This document shows positions 1 to 53,733 of a stretch of 53,733 nucleotides of DNA, in pieces. The position numbers and the translations under genes were made by a program. Origin of the DNA: Clostridia bacterium (GTDB lineage Bacteria > Bacillota > Clostridia > Oscillospirales > QAKW01); NCBI GenBank assembly GCA_017482195.1, contig JAFUNM010000011.1, positions 1 to 53,733 of the forward strand, written 5' to 3'. Numbering within the stretch: position 1 is the first letter of the stretch; every line of letters begins with the position of its first letter. A model generated the notes under the pieces. It was given only the letters and a program-made list of their open reading frames with translations, was not told the origin of the DNA and did no database searches.

Positions 1-2
1 AA

Positions 3-58
3 ATGACCCTCGGTATTGTAGGTGAAAGATACAATACCGAGGGTCATAATTTTTTTTG
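3..58 (+). terminator. Strong intrinsic terminator at left edge
   Basis: A perfect 18-bp stem (3-20 with 30-47, 9-base loop) is followed by a run of eight T on the plus strand. It probably ends a plus-strand gene that lies beyond the left edge. Confidence 0.8.
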
Positions 59-66
59 ATTAGAGT

Positions 67-86
67 GCGCCGTACGGCGCTTTTTT
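67..86 (+). terminator. Second short GC hairpin with T-run
   Basis: The 14-base palindrome GCGCCGTACGGCGC (67-80) is followed directly by six T. It forms a back-up terminator behind the one at 3-58 and touches the end of the PstS-like gene, so it may also stop minus-strand antisense reading. Confidence 0.5.
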
Positions 87-1311
87 ATTTATTCAAGGGA
101 GTATAACCGGTCTTTTCGATCAGCGCCTGCCCCTCGGCAGAAAGAATCCAATCCACAAAGGCTTTAGTATTTTCATCCGCATCACTGCGGGTGACCGCAT
201 AAAACTCGGAGGCTATAGGGTAAGTCCCGTTTTCAATATTCTCCAGAGTAGGCGCAATGCCATTGACACTCAAAAGTTTGATCTGATCGTTCTGCACCAT
301 TTCGGTGGAATAAAACCGGAAAGAATAGCCGATGGCATTTTTATAATTCTTATAATCGGCGGTCTGGCTGATGATGCCGCCCATTCCGTCGATCCGATCC
401 TCCCGGGGCGGATCCATCAGCGGCATATCGCCCATGAGGGTCTGCAAAGCGGTCTGGGAGCCGCTACCCTCATCCCGCTGAAAGGCGCGGATCTTGCCCA
501 GTTTTTCTACATCCAGTTCATTCCACTCGGTGATCTCCCCGGAATAAATGCCCTTGATCTTCTCTAAGGTGATATCATTGATGGGATTTTTGCTGTTGAC
601 AAAAAAGACAAAGGCTTCTCTGCCGATGGGGGTATAGACCAGCTCCACTCCTGCCTCCTCGGCGGCTTTCTTCTGATCCTCGGAGGGACCGCCCACAAAG
701 ATGATATCCGCCTCGCCGGTGATGATATTATCATAGGCCTTGGTCGTGGTGGAGCAGGTAATATGGCTTTCATAATGATCGGTATAGACCGCCTTGAAAA
801 AGGCAGAATAGATGGGATACATGGCGGTGGCGCCATCTAATTTAGGAAGATCCAACCCGCTCAGCTGCAAAGTAGCTGGCTTCTCCAGCTCCGCCACCTT
901 GCTCTCCTCAAAGGGAGAATACTGGCTCAAAAGGTCGCCACTCTCCCCCACAGTGGGAATATTTTCCTGAATTACCGTCCAGGAATGAAAAACCAGGGTA
1001 ACCACCAGGGAAAGAGCGATCATCGAACATACCGGAATCGACAAAAGCTTCATTTTAAATCCACCCCAGAGGATCAAGCCCAGCAGCATCAACATCAGCA
1101 AAAGGAAGATCAAAAGCATCCAGAGGAAAAAATTGTGATGCACATTGTCCATCAAGAAGATCGCCCCGATGAACCAAGCGGCAAAACTGATCCCCGATGC
1201 CGCCAGCATGATCAGTACTCTGCCCAGATGGAGCAGTTTTTTCAGTGCCAGCAGTAAAATGCCGACAAGTAAAAGCAAACCGATCGTAATCGAATAGATA
1301 ATCAAAAACAT
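85..1311 (-). CDS. PstS-like phosphate-binding protein with multi-span membrane anchor
   Basis: The C-terminal two thirds is a PstS-type periplasmic-binding fold: DGATAMYP at about residue 159 and RDEGSGSQTALQ at about 279 match the phosphate-cradle segments of PstS proteins, which deliver phosphate to the PstCAB importer. Unlike ordinary PstS lipoproteins there is no lipobox. Instead the first 110 residues hold four hydrophobic spans (about 2-24, 31-53, 60-84, 90-109), so the binding domain would be tethered outside the membrane. I start at the ATG at 1311 (408 residues) because AGAGGT precedes it and the frame further upstream runs into the promoter at 1345-1374. No pstC, pstA, pstB or phoU lies beside it, so a sensing or scavenging role is as possible as transport. 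Confidence 0.75.
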   Translation of the reverse strand: MFLIIYSITIGLLLLVGILLLALKKLLHLGRVLIMLAASGISFAAWFIGAIFLMDNVHHNFFLWMLLIFLLLMLMLLGLILWGGFKMKLLSIPVCSMIALSLVVTLVFHSWTVIQENIPTVGESGDLLSQYSPFEESKVAELEKPATLQLSGLDLPKLDGATAMYPIYSAFFKAVYTDHYESHITCSTTTKAYDNIITGEADIIFVGGPSEDQKKAAEEAGVELVYTPIGREAFVFFVNSKNPINDITLEKIKGIYSGEITEWNELDVEKLGKIRAFQRDEGSGSQTALQTLMGDMPLMDPPREDRIDGMGGIISQTADYKNYKNAIGYSFRFYSTEMVQNDQIKLLSVNGIAPTLENIENGTYPIASEFYAVTRSDADENTKAFVDWILSAEGQALIEKTGYTPLNK

Positions 1312-1344
1312 AATAACAGAACCTCTTTTTATTATTCTAACATT

Positions 1345-1374
1345 ATTATAAAGTGGCAAACGCCGGGATGTCAA
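1345..1374 (-). promoter_or_regulatory. SigA promoter of the PstS-like gene
   Basis: On the minus strand TTGACA (1369-1374) and TATAAT (1345-1350) are separated by 18 bp, about 30 bases before the ATG at 1311. Both hexamers match consensus perfectly. Confidence 0.75.
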
Positions 1375-1407
1375 TCAATAAGACAAAACTTCATAATTGA
1401 CTAAACC

Positions 1408-1438
1408 AAAAGAAAGGGGCAGACCATATGGTCTGCCC
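1408..1438 (-). terminator. Terminator of the GH3 gene
   Basis: The perfect palindromic stem 1417-1438 is followed on the minus strand by CCTTTCTTTT. It lies just after the stop codon of the beta-glucosidase gene. Confidence 0.75.
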
Positions 1439-1446
1439 TGTTTAAT

Positions 1447-3603
1447 TTACTTAATGACGATCTCGGTCATCCGTTCGGTGAGGCAGTTCTCGCCGATGAA
1501 CACTTCGATCTTGCCGGGTTCCACGGTATAGTCGCCCTCGGCGGTATAATAGCCCAGGTCCTTATAACCCAGTTCAAATTCCACCAACGCAGTTTCGCCT
1601 TTCTTAATGAACGTCTTCTCAAAGGCTTTCAGCTCCCGCATGGGGCGCATCATCTTGGCAACGGGATCATGGATATACAGCTGAACCAGCTCCTTGGCAT
1701 CATAATCGCCCGCATTGGCCACTTCGATGCTCAACTTGAAGGTCTTACCGGCCTCCAAATCTGCAAGAGATACCTCAGGGTTGGCGCAGTTGATAATATC
1801 GTTATAGACAAACTTGGTATAGGAAAGACCGTAGCCAAAGGGATAATAGGGAGTCGGGTAGCTGTCCACATAGCAGTTCCCTGGATTCTCACCGTAATAA
1901 CAATTGCAGGGACGGCCGCTGGGTGTCACGTTGTAATACAAAGGAATATGAGTAGCCAGACGGGGCATGGTAACAGGCAGTCTGCCGGAGGGAACCACAT
2001 CGCCAAACAATACATCGCAGACTGCATGAGTGGTCTCGCTTCCGGAATGCCAGGCATAGAGGATCGCATCGAAATACTCAGCGATACCCTCCATGGCAAT
2101 GGGTCTGCCGCAGAAGAATACGCCTACCATCTTCTTCCCGGTGGCTTTAACCTTCTTAAAGAGGGATTTTTGATCCTCTGTAATGGTGATATCGGAAACC
2201 GCCTTGTTTTCACCGGTTCTTGCCCAGCTTTCACCCAAGGCCAAGACCACTACGTCGCCGCGGTCAGCCATCCGGAAGGTGAAATCCTTATCCAGGCTGA
2301 TACCCACATTGGCATGGATCTTGCCCTTACCTTCCACCGCCTCGGTCATGGCCTCCAGCAAGGTGGGGGTCTCCTCGGCTTTTCCGTCGACCGTCCAGCT
2401 GCCCAGCAGGGAGCGACGCTCGTTGATAAAGGGACCGATCAGGCCGATATTCATATCCTTTTTCAAGGGCAGAACCCCGTCATTTTTCAGTAGCACCATG
2501 GAGTTGGCTGCCATCTCTCTGGCATGAGCCAGATGAACATTGCGATCGAATTTTTCAGGCTTACAATAGGGATCCTCAAAAAGACCCTTTGCCATCTTCA
2601 GCCGCAGGACGCGACGGACGGCGGTATCGATGACACTTTCGGGAATTCTGCCGTTCTTCACCTGCTCTTCCAGGTTCTCTATATAGCAGAAGTCATACAT
2701 ATCCATATCCAGACCGGCTTCGATCGCCATGGAAGAGGCTTCGCCCCGATCATCGGTAACGCCCTGCTTGATCAGCTGTTCCACGCAGCCATAGTCGGAA
2801 ACCACAAAGCCCTCAAAGCCCAACTGACCCCGCAAAACATCAGTGAGATAGAATTTGCTGGAGGTCACCGGCTGACCGTTGATCTCATTAAAGGAGGACA
2901 TATAGGTACCGACCCCTGCCTCCGCGGCAGCGCGGAAAGCAGGCAGATAATAGTTATAGAGGCTATAATTGGAGATCTCGGTGCGGTGATAGTCTCTGCC
3001 GCCCTCGGCAGCGCCATAGCCGATATAATGCTTGGCACAGGCGACCATCCGGTCCTTATGCGAAACATCCTCGCCCTGGCAGCCCTTGACCACCGCTTTT
3101 GCCATGCAAGCGCCCACTAAGGGATCCTCGCCGGGTCCCTCGATGATCCGACCCCAACGGGGGTCGCGGGAAAGATCCAACATGGGAGTAAAGGTCCAAT
3201 GCACCGTCTCATTGGCAGCTTCTCTTGCTACATCGACATAGCTTTGCTCCACCAGATCAAAATCAAATGACGCTGCCATTGCCAGAGGAATGGGAAATAC
3301 GGTGCGGTGTCCATGGATAACATCCCGCCCGAAGATCATGGGAATGCCCGCCGGACTCTCCTCCACCGCGATTCTTTGTAATTCGTTATAAAAATCAACA
3401 TCGATAGCACCTTGAGGGTCATTGCCGGCGGTGGCGCCCACCGCCATCAGAATAGAACCGATCTCGCCCTTCCGAATCCACTCTTTGAACTGCTCCACCT
3501 GATGGGGCAGCGGAGTGCATGGCTGATTGAGCTGACCGATCTTGTCGTGCAGACTCATCTTGGCAAGCAGTGCATCGATTTTTGCATCAAATTTTTTATA
3601 CAT
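1447..3603 (-). CDS. bglX: Glycoside hydrolase family 3 beta-glucosidase (BglX-like)
   Basis: A 718-residue GH3 enzyme, expected to remove non-reducing beta-linked glucose or xylose from oligosaccharides. The (beta/alpha)8 domain contains KHYIGYGAAEGGRDYH (about 191-206) and the nucleophile motif VVSDYG with Asp270. An alpha/beta sandwich domain follows (GLIGPF, then GESWARTGENK, where the acid/base Glu is expected), and the last 80 residues form the fibronectin-III-like domain typical of the BglX group. There is no signal peptide, so it acts in the cytoplasm on imported sugars. I start at the ATG at 3603 because GGAGAGG lies 4 bases before it; an upstream extension lacks a ribosome site. It stands alone with its own promoter and terminator. 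Exact substrate cannot be read from the sequence. Confidence 0.9.
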   Translation of the reverse strand: MYKKFDAKIDALLAKMSLHDKIGQLNQPCTPLPHQVEQFKEWIRKGEIGSILMAVGATAGNDPQGAIDVDFYNELQRIAVEESPAGIPMIFGRDVIHGHRTVFPIPLAMAASFDFDLVEQSYVDVAREAANETVHWTFTPMLDLSRDPRWGRIIEGPGEDPLVGACMAKAVVKGCQGEDVSHKDRMVACAKHYIGYGAAEGGRDYHRTEISNYSLYNYYLPAFRAAAEAGVGTYMSSFNEINGQPVTSSKFYLTDVLRGQLGFEGFVVSDYGCVEQLIKQGVTDDRGEASSMAIEAGLDMDMYDFCYIENLEEQVKNGRIPESVIDTAVRRVLRLKMAKGLFEDPYCKPEKFDRNVHLAHAREMAANSMVLLKNDGVLPLKKDMNIGLIGPFINERRSLLGSWTVDGKAEETPTLLEAMTEAVEGKGKIHANVGISLDKDFTFRMADRGDVVVLALGESWARTGENKAVSDITITEDQKSLFKKVKATGKKMVGVFFCGRPIAMEGIAEYFDAILYAWHSGSETTHAVCDVLFGDVVPSGRLPVTMPRLATHIPLYYNVTPSGRPCNCYYGENPGNCYVDSYPTPYYPFGYGLSYTKFVYNDIINCANPEVSLADLEAGKTFKLSIEVANAGDYDAKELVQLYIHDPVAKMMRPMRELKAFEKTFIKKGETALVEFELGYKDLGYYTAEGDYTVEPGKIEVFIGENCLTERMTEIVIK

Positions 3604-3632
3604 AGTGCCTCTCCTATCTTTGGGATATAAAA

Positions 3633-3661
3633 ATTTTACCATACTTTTCAAATTTAATCAA
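3633..3661 (-). promoter_or_regulatory. SigA promoter of the GH3 gene
   Basis: TTGATT (3656-3661) and TAAAAT (3633-3638) on the minus strand are 17 bp apart, about 30 bases upstream of the GH3 start codon. Confidence 0.6.
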
Positions 3662-3675
3662 TATATAATTAATAA

Positions 3676-3704
3676 CAGCAGGGCATCCAAAAGATGCCCT
3701 GCTG
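3676..3704 (-). terminator. Hairpin after the AIM24-like gene
   Basis: A perfect 12-bp stem (3676-3687 with 3693-3704) with a 5-base loop sits 7 bases after the stop codon of the minus-strand gene. The following bases on that strand are AT-rich but not a clean T-run; the T-rich side is on the plus strand, so it may work in both directions. Confidence 0.6.
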
Positions 3705-3711
3705 TTTCTTT

Positions 3712-4437
3712 TTAATCACCCAAACGAATATTAATTCCGCCGTCGCTGTTATTGTTGCTGTTGATATTTAAATACGGTGATAATGCCTGTGCGGTATTGA
3801 TGACCGGCATGGACTGGATATATACTTTGCCCGGGCCGGTGATTCGGGTATGAAACAATCCTTCACCGCCAAAAAACATATTTTTAGCGCCCTTAACCGT
3901 CTGAATATCCATCGTACAGCTTTCACTCATTGCAGCAAGATAACCGGTATCTACAATAATACTTTCACCAACACCGAGGTCGTACTCCTTGCAATAACCG
4001 TCGATCTCGATAAATACCAATCCGTTTCCGCAGATCTTCTGCATGATAAAACCCTCACCGCCAAACAGGCCTTTTCCTATTTTCTTTTGGAAATACATAG
4101 ACAAGTCAAGTCCTTTTTCCATAGCAAGAAAACCGCGCTTTTGAACAATAATACCGTTTGTCTCTGTTACCTGATAAGGAATGATCGATCCGGGAAAACT
4201 GGAAGCGAAGGCAATCATGCCTGCACCGCCCTCAGCCGTATATTCATTCATAAAGATGGATTCACCGGAAAACAGTCTCCCAAACACTTTTTGAATTCCG
4301 CCCCCGGTATTGGTATCCATTTTCATGTTAGAACTCATCCAACTCATGGCACCGCTTTCTGTACAAAGGGTTTGCCCTGCTTCAGGATAACAAATAACAA
4401 CCGGCAGTGTACCGCCTTCAATTTCATACTTAAGCAT
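3712..4437 (-). CDS. AIM24 / TIGR00266 family protein
   Basis: A 241-residue protein of the AIM24 (TIGR00266) family, beta-rich proteins of unclear biochemical role. Family traits visible are the start on MLKYEIEGG, the SGAMSWMSSN stretch near residue 29, the GGEGF/GGEGLFHTRITGPG segments and the absence of signal peptide or membrane span. I prefer the ATG at 4437 over the one at 4443 because the ribosome site GAGAGG is only 2 bases from the latter but 8 from the former. The gene is monocistronic. Function is not assigned. Confidence 0.8.
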   Translation of the reverse strand: MLKYEIEGGTLPVVICYPEAGQTLCTESGAMSWMSSNMKMDTNTGGGIQKVFGRLFSGESIFMNEYTAEGGAGMIAFASSFPGSIIPYQVTETNGIIVQKRGFLAMEKGLDLSMYFQKKIGKGLFGGEGFIMQKICGNGLVFIEIDGYCKEYDLGVGESIIVDTGYLAAMSESCTMDIQTVKGAKNMFFGGEGLFHTRITGPGKVYIQSMPVINTAQALSPYLNINSNNNSDGGINIRLGD

Positions 4438-4491
4438 AACCATCGTCCTCTCTTGATTTTAAGTATTGGGATTCAAAAAGAACTCTAATAA

Positions 4492-4520
4492 ATAATATCA
4501 CAAATTGTCTTATCTTGCAA
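4492..4520 (-). promoter_or_regulatory. SigA promoter of the AIM24-like gene
   Basis: TTGCAA (4515-4520) and TATTAT (4492-4497) on the minus strand, 17-bp spacer, about 55 bases before the start codon. Confidence 0.55.
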
Positions 4521-4663
4521 GTACATGGATCAAAGCAGCACGGAATTAGAATACTTTTTTCAGTTTAAGGCAGATCAAATAATCAGCCGTCACAAAAAAG
4601 ATATTTTCGGCATTTTTGCGTATGACTTTGAATGCTCAAAATGCAATTGATCTCTTGTTGCGG

Positions 4664-5197
4664 TTATACAGTCTTTCCCATTTCATAGGCTTCCGTCATC
4701 GCCGGAGTACCTTTAATCTCACCCTTTTCATAGGCACCCATGCCATAGATGACACCTTTCTCTTTGGCACCTTCCACGCAGTCGGCATAGCCACGGAAGC
4801 AGGCAACGGTGGTTTCTGCCGCTTCGTTTTCGCCATCGGCGGCGGTTACGATATAATAAAACTCTTTATCTTTTACCTCTGTCCAACGGCAAACAGTTCT
4901 GTCAATAAGAGCCTTGAGCTGTGCATCGATGGAATAGAAATAAACGGGACTTGCCAAAACGAGCACGTCGGCATCAATCATCTTCTGCATAACTTCGGCC
5001 ATATCATCCTTGATCGCACATACACCTGTACCGCGGCAAGCATAGCAGGCACGGCAATAACCGATATTCTTTTCTGCAACATGAACCTTTTCCACTTCAT
5101 GTCCGGCTTCGATAGCACCTCTGGCAAATTCATCACAGAGGATGTCGGAATTGCCGTTTTTACGGGGACTGCCCGATAAGATCAATACTTTTTTCAT
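4664..5197 (-). CDS. Iron-sulfur flavoprotein / NADPH-dependent FMN reductase family
   Basis: A 177-residue flavodoxin-fold protein. The N-terminal phosphate-binding loop SGSPRKNGNS (residues 8-17) binds FMN, and SPVYFYSIDAQLKALIDR (about 83-100) is the family's second flavin and dimer segment. A compact cysteine set C48-x2-C51-x2-C54-x5-C60 matches the [4Fe-4S] motif of archaeal and clostridial iron-sulfur flavoproteins, so electron transfer between a cluster and FMN is likely. The start at 5197 follows AAGGAG with 10-base spacing. It lies 4 bases after the aldo/keto reductase, with its ribosome site inside that gene's end, so the two are co-transcribed from the MerR-type promoter. They probably form a redox or aldehyde stress pair. 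The electron acceptor is unknown. Confidence 0.82.
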   Translation of the reverse strand: MKKVLILSGSPRKNGNSDILCDEFARGAIEAGHEVEKVHVAEKNIGYCRACYACRGTGVCAIKDDMAEVMQKMIDADVLVLASPVYFYSIDAQLKALIDRTVCRWTEVKDKEFYYIVTAADGENEAAETTVACFRGYADCVEGAKEKGVIYGMGAYEKGEIKGTPAMTEAYEMGKTV

Positions 5198-5201
5198 ATT
5201 C

Positions 5202-6089
5202 TTACCACTCCTTCTTTTCTTTGGTGCAATCGTTATTCTTTTTGCGTTGCTCAACCATCTTCACAAACCATTCCACCATATTGGGATCGGTATGAGAGAA
5301 GAACGAGGACTGCTTTTTATCCAGCGCTGCTATCGTGTTCATATCTTCCTCGGTTAGTTCAAAATCGAATACATGAAAGTTTTCTTCCATGCGCTCGATG
5401 TGGGTGGATTTGGGGATCACCACGATGCCACGTTGCAGATGCCAACGCAGAATGACCTGAGCGACAGTCTTGCCGTACTTCTCTCCAATAGCTTTCAGCT
5501 CCTGCAGTTCAAACATACCGCCTCTGCCTTCGCCGAAAGGTGCCCACGCTTCAACCTGAACGCCGTATTTGTCGTGCCACTGCTTGCTCTCGATCTGTTG
5601 ATGGTGCGGATGAACCTCGATCTGATTGACCATCGGTTTGATGCGAGCAAAAGACGCAATATCGATCATGCGGTCGGGATAGAAGTTTGAGATACCGATT
5701 GCCTGAATCTTGCCCTCGTCGTACAGATCTTCCAATGCACGGTATGCGCCGTACACATCTCCGAAAGGCTGATGCAAGAGGCAGAGGTCAAGATAATCAA
5801 CCTGCAATTTTTTCATTGACTCCAAAACTGAAGCTCTGGTTTCCTCGTAGCCGTAATGCTCGATCCACACTTTCGTGGTAATGAACAGTTCCTCTCTCGG
5901 TACGCCGCATTTGGCAATGGCATTGCCGACTTCTTCCTCGTTAAAGTAGGACTGGGCAGTGTCAATGGAACGGTAGCCAACCTTGATGGCATCTAACACA
6001 CAGCGTTCACATTCGTCTTTGGTCACTTGGTATACGCCGTAACCGAGTTGCGGCATTTTAACGCCGCCCGAAAGTGTTACATAATTCAT
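5202..6089 (-). CDS. Aldo/keto reductase
   Basis: A 295-residue (beta/alpha)8 NADPH-dependent oxidoreductase that reduces aldehydes or ketones. The catalytic tetrad is complete: Asp43 and Tyr48 in SIDTAQSYFNEEEVG, Lys73 in FITTKVW, His106 in LLHQPFG. The IPKSTH segment near the C-terminus is the NADP phosphate-binding site. The ATG at 6089 is chosen because GGAG stands 8 bases before it; a GTG directly upstream is possible. First gene of a two-gene operon with the flavoprotein, divergent from the MerR gene and expressed from a promoter with the 19-bp spacer typical of MerR activation. The physiological substrate cannot be deduced. Confidence 0.9.
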   Translation of the reverse strand: MNYVTLSGGVKMPQLGYGVYQVTKDECERCVLDAIKVGYRSIDTAQSYFNEEEVGNAIAKCGVPREELFITTKVWIEHYGYEETRASVLESMKKLQVDYLDLCLLHQPFGDVYGAYRALEDLYDEGKIQAIGISNFYPDRMIDIASFARIKPMVNQIEVHPHHQQIESKQWHDKYGVQVEAWAPFGEGRGGMFELQELKAIGEKYGKTVAQVILRWHLQRGIVVIPKSTHIERMEENFHVFDFELTEEDMNTIAALDKKQSSFFSHTDPNMVEWFVKMVEQRKKNNDCTKEKKEW

Positions 6090-6107
6090 CACTTTATCTC
6101 CATTCTA

Positions 6108-6136
6108 TTGAAATTGAGTTGGAAAACAGATATAAT
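6108..6136 (+). promoter_or_regulatory. merR promoter, facing the reductase promoter
   Basis: TTGAAA (6108-6113) and TATAAT (6131-6136), 17-bp spacer, plus strand. The start point would be near 6143, almost the same place as the start point of the opposing minus-strand promoter, so the two transcripts overlap. Confidence 0.65.
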
Positions 6137-6146
6137 ATTCAAGGAT

Positions 6147-6177
6147 ATTATACAAGTTCAAGTTACCTTTAAGTCAA
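6147..6177 (-). promoter_or_regulatory. MerR-type promoter with 19-bp spacer and operator dyad
   Basis: TTGACT (6172-6177) and TATAAT (6147-6152) on the minus strand are separated by 19 bp, the over-long spacing characteristic of promoters twisted into shape by MerR-family activators. An imperfect 20-bp dyad ACTTAAAGGTAACTTGAACT fills the space between the hexamers, exactly where such regulators bind. It drives the reductase-flavoprotein operon. Confidence 0.75.
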
Positions 6178-6217
6178 TAGGCTTTGAAAAAGTTTTTCAA
6201 AAAGTTCGGAGGATGTT

Positions 6218-6664
6218 ATGATTTATACCGTTGGAGAAATGGCAAAGCGGCTTGGTGTTGCACCGTCAACTCTTAGATACTACGACCAAGAAGGATTGCT
6301 GCCCTTTGTGGAGCGGTCAAGCGGCGGCATTCGTGTTTTCAAGGACAGCGATTACGAATGGTTGCAGGTGATCGGTTGCCTTAAAAAGACGGGGATGCAA
6401 CTCAAAGATATTAAATCCTTTATTGAAATGGCAATGCAGGGCGACGAAACCATCGAACCCCGTCTTGCGCTCATAGTGAAGCAGAAGGAGTCTGTTAAAG
6501 CTCAGATCGCAGAACTTGAAGAAACGCTCTGCACACTTGAATTCAAGGAATGGTATTACGAAACGGCAAAAGAAAACGGCTCTACCGCCGTTCCGAGGAA
6601 TATGGCACTTGACGAATTGCCGGAGCAGTTCCGAAAAGTGCGTTTGAAACTGCGGGGAGAATAA
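6218..6664 (+). CDS. MerR family transcriptional regulator
   Basis: A 148-residue MerR-family regulator. The N-terminal winged helix-turn-helix runs from YTVGEMAKRLGVAPSTLRYYD to about residue 70, including the wing segment RVFKDSDYEWLQ. A long helix (about 80-110) forms the dimer coiled coil and a short C-terminal part (KEWYYETAKENG) forms the effector region. There is no clustered cysteine set, so metal sensing as in MerR or CueR is unlikely. Such proteins beside aldo/keto reductases commonly respond to organic or electrophilic compounds. Ribosome site CGGAGG lies 7 bases before the ATG. Its own promoter faces the target promoter, and the operator lies just downstream of its own start point, which would allow autorepression. 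Confidence 0.88.
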   Translation: MIYTVGEMAKRLGVAPSTLRYYDQEGLLPFVERSSGGIRVFKDSDYEWLQVIGCLKKTGMQLKDIKSFIEMAMQGDETIEPRLALIVKQKESVKAQIAELEETLCTLEFKEWYYETAKENGSTAVPRNMALDELPEQFRKVRLKLRGE

Positions 6665-6675
6665 AATGATGCCGG

Positions 6676-6708
6676 CGGCAAGGTGCAATCCTTGCCGTCT
6701 TTTATTTT
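6676..6708 (+). terminator. merR terminator
   Basis: Stem CGGCAAGG (6676-6683) with CCTTGCCG (6690-6697), six-base loop, followed by TCTTTTATTTT, just after the merR stop codon. Confidence 0.8.
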
Positions 6709-6929
6709 GGAGAGATAATTAAACTGCAATACAAGACTACCGAGCAGAAGGAAGAGAAATATGCCTTGAAGCTTGCGGATTTATAGGACACGTGTGAATA
6801 GACTAAAGGTTTCGAAAAGGTTTGTTTTTAAATCCTTGGATCACTAAATTTGAGTTTTTCTGTTTTTAGTCCAACTGACAAAAAGAAAATGCGAACTCGA
6901 AAAGCCTCATAAATACTGGATTTTATAAT
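6709..6929. other. Intergenic stretch without a supported gene
   Basis: About 220 bases between the merR terminator and the tRNA-Leu terminator. A short plus-strand reading (about 6711-6786, ending in TAG) resembles the tail of a lysine/glutamate-rich protein (EEKYALKLADL) without start codon or ribosome site, so it may be a gene remnant. I see no promoter, RNA or complete gene. Confidence 0.4.
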
Positions 6930-6980
6930 AAAAACACCATTGAGTCTGAACTAAAGGGTTCAGATTTCAATGGTGTTTTT
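6930..6980 (-). terminator. tRNA-Leu terminator
   Basis: A long near-perfect stem (6930-6951 with 6958-6980) lies 3 bases after the encoded CCA of tRNA-Leu and is followed on the minus strand by TTTTTATTAT. Confidence 0.8.
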
Positions 6981-6983
6981 AGA

Positions 6984-7067
6984 TGGTGCGGGCGACAGGA
7001 CTTGAACCTGCACGCCGAAAGACACCAGATCCTAAATCTGGCGCGTCTGCCATTCCGCCACGCCCGC
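6984..7067 (-). tRNA. tRNA-Leu (anticodon UAG)
   Basis: A class II tRNA on the minus strand. The acceptor stem GCGGGCG pairs with CGCCCGC, followed by an encoded ACCA. The anticodon loop TTTAGGA in stem CCAGA/TCTGG gives UAG, reading CUA and other CUN codons. The long variable arm expected of leucine tRNAs is present, and the T arm GGTTCAAGTCC is intact. Confidence 0.95.
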
Positions 7068-7076
7068 GACCTAAAT

Positions 7077-7105
7077 ATAATAACATATTCATTTTAAAAA
7101 ATCAA
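7077..7105 (-). promoter_or_regulatory. tRNA-Leu promoter
   Basis: TTGATT (7100-7105) and TATTAT (7077-7082) on the minus strand, 17-bp spacer, ending 9 bases before the tRNA. Confidence 0.65.
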
Positions 7106-7159
7106 GCGGGGTACTCCACACATTTTCTTCTCGACGAGACACTTTTTGGCTTTATAAGC

Positions 7160-7189
7160 AAAAAAGCAGGTATGCAAATGCACACCTGC

Positions 7190-7194
<5 letters not shown>
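7160..7194 (-). terminator. Terminator after the tRNA-Ala 3' copy
   Basis: Stem AGCAGGT/ACCTGCT extended by A-run and T-run (7160-7171 with 7184-7194), directly after the CCA of the incomplete tRNA-Ala copy on the minus strand. It was probably the terminator of the original tRNA-Ala gene before the cassette arrived. Confidence 0.6.
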
Positions 7195-7271
<77 letters not shown>

Positions 7272-7275
<4 letters not shown>

Positions 7276-7303
7276 GTTTATGGATTAATAGCCATAAACG
7301 GGG
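7272..7303 (-). repeat. 12-bp perfect hairpin after barstar
   Basis: CCCCGTTTATGG (7272-7283) pairs with CCATAAACGGGG (7292-7303), 8-base loop. It follows the barstar stop codon by 7 bases but has no T-run, so it is a weak terminator at best. Its G-rich arm doubles as the apparent 5' end of the broken tRNA-Ala. Confidence 0.6.
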
Positions 7304-7310
7304 ATATTGT

Positions 7311-7601
7311 TTAGCCAATCAGTTCATAATTAAACTGCCATCCATATTGTGCAGCTTCGTCTTGGTTTCTTTTTAGAATTTCGCATAAAATTTCAAAATG
7401 AGGTAGCAGCTTTTCGGGCAGCGTGTGAACGCCACGGATTTTTAGTTTTTCAGCGCTGCATTCTGTATGCAATAAATCCCAAAAAGCATCCCAGTTTTCT
7501 CCGTAAAAATCCGGGAAATCAAAAGCTACTTTGATTTTTTTATGAAGATCATTCAAATCCTTGCAATCAGTTACATCTAAAATAATTGTTTTTTGTTCCA
7601 T
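7311..7601 (-). CDS. Barstar family RNase inhibitor (immunity protein)
   Basis: A 96-residue barstar homologue, which binds and blocks barnase-type RNases one to one. The signature FPDFYGENWDAFWDLL (29-44) aligns with FYGENxDALWDCL of barstar; Asp38 and Asp42 fall at the positions of barstar Asp35 and Asp39, which plug the RNase active site. Ribosome site AAGGAG overlaps the stop codon of the upstream toxin gene, so toxin and antidote are translationally linked, with toxin first. Together with that gene it makes up the whole content of the cassette between the tRNA-Ala repeats. Cytoplasmic. Confidence 0.92.
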   Translation of the reverse strand: MEQKTIILDVTDCKDLNDLHKKIKVAFDFPDFYGENWDAFWDLLHTECSAEKLKIRGVHTLPEKLLPHFEILCEILKRNQDEAAQYGWQFNYELIG

Positions 7602-7611
7602 TTACTTCTCC

Positions 7612-8187
7612 TTATGTGATTTCTATAAAAGTCAGATAATGATCATAGGTAACAAATATCAACCCATCATTCGACCAAAGAATTCTGCAATCATTTCTTT
7701 TCCCGTCTGTATAGTTGATATCTGCTTCTTGCCAAGTTCGCCCTTCAGCAACAGGAAGGTGTCTATTATAGTTTTTGTATTCTCCCATCTTGACCATCTT
7801 TCCAGGGAGAAAATCATTTGGCGCTTTTCCCTTCTTCCATCCGGCATTTACTAATTCACTATAGGTCACATAGTAATCGGGTAAGGTTTTGAAATATTTT
7901 AACCACCAATCTGCTCCGTTTTTTCCATCTTGGGTTCCTTGACCGGCATTTGTTGCGTTGAGAGTTTCGATGCGACACCTGCACTTGGGATGTATCGGTG
8001 GTTCCGGATTCGGTTTTGAATATATTGGAATAATCATACCGTGAAATTCTTTGCAGTCTTGACAGGCCAAAACATGAGGGGTATTAAGCCAATTCTTCCA
8101 CTTTGTGCTATCGTGGGTAGGCGGTATAAATACATCAAAAATATCGCCCATAGCATCTGCAAACTGATTGTTTTGTTTCGGTGACAT
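7612..8187 (-). CDS. Barnase-type ribonuclease toxin with phage-head-like N-terminus
   Basis: A 191-residue two-part protein. Residues 38-75 hold a CQDC...H...HPKCRC cysteine/histidine motif as found at the end of phage minor-head (MuF / SPP1 gp7-type) proteins, a known carrier of polymorphic toxins. Residues 102-190 are a complete barnase domain: TLPDYYVTYSE, GRTWQEADINYT, NDCRILWSNDG and YDHYLTF. The catalytic set is intact, with Glu154 (barnase Glu73), Arg164 (Arg83), Arg168 (Arg87) and His183 (His102), so it should be an active guanyl-preferring RNase. No signal peptide or secretion domain remains; the N-terminal 37 residues look like a truncated head region. The ATG at 8187 follows AGGAGA. 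The DNA here is more AT-rich than its neighbours. It is neutralised by the adjacent barstar. Confidence 0.9.
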   Translation of the reverse strand: MSPKQNNQFADAMGDIFDVFIPPTHDSTKWKNWLNTPHVLACQDCKEFHGMIIPIYSKPNPEPPIHPKCRCRIETLNATNAGQGTQDGKNGADWWLKYFKTLPDYYVTYSELVNAGWKKGKAPNDFLPGKMVKMGEYKNYNRHLPVAEGRTWQEADINYTDGKRNDCRILWSNDGLIFVTYDHYLTFIEIT

Positions 8188-8200
8188 TTACTTTTCTCCT

Positions 8201-8229
8201 ATTATACTTATAATTTGTTATGATTGCAA
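8201..8229 (-). promoter_or_regulatory. Possible promoter of the toxin-antidote pair
   Basis: TTGCAA (8224-8229) and TATAAT (8201-8206) on the minus strand, 17-bp spacer. The -10 box abuts the ribosome site, so a transcript starting at the usual distance would lose most of that site. Real but weakly translated, or fortuitous. Confidence 0.4.
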
Positions 8230-8380
8230 GGGCGGCATTTGCGATCTTGAAATAGTATATTAACTCAAGAATGAAAAGTCAGTCGAAACCTTCGTGTTCA
8301 AGATGTGACGGTTCTCAAAAAATGGTGGGGTATAATTACGTCAAGTGTTTGTTTTTGCGGGAAAATAGTTTGTTCTGAAA

Positions 8381-8415
8381 AAATAAAAAACCTTGAAAAC
8401 GTCGTGTTTTCAAGG
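8381..8415 (-). terminator. tRNA-Ala terminator
   Basis: Stem CCTTGAAAAC (8391-8400) with GTTTTCAAGG (8406-8415), then TTTTTTATTT on the minus strand, 7 bases after the tRNA-Ala CCA. Confidence 0.8.
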
Positions 8416-8417
8416 CT

Positions 8418-8497
<80 letters not shown>

Positions 8498-8512
8498 ATA
8501 GGAACGGATTTT

Positions 8513-8541
8513 AGTATACTATAAAGATCGGAAGTTGTCAA
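8513..8541 (-). promoter_or_regulatory. tRNA-Ala promoter
   Basis: TTGACA (8536-8541) and TATACT (8513-8518) on the minus strand, 17-bp spacer, ending 15 bases before the tRNA. Confidence 0.75.
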
Positions 8542-8586
8542 TATCTTTTTTTGCTTTTTTCCAAAACATGAAAATTTAAAATAGCA

Positions 8587-8615
8587 TTGCAACTTTGTCG
8601 AATAACCATTATAAT
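8587..8615 (+). promoter_or_regulatory. Promoter of the deacetylase gene
   Basis: TTGCAA (8587-8592) and TATAAT (8610-8615), 17-bp spacer, 35 bases before the start codon. Confidence 0.65.
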
Positions 8616-8650
8616 TAAAACATAAGTTTCTAAGAGAAAGGACCGAATAT

Positions 8651-9907
8651 ATGAAGCGTTTGATCGGCTGTATTGCATCCATCGCCGCGGTGGCGCTGGT
8701 GATCGGCATTGCCGTTTATTTCACTCTGGGCACCTCCCCTGCCCAAAAGTTGATGAAGGAGCAACCCTATACCTTTTCTGAGACGGATAAGCATATCGGA
8801 AAAGAGAAGCGGGATTCTTATGTAAAAGACGGAGGCTGTGTGTTTATCTCCTATCCCGAAACCGGCAATAAAGCCACCGATACCGTGATCAAGCAGTATG
8901 TAGATGACGCTCTGGCACGGTTGAATTCCCATCTCAAAGAACTAAAGGAGACCGATTCGGAATTCATTCCCCGCCTGGTAGTGGATTATTCCACTGAGAT
9001 TTGGGAAGAGGCAACCTGTATTCGCATCTTTTATGAACTGACAGACATCGGCGATAAAGATAACCAAGGCGTCGCCGGCGACAAAATGTATTATTATCTG
9101 GATACCGACTGCAACATTTTGGACCTCAACAGTCTTTTGGGCGAGAAGAGTGACGAAAAAATCACTCAGATGCTTAAAGCATCGGGACGTTCTCTTGAGG
9201 GACTGACCACCTTTGCTTTGGCGGTTGACACCCTCAATCTCTTTTGGGAAGACGGTCAGGAGCAGCTCTCGGTCAGCGCCATCCGGCGCGCCGGGGTCAT
9301 CGATCCAGACAAACCTATGATCGCCCTGACCTTTGACGATGGTCCCGGTCGCTACTCCCGCGACTTTGCAGATCTTTTGACCCGCTACGGTGCAAGGGGC
9401 ACCTTCTTTGTACTGGGTGTAAATGTGGAAAATTTTTCCGAGGATCTAAAATATGTATACGATCAGGGCAACGAGATCGCCAGCCACACCATGCGTCATA
9501 AAAATCTCAACCTCCTCTCAACGGCAGAAATCCAAAAGGAGATCGATGAAGCGGCCGACGCCATCCATGATGCCATCGGCACATATCCCACATTCGTCCG
9601 TACCCCCTTCGGCAACGCTAACGACAAGGTGATGAACATCATCGACGGACCCATGATCAAATGGAGCGTAGACACCCTGGACTGGAAGACCCGAAACGCC
9701 CAGGCGGTGAAAAATGAGATCATCAAGGGAGCCGGTGACGGAGAGATCATCCTACTCCATGAAATTTATGAATCCTCTCTGGCGGGTCTGGAGCTGGCAC
9801 TGGAGGAACTTTCCGCAGAAGGCTATCAATTTGTAACGGTCAGTGAACTGATGCAATATCGCGGCGTAACCCCCGAATGCAAACACTATACCGATTTTAA
9901 AAAATAA
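8651..9907 (+). CDS. Membrane-anchored polysaccharide deacetylase (NodB domain)
   Basis: A 418-residue exported enzyme that should remove acetyl groups from peptidoglycan or another surface glycan. An N-terminal membrane helix (about 4-26) serves as signal anchor. Residues about 50-200 resemble the PdaC-type accessory domain found before NodB domains. The catalytic NodB domain (about 222-405) shows all five motifs: TFDDGP with Asp229/Asp230, the metal ligands His279 and His283 in SHTMRH, RTPFG (317-321), DTLDW (341-345) and LLHEIY. Start codon follows AAAGGA. Single gene with its own promoter and terminator. Whether it acts on GlcNAc or MurNAc cannot be read from the motifs. Confidence 0.88.
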   Translation: MKRLIGCIASIAAVALVIGIAVYFTLGTSPAQKLMKEQPYTFSETDKHIGKEKRDSYVKDGGCVFISYPETGNKATDTVIKQYVDDALARLNSHLKELKETDSEFIPRLVVDYSTEIWEEATCIRIFYELTDIGDKDNQGVAGDKMYYYLDTDCNILDLNSLLGEKSDEKITQMLKASGRSLEGLTTFALAVDTLNLFWEDGQEQLSVSAIRRAGVIDPDKPMIALTFDDGPGRYSRDFADLLTRYGARGTFFVLGVNVENFSEDLKYVYDQGNEIASHTMRHKNLNLLSTAEIQKEIDEAADAIHDAIGTYPTFVRTPFGNANDKVMNIIDGPMIKWSVDTLDWKTRNAQAVKNEIIKGAGDGEIILLHEIYESSLAGLELALEELSAEGYQFVTVSELMQYRGVTPECKHYTDFKK

Positions 9908-9910
9908 AAA

Positions 9911-9948
9911 ATTCCCGTAATGCGTCAGCATTACGGGAATTTTGTTTT
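9911..9948 (+). terminator. Deacetylase terminator
   Basis: A perfect 13-bp stem (9911-9923 with 9928-9940), four-base loop, followed by TTTGTTTT. Confidence 0.85.
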
Positions 9949-9986
9949 GTCGCCTGAACGAAAAATCTGTATTTCAAAACTGCCCT

Positions 9987-10084
9987 GCACCATAAAATTC
10001 AAAGATTTAAGATGAAAAGCATCCTAACGGATGGTGCACATTTTAACGCAGATTCGCACCAAAATCTTGAATTTTAAGGCGCTT
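9987..10084. repeat. Structured intergenic segment with interleaved inverted repeats
   Basis: TGCACCAT (9987-9994) and ATGGTGCA (10031-10038) form one inverted repeat; AAAATTCAAAGATTT near 9996 and AATCTTGAATTTT near 10063 form a second, interleaved one. Bases 10056-10081 match 20 of 26 positions of 11500-11525 inside the MITE-like element, so this may be an old relative of it. Confidence 0.4.
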
Positions 10085-10112
10085 ATTCTTTACGAAGGGC
10101 TGCCCATTTTAT

Positions 10113-11024
10113 TTAGATATCAAACACTCCGAGAATCACAATACCCAGCGCTACCATTACGATGCAGGCATAATGTTTCCAGGAAAGCTTCTCCTTCAGG
10201 AAAATACGGCTCCAGATCACGCTAGCTACGCAATAAGCGGAAATGATAGGCGCAGAATACATCAGATGATCCTCATCGGCAATGGCATAGATATATGCAA
10301 ACTGACCGATGGTCTCACAAACAGCACCGATATACTTGGGACCTTCCATTTTTGGGATCAGCTTATCCCGTTTGATCAGTACTACATAGATGAAGCAAAC
10401 CAAGCCAACAGCCAAGAAGGTCAGTTCATAGGCCACATTCGCAGAATCCTCATTGAGCTTTTCCAGCACCAGGCTATCGGCAAAGGTACCGGCAGCATCC
10501 AGCAGACAATAAGCCACCGGAAGCAGAATAGCAAGCCAAGACTTGGAATACTTATAATTGGATTTTTCCTGGCGGGCTGCTCGCAGCTCGGGATCCTCTC
10601 TTGCCTCTACGATGCCCAGGCCAATAACACCTGCACAGATGATCGCTACTGCAGCCAGCGCCCAGCCGGTGACATTCCCGGTGATATCACCGGTGATCAG
10701 ACACATGACGGCCACCAACGCACCACTGGAATTACAGATGGGCGAAGAGATGGAAAGCTCAATATAGCGAAGGCCTAAATAACCCAGCGCCATTGAAAGG
10801 ATGTACAAAGCGGAAACAGGCAGATAGGTAAGCATGATGCTCCAACTAATCTCCACACCGCCAATAAAGATCTCATAGCAGGCATGCAGCCCCATCACAA
10901 GACCTACCGCCATAACCATCTTTAAATGACTGTATTGATCCTTTGCATCCCGGCATCCGATCTTAGAGAAGAGATCAGAACCGCTCCAGAACAGCAGCGT
11001 AATTAACGCAAGCCAAAACCACAT
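10113..11024 (-). CDS. EamA/DMT-family membrane transporter
   Basis: A 303-residue drug/metabolite transporter superfamily protein with about ten hydrophobic helices in two EamA-like repeats (start to about 145, and about 160 to the end). The last helices contain the typical AYCVASVIWSRIFLKEKLSW followed by ALGIVILG. Substrate is unknown; the family exports amino acids, nucleosides or drugs. The start codon has GGAGGAT 5-9 bases before it and lies 3 bases after the AbrB-like gene, so the two are translated as a pair and the regulator may control the transporter. Confidence 0.85.
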   Translation of the reverse strand: MWFWLALITLLFWSGSDLFSKIGCRDAKDQYSHLKMVMAVGLVMGLHACYEIFIGGVEISWSIMLTYLPVSALYILSMALGYLGLRYIELSISSPICNSSGALVAVMCLITGDITGNVTGWALAAVAIICAGVIGLGIVEAREDPELRAARQEKSNYKYSKSWLAILLPVAYCLLDAAGTFADSLVLEKLNEDSANVAYELTFLAVGLVCFIYVVLIKRDKLIPKMEGPKYIGAVCETIGQFAYIYAIADEDHLMYSAPIISAYCVASVIWSRIFLKEKLSWKHYACIVMVALGIVILGVFDI

Positions 11025-11027
11025 AAC

Positions 11028-11261
11028 TTAATCCTCCATATTTTTAAAGATTTCTTTGGCCACCCTTTGCATCACGTCAGGCTTGGAGACTACGATACCG
11101 CTTGCCTCATCGCCCAATACCAGCAACGTATCCCCCGGGTGAATACCGAACAGATCCCGCGCCTCCTTTGGGATGACGATTTGACCCTTCTCTCCCACCT
11201 TAACGGTGCCGAACAGATGCTTGCCTTTAGGCAGACCGTATAAATGCTTTCCCTTTGCCAT
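11028..11261 (-). CDS. AbrB/SpoVT-type DNA-binding regulator
   Basis: A 77-residue swapped-hairpin AbrB-domain protein. The domain runs from GTVKVGEKGQIVIPKEARDL to about residue 62 (GDTLLVLGD). The N-terminus carries an imperfect duplication, KGKHLYGLP and KGKHLFG. I start at the ATG at 11261, with GAGGTG 4-5 bases before it, because the in-frame extension to 11354 is encoded inside the MITE-like element and is unlike any AbrB protein. A perfect 10-bp dyad overlapping the likely start point of transcription suggests autoregulation. The gene leads the operon with the EamA transporter. Confidence 0.85.
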   Translation of the reverse strand: MAKGKHLYGLPKGKHLFGTVKVGEKGQIVIPKEARDLFGIHPGDTLLVLGDEASGIVVSKPDVMQRVAKEIFKNMED

Positions 11262-11274
11262 AATACACCTCATA

Positions 11275-11548
11275 GGGTGGAGCGAATAATCTGAGCTCAT
11301 TTTTAAAAGGCGGATTTTCGCACACTCATCGTTAAAATACTCGCCAATACACAAAGTATTGGCTGTGTCTTATGCCTTGATTGACCAAAAATACGCGCTT
11401 TTTAAAATCCTTGACCTCAAAGCGAGGAGATTGCGAAGGATTTTTGCTCAATTTAGGCGAAGCAAGGCTGGCGCCTTGCGAGACTAAGTTGGGTGAAAAG
11501 CACCGAAATATACCGTTTTAAGGCGAATTCAGACTATTTGCTCCACCC
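11275..11548. mobile_element. MITE-like element with 20-bp terminal inverted repeats and TA target duplication
   Basis: A 274-bp non-coding segment flanked by TA dinucleotides (11273-11274 and 11549-11550). Its ends, read inward, agree at 18 of 20 positions (19 of 21 counting the adjacent A): GGGTGGAGC then G or A, AATA, A or G, TCTGA. The TA duplication and short repeats suggest mobilisation by an IS630/Tc1-type transposase supplied elsewhere. Inside are two stem-loops, GCCAATAC/GTATTGGC (11343-11363) and GCAAGGC/GCCTTGC (11462-11479). It sits between the promoter-operator and the ribosome site of the AbrB-like gene, adding about 276 bases to its leader. Confidence 0.7.
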
Positions 11549-11551
11549 TAG

Positions 11552-11578
11552 AGTCATACTTGTAGGAAAAGTATGACT
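11552..11578 (-). promoter_or_regulatory. Perfect 10-bp dyad, likely AbrB-type operator
   Basis: AGTCATACTT (11552-11561) and AAGTATGACT (11569-11578) are perfect inverted repeats with a 7-base spacer. The dyad starts directly downstream of the -10 box of the AbrB-like gene and covers its expected transcription start, so it can act as an autorepression operator or as a 5'-leader hairpin. Confidence 0.6.
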
Positions 11579-11579
11579 T

Positions 11580-11608
11580 ATTTTATCATACTCTTTTTGA
11601 AATATCAA
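11580..11608 (-). promoter_or_regulatory. Promoter of the AbrB-like/EamA operon
   Basis: TTGATA (11603-11608) and TAAAAT (11580-11585) on the minus strand, 17-bp spacer. With the MITE-like element in place the leader is about 310 bases long. Confidence 0.65.
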
Positions 11609-11613
11609 GATAC

Positions 11614-11642
11614 TTGACGATAAAATCATAACATATTATAAT
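11614..11642 (+). promoter_or_regulatory. Promoter of the FAD oxidoreductase gene
   Basis: TTGACG (11614-11619) and TATAAT (11637-11642), 17-bp spacer. Its -35 box is 5 bp from that of the divergent AbrB-operon promoter, so the two are back to back. Confidence 0.75.
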
Positions 11643-11669
11643 AAATTCATCAACCCAAAGGATGAATTT

Positions 11670-13181
11670 ATGATCATAAATGATTTAAAGCTTCCGGTGA
11701 ACCATACTCCCGAACAGCTTACTAAAAAAATTGAAAAGCAATTGGGGCAAAAGGCCGACTGGCGGCTCTTGCGCCGCTCCATCGATGCCCGCAAAAATCC
11801 GGTCTGCTACATCTATTCGGCAGAGGCAGTGGCAAAAGGCGAGCCTTTCTCCCCCACCCCTGCTTTGAATATTCCGAAAGCTGATCTTGCTAAGCGACCA
11901 ATCATCGTCGGAAGTGGGCCTGCAGGACTTTTTGCCGCACTGATCTTATCCCGCAGCGGCGCCCGCCCCATTCTTTTAGAGCGGGGAAAGCCGGTGGAAG
12001 AACGGCAAAAGGATATTGAACATTTTCAAGCTGCCGGCATATTGAATTCCCACGCCAATGTGCAGTTCGGCGAAGGAGGTGCCGGCACCTTCTCCGACGG
12101 AAAGCTGAACAGCGGCATCAACAGCCCCTACTGTAGGGAGGTGCTGCAAACCTTTCATGCCCACGGCGCCCCGCAGGAGATCCTCTACGATGCCAAGCCT
12201 CATATCGGCACCGACTATTTACGAAAAGTCATCCGCTCCATGCGCGAAGAAATTCTTTCTTTGGGCGGAGAGATCCATTTTGAAGAGCAACTGCAAAAAT
12301 TGATTATTGAACAAGGCAGGATCATCGGAGCCGTAGGCAAACAGAATTATGAGACCGATCGGGTGATCCTGGCCATCGGCCACAGCGCGCGGGACACCTT
12401 TGCCATGCTGGAAGAAGCCGGCGTACCTATGATACCCAAATCCTTTTCGGTTGGGGTGCGGATCGAACATCCTCAAGATCTGATCAACCGTGCACAATAC
12501 CGTGATTACGCAGGCTATTTAGGAGCAGCTGATTATAAGCTTTCCCACCATACAGCTGACGGACGGGGCGTTTACACCTTCTGTATGTGTCCCGGTGGAG
12601 TGGTGATGGGCGCTGCAAGTGAAGAAGGCGGGGTTGTCACAAACGGTATGAGCTACCATGCCAGGAACGGCAAAAATGCCAACAGCGCTCTTTTAGTAGG
12701 AATCTCCCCCGCGGATTTCGGTAAAAATCCTTTGGACGGAATTGCCTATCAGCGCCGTTTGGAGCAGGCAGCTTTTATTGCAGGCGGCGGTGGCTATAAA
12801 GCACCCGCCCAGAGGCTGGGAGACTTTTTTAAAAACCGCAAAACAAAAGACTTCGGCAGCGTTTCCCCCACCTACCTGCCGGGGGTCACCCCTTATAATC
12901 TCAATGAGCTCTTGCCGGAATATGTATGCAAGGCAATGAAGGAGGTGCTCCTTGTCTTTGATCGTAAGCTCAAAGGCTTCGGACTGGAAGATGCGGTACT
13001 GACCGGCGTGGAGACCCGCAGTTCCTCCCCGGTCCGCATTTTAAGAGACGAAACTTTCCAGAGCACCTTAAGAGGACTCTACCCTATCGGTGAGGGTGCC
13101 GGCTATGCCGGGGGAATTATGTCCTCTGCGGTAGATGGGATCAAATGCGCACTGTCAATCCTATCCGGTGAAGAAAAATAA
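11670..13181 (+). CDS. FAD-dependent oxidoreductase (COG2509-type)
   Basis: A 503-residue uncharacterised flavoprotein dehydrogenase. After an N-terminal 70-residue domain, the FAD Rossmann fold begins with PIIVGSGPAGLFAALILSRSG (GSGPAG at 81-86) and ends its second strand in LLERG. The stretch VQFGEGGAGTFSDGKLN is characteristic of this group, and the C-terminal GEGAGYAGGIMSSAVDGI is the FAD ATG-like segment. No membrane span, so cytoplasmic. Start codon follows AAAGGATG. Single gene. Substrate and electron acceptor are unknown. Confidence 0.85.
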   Translation: MIINDLKLPVNHTPEQLTKKIEKQLGQKADWRLLRRSIDARKNPVCYIYSAEAVAKGEPFSPTPALNIPKADLAKRPIIVGSGPAGLFAALILSRSGARPILLERGKPVEERQKDIEHFQAAGILNSHANVQFGEGGAGTFSDGKLNSGINSPYCREVLQTFHAHGAPQEILYDAKPHIGTDYLRKVIRSMREEILSLGGEIHFEEQLQKLIIEQGRIIGAVGKQNYETDRVILAIGHSARDTFAMLEEAGVPMIPKSFSVGVRIEHPQDLINRAQYRDYAGYLGAADYKLSHHTADGRGVYTFCMCPGGVVMGAASEEGGVVTNGMSYHARNGKNANSALLVGISPADFGKNPLDGIAYQRRLEQAAFIAGGGGYKAPAQRLGDFFKNRKTKDFGSVSPTYLPGVTPYNLNELLPEYVCKAMKEVLLVFDRKLKGFGLEDAVLTGVETRSSSPVRILRDETFQSTLRGLYPIGEGAGYAGGIMSSAVDGIKCALSILSGEEK

Positions 13182-13240
13182 TCCGAAGAATATCATATCG
13201 CATCCGAGCAAGGCGAGGATATCTCAAAAGAAAAGGCAAA

Positions 13241-13279
13241 CAGACTCAAATGGACATTTCCAAATGAGTCTGTTTTTTT
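13241..13279 (+). terminator. Terminator after the FAD oxidoreductase
   Basis: Stem CAGACTCA (13241-13248) with TGAGTCTG (13265-13272), interior partly paired, then seven T. It also separates the convergent helicase gene. Confidence 0.8.
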
Positions 13280-13313
13280 CGGTTTTGTTGGTTTTCTTAA
13301 CGAAGAAAAGAAG

Positions 13314-14486
13314 TTAATAAGACCTTGCTTTTTCTAAGGGAACTTCGGTGAGAACCCCGTCATCTCCCATCGCCAAAGGTTTGATTTCATATTTGGTATA
13401 TTTCACGATCTCTTCCAGTTTGGTTTTTTCGGCAAAGTTATTCAGCATGGAAAATACCACGCCCTTTTTGCGCGCCCGACCGGTACGACCGATGCGATGG
13501 ATATAGTATTCGATCTCCTCGGGAATATCATAATTCAACACGCAATCCACGTCGTCCACATCAATGCCCCGGGAGGCCACATCGGTGGCAACCAGAACAG
13601 AAAGTTTGCTGTCCCTATATTTCTGCATGGTCTTTTCCCGTTTGCTTTGTGGAATATCCCCATGGAGACAATCGCAATCCACCCCGCCCTTGCGGAGGTC
13701 ATCGCTGAGCCGTTGGCACATGGCTTTAGTGTTACAAAAAACGATTACCCGCTCAAAAGGGCCTTCCTTGATCATGGCGAGGGTAGCTTCGGTTTTCTTA
13801 AAAGGCGAGACCGTAACGGAATATTGATCGATATCGGGTCGATCCTCTTGCTTGGGCTCCACCGTAATTTCCACCTCATCCCGCTGATACTTCCAAGAAA
13901 CATCCATGACCTCCCGACTGATGGTAGCGGAAAAGAGACCTAGATTGCGGCGATTTTTTACCATATCCACAATACGGGTCACATCCTTATAAAAACCCAT
14001 ATCCAGCATCCGGTCCGCCTCATCCAGCACCACCGTCTGAATATGATCAAACCGCAGATTACGACGCTTATGGTGATCCATCAAGCGGCCGGGCGTTGCT
14101 ACAATGATCTGTGGCTTTTTCTCCAGTTGGCGTGCCTGCCCTGTAAGACCCGTGCCACCGTAAAGCACCGCCACCCGAATGCCTTTATAAAAGGTCAGCA
14201 GACCCATCAGTTCCTCTCCGATCTGCATTGCCAGCTCCCGGGTAGGAGCCAGGATCAAGCCCTGGATCTCCGGGCAATCTGCATCAATATGCTCGATCAT
14301 CGGGATCCCGAAGGCAAAGGTCTTACCGGTACCGGTGGGGGCCTTGGCTACTACATCTTTCCATGCCATAAATTCGGGAATAGCAAGCTTCTGCACCGTG
14401 GTGGGGTAAGCGTAGCCCTTTTGCTCCAACGCCTTGAGCATTTCATCCGAAAGACCGAGATCTTTAAATGTTACATTCTTTTCCAT
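13314..14486 (-). CDS. DEAD-box ATP-dependent RNA helicase
   Basis: A 390-residue minimal DEAD-box helicase that unwinds short RNA duplexes in ribosome assembly or mRNA decay. All core motifs are visible: Q motif around residue 29, motif I APTGTGKT (49-56), PTRELA (81-86), TPGR, motif II DEAD (155-158), motif III SAT (186-188), motif V ATDVASRGID and motif VI HRIGRTGR. It lacks the basic or RNA-binding tail of CshA or DbpA, so partner specificity is unclear. Last gene of an operon with beta-phosphoglucomutase and the GH65 phosphorylase, 43 bases after the latter, with its own ribosome site AAGGAA. Confidence 0.92.
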   Translation of the reverse strand: MEKNVTFKDLGLSDEMLKALEQKGYAYPTTVQKLAIPEFMAWKDVVAKAPTGTGKTFAFGIPMIEHIDADCPEIQGLILAPTRELAMQIGEELMGLLTFYKGIRVAVLYGGTGLTGQARQLEKKPQIIVATPGRLMDHHKRRNLRFDHIQTVVLDEADRMLDMGFYKDVTRIVDMVKNRRNLGLFSATISREVMDVSWKYQRDEVEITVEPKQEDRPDIDQYSVTVSPFKKTEATLAMIKEGPFERVIVFCNTKAMCQRLSDDLRKGGVDCDCLHGDIPQSKREKTMQKYRDSKLSVLVATDVASRGIDVDDVDCVLNYDIPEEIEYYIHRIGRTGRARKKGVVFSMLNNFAEKTKLEEIVKYTKYEIKPLAMGDDGVLTEVPLEKARSY

Positions 14487-14529
14487 TGTTTGCTTCCTTA
14501 CTTTTTTCAGGATAATACCGTTTTTAAAT

Positions 14530-16794
14530 TTAATATGGAATCGCCGCGTTGGAGCGAACGATGATTTTTTTGCCGCAGATGTTCATCGGCAGGGGATCCT
14601 TGCCGTTATAGACCGCACAGACCTCATGATGAGTAATCCGCAGGCGCAGGATTCCACCGTTTCGGTAGAGATTCAGTTCCAATGCGTTCCAAGCAGCGGG
14701 CAGGGCAGGCGAAAGAGCCAGAACTCCGTCTTCCACACTCACGCCGGCAAAGCCGAAGGTAACACATTGCCAAATGCCGCCGCAATTGGCAGCATGGATG
14801 CCGGCAGCGGAGTTTGCAGCGGTTTCGCCAAAATCAGTATCTAAAGCCCCCCGGAAGAAGGTATGCGCCAGATCCGCATGCTTTATCTGCGCCGCCACGA
14901 TGGCGAAAGCAGACAGAGAGAGAGAGGAATCGTGCAAGCACTTCTCGTTATAAAACTCGAAGTTCTTCATAACGATTTCCTTGGGCACCAAGGTGGGCAT
15001 CAGGGCGAACAGCTGGATCAGATCCGCCTGCTTGGAGACCATTAGCTCACTGATCTCATCCAGGGAATAATGCCGATAGATATGGCGGTTGATGCCGCTT
15101 TTCTTATACTCGGTAAGATCGATCTCTTTCAGCTGCAGATAGGTATCATTCTGAGGAATGATACCTTCTTCATTGGCAGTGGGCAGATAAAGCTTGGGCA
15201 GCTTTTTTAAAATTTTTTCCACGATCCCATCCAAACCTAATTTTTCATTCAAGCGGGCATAGAGGGGTGGATTGGTCTGCTTAAACTGCTCCGCCTCCTC
15301 CAGGGCGGTCTTGAGGTTCCAATACACCAGGTAGTTGGTATAAACATCATTATCGATATACACCTTATATTCATCGGGTCCGGTAACCTGACAGATCTCA
15401 TAGCGATCTTGCTCCGCCTTATACTCCAGACGGGACTGCCAGAAGTTGGCAGTATCAAAAAGGATCTCGTAGCCGTATTTTTCCAAGTATTCCTGATCAT
15501 CGGTGATCTTGGCATAATGATAATTTCCGTAGGCTACACCGCAGACCACATGGTGCTCGATATCCCCACAGGAGACATAGCGCAGGCGGTTATCGGGGAA
15601 ATAATTACCCAGAGTAGGCGATTGCTCCGAGCCTTCAGTGCTTGCCGATTCCCAAGGGTACATAGCGCCCTCATAGCCGTATTTCTTCGCCTTGGCGCGA
15701 GCCCCGCCTAAGGTATGATGGCGGTAGATGCAAAGGTCACGTGCGGCATCGGGATCGGTATAGGCAAAGAAGGGCAGATTGAAGATCTCGCAATCCCAGA
15801 ATACATGACCGGCATAGCCGGGACCGGTCAGTCCCTTTGCGGCGATGCTGACCCGATCATCCCCTGCAGGGCACATGATCATCATATGATACATTCCCAT
15901 GCGGGTCTTTAAAGTCTCCTTGGGGTCGGCACAGTCGATATTAATATCGCAGTGATCCCATTTTTCCTGCCAGACGGCAGCAGACTCGCTCAAATGCTCC
16001 TCAAAGGAGCCGGCGGAGATTTGATCCATCTCGTCCAGGATCAAAGACTTCATATCCTCGATCCATTCGGGATCATTTTCGGTATAATAGAGGGCATAGC
16101 GGACGATCCGCAGTTCATCGCCCTTGGTAAGTGCGATTTTTGCCGAAGAGCCCACCAGGCGGCGTAGGGTGGAATAACGCTGAAGCCCTGCCTGCTCTTT
16201 CCCATTCAGATGGATCTTCATACGAGAAGCCACCCGGAATCCGCGGGAGGAGACCGCTGTATGACCGGCAAACCAAAGCATATCCCCATCGAGAACAATA
16301 CGTTCATCTTCAAAAATGTGCTGAGTACCGTCGATGGTGCCCCGGGCATTGATGAAGGAACCAACAGAAAAATCGCCATCGGTTTCCGCCTGAACAACCG
16401 TTTCAAAAACCACCAAATGACGGTTTTTCATGGAGGCGAACCGTCGCTGAGTCACCTTGCAGTCTTCGGCGGTATAGCGATAGGTCAAAAGACCGTTTCT
16501 TAAATCCAGCGTACGGGCATAATCGCGGGCCTCTTCGTTCAAGGGACCCACCGACATGCCATTCATGGATAACTGCAATACACTGGCATCAGGAACCGGT
16601 GCCAGTTCCTCCATTTCATTGGGTTGCTGATCATAAAGGCCTGCGATCATGGTATAGCGCATCTGTCCGGAATATTCCTCGCAAAAGGCGCTGCGCATAC
16701 CCAGATAACCGTTACCTAAGCACATCAGCGTTTCATATTTCTGCTGATTTCCCAGGTAGCAGTCTTTTTCTTCAAATCGATACTTTTCTTGCAT
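14530..16794 (-). CDS. GH65 disaccharide phosphorylase (maltose/kojibiose type)
   Basis: A 754-residue family 65 enzyme that splits an alpha-linked glucose disaccharide with phosphate, giving beta-glucose 1-phosphate and glucose. The N-terminal beta-sandwich (MCLGNGYLGMR near residue 30) is followed by the (alpha/alpha)6 barrel with HVFWDCEIFNLPF, MYPWESASTEGSEQS and the general-acid motif VTGPDEY (Glu at about 473). The phosphate-binding stretch SLSLSAFAIVAA and a C-terminal beta domain complete the family layout. Its start overlaps the end of the beta-phosphoglucomutase gene (TAAAATG, one base between stop and start), which fits a product of the beta anomer. Maltose, kojibiose, nigerose or trehalose cannot be told apart by eye. 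Confidence 0.88.
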   Translation of the reverse strand: MQEKYRFEEKDCYLGNQQKYETLMCLGNGYLGMRSAFCEEYSGQMRYTMIAGLYDQQPNEMEELAPVPDASVLQLSMNGMSVGPLNEEARDYARTLDLRNGLLTYRYTAEDCKVTQRRFASMKNRHLVVFETVVQAETDGDFSVGSFINARGTIDGTQHIFEDERIVLDGDMLWFAGHTAVSSRGFRVASRMKIHLNGKEQAGLQRYSTLRRLVGSSAKIALTKGDELRIVRYALYYTENDPEWIEDMKSLILDEMDQISAGSFEEHLSESAAVWQEKWDHCDINIDCADPKETLKTRMGMYHMMIMCPAGDDRVSIAAKGLTGPGYAGHVFWDCEIFNLPFFAYTDPDAARDLCIYRHHTLGGARAKAKKYGYEGAMYPWESASTEGSEQSPTLGNYFPDNRLRYVSCGDIEHHVVCGVAYGNYHYAKITDDQEYLEKYGYEILFDTANFWQSRLEYKAEQDRYEICQVTGPDEYKVYIDNDVYTNYLVYWNLKTALEEAEQFKQTNPPLYARLNEKLGLDGIVEKILKKLPKLYLPTANEEGIIPQNDTYLQLKEIDLTEYKKSGINRHIYRHYSLDEISELMVSKQADLIQLFALMPTLVPKEIVMKNFEFYNEKCLHDSSLSLSAFAIVAAQIKHADLAHTFFRGALDTDFGETAANSAAGIHAANCGGIWQCVTFGFAGVSVEDGVLALSPALPAAWNALELNLYRNGGILRLRITHHEVCAVYNGKDPLPMNICGKKIIVRSNAAIPY

Positions 16795-16795
16795 T

Positions 16796-17467
16796 TTATT
16801 CCCCTTTTGCAACAAAATTCTTCAACAGCAGATCCAGGGAAAGCTCACCGGTGGAGCCTACCATCAGATCGGGGGAACTTCCGGTAACGGTGACGTTGAT
16901 GCCCACCGCATACATTTTTGCCGATAAGATGCCCTCAATTCCCGCTTGGGAATCCTCCAAACCGATGCAAGCGCGGGGATCAATCCCCAGTTGCTGGGCG
17001 CAGGTAAGAAAAATCTCGGGGTCGGGCTTGGAATTCCGTACCTTTGCCGCATCGGCAATGACATCAAAATAATCCGCCAGGCCGATCCGCTCCAGCACCC
17101 GAGGTGCATTCTTCGACACCGAAGCAATGGCGGTCTTTAAACCCTTGGCGCGGGCATCCAGAACCAGCGCCTTGATCCCGGGCAGGATATCCTTTTCGGT
17201 CAAGGTCTCAACCAATTCTTTATAATATTCATTCTTACGGAAAGCAAATGTTTCCTTCTCTTCTGCGCTGTAGGCATCCGAGCAATGGTTATTTTTTAAG
17301 ATGATCTCCAAAGAGTCCATCCGGCTGACACCCTTAAGCGCCTCATTCTGTTCCCGGTCAAAGGTGAGGCCCAATTCTGTAGCCAGCTTTTTCCAGGCCT
17401 GATAATGTAATTCTGCTGAATCGGTGATGACACCGTCTAAATCAAAGACCAATGCTTTTAATTCCAT
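16796..17467 (-). CDS. pgmB: Beta-phosphoglucomutase
   Basis: A 223-residue HAD-superfamily mutase converting beta-glucose 1-phosphate to glucose 6-phosphate through beta-glucose 1,6-bisphosphate. Motif I FDLDGVITDSAELHYQAW carries the nucleophile Asp9 and the acid/base Asp11. Motif II is in AIASVSKNA, motif III lysine and acidic motif IV in RNSKPDPEIF and IGLEDSQAGI. The small alpha-helical cap lies between about 15 and 90. I start at the ATG at 17467, preceded by AAGGATGGGGA. First gene of the operon with the GH65 phosphorylase, so together they route a disaccharide into glycolysis while saving one ATP. Confidence 0.92.
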   Translation of the reverse strand: MELKALVFDLDGVITDSAELHYQAWKKLATELGLTFDREQNEALKGVSRMDSLEIILKNNHCSDAYSAEEKETFAFRKNEYYKELVETLTEKDILPGIKALVLDARAKGLKTAIASVSKNAPRVLERIGLADYFDVIADAAKVRNSKPDPEIFLTCAQQLGIDPRACIGLEDSQAGIEGILSAKMYAVGINVTVTGSSPDLMVGSTGELSLDLLLKNFVAKGE

Positions 17468-17495
17468 AATTCCCCATCCTTCTGTTTTTTGAATT

Positions 17496-17524
17496 ATCAT
17501 ACCTTATTTAAATATAAAAATCAA
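17496..17524 (-). promoter_or_regulatory. Promoter of the phosphorylase operon
   Basis: TTGATT (17519-17524) and TATGAT (17496-17501) on the minus strand, 17-bp spacer, about 30 bases before the pgmB start. No catabolite-response dyad is obvious. Confidence 0.6.
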
Positions 17525-17537
17525 TAAAGGTAAAAAG

Positions 17538-17570
17538 AAAGAGTGAAAAAATGTATATTTTTCACTCTTT
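17538..17570 (-). terminator. Terminator of the DUF5685-dnaJ-zinc-ribbon operon
   Basis: A perfect 13-bp stem AAAGAGTGAAAAA/TTTTTCACTCTTT with 7-base loop, 3 bases after the stop codon, followed on the minus strand by CTTTTTACCTTTATTG. Confidence 0.75.
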
Positions 17571-17573
17571 TCT

Positions 17574-17969
17574 TTATATTTTAACCTGAAAATCCTTACG
17601 ACAGCGGGGACAACCGACCGTATGCTTTCCCTTTTTATAGGGCAGGCGGACAGTGGCTTTACAATAGGGACAGGTACGGTAACGGTGGGTCTTACGTTCC
17701 GCCCATTTGCGTTTTTGCAGTCCAAACCGACCGGTAACCCTTTGACGGTATTTCATGTACTTCATATTCTCTGCGTACCGTTTTTGAACATTGCGGGAGA
17801 AGATGCGGAAAAACAACCAGATCACACAAGCCAACGTCAGGATCTGCAGATACGGCACAAACATACTGAGGATCGCCAGAACGATATAGACCCATAAGAG
17901 ATCCTTATTCAGCTGATCCACACCATAGCGCCCTGCCATAAAGCGGGCAAGCCATGCTCGAAATTTCAT
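17574..17969 (-). CDS. Small membrane protein with C-terminal zinc ribbon
   Basis: A 131-residue protein not assigned to a named family. Two hydrophobic spans (about 23-39 and 41-55) are followed by a strongly basic linker of about 40 residues and a zinc ribbon with C100-x2-C103 and C120-x2-C123 (CPYC...CPRC). The ribbon faces the cytoplasm if the basic linker obeys the positive-inside rule. Last gene of the operon with the DnaJ-like and DUF5685 genes, 17 bases after the former. The ribosome site AAAGGA is about 11 bases from the ATG. A role with the J-domain protein, such as a co-chaperone at the membrane, is only inference. Confidence 0.72.
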   Translation of the reverse strand: MKFRAWLARFMAGRYGVDQLNKDLLWVYIVLAILSMFVPYLQILTLACVIWLFFRIFSRNVQKRYAENMKYMKYRQRVTGRFGLQKRKWAERKTHRYRTCPYCKATVRLPYKKGKHTVGCPRCRKDFQVKI

Positions 17970-17986
17970 TTAAAACCAATCCTTTC

Positions 17987-18577
17987 TTAGCAATACGGAC
18001 AGCACATTTTAGCAAGACAAAGTCCCATACAAATGGGATTGATACCGCCCCGGGGAACCTCAAACCCGCGCCCGTAGGTCTCATAGGCGGTTCCGGAATA
18101 CTGTAGCTGCTGCAACAGTTGCTGATATTCATAATTATTAGGATCCATCTGCACCGCCTTGCGGGCAAATTCCAGTGCCTGGGTACGGTTTCCCACCCCC
18201 GCATGGGCATACGCCGAAAGATAATACCATTCGGCGTTTCGTTCCTGGATCCGATTGAGCACATTAAAAGCCTCCTGATAGCGGCGATAATGAAGATAAT
18301 GACGCACCGCCGTCATCTCAGGGGTAGAACCCTGGCCGGGTTCGCTTTGACCGTAACCATAGCCGCCGTATCCGCCGGTATTCCGGGTTTTGCCCTGCCG
18401 TTCGTTTAAGATCTGATCATATGCGGCATTGATCTCGGCCATCTTTTTTTCAGCAAAGGCCGGATCGGGATGGATATCCGGATGATATTGCTTGGCCAGC
18501 TTGCGGTATGCTTTTTTGATCTCGTCGTCCGTGGCAGAAGGGGAGACACCCAACACACCATAGGGATTTTGAATCAT
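17987..18577 (-). CDS. J-domain protein with TPR-like C-terminus
   Basis: A 196-residue protein. Residues 4-60 form a J domain with the HPD motif at 32-34, which stimulates DnaK ATPase. A Gly/Tyr-rich linker (GGYGGYGYG, about 68-77) precedes two TPR-like helical hairpins (about 88-155). The tail ends in a cysteine cluster (CMGLCLAKMCCPYC), possibly a metal site. It lacks the zinc finger and client domains of DnaJ, so it is a specialised type III J-protein. Its ATG overlaps the stop of the DUF5685 gene by four bases, so the two are translationally coupled. Confidence 0.85.
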   Translation of the reverse strand: MIQNPYGVLGVSPSATDDEIKKAYRKLAKQYHPDIHPDPAFAEKKMAEINAAYDQILNERQGKTRNTGGYGGYGYGQSEPGQGSTPEMTAVRHYLHYRRYQEAFNVLNRIQERNAEWYYLSAYAHAGVGNRTQALEFARKAVQMDPNNYEYQQLLQQLQYSGTAYETYGRGFEVPRGGINPICMGLCLAKMCCPYC

Positions 18578-19401
18578 TTTTCTTCCTCTTTTTTATTGAT
18601 TTGCTCATATTTACTCCAGATTCCGGAGTAAAGCACATTTCTTAAAATATCCAGATGCTCTACCAAAGGCAACCGCTCTAAGATCAGCGCACATTCGCCC
18701 AACGTGTTTTTCAGCATCTCCTCCACCCGCTGCTGATAATTCGGTTTCCCGCAGATGAGAGTCATGGGATTATAGCGGTCTCTTTTCTGATCCTTCTGCA
18801 GATCCTCATAGGCATCCATCCAATAAACAAACCGTCCCAGCGCCTCACCGAAGTGATAGCAATCTTCGGCCCAGAAATCCTTCTCATATACAAAAAGGTG
18901 ACCCAGCATCTTACCGGAAAGGTTGGCGGCTGTATCCAGATCCCTGGGGTTCATCTGCTCTTCTTTGGCCAAAAGCTCCAACTGCTCCCGCACGGCTCTT
19001 GCCTGGCGGGGATATTTCTTTTCAATTTCAGGAATAAAGCGAGCCAGACGGTTGGCGGCGGTTTTAGCAGACTTCTTTTGTTCATCCTTCCAATCGTCCA
19101 ATAAATTGTAGTAGGCCAACAGGATATTCATAGCGGCTCCGTAATCGACGATCTCATTCTCCGCCATTCTTTTTTCCTTGCAAGGATGAACGATACACCG
19201 TCCGGTATGCAGTTTCGTTTCGGGATCCCGAAGATCTGCCAACAGCAAGATCATAAAGGTCATGTCATAATTCAGGGTCAGTCGGCCGAAATTTCCAAAC
19301 TGCTTTTTGAGGCTGCGGCAAAGACCGCAGTAATAACTGCGATAAATCTTCTTTTGCTCCTCGGTGAGTTTATCCATATTAGCAACGACATATCCGAACA
19401 A
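18574..19401 (-). CDS. DUF5685 family protein (TTG start)
   Basis: A 275-residue helical protein of the clostridial DUF5685 family, function unknown. Family traits are the N-terminal FGYV, the CGLC pair (C25, C28), a second pair in GRCIVHPC, and LLDDWKDE and YWMDAYEDL acidic segments. Known family members begin MFGYV, and here the equivalent codon is TTG at 19401, with AGGTGG 8 bases before it; GTG codons at 19413 and 19410 are too close to that site. First gene of the operon with the J-domain and zinc-ribbon proteins. The paired cysteines suggest metal binding, which is inference. Confidence 0.8.
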   Translation of the reverse strand: MFGYVVANMDKLTEEQKKIYRSYYCGLCRSLKKQFGNFGRLTLNYDMTFMILLLADLRDPETKLHTGRCIVHPCKEKRMAENEIVDYGAAMNILLAYYNLLDDWKDEQKKSAKTAANRLARFIPEIEKKYPRQARAVREQLELLAKEEQMNPRDLDTAANLSGKMLGHLFVYEKDFWAEDCYHFGEALGRFVYWMDAYEDLQKDQKRDRYNPMTLICGKPNYQQRVEEMLKNTLGECALILERLPLVEHLDILRNVLYSGIWSKYEQINKKEEEK

Positions 19402-19530
19402 ATTGTTCACCACCTTTGTATCACTTATAGTACACCCTTTTTATGTTTTTGTGTTGAACAAATTGTAAATTTTACATAAACAGACGGTTTTTTCCGCATA
19501 CTAAAGAAAATTTAAATAAAGGAGACGTCT

Positions 19531-20196
19531 ATGCTTTGGCAAACCTTTCTCACCGCTCTTTTTTCGGCTGCGGCGCTCTTTCTGCTGACCAAGCTGATGG
19601 GGTATCGGCAGATCTCACAGATGAGCGGCTATGATTATATCAACGGCATCACCATCGGTTCCATTGCTGCAGAATTAGCCTTCGGCGGCTTTGAACATTT
19701 TTGGCCCCGCACCATTGCCCTGCTGGTTTTTGCCGCTTTTACCATTGCCCTTTCCATGGCGACCGACAAATCGGTACGCCTGCGCGCCTGGGTCTCCGGT
19801 AAACCACTGGTTCTGATGGAAAGGGGGAAGCTTTAGAAAGAGAATTTTAAAAAGGGAAAGATCGATGTTCATGAGTTTTTATCCCTCTGCCGCCAACAGG
19901 GATATTTCGATCCCGCCCAATTGGACACAGTCTATTTAGAGCCGGACGGACAGCTCAGCTGCTCTCCAAGACCGATCCACCGCCCGGCGACACCTCAGGA
20001 TCTGGGTCAGACTCCGGCCGCTGAGCCTCTGCCGCTGGAGGTCATTACAGATGGTGTAATTTTACACCAAAATCTCCAAAAGCTGGGCTTTGAGGAGCAA
20101 TGGCTGAGAAAGCAACTGCAAGAACAAAATGCTCCGCCCTTTGATAAGATCTTTCTTGCCTTAGTCAAAGAAGACGGCACCCTTTCGGTCTTTTGA
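19531..20196 (+). pseudogene. DUF421 (YetF-like) membrane protein interrupted by one amber codon
   Basis: The frame encodes a 221-residue DUF421 protein: N-terminal membrane helices (about 3-20, 35-52, 60-78), then the cytoplasmic domain common to YetF-like proteins. A single TAG at 19834-19836 cuts it after GKL. The same frame stays open afterwards for 119 codons and continues the family pattern (KIDVHEFLSLCRQQGYF, then TVYLEPDGQLS). In relatives a tyrosine commonly stands where the TAG is. There is no frameshift or other damage, so it is a very recent nonsense mutation, a sequencing error, or a read-through stop. Ribosome site AAAGGAG precedes the ATG. Confidence 0.8.
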
Positions 20197-20200
20197 CCCC

Positions 20201-20229
20201 CCTCTCCCGCATAATATGGTGGGGAGAGG
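20201..20229 (+). promoter_or_regulatory. Hairpin that masks the amidase ribosome site
   Basis: CCTCTCCC (20201-20208) pairs with GGGAGAGG (20222-20229). The 3' arm contains most of the ribosome site GAGAGGAG of the amidase gene, so the hairpin could lower its translation. Confidence 0.45.
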
Positions 20230-20239
20230 AGATGATCAA

Positions 20240-20806
20240 ATGGCAATTAAAGTCGTTTTGGATGCGGGACACAATCCCCAGGGTGTGAATGCCGGAGCCG
20301 AAGGAAACGGCTACCGGGAACAGGATCTGGTTTATGTGGTGGCCCAGGAATGGGCCACCCTCTTGCGTGCCAACGGAAATTTCGAAGTGCGCTTGACCCG
20401 CAATACCCCTGACGAGGTATTGGGAACCTCCAATGCCACCAGCCTGCAGGAGCGGGTGCGGATCGTCAACGAATGGCCGGCAGATTATTTTATCAGCATC
20501 CATGCCAATGCCTCCACCAATCCTGCCATCAACGGTACCGAGATCTACACCTACAGCGACACCGGTGCCGCCCATGAATTGGCAGAGGAGATCCAAGAGG
20601 CCATTGTGGAAGAAATGAATATGCGGGACATTGGGGTAAAAACCAATCCTTCCCTCTATGTACTGCGGCGCACCACCATGCCGGCACTGCTGATCGAGCT
20701 GGGCTTTATCACGAATGCCGAGGATGCACGCAAGATGGCAGAAGACCCCCAGGGCTTTGCCCGTGCCATTTATAACGGGATGCTGGATTATTTTGATCTG
20801 GCATAA
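20240..20806 (+). CDS. N-acetylmuramoyl-L-alanine amidase (Amidase_3)
   Basis: A 188-residue zinc amidase that cuts the bond between MurNAc and the stem peptide. Zinc ligands are His11 in VVLDAGHNPQG, a Glu in GYREQDL (Glu27) and His89 in ISIHANAS; the catalytic Glu is in LLIELGFITN. There is no signal peptide or binding domain, as in CwlD-like or phage-type amidases, so export or lysis-time release must be explained otherwise. I start at the ATG at 20240, 8 bases after GAGGAG. It follows the interrupted DUF421 gene by 43 bases and ends at a bidirectional terminator. Confidence 0.88.
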   Translation: MAIKVVLDAGHNPQGVNAGAEGNGYREQDLVYVVAQEWATLLRANGNFEVRLTRNTPDEVLGTSNATSLQERVRIVNEWPADYFISIHANASTNPAINGTEIYTYSDTGAAHELAEEIQEAIVEEMNMRDIGVKTNPSLYVLRRTTMPALLIELGFITNAEDARKMAEDPQGFARAIYNGMLDYFDLA

Positions 20807-20809
20807 AGA

Positions 20810-20836
20810 AAAAAGACTGCTTTAAGCAGTCTTTTT
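20810..20836. terminator. Bidirectional terminator between amidase and fibre operon
   Basis: AAAAAGACTGC (20810-20820) pairs with GCAGTCTTTTT (20826-20836), giving a T-run in both directions. The last codons of the convergent pilin-like gene lie within it. Confidence 0.85.
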
Positions 20837-21904
20837 CTTTATGTATGGGATCACGATCGTCGGGATCAGCAGGCCCCAGAGGAAACGCTGATCGATACCG
20901 CCGGTATAGGGGGATTCGGGCGGTTCTTCTTCAGGCGGCTCCGGCTTGGGAACGCCCGGTTCGGAAACGACCGACGGGATATAGGTATTATTAAACTCCG
21001 CGGTGATCTGATAGACTCCGTCTTTCTCCTTGACCGCGGTATTTTGCGACCCGGTCACATTGCCGATCTCCAGCTTTCCGTCCATATCCGTATCGGTCAC
21101 CTGAAGGATAAAAGAATGAACGTTCTGATCATAAACGATGTTTTCAAGGGTGCCCGCAGCCTCGGTCATACGGAAGGTATAGGTACCCACCGTATCAAAG
21201 GTCAGCTCTTGCACCAGATCACTGAAATCAAAAACATTGAATGCGGGATCTGCAGCATTATAGGTAACGGTTCTGGTACCCAGCGGCACCCAGGTATCGT
21301 TTGCGGCATATTGCTCTAAGGTAAAGGAGAAGGTATCTCCCGCCTGCCAATCGCGCCCCGAAAGGATCTTGATACCGCCAACGTTCACCTGCAGCGGCTG
21401 CACAGCCGCAGGACTATAGATATTTACAAATTCCAGCAGCACGCTGCCCTCTTCGGCAACGGTAATCTCCCGGGTGGCAATACTATCCTTCACTGCAAAG
21501 CCGCTGCCCTCCTTCTGCACCTCGGTGACCATCACCTCGGTGCCTGCGTCGATCCCTTCAATGCCGAAAGAGCTGCCGGGATGAATCGAAACAGTAACGG
21601 AACCGTTTGCATCGGTCGTTATCGCCCCTGCGGTGGTCTGCAGAGTGGTATTGGCATAAAAAGTGCCGAAATTCAATTGAAACGCAAAGGTGATCTGCTC
21701 CGGGATCACATAATCCTCCCCCAGCGGATGCTCCACGCTCTTGCGAAGCCACAGAGTATTCATGATCTTTTCCGTGGGAGAAAAGGTGTTTATCAAAGGA
21801 TCCGATTGTGTTACAATAAGTCCGTAGGTGCCCTGCACCGCAGAAGTCAGGAGCATTAGCAGCGAAAACAGCAACGCAAGCCGCCTCGATATTGTTTTTT
21901 TCAT
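20822..21904 (-). CDS. Pilin-like surface protein with SPYTG sorting signal
   Basis: A 360-residue exported protein. The signal peptide (MKKTISRRLALLFSLLMLL...) leads into TYGLIVTQSDPLINTF, the same pattern as the SipW-dependent signals of the upstream genes. Two Ig-like beta domains follow; the second (about 196-310, GGIKILSGRDW to QVTDTDMDGKLEI) resembles the Spy0128/FctA pilin isopeptide domain. A proline/glutamate-rich linker leads to SPYTG (331-335), a hydrophobic span and KKK, the layout of a sortase signal with S in place of L. I start at the ATG at 21904, after AAAGGAGG. Last gene of the fibre operon; it probably ties the fibre to the wall. No sortase gene lies in the window. Confidence 0.8.
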   Translation of the reverse strand: MKKTISRRLALLFSLLMLLTSAVQGTYGLIVTQSDPLINTFSPTEKIMNTLWLRKSVEHPLGEDYVIPEQITFAFQLNFGTFYANTTLQTTAGAITTDANGSVTVSIHPGSSFGIEGIDAGTEVMVTEVQKEGSGFAVKDSIATREITVAEEGSVLLEFVNIYSPAAVQPLQVNVGGIKILSGRDWQAGDTFSFTLEQYAANDTWVPLGTRTVTYNAADPAFNVFDFSDLVQELTFDTVGTYTFRMTEAAGTLENIVYDQNVHSFILQVTDTDMDGKLEIGNVTGSQNTAVKEKDGVYQITAEFNNTYIPSVVSEPGVPKPEPPEEEPPESPYTGGIDQRFLWGLLIPTIVIPYIKKKTA

Positions 21905-21941
21905 AGGAACAAGCGCCTCCTTTCGCAGAATTAAAAATACA

Positions 21942-21983
21942 GCAATCAAAAGGCACAAAACCAGGCTTGTGCCTTTTGATTGC
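21942..21983 (-). terminator. 17-bp hairpin inside the fibre operon
   Basis: A perfect 17-bp stem (21942-21958 with 21967-21983), 8-base loop, followed on the minus strand by TGTATTTTTAATT. The imperfect T-run suggests partial termination, which would reduce expression of the last, pilin-like gene. Confidence 0.65.
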
Positions 21984-22017
21984 CGCCTATCCCTCACAAG
22001 GAGAGATAGGACGGACT
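21983..22017 (-). repeat. 35-bp intergenic hairpin repeat, copy 1
   Basis: Read on the minus strand this runs from AGTCCGTCCTATC to GGGATAGGCGG and folds as CCTATC..C/G..GATAGG. It matches copy 2 at 24062-24096 in 32 of 35 positions. It follows the stop codon of the second large beta-helix gene by 6 bases. Confidence 0.7.
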
Positions 22018-22023
22018 GAAAAA

Positions 22024-24033
22024 TTACTTATTGTTGTAGATAACGGTTACGCCGTCGTGCACAGCAGTGCCGTAAACACCCTGACCGCCACCATAAAGTT
22101 GGTCGAATACGCAAAGGATGTTGTGATCTTCGCCCTCATTATGAACATGGGTATCATCAACGACTCTATTTCCGTTAGCGTCTGTCGCCACACCATATCT
22201 CGGATTGCTATAAGCAGAGTTGCTTACACCCGCCTGCACTCTTACATAAGGCCAGTTCTGTCCTGCAAACTCGCAATAAGTATAATTTGCCCAATCACCA
22301 TAAGTAACGGTGACATTCTCGCAAGTAAGCTGCGGAGCAGCGGCATATGTAGTTCCATCACTTGTCTGTGTTTTTCCGGTATTACCAATCAGCATACCGC
22401 AGCGACGGTAAGCATACCACTGATAAGAAGATGTAACATCGTTATAGCCGTCAATTCTGCAAGCAACATCACAATCTTTCATATAAATAGTAGCCGAACC
22501 ACCTGCTCCGCCGATCACACCGCCGGTGGAATTGTCAAAATCACCCCATTGGGCAGCAATCGTGGTAGAAGCATCTAAATCGCAGTTGATATATTTATGA
22601 TTACCGGATGCCCAGCCGACAATACCGCCGGCATAATACTGATAATCTGCACCCTGAGAGTTGGTGACGGTAATGTTTTCAAAGGTCATATCTCCATAAG
22701 CACATCCTGCAATCGTACCGCAGATTGCGCTCTCTCCGGAAATGTTTGCACCGTCCATAATAAGATTCTTAATAGTCGCATCTTCAACCAAACCGAACAA
22801 TCCCAGTCCCAAATCACCATAGTAATATCCGTTATCTAAAGCCCAAGTGTTTTGAGAAAGGTTGTAGATAGTGTGTCCCTGACCGTCAAAAGTTCCCTTG
22901 AAAGCGTCATCATTTTTATAGGAACCGATAGGATCAAAACAAATCACATTACCTTCGTCATCTTCGCAGTACAAGTCCATATCTGTGTTAAGATTGATTG
23001 TTTTGCCTGCAAAAGTAGTGCCACCGTCAACAAGTTCAGTCAAACCCGCAAGCTGCTCTGCAGAAGTCAGCGTAAAGGCGGCAGCAGTCTCGTTGTACCA
23101 AGAGGTATCGACAGTGCCGTCCCATATATCAACCAGGCTTGCTTCATACATGTTAATTGCATCGCCGAACCAGGAAGCGAGGTTGATGCCGTTATCGCCA
23201 ACGGGGAATGCTTCATCCAAAGCGGTTGCGGCATCGGCAAAGCCATCCGCCTGAACGGCCTGGGAAACGACGAGAATGTCATACTGACCATCATCATTGC
23301 CATCAAGAGCCTCAACATCCTCATTGGTAGCTTCGGGTTTCATATATATTTGCAAAAGAGAAGGATAAGAAACCGCGCCTGGAGCGAGGATGCCGGTAGG
23401 GTTAGAGGCGGGGCCAAGGTAGGTGGCACTCATAACAAAATACTCGCTGCCGTTGATCTCAACATCGGTAGTAATGGTCTTCCAAGACCAATGTGATTTG
23501 TTAACGTTTGTCATAATCACGTTTTCAAAATCATCGGCATCAACATCGCCCTGTTCAAGAGCAATATAGGTGCGGACATAAGCATCACTTCTGCCGGTAT
23601 TTTTAACGAAAACAAACTTATCCTGGACATTCTTTACGCTATCATCAAAAAGATGATTAGAACCGGAAGCGCCGACCTGTCCCCAAGATTGCTGATGAGA
23701 CCCTTCACCCGAAGGCTTCTGATTGCCGTTACGGTCATCCCACTTAATGGTGCTATCGGCAAAAACCGCGGGATAAAGGGGCTTATCCTGTGTAAATTCC
23801 TGTAGCTTATCGGGGGTATAACCGTATTTATCAGTTTCATCGGTAGATACCCATTTTCCGTTCTCATCCACAACACGCTCATATTCAAACTGTGCGATAG
23901 ATACATTACCCATCGCCATTACATTGACGTCGCTATCGGTTGAGGTTAAGTATGCGACAGTACCACCGATAGCAAGTGCGGCAACAAGTATGTAGGCAGT
24001 CCCCATTAAAAGTACTTTCTTGAGTTTCGACAT
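22024..24033 (-). CDS. Large SipW-dependent surface protein with GLUG-like beta-helix
   Basis: A 669-residue secreted protein. The signal segment (about 1-36) ends GGTVAYLTSTDSDVNVMAMG, the SipW/TasA-type pattern. Residues about 40-290 are a fibre-like module shared with the next gene upstream (ERVVDENG, LFDDSVKNVQDKFVFVKNTG, ILVVSQAVQADGF). Residues about 310-600 contain repeats of the GLUG type (GLFGLVEDATIKNL, GGIVGWASGN, GGVIGGAGGS), expected to fold as a right-handed beta-helix and often found in adhesins. No LPXTG or membrane tail. Strong ribosome site AGAGGAGG. Probably an assembled or adhesive fibre subunit; the binding target is unknown. Confidence 0.78.
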   Translation of the reverse strand: MSKLKKVLLMGTAYILVAALAIGGTVAYLTSTDSDVNVMAMGNVSIAQFEYERVVDENGKWVSTDETDKYGYTPDKLQEFTQDKPLYPAVFADSTIKWDDRNGNQKPSGEGSHQQSWGQVGASGSNHLFDDSVKNVQDKFVFVKNTGRSDAYVRTYIALEQGDVDADDFENVIMTNVNKSHWSWKTITTDVEINGSEYFVMSATYLGPASNPTGILAPGAVSYPSLLQIYMKPEATNEDVEALDGNDDGQYDILVVSQAVQADGFADAATALDEAFPVGDNGINLASWFGDAINMYEASLVDIWDGTVDTSWYNETAAAFTLTSAEQLAGLTELVDGGTTFAGKTINLNTDMDLYCEDDEGNVICFDPIGSYKNDDAFKGTFDGQGHTIYNLSQNTWALDNGYYYGDLGLGLFGLVEDATIKNLIMDGANISGESAICGTIAGCAYGDMTFENITVTNSQGADYQYYAGGIVGWASGNHKYINCDLDASTTIAAQWGDFDNSTGGVIGGAGGSATIYMKDCDVACRIDGYNDVTSSYQWYAYRRCGMLIGNTGKTQTSDGTTYAAAPQLTCENVTVTYGDWANYTYCEFAGQNWPYVRVQAGVSNSAYSNPRYGVATDANGNRVVDDTHVHNEGEDHNILCVFDQLYGGGQGVYGTAVHDGVTVIYNNK

Positions 24034-24061
24034 ATATTTTCCTCCTCTGGAAAAGAAGCAC

Positions 24062-24096
24062 CCGCCTATCCCTCATAAAGAGGGATAGGACGGACT
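24062..24096 (-). repeat. 35-bp intergenic hairpin repeat, copy 2
   Basis: Same element as at 21983-22017, here with a perfect stem CCTATCCCTC/GAGGGATAGG. One difference from copy 1 changes a C-G pair to a U-G pair, so the stem can still form in RNA. It lies between the two large beta-helix genes. Confidence 0.7.
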
Positions 24097-24119
24097 TACA
24101 GTTGCTGATGGGTTTATGA

Positions 24120-25682
24120 TTATTCGTCAACAATAGTGACGTTCGCAGGATCCAACTGTGCTTTAATTTGAGTCAAACCGTTGAAATCAGAATCAACCGT
24201 ATTGGTGCCTTTAAGATTTACGACATAGGTGCCGCCCTGAGAACCATCAATGGAAACCGCTGCAACATGGATACCGTTCCAAGTCTTGGCTGCATTAGTA
24301 GCGTTGAAAGTACAATCCTTAACGGTAACAGTTTGATCAACTTTTGTACCATCCTGGAAAACAAGGAGTGCACGGCCGTCGGTATTAAAGGTACAGCTAT
24401 CAAACACCGCCTTATACGCACCGCCTACACGGAGATAGTCGTTGGTGATGTTGATTTCACAATTGTAAAACGCACTGTTGCCGGTGCCAAGGTTGTAGGT
24501 ATTCTGAATAATACAATTATTATAGGTACCGCTTAAACGGGCATACCCTGCATAAACATTGCTGTTTGTTTTGATGGTAATACCATTAAAAGTAACAGTG
24601 GAACCGTCAAAATTATAGTCTAACTGACCATTGGCTTCACCCTGTCCTGCGGGAACGATCTCAAGAATAGCGTCCTTGGTGCCGTTGATAATCAAAGTTT
24701 TGCCCTTGGCAGCAGCGGGAGCGTGATAAGTGCCGGGGTTGAGCCAAATTTCGGTCTCGCCAGTTTCAATTGCGGCAGCAAGTTCGGCATTGTCAGAAAC
24801 TGGATAACCAACGGGAACACTGATACCGCTAAACCATTCAACAGCATTTTCTGCTGATGTACCGAAAGCGGTATCAAGAGCGGTCTGTGCATCAGTAAAG
24901 CCTTTTGCTTGAACAGCCTGAGAAAGCACGAGGATATCCCAAGTATTGCCGAATTTTGCGCAATCTTCGTTGGTGGTTTTGGGATCAAGATATACCTGAA
25001 GGAGAGAAGGACGGGAAACCTCACCGGGCTTCAGTACCTCATTATAGGTCATTTCATACAAGCCATAACGAACACCGTCGATATTGACGTATCCAAGTTT
25101 GTAAGATTTGGTGCCCTTGTCAGCTTCGCCGGAAAAGTCGTCGGACTGCTCTACGGCATTAAAACGATTGTTGCTGTTGAAACTGGTGTGGATGATACCA
25201 CTTGCAATGCCCTCCGGAGTCTCAATGGCGATAATGGTACGATAATAAGCATCGGTCTTTCCGGTGTTTTCAACAAAAACGAACTTATCGACAACGTTCT
25301 TCATAGAATCGTCGAACAGGTCGTTGGAGCCGGGAGCTCCAACCTGATTCCAAAGCTGCTGGAACTCATCCCAAGCAGTAGTCTTTGCATCGTTGGTGTA
25401 AACAGCAGGAAGAGCAGGCTTAGCCTGAGTGAACTCCTGCAGTTTATAGGATTCGGTAATTCCATAGTTTTCGGTGAAATCTTCGCCGAGAACACCTTTG
25501 ACGGGATTGCCGTTCTCATCCACAACACGCTCATACTCGTGTTGTGCAATGGAGATATTGCCCATCGTCATGACGTTTACATCACTATCGGTGTCGGTAA
25601 GGTAAGCCAGAGTTCCGCCGATGGCAATAGCAGCCACGAGTACGAAACTCAAACCCATAAGAAATACATTTTTCAGTTTCAT
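24120..25682 (-). CDS. Large SipW-dependent surface protein with pectate-lyase-like beta-helix
   Basis: A 520-residue secreted protein, paralogous to the 669-residue neighbour over its first 290 residues: signal segment ending GGTLAYLTDTDSDVNVMTMG, then EYERVVDENG, LFDDSMKNVVDKFVFVENTG and ILVLSQAVQAKGF. The C-terminal 220 residues differ and show short repeating strands (TVTFNGITIKTNSN, NCIIQNTYN, YNCEINITNDY, DSCTFNTDG, VKDCTFNAT), a pattern of parallel beta-helix proteins. No catalytic motif is evident and no anchor is present. The ribosome site is AAAGGAAC. The two paralogues look like one fibre module carrying two different passenger domains. Confidence 0.78.
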   Translation of the reverse strand: MKLKNVFLMGLSFVLVAAIAIGGTLAYLTDTDSDVNVMTMGNISIAQHEYERVVDENGNPVKGVLGEDFTENYGITESYKLQEFTQAKPALPAVYTNDAKTTAWDEFQQLWNQVGAPGSNDLFDDSMKNVVDKFVFVENTGKTDAYYRTIIAIETPEGIASGIIHTSFNSNNRFNAVEQSDDFSGEADKGTKSYKLGYVNIDGVRYGLYEMTYNEVLKPGEVSRPSLLQVYLDPKTTNEDCAKFGNTWDILVLSQAVQAKGFTDAQTALDTAFGTSAENAVEWFSGISVPVGYPVSDNAELAAAIETGETEIWLNPGTYHAPAAAKGKTLIINGTKDAILEIVPAGQGEANGQLDYNFDGSTVTFNGITIKTNSNVYAGYARLSGTYNNCIIQNTYNLGTGNSAFYNCEINITNDYLRVGGAYKAVFDSCTFNTDGRALLVFQDGTKVDQTVTVKDCTFNATNAAKTWNGIHVAAVSIDGSQGGTYVVNLKGTNTVDSDFNGLTQIKAQLDPANVTIVDE

Positions 25683-25707
25683 AGTTTTGTTCCTTTCATA
25701 AATTTAC

Positions 25708-26337
25708 TTACGCATTCACAGGGATCTTTGCCCAGGCATCGGCAGCGCTGGTGATATTGCTGTCGCGCTGCACCGCATAAGCGGTCACGATCAACTTAGG
25801 ATAGTTGTTTGCACCGTTTGCATCCAAGGCATTGAGCTGTTCCTTGGTCACTGTTTCTTTTACGGTGACGGCATCCTCTTTGAGCACGCTGAATTCCTGC
25901 TTTTCGGTAGATTTTTCCACCGCTCTCCAATACACGCCGTCTGCATTTTCAAGCGCGGTCCAGCCTTCCGCCACTTCATATTCCATAAAGGTATTGAAGT
26001 TTTCGGATTTTTCCAACTTCACAAACAGCCAGGAATTCTCGCTGTTTTCCAAAACGGTCACCTTGGGGTCTTTGGTGATGGTATTGCCGGGCAGCATAGG
26101 ATAGAGATTGGTATTGGGATTACCGTCGCCGTCTTTGTTGGTATCGGTCTCGGTGAGATCGATATTGATATCCCCGTAGGTAAAGGTATTCACAACGGGA
26201 TCGGTATTGGTGATCAGCCAGGCGGCGGTGCCGCCGATGATGGTGCAAAGAACTAAAATAAGGGACAGCAGCATCACCAAAAGTTTGGCGCCTTTGATGT
26301 TCTTTGCACGCTTAACGGAATGTTTGCCTCTCATCAT
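25708..26337 (-). CDS. TasA/camelysin-like fibre subunit B
   Basis: A 209-residue secreted protein. A basic N-terminus (MMRGKHSVKRAKNIKGAK) and hydrophobic helix end in GGTAAWLITNTDPVVNTFTYGDINIDL, the SipW-dependent signal pattern. The rest is a small beta-rich domain with the family's YPMLPGNTITKDPKVTVLENSE and SWLFVKLE, as in TasA/CalY proteins that polymerise into fibres. It lies between the other small subunit and the large subunits in the operon. The ribosome site AAAGGAG fits the ATG at 26337; a second ATG directly after is possible. Confidence 0.82.
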   Translation of the reverse strand: MMRGKHSVKRAKNIKGAKLLVMLLSLILVLCTIIGGTAAWLITNTDPVVNTFTYGDINIDLTETDTNKDGDGNPNTNLYPMLPGNTITKDPKVTVLENSENSWLFVKLEKSENFNTFMEYEVAEGWTALENADGVYWRAVEKSTEKQEFSVLKEDAVTVKETVTKEQLNALDANGANNYPKLIVTAYAVQRDSNITSAADAWAKIPVNA

Positions 26338-26414
26338 TTCGTGTTTCTCCTTTCTTCAAAATTTATTTCAACAGGCGGAAAAACACGAATTTAACCGTCT
26401 GATTGAAAGCATTT

Positions 26415-27059
26415 TCAACCGATCTGGGCATCAAAGGCAGTCCAGGCAGCATTCTCATCATCAAAGCCCGCCTTCTGAATAGCATGACCCACCACATTGA
26501 TCTCAAGATCCGAAATGGTCTTCAGCTGCGCGCCGGTCACATCGCCGGGCAGGGTGATGGTATCAAAGAGGGCATCCAGAGTGATATCCCCATCGGAGGC
26601 GTCAACGGTCTCATAATAACGGAACTCATAAGTAGCGGTATTTGCCTCCACATTGATCTTCTCGGTGCTGACCCACACATCCTTATCCCAACCGCTCACA
26701 AAATACTGCGGCAGAAACGGAGTGCCAAAGATGGCGGTCAGTTCTTCATAGCGGTTGATGGTCACGAGCATCCGCACATAGGATTTCTCACTGCCCTTCA
26801 CAACAGTCATAGTGGGGTCCTTCACATAGGTCATGCCGGGAATGAGGTGATAGTTATTCTCCTTCACACGGGGAACACCCTCTACGGGAACACCGTCTGG
26901 AGTCACCTTGGTCTCATCCAGGGTGATATCCACCTGACCGACGGTAAAGGTATTGGTCACCGTATCCTGGGCTGTAAGATAGGCAAGGGTACCCAGCACC
27001 GATGCGGCGATCAGCAGAACCGCGCAAAGAGACAGTCCTAAGACTTTCAGCTTTTTCAT
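26415..27059 (-). CDS. TasA/camelysin-like fibre subunit A
   Basis: A 214-residue secreted protein. The signal peptide MKKLKVLGLSLCAVLLIAA ends GTLAYLTAQDTVTNTFTVGQVDITLDE, the classic SipW-dependent pattern. The beta-sandwich contains LIPGMTYVKDPTMTVVKGSE and YVRMLVTINRYEEL, as in TasA/CalY fibre proteins of biofilm matrix. The ATG overlaps the sipW stop codon (ATGA), so enzyme and first substrate are translationally coupled. Ribosome site AAAGGAG. Likely the major fibre subunit because of its position next to sipW. Confidence 0.84.
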   Translation of the reverse strand: MKKLKVLGLSLCAVLLIAASVLGTLAYLTAQDTVTNTFTVGQVDITLDETKVTPDGVPVEGVPRVKENNYHLIPGMTYVKDPTMTVVKGSEKSYVRMLVTINRYEELTAIFGTPFLPQYFVSGWDKDVWVSTEKINVEANTATYEFRYYETVDASDGDITLDALFDTITLPGDVTGAQLKTISDLEINVVGHAIQKAGFDDENAAWTAFDAQIG

Positions 27060-27589
27060 AGTGTTTTCTCCTTTTTGTTTTGATTTTTATCCTCAGAGAG
27101 CATGCTGAGCATGACCTCAGAAAGAACAAGAATAAGCGCCACCGCAACGGTAACGATCCTGCCTGCCGGCTGCATAATAAATGCTGCAAGATAACCCAGC
27201 AAAGGAAGGCAGAAAACCACCCTGCCGATCACGCTGTCATACCCTACCAGGGAGCCATCGACAATCTCATTGGCATCCCCCTTGGTGCGAAAACGGATCG
27301 TTTGAGGATCCTCCTCATCGGGCACCAATTCAACGATGCGGTGGGTGGCAACGGTACCGTTTGCCATTCTGAAGGTGATCACATCTCCGTTTTCCAGCGC
27401 TGCAGGATCCGTTTCTTTTACATAGACAAGGGATCCGGTGGGATAATCCGGCTCCATAGATCCGGATAAAACAGTATAGACCTGCAGACCGAATAATCGG
27501 ATACCCATCAGAAGAAAGGCAAGCAAAACCACCCCGCCCATCAGCATATTGGAGAGTATTCTCCAGATTTTAATTGCTTTTTGACTCAT
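27056..27589 (-). CDS. sipW: SipW-type signal peptidase I
   Basis: A 177-residue membrane serine peptidase of the ER/SipW type. An N-terminal membrane helix (about 12-36) precedes SGSMEP with the nucleophile Ser44. The partner residue is His83 in GTVATHRIVE, rather than the lysine of ordinary bacterial signal peptidases. FRTKGDANEIVDGSLV and a C-terminal membrane helix (about 137-163) complete the family pattern. SipW enzymes process TasA/CalY-type precursors, and all five exported proteins downstream carry matching signals. Ribosome site GAGGAAGAG. It overlaps a short upstream frame and the next gene. Confidence 0.92.
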   Translation of the reverse strand: MSQKAIKIWRILSNMLMGGVVLLAFLLMGIRLFGLQVYTVLSGSMEPDYPTGSLVYVKETDPAALENGDVITFRMANGTVATHRIVELVPDEEDPQTIRFRTKGDANEIVDGSLVGYDSVIGRVVFCLPLLGYLAAFIMQPAGRIVTVAVALILVLSEVMLSMLSEDKNQNKKEKTL

Positions 27590-27809
27590 GACTCTTCCTC
27601 ATCGGTTCCGTATTTCCAAAGGGCAACAACGAAAAACAAAGTCTCCTACGCCGGCGCCGCCGATCGTGATGCACCGCACCTTCGGTATGACTAATCTCAT
27701 GATTGATATAGCGCAGTTTCCGGGATGATCCGTTCACAAAGTCTGTCAGCCCCGCTGCTACCGTAAACAGCAACAACAGAGCTAAAATAATGCTTTCTTC
27801 ATTTTTCAT
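27570..27809 (-). CDS. Possible small membrane protein at the head of the fibre operon
   Basis: A 79-residue frame with ribosome site GGAG 6 bases before its ATG. Residues 6-24 form a membrane helix (SIILALLLLFTVAAGLTDFV), followed by a polar tail with seven consecutive arginines. It overlaps the sipW start by 20 bases. No family recognised. The tail's odd composition may mean that only the first 40 residues are conserved, or that the frame is a leader for sipW translation rather than a working protein. Confidence 0.45.
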   Translation of the reverse strand: MKNEESIILALLLLFTVAAGLTDFVNGSSRKLRYINHEISHTEGAVHHDRRRRRRRLCFSLLPFGNTEPMRKSHESKSN

Positions 27810-27985
27810 TTAAGTCTCCGCTCCTATCGGAGAGTTGATCCATGCGATACAGATTGATTTAAAAACGATCATTCCTAAAATAGGCTGCAGCAAATTTCAA
27901 GCAATCTCCTCTTTTTATTTTTGATCTGAATGAATCTATTCCTTGAGGTAATACTGAAGATAGAAAACCGTCGGTTCTCCGTTCG

Positions 27986-28001
27986 TTTATTACTCACATA
28001 A
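27986..28001. repeat. Inverted repeat left (IRL) of the invertible segment
   Basis: TTTATTACTCACATAA on the plus strand, the exact reverse complement of 29403-29418. On the minus strand the core reads TTAT-GTGAGTA-ATAA: short inverted arms around a 7-bp asymmetric spacer, the usual layout of a tyrosine-recombinase crossover site. It lies between the integrase terminator and the fibre operon leader. Confidence 0.85.
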
Positions 28002-28012
28002 GAGAGTGAAGC

Positions 28013-28055
28013 TTAAAAAAATAAGAAGACAGCCTACTCTTTTGCTGTCTTCTTA
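28013..28055 (-). terminator. Integrase terminator
   Basis: Stem TAAGAAGACAGC (28022-28033) with GCTGTCTTCTTA (28044-28055), 10-base loop, followed on the minus strand by a run of T. It prevents recombinase transcription from entering the fibre operon in the present orientation. Confidence 0.85.
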
Positions 28056-28080
28056 CCATATTTTTGACCAAAAATAAAAT

Positions 28081-29181
28081 TTACTGCCCCACCGAAAGAG
28101 AAAGCTTTTCCATATTCCTCTGCTTCAACTCAAAGGAAGAATGAACATAGCGGTTCAGGGTGGTTTTTACATCGGCATGGCCCAGGATCTCCGAAAGAGT
28201 CTTGATATCAAATCCCACCTCCACACAGCGGGTAGCAAAGGTGTGCCTTAGGGTATGGAAGGTCACCTCCTCCAGACCCAGCCGTCGAGTGATCTCCCGG
28301 AATTTCTGTTGCACCGTTCGGGGCTCGGAATGAACGCTTTTAGGTGCATGGATCACATAGCCTCCGCTCTGCCGAAATCTCTCTATATAAGGAAAGAGAA
28401 AGGAGGGCAGCGGCACGATACGTCTGGAGGTTTTGCTTTTGGGCGAATCGATGATAACCTCGGTTTTTCCCTCTGCTTTGCTCAGACGCTGCATGGTCTT
28501 ATTGACCACAATATAGGTCTCGGTCATATCCTCCCAAAGCAGGGCACAAAGTTCCCCGATCCGAAGCCCGGTATGCAGCGCCAGCAGAGCGCCGAACTTA
28601 AATAGATCCATATCGGTCAGCAGTTCCGCGGTCAGTCGCTCCTGCTCTTCTCTTGAGAGCACCCGCGCTTCCTTCTTTTCTTCCCGCAGAAAGGAGACCT
28701 TCGGCATGGAAAGCCCGTATTCTTCCTCCGCAAAATCAAAAGACAATCCCAAAACGATCAGAATGTCATTTACTGTTTTGACCGAAAGGGTGCCACCCCG
28801 CAACCTGCCCCCGACTCTTTGTTTTTCTGCAAATCGCTCGATCATCTCCCGGGAAACCAATGCCAGCGGTACTGATCCGATCTCCGGCTGGATATGATTG
28901 CGGCATAAGCCTTCATATTTACAATAGGTTGATTTTTTCACTTGAAATTGAACATGATTCAGCCATCGCGCCAGTAATTCAGTGACCCGAAACTGGGCAG
29001 AATGGTGCTGCTGCCGGATTGGCGAAAGCAGAAAATATTGCTGCTTTTCCTTAACCGCCCGGTAGCTTTCAGCATAAACAGATCCGTATTTCTTCTTACC
29101 GTCGGGACCGATCTCCCTTACATACCGTGCTTCCCATCGTCCGTCTTTTCGTTTGTAAATACATTCACCTCGTCTGGGCAT
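28081..29181 (-). CDS. Tyrosine recombinase / integrase (Tn916-Int-like layout)
   Basis: A 366-residue site-specific recombinase. The N-terminal GECIYKRKDGRWEARYV resembles the arm-binding domain of Tn916-type integrases; a core-binding SAM-like domain follows (about 65-155). The catalytic domain holds Arg207 (HTGLRIGE), Lys250 (PKSKTSR), His309 and Arg312 (HTLRHTF), His335 (LGHAD) and the nucleophile Tyr345 (TLNRYVH), so it should be active. No excisionase, relaxase or phage gene is nearby, which speaks against a conventional integrative element. It lies wholly between the 16-bp inverted repeats and is the obvious catalyst for their inversion. The ribosome site AAAGG is 10 bases before the ATG. 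Confidence 0.9.
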   Translation of the reverse strand: MPRRGECIYKRKDGRWEARYVREIGPDGKKKYGSVYAESYRAVKEKQQYFLLSPIRQQHHSAQFRVTELLARWLNHVQFQVKKSTYCKYEGLCRNHIQPEIGSVPLALVSREMIERFAEKQRVGGRLRGGTLSVKTVNDILIVLGLSFDFAEEEYGLSMPKVSFLREEKKEARVLSREEQERLTAELLTDMDLFKFGALLALHTGLRIGELCALLWEDMTETYIVVNKTMQRLSKAEGKTEVIIDSPKSKTSRRIVPLPSFLFPYIERFRQSGGYVIHAPKSVHSEPRTVQQKFREITRRLGLEEVTFHTLRHTFATRCVEVGFDIKTLSEILGHADVKTTLNRYVHSSFELKQRNMEKLSLSVGQ

Positions 29182-29216
29182 CCTTCATCCATCCTTTCTT
29201 GCATTTACTTTCAACT

Positions 29217-29234
29217 GATTTATGACGATAAATC
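29217..29234. promoter_or_regulatory. Dyad upstream of the integrase gene
   Basis: GATTTAT (29217-29223) and ATAAATC (29228-29234) form a perfect dyad with a 4-base centre, 36 bases upstream of the integrase ATG. It could be a recombinase or regulator binding site, or a leader hairpin. I could not identify a confident integrase promoter around it. Confidence 0.4.
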
Positions 29235-29310
29235 TGACCATAAACCGTGTTGATCGGAAACTTTCGGAACCTATCATTTTGTCTTTTTTTAATTTTCTGA
29301 CAAGAAAATA

Positions 29311-29339
29311 TTGCAAAATCGAAAAAAATATATTATAAT
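29311..29339 (+). promoter_or_regulatory. Invertible outward promoter
   Basis: TTGCAA (29311-29316) and TATAAT (29334-29339), 17-bp AT-rich spacer, with an A-rich upstream stretch. The start would be near 29346. No plus-strand gene lies downstream: the reading meets the right inverted repeat at 29403 and then the galE terminator. Two ACTTGAT motifs 13 bp apart follow the start and may bind a regulator. Confidence 0.75.
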
Positions 29340-29402
29340 AGGTTCTCACTTGATGGAATTACTTGATTTCTTTGCGGTAAATTCGACCTTTTCGCATCTC
29401 GT

Positions 29403-29418
29403 TTATGTGAGTAATAAA
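29403..29418. repeat. Inverted repeat right (IRR) of the invertible segment
   Basis: TTATGTGAGTAATAAA on the plus strand, the exact inverted copy of 27986-28001. Here the arms around the 7-bp spacer extend to TTTAT/ATAAA. Outside the repeat lies only the galE terminator, starting about 10 bases away. Confidence 0.85.
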
Positions 29419-29428
29419 TGAAAATAAA

Positions 29429-29471
29429 AAAGCAGTAACCGGAAGGCGTAACACCTTCCGGTTACTGCTTT
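29429..29471. terminator. Bidirectional terminator: galE and the OFF-state promoter
   Basis: A perfect stem of about 18 bp (29429-29446 with 29454-29471), 7-base loop. The minus-strand tail is TTTTTATTTTC for galE; the plus-strand tail TTTGATTTTTT can stop transcripts from the invertible promoter. Confidence 0.85.
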
Positions 29472-29484
29472 GATTTTTTGGTAC

Positions 29485-30498
29485 TCAGGATCTGAAGCCG
29501 TTGGGGTTGTTTTTCTGCCAATTCCACAGATCGCGGCACATATCTTCAAGATTCTTCTCCGCCACAAAGCCGATTTCTTCTCTTGCCTTGGCAGGATCTG
29601 CATACAAAGTAGCTACATCGCCGGGGCGGCGGTCAACGATCTGATACTTGATGGTGACACCGCTGGCCTTCTCAAATGCCTTGACCATATCCAATACGCT
29701 GTAACCAACGCCGGTACCCAAATTATATGTAAAGATGCCGGTTTTTCCTTCCTGGGCCTCCAGAGCCTTCAGGTGGCCCTTTGCCAGATCGACTACATGG
29801 ATAAAGTCACGAACACCGGTACCGTCTGGAGTATTATAGTCACCGCCGAAAACATTCAGCTGTTCCCGCTTACCGATGGCTACCTGAGCAATATAGGGGG
29901 TCAGATTGTTGGGGATGCCCTGGGGATCCTCGCCGATCAGGCCGCTTTCATGAGCACCCACGGGGTTGAAATAGCGCAGAAGCGTAATCGTCATATCCGG
30001 ATTGGCCTTAGCAATATCGGTGAGCATTACTTCTTGCATCAGCTTGGTCTGGCCGTAAGGATTGGTTGCGCTGGTGGGAAAATCCTCTTTTACGGGAACA
30101 ACCTTGCTGTCACCGTATACGGTTGCGGAAGAAGAGAACACAAACTGCTTCACGCCGGTCTTTTTCATGGCATCCAGAATATTGAGGGTGCCGACAATAT
30201 TGTTGTTATAATAGAACCAGGGCTTCTCTACGCTCTCGCCGACTGCCTTCAGACCTGCAAAGTGGATAACGGCATCCACCTTCTCCGCCGCAAAGATCTC
30301 TTCCATCTTTGCTTTATCCAACATATCAGCCTCATAGAACTTGAAGTCCTTACCGGTGATTTTACGAACCCGCTCCAAAGACTCAGGGCAGCTATTATAG
30401 AAATTATCAAAAATAACGACCTCATTGCCTGCGTTCAACAGTTCCACCACCGTATGGGTACCGATATAACCGGCACCGCCTGTTACCATTACCTTCAT
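29485..30498 (-). CDS. galE: UDP-glucose 4-epimerase
   Basis: A 337-residue NAD-dependent short-chain dehydrogenase-type epimerase that interconverts UDP-glucose and UDP-galactose for galactose use and surface polysaccharides. NAD-binding GGAGYIG at 7-13, the catalytic Tyr/Lys pair in NPYGQTK (about 146-152), a Ser/Thr pair in FSSSATVYG, and the substrate segment RRPGDVATLYADP are all present; length is normal. The ATG overlaps the stop of the sensor-kinase gene by four bases and follows AAAGGAG. Last gene of the suf-nudix-kinase-galE operon. Confidence 0.95.
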   Translation of the reverse strand: MKVMVTGGAGYIGTHTVVELLNAGNEVVIFDNFYNSCPESLERVRKITGKDFKFYEADMLDKAKMEEIFAAEKVDAVIHFAGLKAVGESVEKPWFYYNNNIVGTLNILDAMKKTGVKQFVFSSSATVYGDSKVVPVKEDFPTSATNPYGQTKLMQEVMLTDIAKANPDMTITLLRYFNPVGAHESGLIGEDPQGIPNNLTPYIAQVAIGKREQLNVFGGDYNTPDGTGVRDFIHVVDLAKGHLKALEAQEGKTGIFTYNLGTGVGYSVLDMVKAFEKASGVTIKYQIVDRRPGDVATLYADPAKAREEIGFVAEKNLEDMCRDLWNWQKNNPNGFRS

Positions 30499-31547
30499 AA
30501 ATCCATCTCCTTTACAAAATCACTCATTTCAATACGAAGCTGCGCGAGACTGTTTTCCAGATCCTCCGGTTTCCACGATGCCAATTTGCCCGCCGGCATT
30601 TCCACCGTTTCTGCCTCGAAATGGAAGCAGGTCTCTTTGCCTCTTCGGTCATAAAGCAGAGCTGCGCCCTGCTCTTCTGCCAATTTCTTTGCCATGAACA
30701 GACTGAATCCCAGTCCCATGGAACCTTTATTGCTCAGGGTGCGGTACCCCAGCTCAAACACCCGCTCAGGATCTTGCACCCCGTCACCGTTGTCGCTGAC
30801 GGTGATACGAACCTTATCCTCTGTCCGACTGACACAAACCGTCACCTGATCCTTACCGAATCGCAGTCCATTGCTGACCAAAGCGCTCAGTACCAGTTCC
30901 AGGTTTTCCGGCATTACTCTGGCATAGACGCTGCCCTCGCAAGGAATAAAATGCAGCTTTGCCAAAGGCTCTGCTTCATTATATTTACGCACAAAGGTGG
31001 CGGTGAAATCATTCAGTTCCAGCGGTACCCGATAAAAGGCCCGGTCAGCACCGTCTACCAAATGATCCAGGTGGGTCATCATTCGCAGGATCCGCTGCAC
31101 ACTATTGCCGATCTCTTTTCCTACCGGATTTTTAAGACCGATCTTTTGCGCCTGGGCATAAATCTCATTGAGATAGCTCATCATCTTGCTATAGGAATGA
31201 CGAAAGATCAAAAGTCCCTGCTCATCATTAAGAGCGGCAGGATTCATCAGTACCTGCACGACCAGGTATTTCTGCTTTTCATAAAGATAAGGAAGCAAGG
31301 TGAGGGTCAGAAAATGAGCATCCAACTGCAGGGGCAGCTCCTTTCCTTCCATCTTCACCAGACATTCCTTCCCTTCTCGCAGAAGTCTCGGGGTCAACAG
31401 TACATCAAGTTGCTTTTCCCTTAAGACCGCCAGAAGATCTTCCACGGCCGGCGCGGTATATATGAGATTTTGTTCCCGATCCAATACCAAGATCGGCTGT
31501 GCGACTTTGCCGTAAAGTCCGGCAAAAAACTCTTGAGCCGATGACAT
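30495..31547 (-). CDS. Soluble sensor histidine kinase-like protein
   Basis: A 350-residue protein with a PAS-like N-terminal part (PILVLDREQNLIYTAPAVEDLL, about 18-40), a central helical region and a C-terminal HATPase_c domain: N box LVLSALVSNGLRFG, G1 SDNGDGV, G2 SMGLGFSLFMAKKLAE. The likely phosphoacceptor region (LIFRHSYSKMMSYLN) has a His but lacks the following Glu/Asp-Leu-Arg of HisKA domains. There is no membrane span and no response regulator nearby, so it is an orphan and may signal by other means. Start follows AGGAGA, 21 bases after the nudix gene. Confidence 0.8.
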   Translation of the reverse strand: MSSAQEFFAGLYGKVAQPILVLDREQNLIYTAPAVEDLLAVLREKQLDVLLTPRLLREGKECLVKMEGKELPLQLDAHFLTLTLLPYLYEKQKYLVVQVLMNPAALNDEQGLLIFRHSYSKMMSYLNEIYAQAQKIGLKNPVGKEIGNSVQRILRMMTHLDHLVDGADRAFYRVPLELNDFTATFVRKYNEAEPLAKLHFIPCEGSVYARVMPENLELVLSALVSNGLRFGKDQVTVCVSRTEDKVRITVSDNGDGVQDPERVFELGYRTLSNKGSMGLGFSLFMAKKLAEEQGAALLYDRRGKETCFHFEAETVEMPAGKLASWKPEDLENSLAQLRIEMSDFVKEMDL

Positions 31548-31568
31548 TTTTCTTCTCCTAATTATATA

Positions 31569-32045
31569 TTATTTTATTCTTAAATTCAATACTTTTCCGT
31601 CTAAAACTGCCTTTTGCAGACGATCGCCCGCATAGGTCAGTTCCAGATGAAAGAAGGGCGTTTTCTCTTCCAATTGCTTTAAAAAAATACGATCGCCTTC
31701 CCATTGGGGCAGTTCACCCATCCGGGCTTTTTGCACCCATTCCAAAACTCCCTCATCGCATTCTTTGATCTGCCCGGAAAAGCGATCTGCCCAAAACAGG
31801 TGCATCCGCTCGGCAAAGCCGTCGCAGAAAAAATCTACGATTCCCCGGTATTCCGCCCGCTCCAGGATCAGTCCGGTCTCCTCCAGCGTCTCCCGACGGT
31901 TACATTCTTCAGGAGTTTCTCCATCCAGTAGTTTTCCACCGATGCCGATCCATTTATCCTTATTGATATCTTTTTCCTTTTTGATCCGATGGAGCAACAG
32001 ATAGCAATTTTCCCGTTCAATATAGCAAAGGGTGGTCTCGGTCAT
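31569..32045 (-). CDS. Nudix hydrolase (MutT/8-oxo-dGTPase-like)
   Basis: A 158-residue nudix protein. The complete nudix box GX5EX7REUXEEXGU runs from Gly37 to Leu59 with Arg51-Glu52 and Glu55-Glu56 as metal ligands. The upstream WIGIGGKLLDGE is typical of MutT/YtkD-like enzymes that hydrolyse oxidised nucleotides, though other nucleoside diphosphate derivatives are possible. It overlaps the SufB-type gene by four bases, so it is translationally coupled to iron-sulfur assembly, a sensible partner in oxidative stress. Confidence 0.88.
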   Translation of the reverse strand: MTETTLCYIERENCYLLLHRIKKEKDINKDKWIGIGGKLLDGETPEECNRRETLEETGLILERAEYRGIVDFFCDGFAERMHLFWADRFSGQIKECDEGVLEWVQKARMGELPQWEGDRIFLKQLEEKTPFFHLELTYAGDRLQKAVLDGKVLNLRIK

Positions 32046-32959
32046 TTCAAAAAACCGTTGATGATCTGCTCTTCAGCCTCTTTTTCGGTGAGGCCCAGCG
32101 TCATCAGCTTGGTCAGCTGCTCGCCGGCGATCTTACCAATGGCCGCCTCATGGATCAGGCTGGCATCCAGGTGAGCTGCGGTGATCTCGGGAATAGCGCT
32201 GACAACAGCCTCATCCATAATGATCGCATCGCACTCCGAATGACCGGTGCAGCGGTTATTTCCTTTAATATTGGAACGAAAGATCTGTTTGGATCTTTCC
32301 TTGGCAACAGAACGGGAGATCAGCTTGCAATGACAGCCTTCTCCGTCCATATCCACTGTAAAATCGGTTTCGGCATATTGCTCCCCATGGGTCATAATCT
32401 TTTCCTTAATGATAAGGGTCGATTCTGTGCCTAACTTGGCGGTAGTGACCCGCTTGGTGGAGTCTACACCCTTGATCTGGGTGGTCTCCATCTCCAGATA
32501 GGCACCGTCCTCCAGTTCCACAACGGTGGTGGGGTTCATCAGGTTCTTGCCGTTCCCGTCCCCCTCACCGTAATGCTTTTCCACATAGCGGACACGGGCT
32601 CCCTTCCCCACATGGAAGGTATGGATCCCGTCGTGCTTAGAATCCTGCTCCCCTCCGTTATGGATACCGCAACCGGCAACGATCGTCACATCGGCACCCT
32701 CGCCGATATAAAAATCATTATAAACCAGATCCTGAAGGCCGCTCTGGCTCAGCAAAACGGGAATATGCACACTTTCCTTTTTGGTAAAAGGCTTGATGAT
32801 GATATCGATGCCGTCGGCATCGTCTTTATTTACAATATCGATATTAGCGGTGGTGTTCCGCCCCGCAGAAGTACCGTTGGCACGGATATTATAGGCTCCG
32901 GCAGGAACCTCATGGAGCTCCGCCACCTGCTCCAGCAAATTCTTTTGAATTACATCCAT
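32042..32959 (-). CDS. SufB/SufD-type Fe-S cluster scaffold
   Basis: A 305-residue SufBD-family protein with the right-handed beta-helix core. It ends in an alpha-helical part (AAHLDASLIHEAAIGKIAGEQLTKLMTLGLTEKEAEEQII). It is shorter than canonical SufB (about 470) and SufD, and only one such gene is present next to sufC. This matches the two-gene suf-like (SmsCB) arrangement of many anaerobes, with the scaffold forming a homodimer on SufC. Candidate cluster residues are Cys in VAGCGIHNGG and HSECDAI. It lies 3 bases after sufC. Confidence 0.88.
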   Translation of the reverse strand: MDVIQKNLLEQVAELHEVPAGAYNIRANGTSAGRNTTANIDIVNKDDADGIDIIIKPFTKKESVHIPVLLSQSGLQDLVYNDFYIGEGADVTIVAGCGIHNGGEQDSKHDGIHTFHVGKGARVRYVEKHYGEGDGNGKNLMNPTTVVELEDGAYLEMETTQIKGVDSTKRVTTAKLGTESTLIIKEKIMTHGEQYAETDFTVDMDGEGCHCKLISRSVAKERSKQIFRSNIKGNNRCTGHSECDAIIMDEAVVSAIPEITAAHLDASLIHEAAIGKIAGEQLTKLMTLGLTEKEAEEQIINGFLK

Positions 32960-32962
32960 CTT

Positions 32963-33685
32963 TTATACCTTTCCGGTCAGCATTCCGCAGGTCATATTTC
33001 CCTTAAGAAATTCCGGCAGAATCGTCTCTTTATCGCCTACAGCCGTTACCGTACCGTTGGCGATAACAATGATCTTATCGGCAATATTTAAGATCCGCTC
33101 CTGATGGGAGATGATCAGAATAGAGCCGTTGATGGTCTCATGCATCTTTTCAAATACCGCGATCAGATTGGAGAAGCTCCAAAGGTCGATGCCGGCCTCC
33201 GGTTCATCAAAGACTGAAATCTGCGTTCCTCTCGCCAAAACCGAGGCGATCTCGATCCGCTTGATCTCCCCGCCGGAAAGGCTGGCGTTCAGTTCGCGGT
33301 TTACATAATCTTTTGCGCACAAGCCTACCTCCGACAGATAAGCACAGACCTCCCCCACCGAAAGAGGCTTGCCAGCGGCTAAGCTGATCAGGTCTTTTAC
33401 GGTGATCCCTTTAAAACGCACCGGCTGCTGAAAAGCAAAGCTGATTCCCTTCCGGGCCCGCTCAGTCACCGAAAGGTGGGTAATCTCTTCCCCATTCAAA
33501 AAGATCTGACCGGAGGAAGGGATATAAATACCGGCAATGATCTTGGCGAGGGTGGACTTGCCGCCGCCGTTGGGGCCGGTGATGGCAACGAATCGCTCAT
33601 CAACGGTCAGATTTATATTTTTTAAAATTTCCTTTTTGCCTTCTTCATTCTCGGCCGTATAGGAAATATTGCGTAATTCCAGCAT
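32963..33685 (-). CDS. sufC: SufC-type Fe-S assembly ATPase
   Basis: A 240-residue soluble ABC ATPase that powers Fe-S cluster assembly on the SufB-type scaffold. Walker A GPNGGGKST (37-45), the Q-loop FAFQQPVRFKG typical of SufC, signature LSGGEIKR, Walker B ISVFDEPEAGID and the switch His in ISHQER are intact. I start at the ATG at 33685 because TAGGAG precedes it; the longer frame begins inside the promoter. First gene of the operon with the scaffold, nudix hydrolase, kinase and galE. Confidence 0.9.
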   Translation of the reverse strand: MLELRNISYTAENEEGKKEILKNINLTVDERFVAITGPNGGGKSTLAKIIAGIYIPSSGQIFLNGEEITHLSVTERARKGISFAFQQPVRFKGITVKDLISLAAGKPLSVGEVCAYLSEVGLCAKDYVNRELNASLSGGEIKRIEIASVLARGTQISVFDEPEAGIDLWSFSNLIAVFEKMHETINGSILIISHQERILNIADKIIVIANGTVTAVGDKETILPEFLKGNMTCGMLTGKV

Positions 33686-33720
33686 GCTGTTACTCCTATA
33701 TACATTATATACCAAAATAT

Positions 33721-33749
33721 ATTCTAACCAAATTATTAAAAAAGGTCAA
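33721..33749 (-). promoter_or_regulatory. Promoter of the suf operon
   Basis: TTGACC (33744-33749) and TAGAAT (33721-33726) on the minus strand, 17-bp spacer. No IscR-like dyad is evident. Confidence 0.65.
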
Positions 33750-33787
33750 GCATTATCCAAAGTTTTCCGATATTTTTCGCAATTAGA

Positions 33788-33817
33788 TTGACATGGCTTT
33801 TAAAAACATGATAGCAT
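33788..33817 (+). promoter_or_regulatory. Promoter giving a predicted leaderless ABC-transporter mRNA
   Basis: TTGACA (33788-33793) and TAGCAT (33812-33817), 18-bp spacer. Only six bases separate the -10 box from the ATG at 33824, so transcription should start at or next to the A of the start codon. There is no ribosome site before that ATG. Confidence 0.55.
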
Positions 33818-33823
33818 ATAAGC

Positions 33824-35551
33824 ATGAAAACGATCATTACTTACTTAAAACCTTATTTCAGGCGAATGTCCTGGGGTCTGGCCATCAAGATCATCGGCAC
33901 GGTGGCAGAACTGTTTCTGCCCTATATCCTGAGCCATATTTTAAAAGAGGTGATTGTGACCCAAGATATCCGCCGGGTGCTCTTTTGGGGCGGCATGATG
34001 GTGGTCTGTGCGGCGGCCGCCTGTCTTTTTAATATCATTGCAAACCGCATGGCCGCCCGGGTCTCCCGCAATTTTTCGGAGCAGCTCCGACGGGATCTCT
34101 TCCGCAAAACCATGCACCTTTCGGCGGCGCAGACCGACCGATTTACCGTTCCTTCGTTGGAATCCCGTATTACCAGCGACACCTATCATCTGCACCATTT
34201 TGTGGGGATGATGCAGCGAATGGGTGTCCGGGCACCGATCCTGCTGTTGGGCGGAGTGGCCATTACCCTCATTATGGATCACCACCTTGCCTTAGCCATG
34301 CTGGCTGTACTCCCCTTTATCTTTGCGACGGTCTATTTTCTTTCCAGAAAAAGCGTCCCCCTCTACCGCAAGGTGCAAAAAGCAGTGGATCGGATGATCC
34401 AAGTAGTACGAGAAGACATAAGCGGCATACGGGTCATCAAGGCTCTATCCAAAACAGCCTATGAATCTGACCGCTATGATCTGGTCAATTGCGCCCTTGC
34501 CAAAGAAGAGCAGACGGCGGGGCTGACCACCGGCGCCGTCAATCCCATTATGACCTTCTTGATGAACGGCGGCATCGCTTTGGTCGTTGCGCTGGCCGCC
34601 CAGCGGGTAGCCGGACATCAATCGGATCCGGAAACAGTGGTGGCCTTTATGCAGTACTTCACCCAGATCTCTATGGCCATGATGAGTGTTTCCCGTATCT
34701 TTGTGATGTATACCCGCTCTGCAGCCTCTGCCGGACGGATCGCCGAGGTACTGGACACCGTCGAGGAGATCACTCCGATGAGCGAGACCGACTATCCCTC
34801 CATCGAGACCGATGCACACATTCTCTTTAAAGAGGTTTCCTTCTCCTATACCGGCAAGCATCAGGATCTGGAACAGATCGATTTTTCTCTTCCAAAAGGC
34901 AGTTCCCTAGGCATTATCGGTGCTACCGGGAGTGGAAAAACCACCCTCATTAAATTACTGATCCGTTTTTATGATGTAAGTGAGGGTGCAGTCTACCTGA
35001 ACGGACGGGATATCCGTACCATCCCCGATGAGACCCTTCGGCCTCAATTCGGTGTCGCTCAACAGCAGGATTTTCTCTATGCTGAAACGATCGAAGAGAA
35101 TATCCGGTTCGGCAGAGACCTGACCTTTGAACAAATCCGGGAGGCTGCAAGGATTGCTCAGGCGGAGGATTTCATCACCGCCTTCCCGGACGGTTATCAA
35201 CATAAGCTTTCCGCCAAAGGCACTAATATTTCCGGTGGACAGAAGCAGCGGATCCTCATCGCCCGCGCCATTGCCGCAAAGCCGGACATTCTGATTTTAG
35301 ACGACAGTTCTTCAGCGCTGGATTACCGCACCGATGCCAATCTTCGCCGGGCGCTCAGGGAGCACGCCGGCGGTACCACTTTGGTAACGGTGGCGCAACG
35401 GGTCAGTTCTATTAAAGAAAGCGACCTGATCCTGATATTGGAGCACGGCCGGATCATCGGCCGAGGCACTCATGAACAACTGATGGAGACCTGCCCCGCA
35501 TACAAAGAGATCAGCGATTCGCAGATGGGAGGTGCCTTCATTGACGAATAG
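33824..35551 (+). CDS. ABC exporter half-transporter, degenerate ATP site (subunit 1)
   Basis: A 575-residue type IV ABC exporter: six membrane helices (about 15-300), then the ATPase with Walker A GATGSGKTT, signature ISGGQKQR and Walker B LILDDSSSALD. The catalytic glutamate after Walker B is replaced by Asp, the hallmark of the degenerate site in heterodimeric exporters such as BmrCD and TM287/288. It pairs with the overlapping downstream gene, whose signature is also altered. Likely a multidrug or lipid exporter. The chosen start (MKTIITYLKPYFRRMSWG) has no ribosome site and fits the promoter as a leaderless start; an internal ATG at 33866 is the alternative. Confidence 0.9.
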   Translation: MKTIITYLKPYFRRMSWGLAIKIIGTVAELFLPYILSHILKEVIVTQDIRRVLFWGGMMVVCAAAACLFNIIANRMAARVSRNFSEQLRRDLFRKTMHLSAAQTDRFTVPSLESRITSDTYHLHHFVGMMQRMGVRAPILLLGGVAITLIMDHHLALAMLAVLPFIFATVYFLSRKSVPLYRKVQKAVDRMIQVVREDISGIRVIKALSKTAYESDRYDLVNCALAKEEQTAGLTTGAVNPIMTFLMNGGIALVVALAAQRVAGHQSDPETVVAFMQYFTQISMAMMSVSRIFVMYTRSAASAGRIAEVLDTVEEITPMSETDYPSIETDAHILFKEVSFSYTGKHQDLEQIDFSLPKGSSLGIIGATGSGKTTLIKLLIRFYDVSEGAVYLNGRDIRTIPDETLRPQFGVAQQQDFLYAETIEENIRFGRDLTFEQIREAARIAQAEDFITAFPDGYQHKLSAKGTNISGGQKQRILIARAIAAKPDILILDDSSSALDYRTDANLRRALREHAGGTTLVTVAQRVSSIKESDLILILEHGRIIGRGTHEQLMETCPAYKEISDSQMGGAFIDE

Positions 35552-37355
35552 TGATGTTAAAAAAGCACCCCCGAAAAAGCTGGATCGCAAGACTGCAAAA
35601 AATGTTATGTTACGGCTGTGCGGCTATGTTTTGAAAAACTGGCCCCTCTTTCTGGTCGCACTGATCCTGACCTTAGCCTCTAATCAGCTTTCTCTAATGG
35701 GGCCTCTCTATTCCGGTGCGGCCATTGATGCCATCTCCCTCTCGAATGGTGTAGATTTCGGCACCGTTTGGGAGAATGTCATTAAAATGATCGTCTGCTA
35801 TACTGCCTCAGCGGTGCTGGCCTATGCCCTGGCGGCAGTTATGATCCGCCTGAGTAAAAAGATCGTCTATACCATGCGCAAGCAACTCTTCAACAAACTG
35901 ATGACCCTGCCGGTCAGCTATTTTGACCGCAATGCGGCAGGCGATATCATCAGTCGTATTTCCTACGATATCGATACGGTCAACAGTTCCCTCTCCCATG
36001 ATCTTCTGCAGGTGATGACCAGCCTTTATACGGTCATTGGTTCATTGATCTTTATGTGGCGGATCTCTCCGCCCATGATCCTCGTTTTTGCCGTTACAGT
36101 GCCGGTATCCATTCTCTTTACCCGATACCGTTCCAAAAAGGTGCGTCCCCTCTTCTCCGCTCGTTCCCGCAAGCTGGGCGAGCTCAATGGCTACGCAGAA
36201 GAAATGCTTTCCGGCTGCCGCACCATCGAAGCCTACGGCAAGGAGGACACCATCTGCGATCGGTTCAACGATCACAACAATGATGCTATGAACGCCTATT
36301 ATAAGGCTGAGTTTTATGCTGCTGCCATGGGCCCTTCGGTGAATTTCATCAATAACCTGTCCCTCTCACTGGTGATGATGCTGGGCGGTATTCTTTACAT
36401 GTACTCCCAAAGCGGAGCGGTTTTAGAAGGCTCCCTCTTCTTTATCACCTTAGGTGGAATCGCTCAATTTGTGCAATACTCCCGCAAGTTTGCAGGCCCC
36501 ATCAATGAATTTGCCAATATCCTCCATGAGTTTCAATCCGCGTTTTCCGCAGCAGAGCGGGTATTCCGTATCTTAGACGAAAAACCGGAACCGGAGGACA
36601 CTCCCAATGCTCTTCCTTTAGAGAAGGTAAAAGGGCAGGTGGAATTCCAGAATGTTTATTTCAGCTATACCGCAGAAAAGGAGATCCTTCACGGTATTTC
36701 CGTTGTCGCCCGACCCGGCAAAATGATAGCGGTGGTAGGCCCCACCGGTGCCGGAAAAACCACCATCATCAACCTACTGATGCGATTTTACGATCCCCAA
36801 AAGGGAACCATCTCCATCGACGGCAATGAAATCGCCACGGTACAGCGGAACAGCCTTCGCAAGGCTCATACCATGGTACTGCAGGATACCTGGCTCTTCC
36901 ATGGAACCATCTATGAAAACATTGTTTACGGCAAAGAAAACGCCACCCCCGAAGAGGTACGCGCCGCAGCTAAGGCCGCCCGCATCGACACCTACATCGA
37001 GCGACTGCCCGACGGCTACGATACGATACTTTCCGACGACGGTGTGAACATCTCCAAGGGGCAACGCCAGTTGATCACCATTGCCCGCGCCTTCCTTTCC
37101 GATGCGCCCATGCTGATCTTGGACGAAGCCACCTCCAATGTGGACTCCCGCACTGAAATCAAAATTCAGGAGGCCATGAATAAATTGATGGAGGGCCGCA
37201 CCTGCTTTATTATCGCCCATCGACTCTCCACCATTCAGAACGCCGATTGCATTTTAGTATTGCAGGACGGTAAGATCACCGAGCAAGGCAGCCACAATGA
37301 GCTGATGCAAAAGGGCGGTTTTTACAGCCGACTCTATAACGCACAGTTTGATTAA
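35541..37355 (+). CDS. ABC exporter half-transporter (subunit 2, TTG start)
   Basis: A 604-residue partner of the upstream half-transporter, with six membrane helices (about 30-310) and an ATPase domain. Walker A GPTGAGKTT and Walker B MLILDEATSNVD with catalytic Glu are complete, while the signature is ISKGQRQL, lacking the first Gly of SGGQ. This altered signature faces the degenerate site of subunit 1, as expected for a heterodimer with one active site. I place the start at TTG 35541 because GGGAGG is 8 bases before it; the GTG at 35532 is too close. It overlaps the upstream gene by 11 bases. Confidence 0.9.
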   Translation: MTNSDVKKAPPKKLDRKTAKNVMLRLCGYVLKNWPLFLVALILTLASNQLSLMGPLYSGAAIDAISLSNGVDFGTVWENVIKMIVCYTASAVLAYALAAVMIRLSKKIVYTMRKQLFNKLMTLPVSYFDRNAAGDIISRISYDIDTVNSSLSHDLLQVMTSLYTVIGSLIFMWRISPPMILVFAVTVPVSILFTRYRSKKVRPLFSARSRKLGELNGYAEEMLSGCRTIEAYGKEDTICDRFNDHNNDAMNAYYKAEFYAAAMGPSVNFINNLSLSLVMMLGGILYMYSQSGAVLEGSLFFITLGGIAQFVQYSRKFAGPINEFANILHEFQSAFSAAERVFRILDEKPEPEDTPNALPLEKVKGQVEFQNVYFSYTAEKEILHGISVVARPGKMIAVVGPTGAGKTTIINLLMRFYDPQKGTISIDGNEIATVQRNSLRKAHTMVLQDTWLFHGTIYENIVYGKENATPEEVRAAAKAARIDTYIERLPDGYDTILSDDGVNISKGQRQLITIARAFLSDAPMLILDEATSNVDSRTEIKIQEAMNKLMEGRTCFIIAHRLSTIQNADCILVLQDGKITEQGSHNELMQKGGFYSRLYNAQFD

Positions 37356-37358
37356 ACA

Positions 37359-37399
37359 AAAAATCACCATAGATTCTTTTGGAATCTATGGTGATTTTT
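37359..37399. terminator. Bidirectional terminator between ABC operon and phosphohexomutase
   Basis: A perfect 18-bp stem (37359-37376 with 37382-37399) starting with A-run and ending with T-run, 5-base loop, serving the two convergent operons. Confidence 0.9.
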
Positions 37400-37400
37400 A

Positions 37401-39119
37401 TTATTTCAAAAGCTTTGCGAAAATATTTTCGTACACTTCCACCTTGCTATGGCAATCAAAGCGATTTTCGCCCTGAGTCAGGAAGTAAACCTTGATCTTC
37501 GGCTCGGTACCGGAAGGACGAACCACTACATTGGTGCCATCCTCAAAAACAAAGTACAGTACATCGGAGGTGGGCAATCCGGTCTCACTTTGAGCACCGG
37601 TCACAAGATCCTTGATTTTATGTGTCTTATAGTCGCGGAACTCGACTACCTTCTTGCCCTCCATGGAGGTGGGTACATTATTGCGAAGGTCGCTCATGAT
37701 CTCATCCATCCGCTGCTGGGGCATCACAGCCTCGATCTTAAAGCTAACGGTCTTTTCCTCCGTATAGCCATAGGTCTTATAAAGGATCTCCAGTGCCTGA
37801 GCAAGATTTTTATTCTTGTTCTTATAATACATAGCCATCTGGGCGATCAGCATAGAGGCCACCGGGGCATCCTTATCCCGGGCATAGTCGCCTTTCAGAT
37901 AGCCGTAGCTCTCCTCAAAGCCAAAGAGATACTCATGGGAGCCTTCGTCCTTAAAGCGCTCCATCATCTCGCCGATATACTTAAATCCGGTCAGCACCTC
38001 GAAATAGGCAACTCCGTTTTCCTCGCAGATCTTTTTGGGCAGCTTGGAGGAAACGATGGTGGAAACCACCGCAGGATGAGAAGACAGAGTCCCTGCCTCT
38101 TTTTGTACGCGGATCATAAAATCCACTAATAAAGCGGCGATCTGATTCCCGGTAAAATAAACTACGCTATCGCCGTTGAGGGCAGCAACACCCACACGGT
38201 CGGCATCGGGGTCGGTGGCGATGATCAGGTCAGCCCCCACCTTGCGGGCGACCTTGAGACCCAAAGCAAAGCCTTCTTTTTCTTCAGGATTGGGGCTCTT
38301 GACGGTGGGAAAATCCCCATCCGGCTTCATCTGCTCTTCTACATAATAGACATTGGCGCCCAGAGCCTCAAAGATGGCAGGTACCAGCTTATGGCCGGTT
38401 CCGTGGAAGGGCGTATAAACGATGGAGAGCTTCTTCGCCTCAGGCGAAAGATCCCTCAAAGGCAGTTGCTCCGCCAATACCCGCTTAAGATACTTCTCAT
38501 CGGTCTCAGCACCGATATACTCCAGCAAGCCTTTTTCCAAAGCCTCTGCTTCGGAAATGGTGTCGATGGTCAAGGGATCCACCTTTTGCATCTCCGCAAA
38601 GATATAATCCGCCTGATCGCCGGAGATCTGAGCACCGTCCTCAAAATAAGCTTTATAGCCGTTATACTCCTTGGGGTTATGGGAAGCGGTAATATTAACA
38701 CCGCCGATGGCACCAAAATCTCGGATGGCAAAGGAAAGCTCAGGAGTGGGACGCAAAGCGTCAAACAGGCGCACATGGATGCCGAGTGCACACATCGTCA
38801 AAGCCGTCTCCATTGCAAATTTAGTACCGTTGTTGCGGCAGTCATAGGCGATCACAATACCGCGATCCATCGCCTCTTTGCCCAAGGAAACGATATAGTT
38901 TCCAAAGCCCTTGGAAGCACGGCGAACCGTATAAATATTCATCCGGTTGGTGCCGGCGCCCATCAGCCCCCGAAGACCTGCGGTCCCGAAGGTAAGGTCG
39001 CAGCCGAAACGGGAACGAATCTCGTCGTCATTCCCATGGACAGCGATCAGATCGGCCTTGAGACGGCCATCCAATTCATAAAACTTTAGCCAGCGTTCAT
39101 ATTCTGCGCGATAATCCAT
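37401..39119 (-). CDS. Phosphohexomutase (phosphoglucomutase/phosphomannomutase)
   Basis: A 572-residue alpha-D-phosphohexomutase interconverting glucose 1- and 6-phosphate or the mannose equivalents. The phosphoserine is Ser146 in ITASHNPKEYNGYK, the metal loop is DPDADRVG (about 305), the sugar loop GFEESYGYL and the phosphate loop RPSGTEPKIKVYF. Length fits the PgcA/YbbT group of Firmicutes that feeds UDP-glucose synthesis. Start follows AGGAGG and lies one base after the TSCPD gene stop. Last gene of the dnaX operon. Confidence 0.92.
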   Translation of the reverse strand: MDYRAEYERWLKFYELDGRLKADLIAVHGNDDEIRSRFGCDLTFGTAGLRGLMGAGTNRMNIYTVRRASKGFGNYIVSLGKEAMDRGIVIAYDCRNNGTKFAMETALTMCALGIHVRLFDALRPTPELSFAIRDFGAIGGVNITASHNPKEYNGYKAYFEDGAQISGDQADYIFAEMQKVDPLTIDTISEAEALEKGLLEYIGAETDEKYLKRVLAEQLPLRDLSPEAKKLSIVYTPFHGTGHKLVPAIFEALGANVYYVEEQMKPDGDFPTVKSPNPEEKEGFALGLKVARKVGADLIIATDPDADRVGVAALNGDSVVYFTGNQIAALLVDFMIRVQKEAGTLSSHPAVVSTIVSSKLPKKICEENGVAYFEVLTGFKYIGEMMERFKDEGSHEYLFGFEESYGYLKGDYARDKDAPVASMLIAQMAMYYKNKNKNLAQALEILYKTYGYTEEKTVSFKIEAVMPQQRMDEIMSDLRNNVPTSMEGKKVVEFRDYKTHKIKDLVTGAQSETGLPTSDVLYFVFEDGTNVVVRPSGTEPKIKVYFLTQGENRFDCHSKVEVYENIFAKLLK

Positions 39120-39120
39120 C

Positions 39121-39372
39121 TTAATGTTCCTCCTGATATTGAATTAATGCCTGAGCCAGTTGGTCAGGGCAAGATGTTCCTTTAAAGCCGCAATGGATGC
39201 CGGAGAGGCGCTCAATGGCATCCTCGATCTCCATGCCCTCCACCAGGGCACCGATACCCTGAAGATTGCCGTTGCAGCCGCCCTCAAAGGAGACGTTATG
39301 CAAGGTGCCGTCATCAGCAACATCAAAGATAATTCTGCGGGAGCAAACGCCCCTGGGAAAATATGTATTCAT
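39121..39372 (-). CDS. TSCPD domain protein (TIGR03905-like)
   Basis: An 83-residue protein named for its C-terminal GTSCPDQLAQAL motif. Four cysteines (Cys10, Cys33, Cys61, Cys67) are spaced as in the family and could bind a metal. Related domains occur at the end of vitamin B12-dependent ribonucleotide reductases. Function of the free-standing form is unknown. It overlaps recR by four bases and abuts the phosphohexomutase gene. Confidence 0.85.
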   Translation of the reverse strand: MNTYFPRGVCSRRIIFDVADDGTLHNVSFEGGCNGNLQGIGALVEGMEIEDAIERLSGIHCGFKGTSCPDQLAQALIQYQEEH

Positions 39373-39965
39373 TCAAAAGACCTCCTGTTTTCCATAGCGC
39401 GGGTCAGCGTAAGGCTGTCGGCATACTCCAAAGTGCCGCCCACGGGAATGCCCAGTGCAAGACCGGTCACCTTGATCTCAAAAGGCTTCAGCAGCTTGAA
39501 AAGATAAAGAGCGGTAGCCTGCCCCTCCACATTGGGAGAAGTGGCCAGAATGATCTCCTCCACCGATTCCTCTGCCACCCGGTGCAAAAGTTCCCGAATC
39601 TTCAACTGATCGGCACCGATCCCATTGACCGGAGAGATCAGACCATGAAGTACATGATAGGTACCGTGAAAGGTGCGGGTGCGCTCCATAGCCTCCACAT
39701 CCTCCGGCTTTTCCACCACACAAATGGCGCCTTTACGCTTTTCATCTGTGCAGATCGGGCAAAGTTCCTGATCGGTGAGGTTCTGGCAGCGGGGACAGCA
39801 ATGGATCATATTCTTAGAGGCCAGCAGAGTATCCGCAAATTCCTTTACCGCATGATCTCCCTGCGCCAGAATAAAATAGGCCATTTTCTGGGCGGTTTTG
39901 GCCCCCACCCCCGGCAGCTTGCCGAACTGCTCGATCAGTTTATTTAACTGGGTAATGTTCGGCAT
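39369..39965 (-). CDS. recR: Recombination protein RecR
   Basis: A 198-residue RecR, which with RecF and RecO loads RecA at gaps. The helix-hairpin-helix PGVGAKTAQKMA (about 18-29), the C4 zinc finger Cys57/60/69/72 (CPRCQNLTDQELCPIC), the Toprim domain ICVVEKPEDVEAMERT and C-terminal TSPNVEGQATALYL are all present and length is normal. It follows ybaB by 5 bases in the conserved dnaX-ybaB-recR order. Confidence 0.97.
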   Translation of the reverse strand: MPNITQLNKLIEQFGKLPGVGAKTAQKMAYFILAQGDHAVKEFADTLLASKNMIHCCPRCQNLTDQELCPICTDEKRKGAICVVEKPEDVEAMERTRTFHGTYHVLHGLISPVNGIGADQLKIRELLHRVAEESVEEIILATSPNVEGQATALYLFKLLKPFEIKVTGLALGIPVGGTLEYADSLTLTRAMENRRSFE

Positions 39966-39970
39966 AACGA

Positions 39971-40318
39971 TTAAAACAAGCCGTTCATACCGGGCAGATT
40001 CATACCGCCGGTGATGGCGCCCATCTTGCTTTCCATAGCAGAATCAGCCTGTTTCATACATTCATTAACTGCAGCCACCAGCAGATCCTCCAGCATTTCC
40101 ACATCCTCGGGATCCACGACTTCAGGCTGTATCTTAACTTCCAGCAGTTCCTTCTTGCCGTTGACCTTAGCTGTAACAGCACCGCCGCCGGCAGCAGCCT
40201 CAAAAACAGAAGCCTCCACCTCAGCCTGAGCGTTCTGCATATCCTCCTGCATCTTCTGCACACGGCGCATCATATCGCCCTGCTTCATATTATAACCTTC
40301 AGGTAATCTTGCTTTCAT
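39971..40318 (-). CDS. YbaB/EbfC nucleoid-associated protein
   Basis: A 115-residue DNA-binding protein of the YbaB/EbfC family. The N-terminal helix (MMRRVQKMQEDMQNAQAEVEA) forms the dimer tweezers, the beta-sheet core contains VTAKVNGKKELLEVKI, and the Gly/Met-rich tail ends NLPGMNGLF. Conserved position between dnaX and recR. It follows dnaX by 13 bases. Confidence 0.93.
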   Translation of the reverse strand: MKARLPEGYNMKQGDMMRRVQKMQEDMQNAQAEVEASVFEAAAGGGAVTAKVNGKKELLEVKIQPEVVDPEDVEMLEDLLVAAVNECMKQADSAMESKMGAITGGMNLPGMNGLF

Positions 40319-40331
40319 TTTTTCAAACTCC

Positions 40332-41861
40332 TTATAGTTCTTCTAATTCATTCAGTGGGTCATCCTTTGCCAATGTAGAGACCGCCTCTTTCAATACTAC
40401 GGTATAAGCCTTTCCGCTTGCCTGCAAAGCCGCATCGGCCAAGGCTTTTTTGGGTTCCGGCTGATCTAAGAAGGTCAGGCAAAAGCTTTGTTCGGTGGAT
40501 AAGATCAGACGATCTCCCTGAACAGATGGGGTGATATCCAATAAGAATCCGAGCAGATTGGTATGCCCCATATCCTGCAGGGTCAGCTTCATTTCATCCC
40601 AGAAGGGGCATCCTTCACCGGTCCCTGTTTCAACAGCCGGCTTTGTTGCTTCAACCGAGGCCGGTCTTTCTGCCTTCGGCGGCTCCGGCACGGGGGCCGG
40701 TGCCGGGGCAGCGGCCATAGGAGGCACGCCACGCTCCAGGCGGGCAATACGGGCGCTTAAAGAGGCCATATCCTCCCCCAATTCCTCCCGGCAAAGAGAA
40801 ATGAGGATCATCTCGGCCAAAAGACCTTTATCGGCGGTACGGGAAAGCTCCCAGATCCCGTTTTGCAGGGTGCGCATCATCCGCATAACGCAAGCGGTGG
40901 GCAGTTCCCGGGAGAGGGCGATCTTCTGCTGCAGTTCCCGCTCATCACATTCCATCAGCTCTTCAGGATGCTCCGTTACGCTGCAAACCAAAAGATCCCG
41001 CAGCACCGACGAAAGATCGGCAAAAAGCTGGGCGGGGCCGGCATAGCGCTCTCGGGCATTTTTATAGAATTTCAAAAGACCGGATGCATCCCGATTCCAG
41101 GCCAGACGCACCGCCCCCAGCAGCTGATCGCTGCTGCAAACGCCCACGATCTGTTCTACCCGTTCCAGCGTTACAGGTTCGCTGCCGCTGCGGCAGCGAT
41201 CTAAAAGAGACAGACCGTCACGCATGGCACCGTCAGCCAAGCGGGCAAGGAGTGCAGCGGCTTCCGGTTCCAATAAAAAGCCTTCCCTTTCCGCTACATA
41301 AGACAGCCGCTTTGCAATCAGTTCCGGCGTAAGCCGTTTGAAATCAAACCGCTGACAGCGGGAAAGAATGGTAGCGGGAATTTTATGGATTTCGGTGGTG
41401 GCCAATACAAAAATAACATGAGAAGGAGGTTCTTCCAGGGTCTTTAAGAGAGCATTAAAGGCCTGATTACTCAGCATATGCACCTCATCGATGATATAGA
41501 CCCGATACTTGACCGCAGCGGGAGCATAGATCAACTCCTCCCGCAGTTCTCTTACATCCCCGACACCGGTATTGGTAGCGGCATCGATCTCCACCACATC
41601 CATGGTGGATTCATTTAAGATGCCCTGACATTGGGGACAGGCATTGCAGGGATCCCCCTCGGCACCGTTGGAACAGTTGACCGCCCGCGCTAAAATCTTA
41701 GCACAGCTGGTCTTACCGGTGCCCCGGGTACCGCAGAACAAGTAGGCATGGGAAATATTCCCATCTGCAATCTGAGCCCGAAGGGTCTTAACAATATGCT
41801 CCTGCCCCAAGACATCGGAGAACGTCAAAGGGCGGTATTTTCGATACAAAGCCTGATACAT
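40332..41861 (-). CDS. dnaX: DNA polymerase III subunit gamma/tau
   Basis: A 509-residue clamp-loader ATPase of the replisome. Walker A GTRGTGKT (44-51), zinc-binding Cys63/72/75/78, Walker B IIDEVHML, sensor 1 LATTEIHKIP and an Arg finger in SRCQRF are intact. The Pro/Ala-rich linker (PMAAAPAPAPVPEPPKA) leads to a short C-terminal domain of about 100 residues that would contact the polymerase. No slippery frameshift sequence for a gamma form is obvious. The ATG follows GAGGAG, and the SRP RNA ends 18 bases upstream. Confidence 0.96.
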   Translation of the reverse strand: MYQALYRKYRPLTFSDVLGQEHIVKTLRAQIADGNISHAYLFCGTRGTGKTSCAKILARAVNCSNGAEGDPCNACPQCQGILNESTMDVVEIDAATNTGVGDVRELREELIYAPAAVKYRVYIIDEVHMLSNQAFNALLKTLEEPPSHVIFVLATTEIHKIPATILSRCQRFDFKRLTPELIAKRLSYVAEREGFLLEPEAAALLARLADGAMRDGLSLLDRCRSGSEPVTLERVEQIVGVCSSDQLLGAVRLAWNRDASGLLKFYKNARERYAGPAQLFADLSSVLRDLLVCSVTEHPEELMECDERELQQKIALSRELPTACVMRMMRTLQNGIWELSRTADKGLLAEMILISLCREELGEDMASLSARIARLERGVPPMAAAPAPAPVPEPPKAERPASVEATKPAVETGTGEGCPFWDEMKLTLQDMGHTNLLGFLLDITPSVQGDRLILSTEQSFCLTFLDQPEPKKALADAALQASGKAYTVVLKEAVSTLAKDDPLNELEEL

Positions 41862-41879
41862 ATATTCTCCTCAAAAACA

Positions 41880-42042
41880 GTTGCCTTTGCAAGACAGCCC
41901 TTCGGACTCAAAACAGGTATTCGGCACACATAGACGAAGCTCCGCTTAATGCTGCTCGGTTCCCCGCCTGACATGGTTCACGGCACGCCTATTGCGCCGC
42001 GCCCGTCTCTCAACATCCGGAGTGCTGCCTTGCAAAGGCAAC
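41880..42042 (-). ncRNA. ffs: Signal recognition particle RNA
   Basis: On the minus strand the conserved domain IV is clear: ACCATGTCAGGCGGG, a GGAA-type tip region, then GAGCAGCATTAAG, the Ffh-binding loops. The two ends, GTTGCCTTTGCAAG and CTTGCAAAGGCAAC, are perfectly complementary and close the molecule at 163 bases. Order SRP RNA-dnaX-ybaB-recR is the same as in Bacillus subtilis. The true 5' end may lie further upstream if the leader hairpin at 42055-42088 is not removed. Confidence 0.93.
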
Positions 42043-42054
42043 TCTCTCAAATCC

Positions 42055-42088
42055 GATTGAAAAGAGCGGAAACCCGCTCTTTCCAATC
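42055..42088 (-). promoter_or_regulatory. Hairpin between promoter and SRP RNA
   Basis: A 15-bp stem (42055-42069 with 42074-42088, one G-T pair) lies between the promoter and the mature SRP RNA end. It may be a processing hairpin of the SRP precursor, or the weak terminator of gatA, since its 3' arm contains CTCTTTTC. Confidence 0.55.
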
Positions 42089-42099
42089 TGCTGTATTTA

Positions 42100-42128
42100 A
42101 TTTTAACACAATTCTTTGAAAAGTACAA
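42100..42128 (-). promoter_or_regulatory. Promoter of the SRP RNA-dnaX operon
   Basis: TTGTAC (42123-42128) and TAAAAT (42100-42105) on the minus strand, 17-bp spacer. The -35 box is 3 bases past the gatA stop codon. Confidence 0.65.
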
Positions 42129-42131
42129 GAA

Positions 42132-43580
42132 TTATAAGCAGAAATCATTCAAAATATAATTGAATTTTTTCTCAAAAGCATCGGCCAGGTTTAAGATCTG
42201 TCCGTCAGCAAAGGCTTTGCCGACAATGCTCATACCGATGGGAAGTCCCTCCTTGGTATAGCCACAGGGAGTGCTGACCGCAGGCAGACCGGCAATATTT
42301 ACTGTTACGGTATAAATATCCGCCAGATACATTTCGGTGGGATCCTCACTCTTGGTGCCGAACTTAAAGGCGGCCTCGGGGGTAGTGGGGGTCAGAATGC
42401 AATCACAGGTCTTGAAGATCTCCTCATACTCCTGACGAATCCGCCGACGCAGCAGATTTGCTTTCTTATAATAAGCATCGAAATAGCCGCTGGACAAAGC
42501 ATAACTGCCCAACAGGATACGGCGTTTCACTTCGCTGCCGAAGCCCTCGTTACGGGTGGCGATCAAACGTTCATCAAAGGAATTCCCTTCCTTAGAAAGG
42601 TGCCCGTAGCGCACACCGTCATAACGGGCCAAATTGGAAGAAGCCTCCGCTGAACCGATCAGATAATAAGCCGGGATCGCATACTTCAAAGAAGGCATGG
42701 ACACCTCTTTGATAACGCAGCCCATCGCCTCAAATTCTTTGATGGCATTTTCAACAGCCGCTTTGATCTCTTCATTCAAGCCCTCCCCGAAAAATTCCTT
42801 GGGAACACCGATGACGGTACCCTCCACGGGCGCACCCATCATCTCTGCTACAGGCTCCGAGGGGCGGGATGTCATGTCCATGGGATCCTCTCCGGAAATG
42901 GCATCCAAAAGAACGGCGCAATCTCTTGCGCTCTTGCCGATAGGGCCGATTTGATCCAAAGAGGAGGCAAAGGCCACAAGACCGGAGCGGGAAACTCTTC
43001 CGTAGGTCGGTTTCAGACCGGTAACACCGCAAAAGGCAGCCGGCTGACGGATAGAGCCTCCGGTATCGCTGCCCAAAGAGGCAACACAAAGACCTGCTGC
43101 TACTGCCGCAGCGCTGCCGCCGGAGGAACCGCCGGGAACGCAATCGGTATCATAAGGATTACAGGTATTACCGAAATAAGAGGTCGTGGTGGAGGCGCCC
43201 ATAGCAAACTCATCCATATTCAGCTTGCCGATAAAAATAGCTCCGTCTTCCGCCAGCTTCTCTGCCACGGTAGAATTATAGGTAGGAACAAAGTCCTCCA
43301 GCATATGGGAGGCGCAGGTGGTACGCAGACCTTTGGTACAGATATTATCTTTAATACCCAAAACAATGCCGGTGAGAGGTTTTGCACAGCCCTCCTCGAT
43401 CATCTTCTGGGCCCGCTCCGCCTGCTCCATGGCCTTCTCATTCACGGTGATATAGGCATGGATAGCGGGATCCAGTTTTTCAATTCGATCCAAATAATAT
43501 TGGGTCAGTTCCTGGGCAGTGATATCGCCGCCGTCCAGAAGAGAACGCAGTTCTTTGATTGATTTCAGATGCAAATTCAT
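42132..43580 (-). CDS. gatA: Aspartyl/glutamyl-tRNA amidotransferase subunit A
   Basis: A 482-residue amidase-signature protein that releases ammonia from glutamine for Glu-tRNA(Gln) amidation. The catalytic triad is Lys77 (GIKDN), Ser152 (GGSSGGSAAAVAAG) and the nucleophile Ser176 (SDTGGSIRQP). I start at the ATG at 43580, preceded by GAGAGG, 11 bases after gatC. The third subunit gene gatB is not in this window; the SRP promoter follows directly. Confidence 0.95.
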   Translation of the reverse strand: MNLHLKSIKELRSLLDGGDITAQELTQYYLDRIEKLDPAIHAYITVNEKAMEQAERAQKMIEEGCAKPLTGIVLGIKDNICTKGLRTTCASHMLEDFVPTYNSTVAEKLAEDGAIFIGKLNMDEFAMGASTTTSYFGNTCNPYDTDCVPGGSSGGSAAAVAAGLCVASLGSDTGGSIRQPAAFCGVTGLKPTYGRVSRSGLVAFASSLDQIGPIGKSARDCAVLLDAISGEDPMDMTSRPSEPVAEMMGAPVEGTVIGVPKEFFGEGLNEEIKAAVENAIKEFEAMGCVIKEVSMPSLKYAIPAYYLIGSAEASSNLARYDGVRYGHLSKEGNSFDERLIATRNEGFGSEVKRRILLGSYALSSGYFDAYYKKANLLRRRIRQEYEEIFKTCDCILTPTTPEAAFKFGTKSEDPTEMYLADIYTVTVNIAGLPAVSTPCGYTKEGLPIGMSIVGKAFADGQILNLADAFEKKFNYILNDFCL

Positions 43581-43591
43581 AACTGTACCTC

Positions 43592-43876
43592 TCAATCCAT
43601 CAGCTTCTGCACGGCAATAAAGTGGTACAGCTTGCCCTTGGCATTGGCAAGAGCATCCTCCACGGGCATGGAGGGTTGCACTTCATCTTCCCGTAGTAGC
43701 TCCATACCGCCTTCAGCGGTCAGGGGATAATCCTCCTCCGAAATATCCACTTCGGTGATGGTATCCATCAGTTTCATAATGCTTTCCATATCCTTTGCCA
43801 TCCGTTCCTTTTCCTCACCTTCAAAGGAAAGGCGGGAAAGGCTTGCCAGATGGTCGATCAAAGCAAGATCCTTCAT
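43592..43876 (-). CDS. gatC: Aspartyl/glutamyl-tRNA amidotransferase subunit C
   Basis: A 94-residue GatC, the small protein that wraps around and stabilises GatA in the GatCAB complex. Family marks are HLASLSRLSFEGEEKE at the N-terminus, DTITEVDISEEDYPL in the middle, LREDEVQPSMPVEDALANAKGK near the end. It lies 15 bases after guaB and 11 before gatA. Confidence 0.92.
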   Translation of the reverse strand: MKDLALIDHLASLSRLSFEGEEKERMAKDMESIMKLMDTITEVDISEEDYPLTAEGGMELLREDEVQPSMPVEDALANAKGKLYHFIAVQKLMD

Positions 43877-43891
43877 CTTAAATCAAAATCC

Positions 43892-45397
<1,506 letters not shown>

Positions 45398-45402
45398 CTA
45401 AT

Positions 45403-45431
45403 ATTCTAACAATATTTCATACAGAATGCAA
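45403..45431 (-). promoter_or_regulatory. guaB promoter
   Basis: TTGCAT (45426-45431) and TAGAAT (45403-45408) on the minus strand, 17-bp spacer. The leader of about 40 bases is too short for a purine riboswitch. Confidence 0.6.
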
Positions 45432-45444
45432 GTGTTTTTTACCG

Positions 45445-46308
45445 TCAGCGGATAATTTTTTCGCCGTCAAACAAGAGAAAACCGTCACCGCTGCCCATGC
45501 ATTTGCCGGATAGGAGATATTCCTTAAAGCGGCGCTGCAGGGAGGTTCTCTCCGGCAGAGCGGTATAATCCTCACAGTTTTCACATCCAAAAATCCGCCA
45601 GATATAGGGATTATCCGGTTTTTCATCACCGCCTACTACATCGAACATTTCATAAAACTTTTTAAGATTGGAGTCTTCGGGATAGACTTCATAATGACCG
45701 GGATAGATCAGAAAGGAGCGCAGATGCACCGGCAGTATTCCGTCCTTTAGTTTCGCACGGTAAAAAGTATGGGCTCTTTTCAAAGAATCCAACACCGCTT
45801 CAGGGGTCATCGGCCCGCAGGAGGGGATGTGGCAGCCATAGAAAATATCCCCCTGCTTGTAGCCCTTGTATTCCGCAAAACGAAGGGGGCGCGGCTCATA
45901 CTGCAGCCGCCCCAGCTTAAAACGCTTTAAGAGATAGAAATCCCGAAACCAGGAGCCGGCAACGGTACCCCAGATGCCATATATGTCATGGCATTCCTTC
46001 ACTTTATACCGCAGATCCGCCATCGTGTCCAAGTACAGTTCATCGGAATAGCCGTTTTCTTTATAGACCTCTCTCAGCGGAAGAGCGGCATAGAGAAAGA
46101 ATGCCATTTCAGCGGCATAAATATGCACCCCGTACTCTTCGGCTAAACCCTTTACGGTATTACGGTAATAAGCGCCTTCATCGGTATACAGATTTTTTAA
46201 GGCTGCATCCAACTGTTCCTTGCCTGCCCACATAGCATCAAAGTCTTTTTTCAGCGAAAATACCGCCGTTTCGGGAAACCCCAGCTCATAGGCTAAAGAA
46301 GTGATCAT
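45445..46308 (-). CDS. Acyltransferase-domain protein (DUF5596/GNAT-like)
   Basis: A 287-residue protein resembling the clostridial proteins annotated as acyltransferase domain-containing. The recognisable segments are FKLGRLQYEPRPL near residue 130, CHIPSCGPMTPEAVLDSLKRA near 158 and the C-terminal ENCEDYTALPERTSLQRRFKEYLL. An N-terminal helical part (about 1-100) precedes the presumed GNAT-like fold. No membrane span. Substrate and acyl donor are unknown. Start follows GGGGGA. Transcribed alone, divergent from the topoisomerase genes. Confidence 0.75.
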   Translation of the reverse strand: MITSLAYELGFPETAVFSLKKDFDAMWAGKEQLDAALKNLYTDEGAYYRNTVKGLAEEYGVHIYAAEMAFFLYAALPLREVYKENGYSDELYLDTMADLRYKVKECHDIYGIWGTVAGSWFRDFYLLKRFKLGRLQYEPRPLRFAEYKGYKQGDIFYGCHIPSCGPMTPEAVLDSLKRAHTFYRAKLKDGILPVHLRSFLIYPGHYEVYPEDSNLKKFYEMFDVVGGDEKPDNPYIWRIFGCENCEDYTALPERTSLQRRFKEYLLSGKCMGSGDGFLLFDGEKIIR

Positions 46309-46369
46309 TCCAACAATCCCCCATTATGATTTTTTATAGTATACTATAGAATTCTAAAAAAGTCTATCA

Positions 46370-46399
46370 TTGACAATGAACCACAAGATATAGTATAAT
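46370..46399 (+). promoter_or_regulatory. Promoter of the topoisomerase operon
   Basis: TTGACA (46370-46375) and TATAAT (46394-46399), 18-bp spacer, both perfect consensus, 38 bases before the first start codon. Confidence 0.75.
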
Positions 46400-46437
46400 T
46401 TAATAATATGAGTTTTATTATGTTGTAGGAGGACCCA

Positions 46438-48423
46438 ATGGCAAGAAAGAATGAGTATAATGACGACAGTATCGTCAAACTGAAAGGCCCGGATCAGGTA
46501 CGCTTGCGCCCGGGCGTGATCTTCGGTTCTGACGGATTGGACGGCTGTCAGCACGCCATTTTTGAAATTCTCTCTAACTCCATCGACGAAGCAAGAGAAG
46601 GCTTTGGCTCCAAGATCACTGTCACCCGTTTCAAGGACGGCTCTGTGGAGGTCGAGGACTTCGGCCGCGGTGTTCCGGTGGGCTATAACCAGCGGGAGGA
46701 GCGCTTCAACTGGGAACTGGTCTATTGTGAGCTTTACGCCGGAGGTAAATACAACACCAATCAGGGACAGAACTATGAATACTCCTTAGGTCTTAACGGT
46801 CTGGGTGCCTGTGCCACTCAGTTTTCCTCCGAGTATATGGATGTAACCGTCTACCGGGACGGAAAAAAGCACAGCCTGCATTTTGAAAAAGGCTTCAATA
46901 TCGGCGGCCTTACCGAGGAACCCTTTTCCGGCAAACGTACCGGTACGGTGACCCGCTGGAAGCCGGATCGGGATGTTTTCACCGATATTGCAGTAGATGC
47001 CTCTTATTATGAGGATATTTTGCAAAAGCAGGCAGTGGTCAACGCAGGTCTCACCTTCATCTTTAAGAATGAAACGGACAAGGGTTTCGAGACCAAGGAA
47101 TATTGCTATAAAGAAGGCATTACCGATTATGTCCGGGAAATGCTGGGCGAGGATTCCCTTTCACAGCCGGTCTTTTGGCAGGACGAGCGGGTGGGCCGCG
47201 ATCGGGAGGATCGCCCGGAATATAAGGTCAAGCTTTCCTGCTGCGTAGCCTTTTCCAATCGGGTCAACCTGATCGAATATTACCACAATTCCAGTTTCTT
47301 AGAGCACGGCGGTGCACCGGATAAAGCGGCAAAGACCGCCTTTGTGGCAGAGGTAGATGCCTATCTCAAAAATAACGGCAAATACAATAAAGGCGAGAGC
47401 AAGATCACCTTTGCAGATGTTTCCGACTGCCTGGTACTGGTCTCCAACTGCTTCTCCACCATTACTTCTTACGAAAACCAAACCAAAAAGAGTATTACCA
47501 ATAAATTCATTCAGGAATGCACCACCGATTTTTTGCGGCAGAACCTGCGGATCTTCTTCATTGAGAATCCCAATGAGGCTCAAAAAGTAACCAATCAGAT
47601 CTTAGTTAATAAACGAGCCAGAGAAAAAAGCGAAAAAGAGCGGATCAATGTAAAGAAAGCGCTCTCCGGCTCCATCGATATGACCAACCGCATCCAAAAG
47701 TTTGTGGATTGTCAGACCAAGGATATTTCCAAGCGGGAGATCTATATCGTAGAGGGCGATTCCGCCCTGGGCTCCTGCAAACAGGGACGGGACAGCACCT
47801 TCCAGGCCATTATGCCGGTGCGCGGTAAGATCCTCAACTGCTTAAAGGCCGATTACAGCAAGATCTTTAAAAGCGAGATCATCACCGATCTGCTGAAGGT
47901 TTTAGGCTGCGGCGTGGAGATCAGCGGCAAGACCGCCAAGGGATTGCAGAGTTTCGATCTTTCTGCTTTGCGCTGGAACAAGATCATCATCTGCACCGAT
48001 GCGGATGTGGACGGTTTCCAGATCCGCACCCTGATCCTCACCATGCTCTATCGGCTGACCCCCACCCTCATCGAAGAGGGCTATGTCTATATTGCAGAAT
48101 CACCTCTTTATGAGATTACCGACAAAACCAAAAAGACTACCCATTTTGCCTATACCGAAAAGGAAAAAGAAGAGATCCTTTCCTCTTTGGAGGGCCATAA
48201 GATCAAGATCATGCGGAGTAAGGGCCTCGGTGAAAATGAACCGGATATGATGTGGGAGACCACCATGAATCCGGAGACCCGCCGCCTTATTAAAGTAACC
48301 CCCTCCGACGCAGAGGAGACCGCCCGGATGTTCGACATTCTCTTGGGCGACAATCTGGCCGGTCGCAAAGATCATATCGCCGCCAACGGCCACCTGTATC
48401 TGGACGATCTCGATTTATCTTAA
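46438..48423 (+). CDS. Type IIA DNA topoisomerase subunit B (ParE/GyrB-like)
   Basis: A 661-residue GHKL ATPase plus Toprim subunit. The ATP site has EILSNSIDEAREG (Glu, Asn, Asp), GRGVPVG and a GLNGLG lid; the transducer lysine region is TNQ-like; Toprim motifs are VEGDSALGSCKQGRD and CTDADVDGFQIRTL. The usual GyrB/ParE sequence is EGDSAGGSAKQGRD, so this belongs to a divergent clostridial branch. It lacks the extra 170-residue insert of proteobacterial GyrB. Ribosome site AGGAGG. The partner subunit A follows after 9 bases. Whether the pair is a topoisomerase IV or an additional enzyme depends on whether gyrAB are elsewhere. Confidence 0.9.
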   Translation: MARKNEYNDDSIVKLKGPDQVRLRPGVIFGSDGLDGCQHAIFEILSNSIDEAREGFGSKITVTRFKDGSVEVEDFGRGVPVGYNQREERFNWELVYCELYAGGKYNTNQGQNYEYSLGLNGLGACATQFSSEYMDVTVYRDGKKHSLHFEKGFNIGGLTEEPFSGKRTGTVTRWKPDRDVFTDIAVDASYYEDILQKQAVVNAGLTFIFKNETDKGFETKEYCYKEGITDYVREMLGEDSLSQPVFWQDERVGRDREDRPEYKVKLSCCVAFSNRVNLIEYYHNSSFLEHGGAPDKAAKTAFVAEVDAYLKNNGKYNKGESKITFADVSDCLVLVSNCFSTITSYENQTKKSITNKFIQECTTDFLRQNLRIFFIENPNEAQKVTNQILVNKRAREKSEKERINVKKALSGSIDMTNRIQKFVDCQTKDISKREIYIVEGDSALGSCKQGRDSTFQAIMPVRGKILNCLKADYSKIFKSEIITDLLKVLGCGVEISGKTAKGLQSFDLSALRWNKIIICTDADVDGFQIRTLILTMLYRLTPTLIEEGYVYIAESPLYEITDKTKKTTHFAYTEKEKEEILSSLEGHKIKIMRSKGLGENEPDMMWETTMNPETRRLIKVTPSDAEETARMFDILLGDNLAGRKDHIAANGHLYLDDLDLS

Positions 48424-48432
48424 GGAGGAACC

Positions 48433-50649
48433 ATGGCTAAGAAAAAACAAGCTGAAAAAGTTTATATTGAAAAAGAGCCGATCCTCCGGGGCGTTGTGGA
48501 AACCTTAGAGACCAATTATATGCCCTATGCTATGAGCGTCATCCTTTCCCGCGCCATTCCCGAGATCGACGGTTTAAAACCCGCCCACCGCAAACTGCTT
48601 TATACCATGTATAAAATGAACCTGCTGAACGGCGATTTAGTCAAAAGTGCTAATATCGTAGGCTCCACCATGCGGCTCAACCCCCACGGCGATGCCGCCA
48701 TTTATGAAACAATGGTGCGTCTGTCCCGGGGCAATGAGGCGCTGCCTTTGCCTTTTGTAGAGTCCAAGGGCAACTTCGGCAAGGTCTATTCCCGGGATAT
48801 GGCCTATGCCGCCGCTCGGTATACCGAGGCCAAGCTGGCTCCCATCTGTAAGGAGATCTTCGGGGATATCGATAAGGAAACGGTCCATTTTGTACCCAAC
48901 TACGATAACTCCACCACAGAGCCCACCTTACTGCCGGTGTCCTTCCCCACCATCCTTACCACCCCCAACCAAGGCATTGCAGTAGGTATGGCCTCCAATA
49001 TCTGTTCCTTTAATCTGGGCGAGGTATGCGACACCGTGATCGCCCTGATGGAAAACCCCGACCATCCTATCGAGCAGACCATGCCCGGTCCTGATTTTTC
49101 CACCGGCGGTCAGCTGCTGGTCCATCAGTCCCAGATCAAGGAGGTTTATGAAACCGGCCGAGGCTCTATTCGCGTCCGCGCCAAATATACCGTTGAGCCT
49201 AAAGGCAATATGATCACGGTAACCGAGATTCCCTATACCACCACGGTAGAGGCCATCATTGATAAGGTGATCGAGCTTTATAAAGCAGGCAAATTAAGAG
49301 AACTGGGCGATATCAAGGATATGTCCGATAAGACCGGCATGCGGATCGCCATTGAGACCAAGCGGGGCAGCGATCCCGAAAAGCTGATGACCAAGCTCTT
49401 TAAAATGACTCCCTTAGAGGACAGCTTCGGCTGTAACTTCAATGTGTTGATCGGCGGAACCCCCATGGTTTTGGGTGTACGTCAACTGATCGATGAATGG
49501 GTCGCCTTCCGCAGCGAATGCATCCGTAACCGCAGCCATTATATCAAGAGCCGTGCCCAGGAGCGTCTGCATCTTTTGAAGGGTCTTAAGAAGATCCTGC
49601 TGGATATCGACAAAGCGATTGAGATCGTGCGGGGCACCGAGCGGGACGAAGAGGTCGTTCCCAACCTGATGATCGGCTTCGGCATCGATGAGGAACAAGC
49701 CGAATATGTAGCCAATATCAAGCTGCGCCATTTGAATAAAGAATATATCCTAAAACAATTGGAAGAGATCGAGGCGCTGGAAAAAGAGATCGCTGAGATG
49801 GATTCCATCCTCAACAGCCGTACCAAGGTGAAAAAGCTGATCGCAGCTGATCTCAAGCGAGTGAAAAAACAATACGGCTTTGACCGCAAGACCGAGCTGG
49901 TCTACGACGATCAAACCGTGGAAATCGACGAAGAGGATCATATCGAGGACTATCCTGTCACCTATTTTCTCTCCAAGGAGGGCTACTTTAAAAAGATTCA
50001 GCCCAATTCCTTACGGATGAACAGTGCCCAGAAATATAAAGACGGCGACAGCTTGCGCCGGGCTGTAGAATCTACCAACAAAGCAGAACTGATCTTCTTC
50101 ACTTCCATGCAAAACGCCTACAAGACCAAGGGCTATGAATTTGAGGATACCAAGGCCAGCCTTTTGGGCGATTATCTGCCTGCAAAGCTGGAAATGGAAC
50201 AGGGTGAAACAGTGGTTGCCATGGCCGTTACCGCCGATTACAGCGGCGATATGCTCTTTTTCTTTGAAAACGGCAAAGCCGCCAAAGTTCCCTTGGTTTC
50301 TTATAAAACGGTAACCAACCGCAAACGGCTGATCAATGCTTACAGCGATAAAGCCCCCCTCGCCGCTACCGTTCAAATTACCGAGGATAAGGATCTGGTA
50401 TTGATCTCCTCAAACCAAAAAGCATTGGTCGTCAATTCCGCCCTGATCCCCGCTAAATCCACTAAATCCACCCAGGGTGTTACCGCTATGACCCAGAAGG
50501 GCAAACACAAACTGGACAAGGTGCAAACAGTGGAAGAACTGGGATTGACCAATCTTTCCTACTATCGCACAAAGAACATCCCCGCGGTAGGTCACCTCCT
50601 GCGCCAACAGGATCTGCCTGACAATCAGGTAACATTGTTTGAAGAATAA
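48433..50649 (+). CDS. Type IIA DNA topoisomerase subunit A (ParC/GyrA-like)
   Basis: A 738-residue breakage-reunion subunit. The winged-helix domain carries the catalytic Tyr130 in YAAARYTEAKLAP; the tower and coiled-coil regions follow (for example EEQAEYVANIKLRHLNKEYI near 415). The C-terminal 220 residues contain degenerate beta-propeller blades, and no GyrA box (QRRGGKG) is seen, which favours a decatenase over a supercoiling gyrase. In the helix known as the quinolone region the usual GDSAxYD reads GDAAIYE (Ala88, Glu92), naturally different from most bacteria. Ribosome site AAGGAGG. Co-transcribed with subunit B. Confidence 0.9.
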   Translation: MAKKKQAEKVYIEKEPILRGVVETLETNYMPYAMSVILSRAIPEIDGLKPAHRKLLYTMYKMNLLNGDLVKSANIVGSTMRLNPHGDAAIYETMVRLSRGNEALPLPFVESKGNFGKVYSRDMAYAAARYTEAKLAPICKEIFGDIDKETVHFVPNYDNSTTEPTLLPVSFPTILTTPNQGIAVGMASNICSFNLGEVCDTVIALMENPDHPIEQTMPGPDFSTGGQLLVHQSQIKEVYETGRGSIRVRAKYTVEPKGNMITVTEIPYTTTVEAIIDKVIELYKAGKLRELGDIKDMSDKTGMRIAIETKRGSDPEKLMTKLFKMTPLEDSFGCNFNVLIGGTPMVLGVRQLIDEWVAFRSECIRNRSHYIKSRAQERLHLLKGLKKILLDIDKAIEIVRGTERDEEVVPNLMIGFGIDEEQAEYVANIKLRHLNKEYILKQLEEIEALEKEIAEMDSILNSRTKVKKLIAADLKRVKKQYGFDRKTELVYDDQTVEIDEEDHIEDYPVTYFLSKEGYFKKIQPNSLRMNSAQKYKDGDSLRRAVESTNKAELIFFTSMQNAYKTKGYEFEDTKASLLGDYLPAKLEMEQGETVVAMAVTADYSGDMLFFFENGKAAKVPLVSYKTVTNRKRLINAYSDKAPLAATVQITEDKDLVLISSNQKALVVNSALIPAKSTKSTQGVTAMTQKGKHKLDKVQTVEELGLTNLSYYRTKNIPAVGHLLRQQDLPDNQVTLFEE

Positions 50650-50656
50650 ATGGAAA

Positions 50657-50697
50657 TTCCCGAAGGCTTTCGCCTTCGGGAAGATCTTTTATCTTTT
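50657..50697 (+). terminator. Topoisomerase operon terminator
   Basis: Stem TTCCCGAAGGC (50657-50667) with GCCTTCGGGAA (50672-50682), 4-base loop, followed by a T-rich tail to 50697. Its minus-strand side may also stop the 30-residue peptide gene. Confidence 0.85.
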
Positions 50698-50703
50698 TAC
50701 AAC

Positions 50704-50796
50704 TTAGTCGTTGCAGCAGCATACGAGCAGGATGATCACCAGGATCACGATCCAACAACTATTATTTTCGAACAGATCATTAAAGCAACCGCACAT
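50704..50796 (-). CDS. 30-residue Cys-rich membrane peptide
   Basis: A tiny minus-strand gene: an acidic, Cys-containing N-terminus (MCGCFNDLFENNSC), a hydrophobic stretch of about 11 residues (WIVILVIILLV) and a terminal CCCND. A strong ribosome site AAGGAGG stands 8 bases before the ATG, which makes coding likely. The layout resembles the very small YjcZ-like or CCC-ending peptides scattered in sporulating Firmicutes. Function unknown. It lies alone between two plus-strand operons. The upstream GATACAACAA is only loosely like a sporulation-sigma -10 box. Confidence 0.72.
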   Translation of the reverse strand: MCGCFNDLFENNSCWIVILVIILLVCCCND

Positions 50797-50870
50797 ATGT
50801 CTTCCCTCCTTGTGGTTATTTGTTGTATCCTATGAGGGAAAGAAAAAATGTGTTACTGAAAGGAAAAAAC

Positions 50871-51527
50871 ATGGCAGAAAAAATTTACTCTATTAAAATC
50901 AAAGAGGCCTTCAATGAAAAATGCGGCTGCCCGGTCTGCACCCTTCGCAATCTGCTGGAAAAGGACGAGATCCAGCGGATCTTAGGGGCCGCCATGATGG
51001 AGCCGGATATCCGCAAGGAGACCAATAAAAAGGGCTTTTGCAAAAACCATCTGGAAAAGCTGGCCACCGGCGGCAACAAGCTTCCCTTGGCGCTGATGCT
51101 CTCCACCCACCTGGAGGAACTGGACAAAAAGCTCTTTAAGGGTGGCAGTAAAAAAGCGGCAGGCGCCTACGGCGATGCTCGTAAAAGCTGCTATCTTTGC
51201 AGCCGTGTGGCCGGTTTTATGAACAGTGTCGCTGATAATATCTGCTATCTCTATTCTGCAGAAGAGGATTTTCGTACCCTTTTTGCCCGGCAGGAATATT
51301 TCTGCAAGACCCACAGTGCCAAACTTTTGGAGATGGCAGAAAAAACCTTAGGTAAAAAGGATCGCATTGCGTTTGCTGATACGCTGACTGCAGTCAATAA
51401 AAAATACATCGATACATTAAAGGAAGATCTGGATTGGTTTTGTAAGAAATTTGACTACCGTTACGAAAAAGAGGATTGGAAAAACGCCAAGGACTCCATT
51501 GAGCGAACCGTCAAATATCTTTCCTAA
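50871..51527 (+). CDS. DUF6062 family protein
   Basis: A 218-residue, mostly helical cytoplasmic protein of the clostridial DUF6062 family. Four short metal-type motifs recur: CGCPVC (18-23), GFCKNH, SCYLC and YFCKTH, suggesting two zinc sites built from two duplicated halves. I start at the ATG at 50871 because AAAGGA precedes it; the open frame to 50820 has no ribosome site. It is 8 bases upstream of the hemolysin III-family gene. Function unknown. Confidence 0.8.
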   Translation: MAEKIYSIKIKEAFNEKCGCPVCTLRNLLEKDEIQRILGAAMMEPDIRKETNKKGFCKNHLEKLATGGNKLPLALMLSTHLEELDKKLFKGGSKKAAGAYGDARKSCYLCSRVAGFMNSVADNICYLYSAEEDFRTLFARQEYFCKTHSAKLLEMAEKTLGKKDRIAFADTLTAVNKKYIDTLKEDLDWFCKKFDYRYEKEDWKNAKDSIERTVKYLS

Positions 51528-51535
51528 TATATATT

Positions 51536-52213
51536 ATGAAGAAATCAAATGAACCGAAAAAAGAACGGGTAACCCCGGTATACTATTCTCCCACTGAGGA
51601 TTTTCTCTCGGCACTTACGCACGGAGCAGGGGCACTCTTCGGTGTAGCAGCTCTCATTCTGATGACAATGCTCTCTGTCGAAAGCGGCAATGCCGCCGCG
51701 GTGGTGGCATCGGTGATCTACGGCAGCGCGCTGATCATCCTTTTTACCATCTCCACGCTCTCCCACGCACTGACCAACCGTAGCGCCAGAAAGGTCTTTC
51801 GGATCCTGGATCACGCCACCATCTTTCTGCTGATCGCCGGCACCTATACCCCGGTAACGCTTATTACTCTAAAAGGCGCTTTGGGGTGGACGATCTTCGG
51901 CATCCAATGGGGAATCGCCGCCATTGGCATCACCTTTGATGCGGTGGCACTTAATCGCTTTAAAAAAATCACCACGCCCCTTTACATCCTCATGGGCTGG
52001 GCCATCATTCTGGCCGCCTATCCCATGATTCAGAATATGAGTCCGGCGGGACTAATCTATCTTCTGGGCGGCGGGATCTTCTATTCAGCCGGTTCTCTGT
52101 TCTATTTGATAAAAAAACCAAACATGCATTTTCTTTGGCATCTCTTTGCGCTGATTGGTGCGATTCTGCAGTTTGTTGCCGTTTATCATTATGTTTTACC
52201 CTCTGCCATATAA
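51536..52213 (+). CDS. Hemolysin III / PAQR-family membrane protein (YqfA-like)
   Basis: A 225-residue seven-helix membrane protein. Family motifs are LTHGAGALFGVAAL near residue 22, TLSHAL and LDHATIFLLIAGTYTPV (about 70-100), and the C-terminal HFLWHLFALIGAILQF with the His pair that, with the SH and DH residues, forms the putative zinc site of PAQR proteins. The family is named hemolysin but bacterial members are thought to affect membrane lipid homeostasis. No ribosome site is visible before the ATG, so translation is probably coupled to the DUF6062 gene, 8 bases upstream. Confidence 0.9.
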   Translation: MKKSNEPKKERVTPVYYSPTEDFLSALTHGAGALFGVAALILMTMLSVESGNAAAVVASVIYGSALIILFTISTLSHALTNRSARKVFRILDHATIFLLIAGTYTPVTLITLKGALGWTIFGIQWGIAAIGITFDAVALNRFKKITTPLYILMGWAIILAAYPMIQNMSPAGLIYLLGGGIFYSAGSLFYLIKKPNMHFLWHLFALIGAILQFVAVYHYVLPSAI

Positions 52214-52217
52214 TCCG

Positions 52218-52258
52218 CAAGGGCGCCTCTCATCCCGGAGGCGCCCTTGTATTTTTTT
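52218..52258 (+). terminator. Terminator after the hemolysin III-family gene
   Basis: Stem CAAGGGCGCCTC (52218-52229) with GAGGCGCCCTTG (52238-52249), followed by TATTTTTTT. Confidence 0.9.
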
Positions 52259-52262
52259 GCCT

Positions 52263-52288
52263 AAAAAGTTACAGAGTTGTAACTTTTT
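52263..52288. terminator. Second hairpin with A-run and T-run
   Basis: AAAAAGTTACA (52263-52273) pairs with TGTAACTTTTT (52278-52288), 4-base loop. It is symmetrical and can terminate in either direction, insulating the promoter at 52300. Confidence 0.6.
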
Positions 52289-52299
52289 CGATGAAAAAC

Positions 52300-52328
52300 T
52301 TGACAAATCGGGGAAAATGCACTATACT
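52300..52328 (+). promoter_or_regulatory. Promoter and long leader of the 3D-domain gene
   Basis: TTGACA (52300-52305) and TATACT (52323-52328), 17-bp spacer. The leader of about 130 bases (to 52464) can pair GATGAGG with CCTCGTC just before the ribosome site. Genes of this type are often under c-di-AMP (ydaO) riboswitches, but I do not see that consensus. Confidence 0.7.
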
Positions 52329-52464
52329 GTGTAACGGTTTTGTAATTTTTACTCTCCATTTTGTAATCAATTGGGCAAAAATTGCATAAATTGGAAAAGA
52401 CAGATCCAAAATAAGGATGAGGGTGCGAAAATCTGTTCCTCGTCACGAAAAAGGAGAACGTTTT

Positions 52465-53568
52465 ATGCTAAAACTGAAAGAAAGGCTTCAAAGCCTTTGG
52501 CAGAAGGGACTCCCCTTCCTGACCAAGACGTCTGATGCGCTTCGCAAAGGAATGAAGCTGATCGCAGGATATGCGCGCAGTGCCATTCGGTTCTTAGGGA
52601 ATCATCGGATTCCTACCACCACCATTTGCTGCTGCATGGTGTTGACGATGCTGATGTCGGTCATCACCGTAACGATTCAAAAAGTCGATGTTTACGACAA
52701 CGGCGAGTTGGTTTACAGTTACCATACTGCCGACTCCGCTGAAAGCTCCATTCTGGAGAAAAGCGGATTGACCCTCGGGTTGGGTGATGAATGTATCCTC
52801 ACCGAAGAAAACGGTATCGTAACAGCCAACATCACCCGTGCCTTTCCCGTTTCTGTTCAGGCAGACGGGCAGACCATTCTGGTAATGATGACCGGCGGAA
52901 CGGTTGCCAAAGCGCTGACTAAAGCAGGTCTGGCCTGCGGACAGAGAGACCGCCTCAATTTTGAAACCACCGACAAAGTGTTCAGCGGAATGCTGATCAC
53001 CCTGGATCGGATCACCGGCGATCAGGTGGTGGAAACCGTTTCCCTCAGTTATAACACCAAGAAGGTTGAGACCGACGAACTGTATGTAGGCGAAACCAAG
53101 GTACAGCAGCAAGGCGAAAAAGGGGAAAAGAAAAACACTTATGAAGTAACCTATGTAAACGGCGAGGAAAGCGACCGTGAGCTGATCTCCTCCGAGATCA
53201 CCAAGGAACCGGTAGATAAGATCATTTTAGTAGGAACCAAGGTCAAGAGCACCTTCTTAAAGAGCTCCACCGCTCCCACCAATTACAAAAAGGTGATCTC
53301 CATGACCGCTACTGCTTATTCTGCAGGCGGCACCACCGCCTCGGGCCTGCCCGCTCAATGGGGTGTGGTAGCCGTAGATCCCAATGTGATCCCTCTGGGC
53401 ACCAAGGTCTATGTAGAAACCCCTGACGGCAAATATATCTACGGAACTGCCGTTGCCGCTGATACAGGCGGCGCCATCAAGGGCTACAAAATCGACATCT
53501 GCGTCAACACCCGCAAAGAGGCCTATGCCTTCGGCAGACGTAATGTAAATGTTTATATCCTGGATTAG
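52465..53568 (+). CDS. Cell-wall protein with DUF348/G5-like and 3D domains (YabE/RpfB-like)
   Basis: A 367-residue exported protein. A cytoplasmic basic segment precedes a membrane helix (about 51-70). Then come two ubiquitin-like DUF348 segments (KVDVYDNGELVYSYHT and QADGQTILVMMTGGTVAKALTKAG), a G5-like region (VETVSLSYNTKKVETDELYVGETKVQQQGEKG) and a C-terminal 3D domain (VISMTATAYSAGG...VDPNVIPLGTKVYV...AADTGGAIKGYKIDI) with its three Asp residues. 3D domains act as lytic transglycosylase-like modules on peptidoglycan in spore germination or growth. Start chosen at the ATG at 52465, 8 bases after AAGGAG. Confidence 0.9.
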   Translation: MLKLKERLQSLWQKGLPFLTKTSDALRKGMKLIAGYARSAIRFLGNHRIPTTTICCCMVLTMLMSVITVTIQKVDVYDNGELVYSYHTADSAESSILEKSGLTLGLGDECILTEENGIVTANITRAFPVSVQADGQTILVMMTGGTVAKALTKAGLACGQRDRLNFETTDKVFSGMLITLDRITGDQVVETVSLSYNTKKVETDELYVGETKVQQQGEKGEKKNTYEVTYVNGEESDRELISSEITKEPVDKIILVGTKVKSTFLKSSTAPTNYKKVISMTATAYSAGGTTASGLPAQWGVVAVDPNVIPLGTKVYVETPDGKYIYGTAVAADTGGAIKGYKIDICVNTRKEAYAFGRRNVNVYILD

Positions 53569-53576
53569 TTTCAAAT

Positions 53577-53606
53577 AAAAAAGAGGACTTTGCAGTCCTC
53601 TTTTTT
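53577..53606. terminator. Bidirectional terminator near right edge
   Basis: GAGGACT (53583-53589) pairs with AGTCCTC (53594-53600), flanked by A-run and T-run, so it serves both the 3D-domain gene and the convergent partial gene. Confidence 0.85.
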
Positions 53607-53613
53607 ATTTGAT

Positions 53614-53733
53614 TTATCGGATCATATTGAATTCCTGGGTAGCAAACTTCCGCTTTTTATGCAGCTGATAAGTGGGAACGATCTCGGAGACCAACTCCTT
53701 GATCCGTTTGCTCTCACTGCAGCTGGCGGTATC
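53614..53733 (-). CDS. Partial gene, C-terminal 39 codons (possibly a nucleotide-sugar dehydratase)
   Basis: The minus strand is open from the right edge to a TAA at 53614-53616, reading ESKRIKELVSEIVPTYQL and ending EFNMIR. Position before a bidirectional terminator and natural codon use support a real gene. The ELVSEIVPTY-like ending recalls CapD-type nucleoside-diphosphate-sugar epimerase/dehydratases, but the stretch is too short to be certain. Confidence 0.55.
   Translation of the reverse strand, partial: DTASCSESKRIKELVSEIVPTYQLHKKRKFATQEFNMIR

Follow-up and report, generated by a model that had tools for sequence, protein, structure and literature searches.

A stretch of 53,733 nucleotides from a gut Clostridia bacterium, hereafter called the window, contains seven intact open reading frames in one direction (27809-20822, minus strand), which probably serve to make wall-attached protein fibres. 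The order from the 5' end is ORF79, SIPW, SUB1, SUB2, BIG1, BIG2 and PIL, in agreement with the seven-gene SipW-dependent operon claimed in a preliminary description of this DNA. Directly upstream lies a 1.4-kb cassette, in which a recombinase gene (INT) is placed between 25-nt inverted repeats; it appears to be a promoter switch for the operon, sequenced here in the OFF orientation. The reading that we favour, with somewhat better than even confidence, is a phase-variable TasA-like donor-strand fibre, the base of which is PIL, a sortase-anchored TapA-like pilin. The literature yielded no description of a SipW fibre operon combined with a pilin anchor and an inversion cassette.

Peptidase, signals and conservation of the operon

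The first gene, ORF79 (27570..27809, minus strand as all seven), encodes a small membrane protein of a conserved family with the motif E/K-L-x-Y-[IL]-N-x-E-I, which is also present in the related loci L032/L188, L184, L186, L190 and L251. The next gene, SIPW (27056..27589), encodes a SipW/ER-type signal peptidase, which exceeds the cut-off of the archaeal/ER-type model TIGR02228 (92.7 bits, cut-off 51.85) and scores 106 bits, below the cut-off of 190, with the Bacillus SipW equivalog model NF046067. The catalytic dyad is Ser/His and not Ser/Lys; Ser44 and His83, the residues on which a SipW-type peptidase had been proposed, are invariant in 75 of 75 aligned SipW proteins. It had also been proposed that five exported proteins share one type of signal. 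A signal HMM, trained without sequences of the present locus and scored on the 56 ORFs of the window, places exactly the five exported products at the top (83.6, 80.0, 70.2, 70.0 and 9.9 bits), with SUB2 and BIG2 at 70 bits each, PIL weak at 9.9 bits and the next ORF at 3.1 bits. With TIGR04088, the model of the SipW-dependent signal, SUB1 and BIG1 lie above the cut-off and BIG2 just below it (18.6 versus 19), SUB2 and PIL give no match, and of 19 relatives of SUB1, 15 are hit with E <= 0.01. Four of the five signals are clearly of the SipW type and the fifth is divergent, which upholds the proposal; ordinary Sec/SPI signals were not found for most products.

Among 80 related loci, about 90% keep the gene order, and the fibre genes together with an inversion cassette recur in several bacterial families. 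SIPW lies upstream in 68 of 73 loci, SUB2 directly follows SUB1 in 64 of 70, a large adhesin is found in 51 of 57 and a pilin-like anchor in 18 of 43. The search for the gene order in relatives, suggested in the preliminary description, has thus revealed a strongly conserved arrangement. Neither INT, which accompanies 9 of 62 related operons, nor PIL, present in 18 of 43, is obligatory.

Small subunits, adhesin heads and their relationship to TasA

SUB1 (26415..27059) and SUB2 (25708..26337) are small SipW-dependent proteins, the predicted fibre subunits, with homologous mature sequences (hhalign E 3e-48). They are followed by two large SipW-dependent proteins, BIG1 (24120..25682), composed of a SUB-like head and a big C-terminal adhesin part, and BIG2 (22024..24033), which has a homologous head. 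Comparison of mature sequences by hhalign joins SUB1, SUB2 and the BIG heads in one family (E 1e-24 to 1e-48). When compared to a profile built from TasA and the camelysins of Bacillota, SUB1 gives E 1.7e-5, SUB2 E 3.6e-6 and the BIG heads E 1.5e-8, while the best column-shuffled control reaches E 0.34. Removal of the first 22 mature residues lowers the match to E 0.004 (SUB1), 0.003 (SUB2) and 1.5e-4 (BIG); the N-terminal segment thus contributes a large share of it. The conserved motif x-N-x-F/M-x-x-G-x-[VI]-x-I follows the predicted subunit cleavage site, where the donor strand is located in TasA. These profile comparisons suggest that the head domain common to the four non-pilin exported proteins is distantly related to TasA/camelysin. 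The link is seen only with the family profile: direct hhalign of mature SUB1, SUB2 and BIG against TasA alone gave nothing, and TasA was not found when the SUB1 profile was run against the PDB sequences. SUB1 scores 18.7 bits with PF12389 (TasA/camelysin), under the gathering threshold of 22.5 and confined to residues 12-52, and 19.3 bits with TIGR04090 (BsaA family), in the signal region only and short of the cut-off of 60.

The AF2 model of SUB1 is a beta-rich fold (pLDDT 88), the fold matches of which reach Z 7 at most and include generic Ig-like folds; the archaeal bundling pilus 7ueg appears at Foldseek rank 3 with low TM. The BIG2 model has pLDDT 70. Fold searches with SUB1 and BIG2 gave no significant match, and TasA is absent among the matches listed. 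Structure prediction, which had been recommended as a check, therefore supplied a beta-rich subunit but no significant fold match for either protein. The description of two small subunits as TasA/CalY-like is retained as a distant relationship by profile-profile comparison, although TasA was not among the fold matches listed. For the two proteins described as large beta-helix proteins, size and export hold, whereas the beta-helix label finds weak support in the BIG2 model and its fold search. One relative matches the pectate-lyase-like adhesive domain PF20585.

Putative pilin-like anchor, sortases and a twin-hairpin RNA element

PIL (20822..21904) most likely starts with the ATG at 21904 behind AAAGGAGG, rather than with the GTG at 21997. 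It was described as a Spy0128-like pilin with an SPYTG sorting signal, and this is confirmed by matches above cut-off to FctA PF12892 (53.7 bits, cut-off 22.1) and strep_pil_rpt TIGR03786 (39.3 bits, cut-off 31.85) and by a C-terminus in which SPYTG is followed by a hydrophobic stretch and a basic tail (SPYTG...KKK). The triads K55/E128/N161 and K179/E248/N305 are invariant in four orthologues, and the Ig-like pilin domains are predicted to carry isopeptide bonds. These domains are unrelated to the SUB/BIG head despite the SipW-type N-terminus. The SipW-type signal claimed for the pilin agrees with its fifth rank among the 56 ORFs, but it is divergent, with the low score given above and no TIGR04088 match. 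Four orthologues all share T26, N39, F41 and P43 of the N-terminal region, and 14 of 20 PIL N-termini score at least 15 bits and 19 of 20 exceed the best shuffled sequence.

Class B sortases normally anchor proteins. The operon itself has no sortase gene, and the search for a cognate sortase elsewhere in the source genome (G000, a MAG, 62% complete) provided a candidate: the only sortase found there is of class B and adjoins an SPDTG substrate. Class B is also the only sortase class in G032 (97% complete, with the full operon and SPPTG) and in G314 (99% complete, with the operon), and no class C sortase was found in or near the operon in G000 (partial), G032 or G314. That class B is the only kind of sortase found in these three genomes argues against a pilus polymerised by class C. 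C. difficile SrtB, also of class B, cuts (S/P)PXTG (PMC4155245).

PIL is separated from the rest of the operon by a terminator-like hairpin, the second hairpin of a twin-hairpin RNA element between BIG2 and PIL (21934..22020, minus strand; z -7.5). Covariation is seen in 13 of 29 pairs changed on both sides, with 0 of 500 shuffles. A second, weaker copy (30.5 bits), with the first hairpin intact, lies between BIG1 and BIG2 (24022..24099, minus strand). Of 44 copies of the element, 40 are no more than 40 nt downstream of a stop codon, which in nearly all cases belongs to an adhesin gene, and an Rfam search of 19400-29600 gave no match. The twin hairpin, linked to a single type of operon, is a candidate for a new RNA family. 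An integron-like reading of the adhesin arrays, in which INT would move each gene together with its hairpin, was dropped because hairpin arrays exist without INT (L185, L221 and L209).

Probable invertible cassette, proposed mechanism and known systems

The inverted repeats of the cassette (27982..28006 and 29398..29422) are 88% complementary with a 16-nt perfect core. INT (28081..29181, minus strand) is a tyrosine recombinase (PF00589, 5e-26; R, H-x-x-R and Y motifs). An outward promoter, TTGCAA-17-TATAAT (29311..29339, plus strand), now faces away from the operon. As the cassette is now oriented (OFF), a terminator-like hairpin of INT (28023..28054, minus strand) precedes the operon, and a bidirectional terminator lies just outside the right repeat (29429..29471), where it would halt transcription that leaves the cassette in the OFF state. 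The OFF leader of the operon contains no promoter of at least 8/12, in comparison to 10/12 in the simulated ON leader. The same architecture occurs in 28 further cassettes of about 1.4 kb, with INT proteins mostly 40-50% identical to the present one; 18 of the 28 have an outward promoter of at least 10/12 at the 5' end of INT, where 2.4 would be expected, and none has one at the 3' end. Fibre-linked loci of relatives occur in both cassette orientations, between species: the INT segment is inverted relative to sipW in L112 or L113 versus L115 and in L034 versus L114. Both orientations were not seen within a single species, and near-identical INT regions (L171-L173; L142/L145) all have the same orientation. 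INT relatives also adjoin other genes, one 12.3-kb INT-bearing region is identical across genomes of different genera, and a search of viral contigs gave no relative of INT.

In the mechanism that we infer, INT would invert the 1.4-kb cassette between its repeats, so that the cassette promoter would read into the operon in the ON orientation and into the terminator in the sequenced OFF orientation. Once the operon is expressed, SipW would cleave the signals of SUB1, SUB2, BIG1, BIG2 and PIL, freeing the conserved N-terminal segment, and SUB1 and SUB2 would polymerise by donor-strand exchange. The BIG proteins would enter the fibre via the same type of head and display their large adhesin parts, PIL would supply the first donor strand in the manner of TapA in Bacillus, and a class B housekeeping sortase would fix the SPYTG end of PIL to peptidoglycan. 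The twin hairpins after the adhesin genes would probably adjust how strongly the genes are expressed relative to each other, so that less PIL is made than subunits.

Another way to interpret the exported proteins is as separate SipW-secreted wall adhesins and matrix proteins with no common fibre, their shared signals reflecting shared processing only. The large and variable BIG C-terminal parts and the fold searches of SUB1 and BIG2 without a significant TasA match fit such a picture; nevertheless, homologous heads in SUB1, SUB2 and BIG, the conserved post-cleavage segment, the TasA/camelysin profile match and the position of SUB2 after SUB1 in 64 of 70 loci speak against it, and we regard it as unlikely. 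A classical sortase pilus, with PIL as a shaft polymerised by a class C sortase via isopeptide bonds and decorated by SipW-dependent proteins, is very unlikely. It could account for the FctA/Spy0128 domains, conserved triads and sorting signal of PIL, and in G302 a class C sortase shares a contig with an IPPTG homologue. However, the sortase inventory described above does not fit it, and a final gene that follows a terminator-like hairpin and is missing in 25 of 43 related operons would be odd for a shaft.

The place of PIL and of the cassette in the donor-strand fibre model can also be questioned. That PIL is an unrelated surface protein with an ordinary Sec/SPI signal, lying downstream of the fibre operon, is suggested by its low signal score, the missing TIGR04088 match and the hairpin between BIG2 and PIL, but given its rank in the window, the scores of the 20 PIL N-termini, the four invariant residues and the presence of PIL in 18 of 43 SipW operons we give this little credence. 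Equally little is given to the possibility that INT and its repeats form an integrase cassette, mobile or in decay, that inserted upstream of the operon and does not serve as a regulatory switch. The lack of INT in 53 of 62 related operons, the other neighbours of its relatives and the 12.3-kb region shared across genera are in line with mobility, whereas the repeats, length and promoter at the 5' end only, common to cassettes with divergent INT, the two orientations of fibre-linked cassettes and the terminator just outside the repeat are not.

Matrix fibres of the SipW/TasA type and pili built by sortases are generally regarded as two distinct routes. PIL connects the two, with an N-terminus of the SipW type and a C-terminus of the class B sortase type, and points to a way in which a donor-strand fibre could be bound covalently to the Gram-positive wall. 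The joining of both routes in one transcription unit, pointed out in the preliminary description, is supported with two qualifications: a terminator-like hairpin stands before PIL, and a SipW/TasA-type operon with an adjoining sortase gene is already known in C. perfringens, where SrtB is dispensable for BsaA polymerisation (PMC7395162). That operon, sipW-bsaABCRSD with srtB, resembles the present one in being a clostridial SipW operon with several exported proteins, a sortase gene nearby and bimodal expression, which is predicted for the present operon and in C. perfringens needs a two-component system; in contrast to PIL, BsaA has no LPXTG-like motif and no pilin-like anchor gene was reported in the operon (PMC7395162), and SUB1 differs from BsaA in remaining below the TIGR04090 cut-off. 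TasA fibres form by donor-strand exchange with TapA as the first donor (PMC9674648, PMC10151520). The tapA-sipW-tasA system of Bacillus subtilis likewise encodes SipW together with the proteins that it cleaves: its subunits are small, beta-rich and have a conserved post-cleavage segment, and an anchoring/nucleating partner, TapA, is cleaved by SipW too, as PIL would be. Unlike there, the present subunits are only distantly TasA-like by profile, two large adhesins carry this head as well, a sortase-type pilin takes the place of TapA as the probable anchor and an inversion cassette replaces SinR control. The Bacillus cereus sipW-TasA/CalY-CapP system also has two related small subunits and an accessory cell-wall-associated protein, all SipW-processed; however, it is sortase-independent and CapP is no isopeptide pilin (PMC13082335). 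Gram-positive FctA/Spy0128 or FctB-type pili share with PIL the domains, isopeptide triads and LPXTG-like signal, but the present operon has no class C sortase, and PIL has a SipW-type N-terminus and is probably an anchor, not a shaft.

It is tentatively proposed, at slightly less than even confidence, that these loci represent a widespread, undescribed class of gut-Clostridia surface fibres: TasA-type donor-strand filaments with giant adhesins, joined covalently to the wall through a SipW-processed pilin in the role of a sortase-anchored TapA, switched as one unit by self-contained tyrosine-recombinase inversion cassettes and tuned by a new covarying twin-hairpin RNA behind the adhesin genes. 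In the Salmonella hin-type switch and the C. difficile flagellar and cwpV (RecV) switches the promoter lies on an invertible segment, which in the case of hin also contains the recombinase. The present cassette differs from both in that a tyrosine recombinase lies inside it together with an outward promoter and the target is a SipW fibre operon; a promoter-bearing recombinase cassette of this kind predicts ON and OFF subpopulations.

Composition and conservation of the SipW operon

Seven co-directional ORFs occupy the minus strand from 27809 to 20822 of the window, which is contig C62 of a MAG that is 62% complete. These are ORF79 (27570-27809), the peptidase SIPW (27056-27589), the small exported proteins SUB1 (26415-27059) and SUB2 (25708-26337), the large ones BIG1 (24120-25682) and BIG2 (22024-24033), and the pilin-like PIL (20822-21904), whose start is most likely the ATG preceded by AAAGGAGG, preferred over a GTG at 21997. 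SIPW matches ER-type signal peptidases, and its Ser44 and His83 are conserved without exception across 75 aligned SipW homologues. SUB1 and BIG1 exceed the cut-off of the curated SipW-signal model TIGR04088, and BIG2 is 0.4 bit short of it. With a signal model trained on relatives, the window locus and its closest relative being left out, the five exported products are the top five of 56 window ORFs; the score of PIL is weak (9.9 bits, the next-ranked ORF having 3.1). PIL contains FctA and streptococcal-pilin-repeat domains, both over cut-offs, and a C-terminal SPYTG sorting signal. The preliminary description, a seven-gene operon with a Ser44/His83 SipW peptidase, five SipW-type signals and a Spy0128-like pilin, was thus right in its main points, with the signal of PIL as the weak one.

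Relatives of SUB1 were found in 46 of 394 genomes of the order, and scanning of public genomes yielded 80 named loci, mainly in MAGs of ruminant-gut Oscillospiraceae and other Clostridia, with few isolates (e.g., Pseudoflavonifractor phocaeensis An858 and Holdemania sp. Marseille-P2844). Gene order, counted only in loci whose contig extends far enough, is conserved: SIPW lies upstream of SUB1 in 68/73 loci, SUB2 is next after SUB1 in 64/70, a BIG gene is located within 3 kb in 51/57, and a PIL-type gene is present in 18/43. The full set, enlarged by one further ORF and by a third BIG gene, occurs in G032, a genome of a different family of the same order (L032/L188), where the last gene is a PIL with SPPTG. 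Members of the ORF79 family of small membrane proteins were seen in five more fibre loci, four of which also carry a long PIL. In G276 (L118, 8968-15657), BIG2 is present in three tandem copies within one operon; duplication followed by divergence thus appears to occur among the adhesin genes of SipW operons. Outside the operon, a YetF-like membrane-protein ORF (19531-20196, plus strand) is broken by an in-frame TAG at 19834-19836, past which the frame goes on to 20196.

Putative fibre subunits and the proposed anchoring of PIL

Even without their signals, the two SUB proteins and the BIG proteins, the latter by their N-terminal heads, belong to a single homologous family (hhalign E 1e-24 to 1e-48). 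Nothing was detected when their mature sequences were compared by hhalign with TasA alone; a profile of TasA and camelysins gathered from Bacillota genomes matched SUB1 (E 1.7e-5), SUB2 (3.6e-6) and the BIG heads (1.5e-8), the best E of column-shuffled control profiles being only 0.34. This signal resides partly in the first 22 mature residues. The N-T-F-x-x-G-x-V-x-I of SUB1 is aligned onto A-T-F-x-x-G-x-L-x-L of TasA, at the end of the TasA donor strand (residues 28-38, with contacts including F29, I32 and F39; PMC9674648) and just behind it. The AF2 model of SUB1 (pLDDT 88) is confident apart from residues about 30-38, and fold searches with it gave generic matches with Z no higher than 7; therefore, of the proposed TasA/CalY-like nature of the two small subunits, the likeness by profile stands and we term SUB1 TasA-like in that sense only. 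The BIG proteins, expected to be large beta-helix proteins, are both large and exported, and their C-terminal parts may, on weak indications, be beta-helical.

The N-terminus of PIL resembles a SipW-type segment, and no homology was detected between its mature part and the SUB family. Two Lys/Glu/Asn triads are invariant among four PIL orthologues. A candidate cognate sortase was found elsewhere in the genome: the sole sortase detected in the 62% complete MAG is of class B and adjoins a protein ending in SPDTG. Class B is also the only sortase in G032 (97% complete, with the whole operon) and in G314 (99% complete). The C. difficile class B enzyme SrtB cleaves (S/P)PXTG peptides, and LPETG and NPQTN are not cleaved (PMC4155245). 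Together, these data are consistent with PIL anchored to peptidoglycan and argue against its being part of a class-C-polymerised pilus. In other SipW systems, the sortase gene adjoining C. perfringens sipW-bsaABCRSD is dispensable for BsaA polymers (PMC7395162) and B. cereus TasA/CalY/CapP is sortase-independent (PMC13082335). Bacillus TapA supplies the first donor strand to TasA and, having a complete Ig fold, is unable to accept one (PMC10151520). By analogy, the N-terminus of PIL, if processed by SipW, could be a TapA-like first-strand donor, and complete, putatively isopeptide-stabilised Ig-like domains with a sortase C-terminus would make PIL a covalently anchored version of TapA. The only sortase of G032, of class B (L160, 364-2172, on contig C5), is fused C-terminal to a CinA/PncC-like domain in a single ORF of 602 aa.

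A twin-hairpin RNA element

Between BIG2 and PIL lies an element (21934-22020, minus strand) consisting of AGTCCGTCC followed by two adjacent hairpins, and a degenerate copy is located between BIG1 and BIG2 (24022-24099, minus strand). The strict pattern occurs at seven sites in 4 of 394 genomes, every site in SipW loci. Among 29 pairs from twelve copies, both sides changed in 13 (shuffles: mean 5.6; 0/500 attain the observed values), and the signal is lost when partners are shifted by one to three columns. The window copy has a folding z of -7.5. A covariance model revealed many additional copies in related loci, and some weaker genome matches outside known SIPW contigs; copies are also present in L190, L207, L185, L221, L035 and others. 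Of 44 examined elements, 40 begin within 40 nt past a stop codon, nearly always that of an adhesin gene; the next gene is a further adhesin gene, one for a small membrane protein, or PIL. With no match in Rfam 15, the element is a candidate new RNA family. Our best guess is that it acts in intercistronic termination or processing and hence in stoichiometry.

A predicted invertible cassette upstream of the operon

A 25-nt inverted repeat with a 16-nt perfect core (27982-28006 and 29398-29422) encloses the tyrosine recombinase gene INT (28081-29181). The cassette contains an outward promoter, TTGCAA-17-TATAAT (29311-29339, plus strand), which in the present orientation faces a bidirectional terminator (29429-29471), and the operon leader has no promoter site of at least 8/12. 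In silico inversion places the promoter 255 nt upstream of ORF79. For these reasons, the window cassette is predicted to be in an OFF state.

INT relatives occur in 79/394 genomes (E 1e-40), and among the INT loci fetched, repeats flank INT in 28 besides the window, mostly 1.2-1.5 kb apart. Outward promoters of at least 10/12 at the INT 5' end were found in 18 of these 28 cassettes vs 2.4 expected from dinucleotide shuffles, three being exact TTGACA-17-TATAAT; inward ones there numbered 3 (2.2 expected), and the 3' end had 0 (0.3 expected). Both orientations exist among fibre-linked cassettes: OFF in the window, L034, L115, L141, L186, L190, L199 (where no inverted repeat was found), L204, L207, L219, L222 and L235, and ON in L032, L112, L113 and L114. 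By BLASTN, the INT segment of L115 runs opposite to that of L112 or L113 with respect to sipW, and that of L034 runs opposite to that of L114; both states were not seen within any one species.

The bimodality of C. perfringens sipW-bsaABCRSD depends on a two-component system (PMC7395162). A full-text literature search, covering few subscription journals, for SipW with phase variation and inversion, or with inverton and TasA, yielded no account of the combination. We rate the operon as a variation on a known kind of system, with conserved, testable additions.

On the L228 contig, SIPW and SUB1 copies are mirrored about INT, and the 47-nt repeat detected on it, which falls within sipW, has the appearance of an assembly artefact. 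INT cassettes of the same self-contained type, flanked by inverted repeats and carrying outward promoters, also lie beside genes that are not part of the SipW operon treated here (L132-L145; G147, G007, G010, G345, G245, G210, G180, G272, G098, G139 and G033). A 12.3-kb region carrying an INT relative (L171-L173) shows 100% identity in G329 and G115, two genomes of different genera, and ~99% across most of its length in G342, from a further family, a pattern suggestive of recent horizontal transfer.
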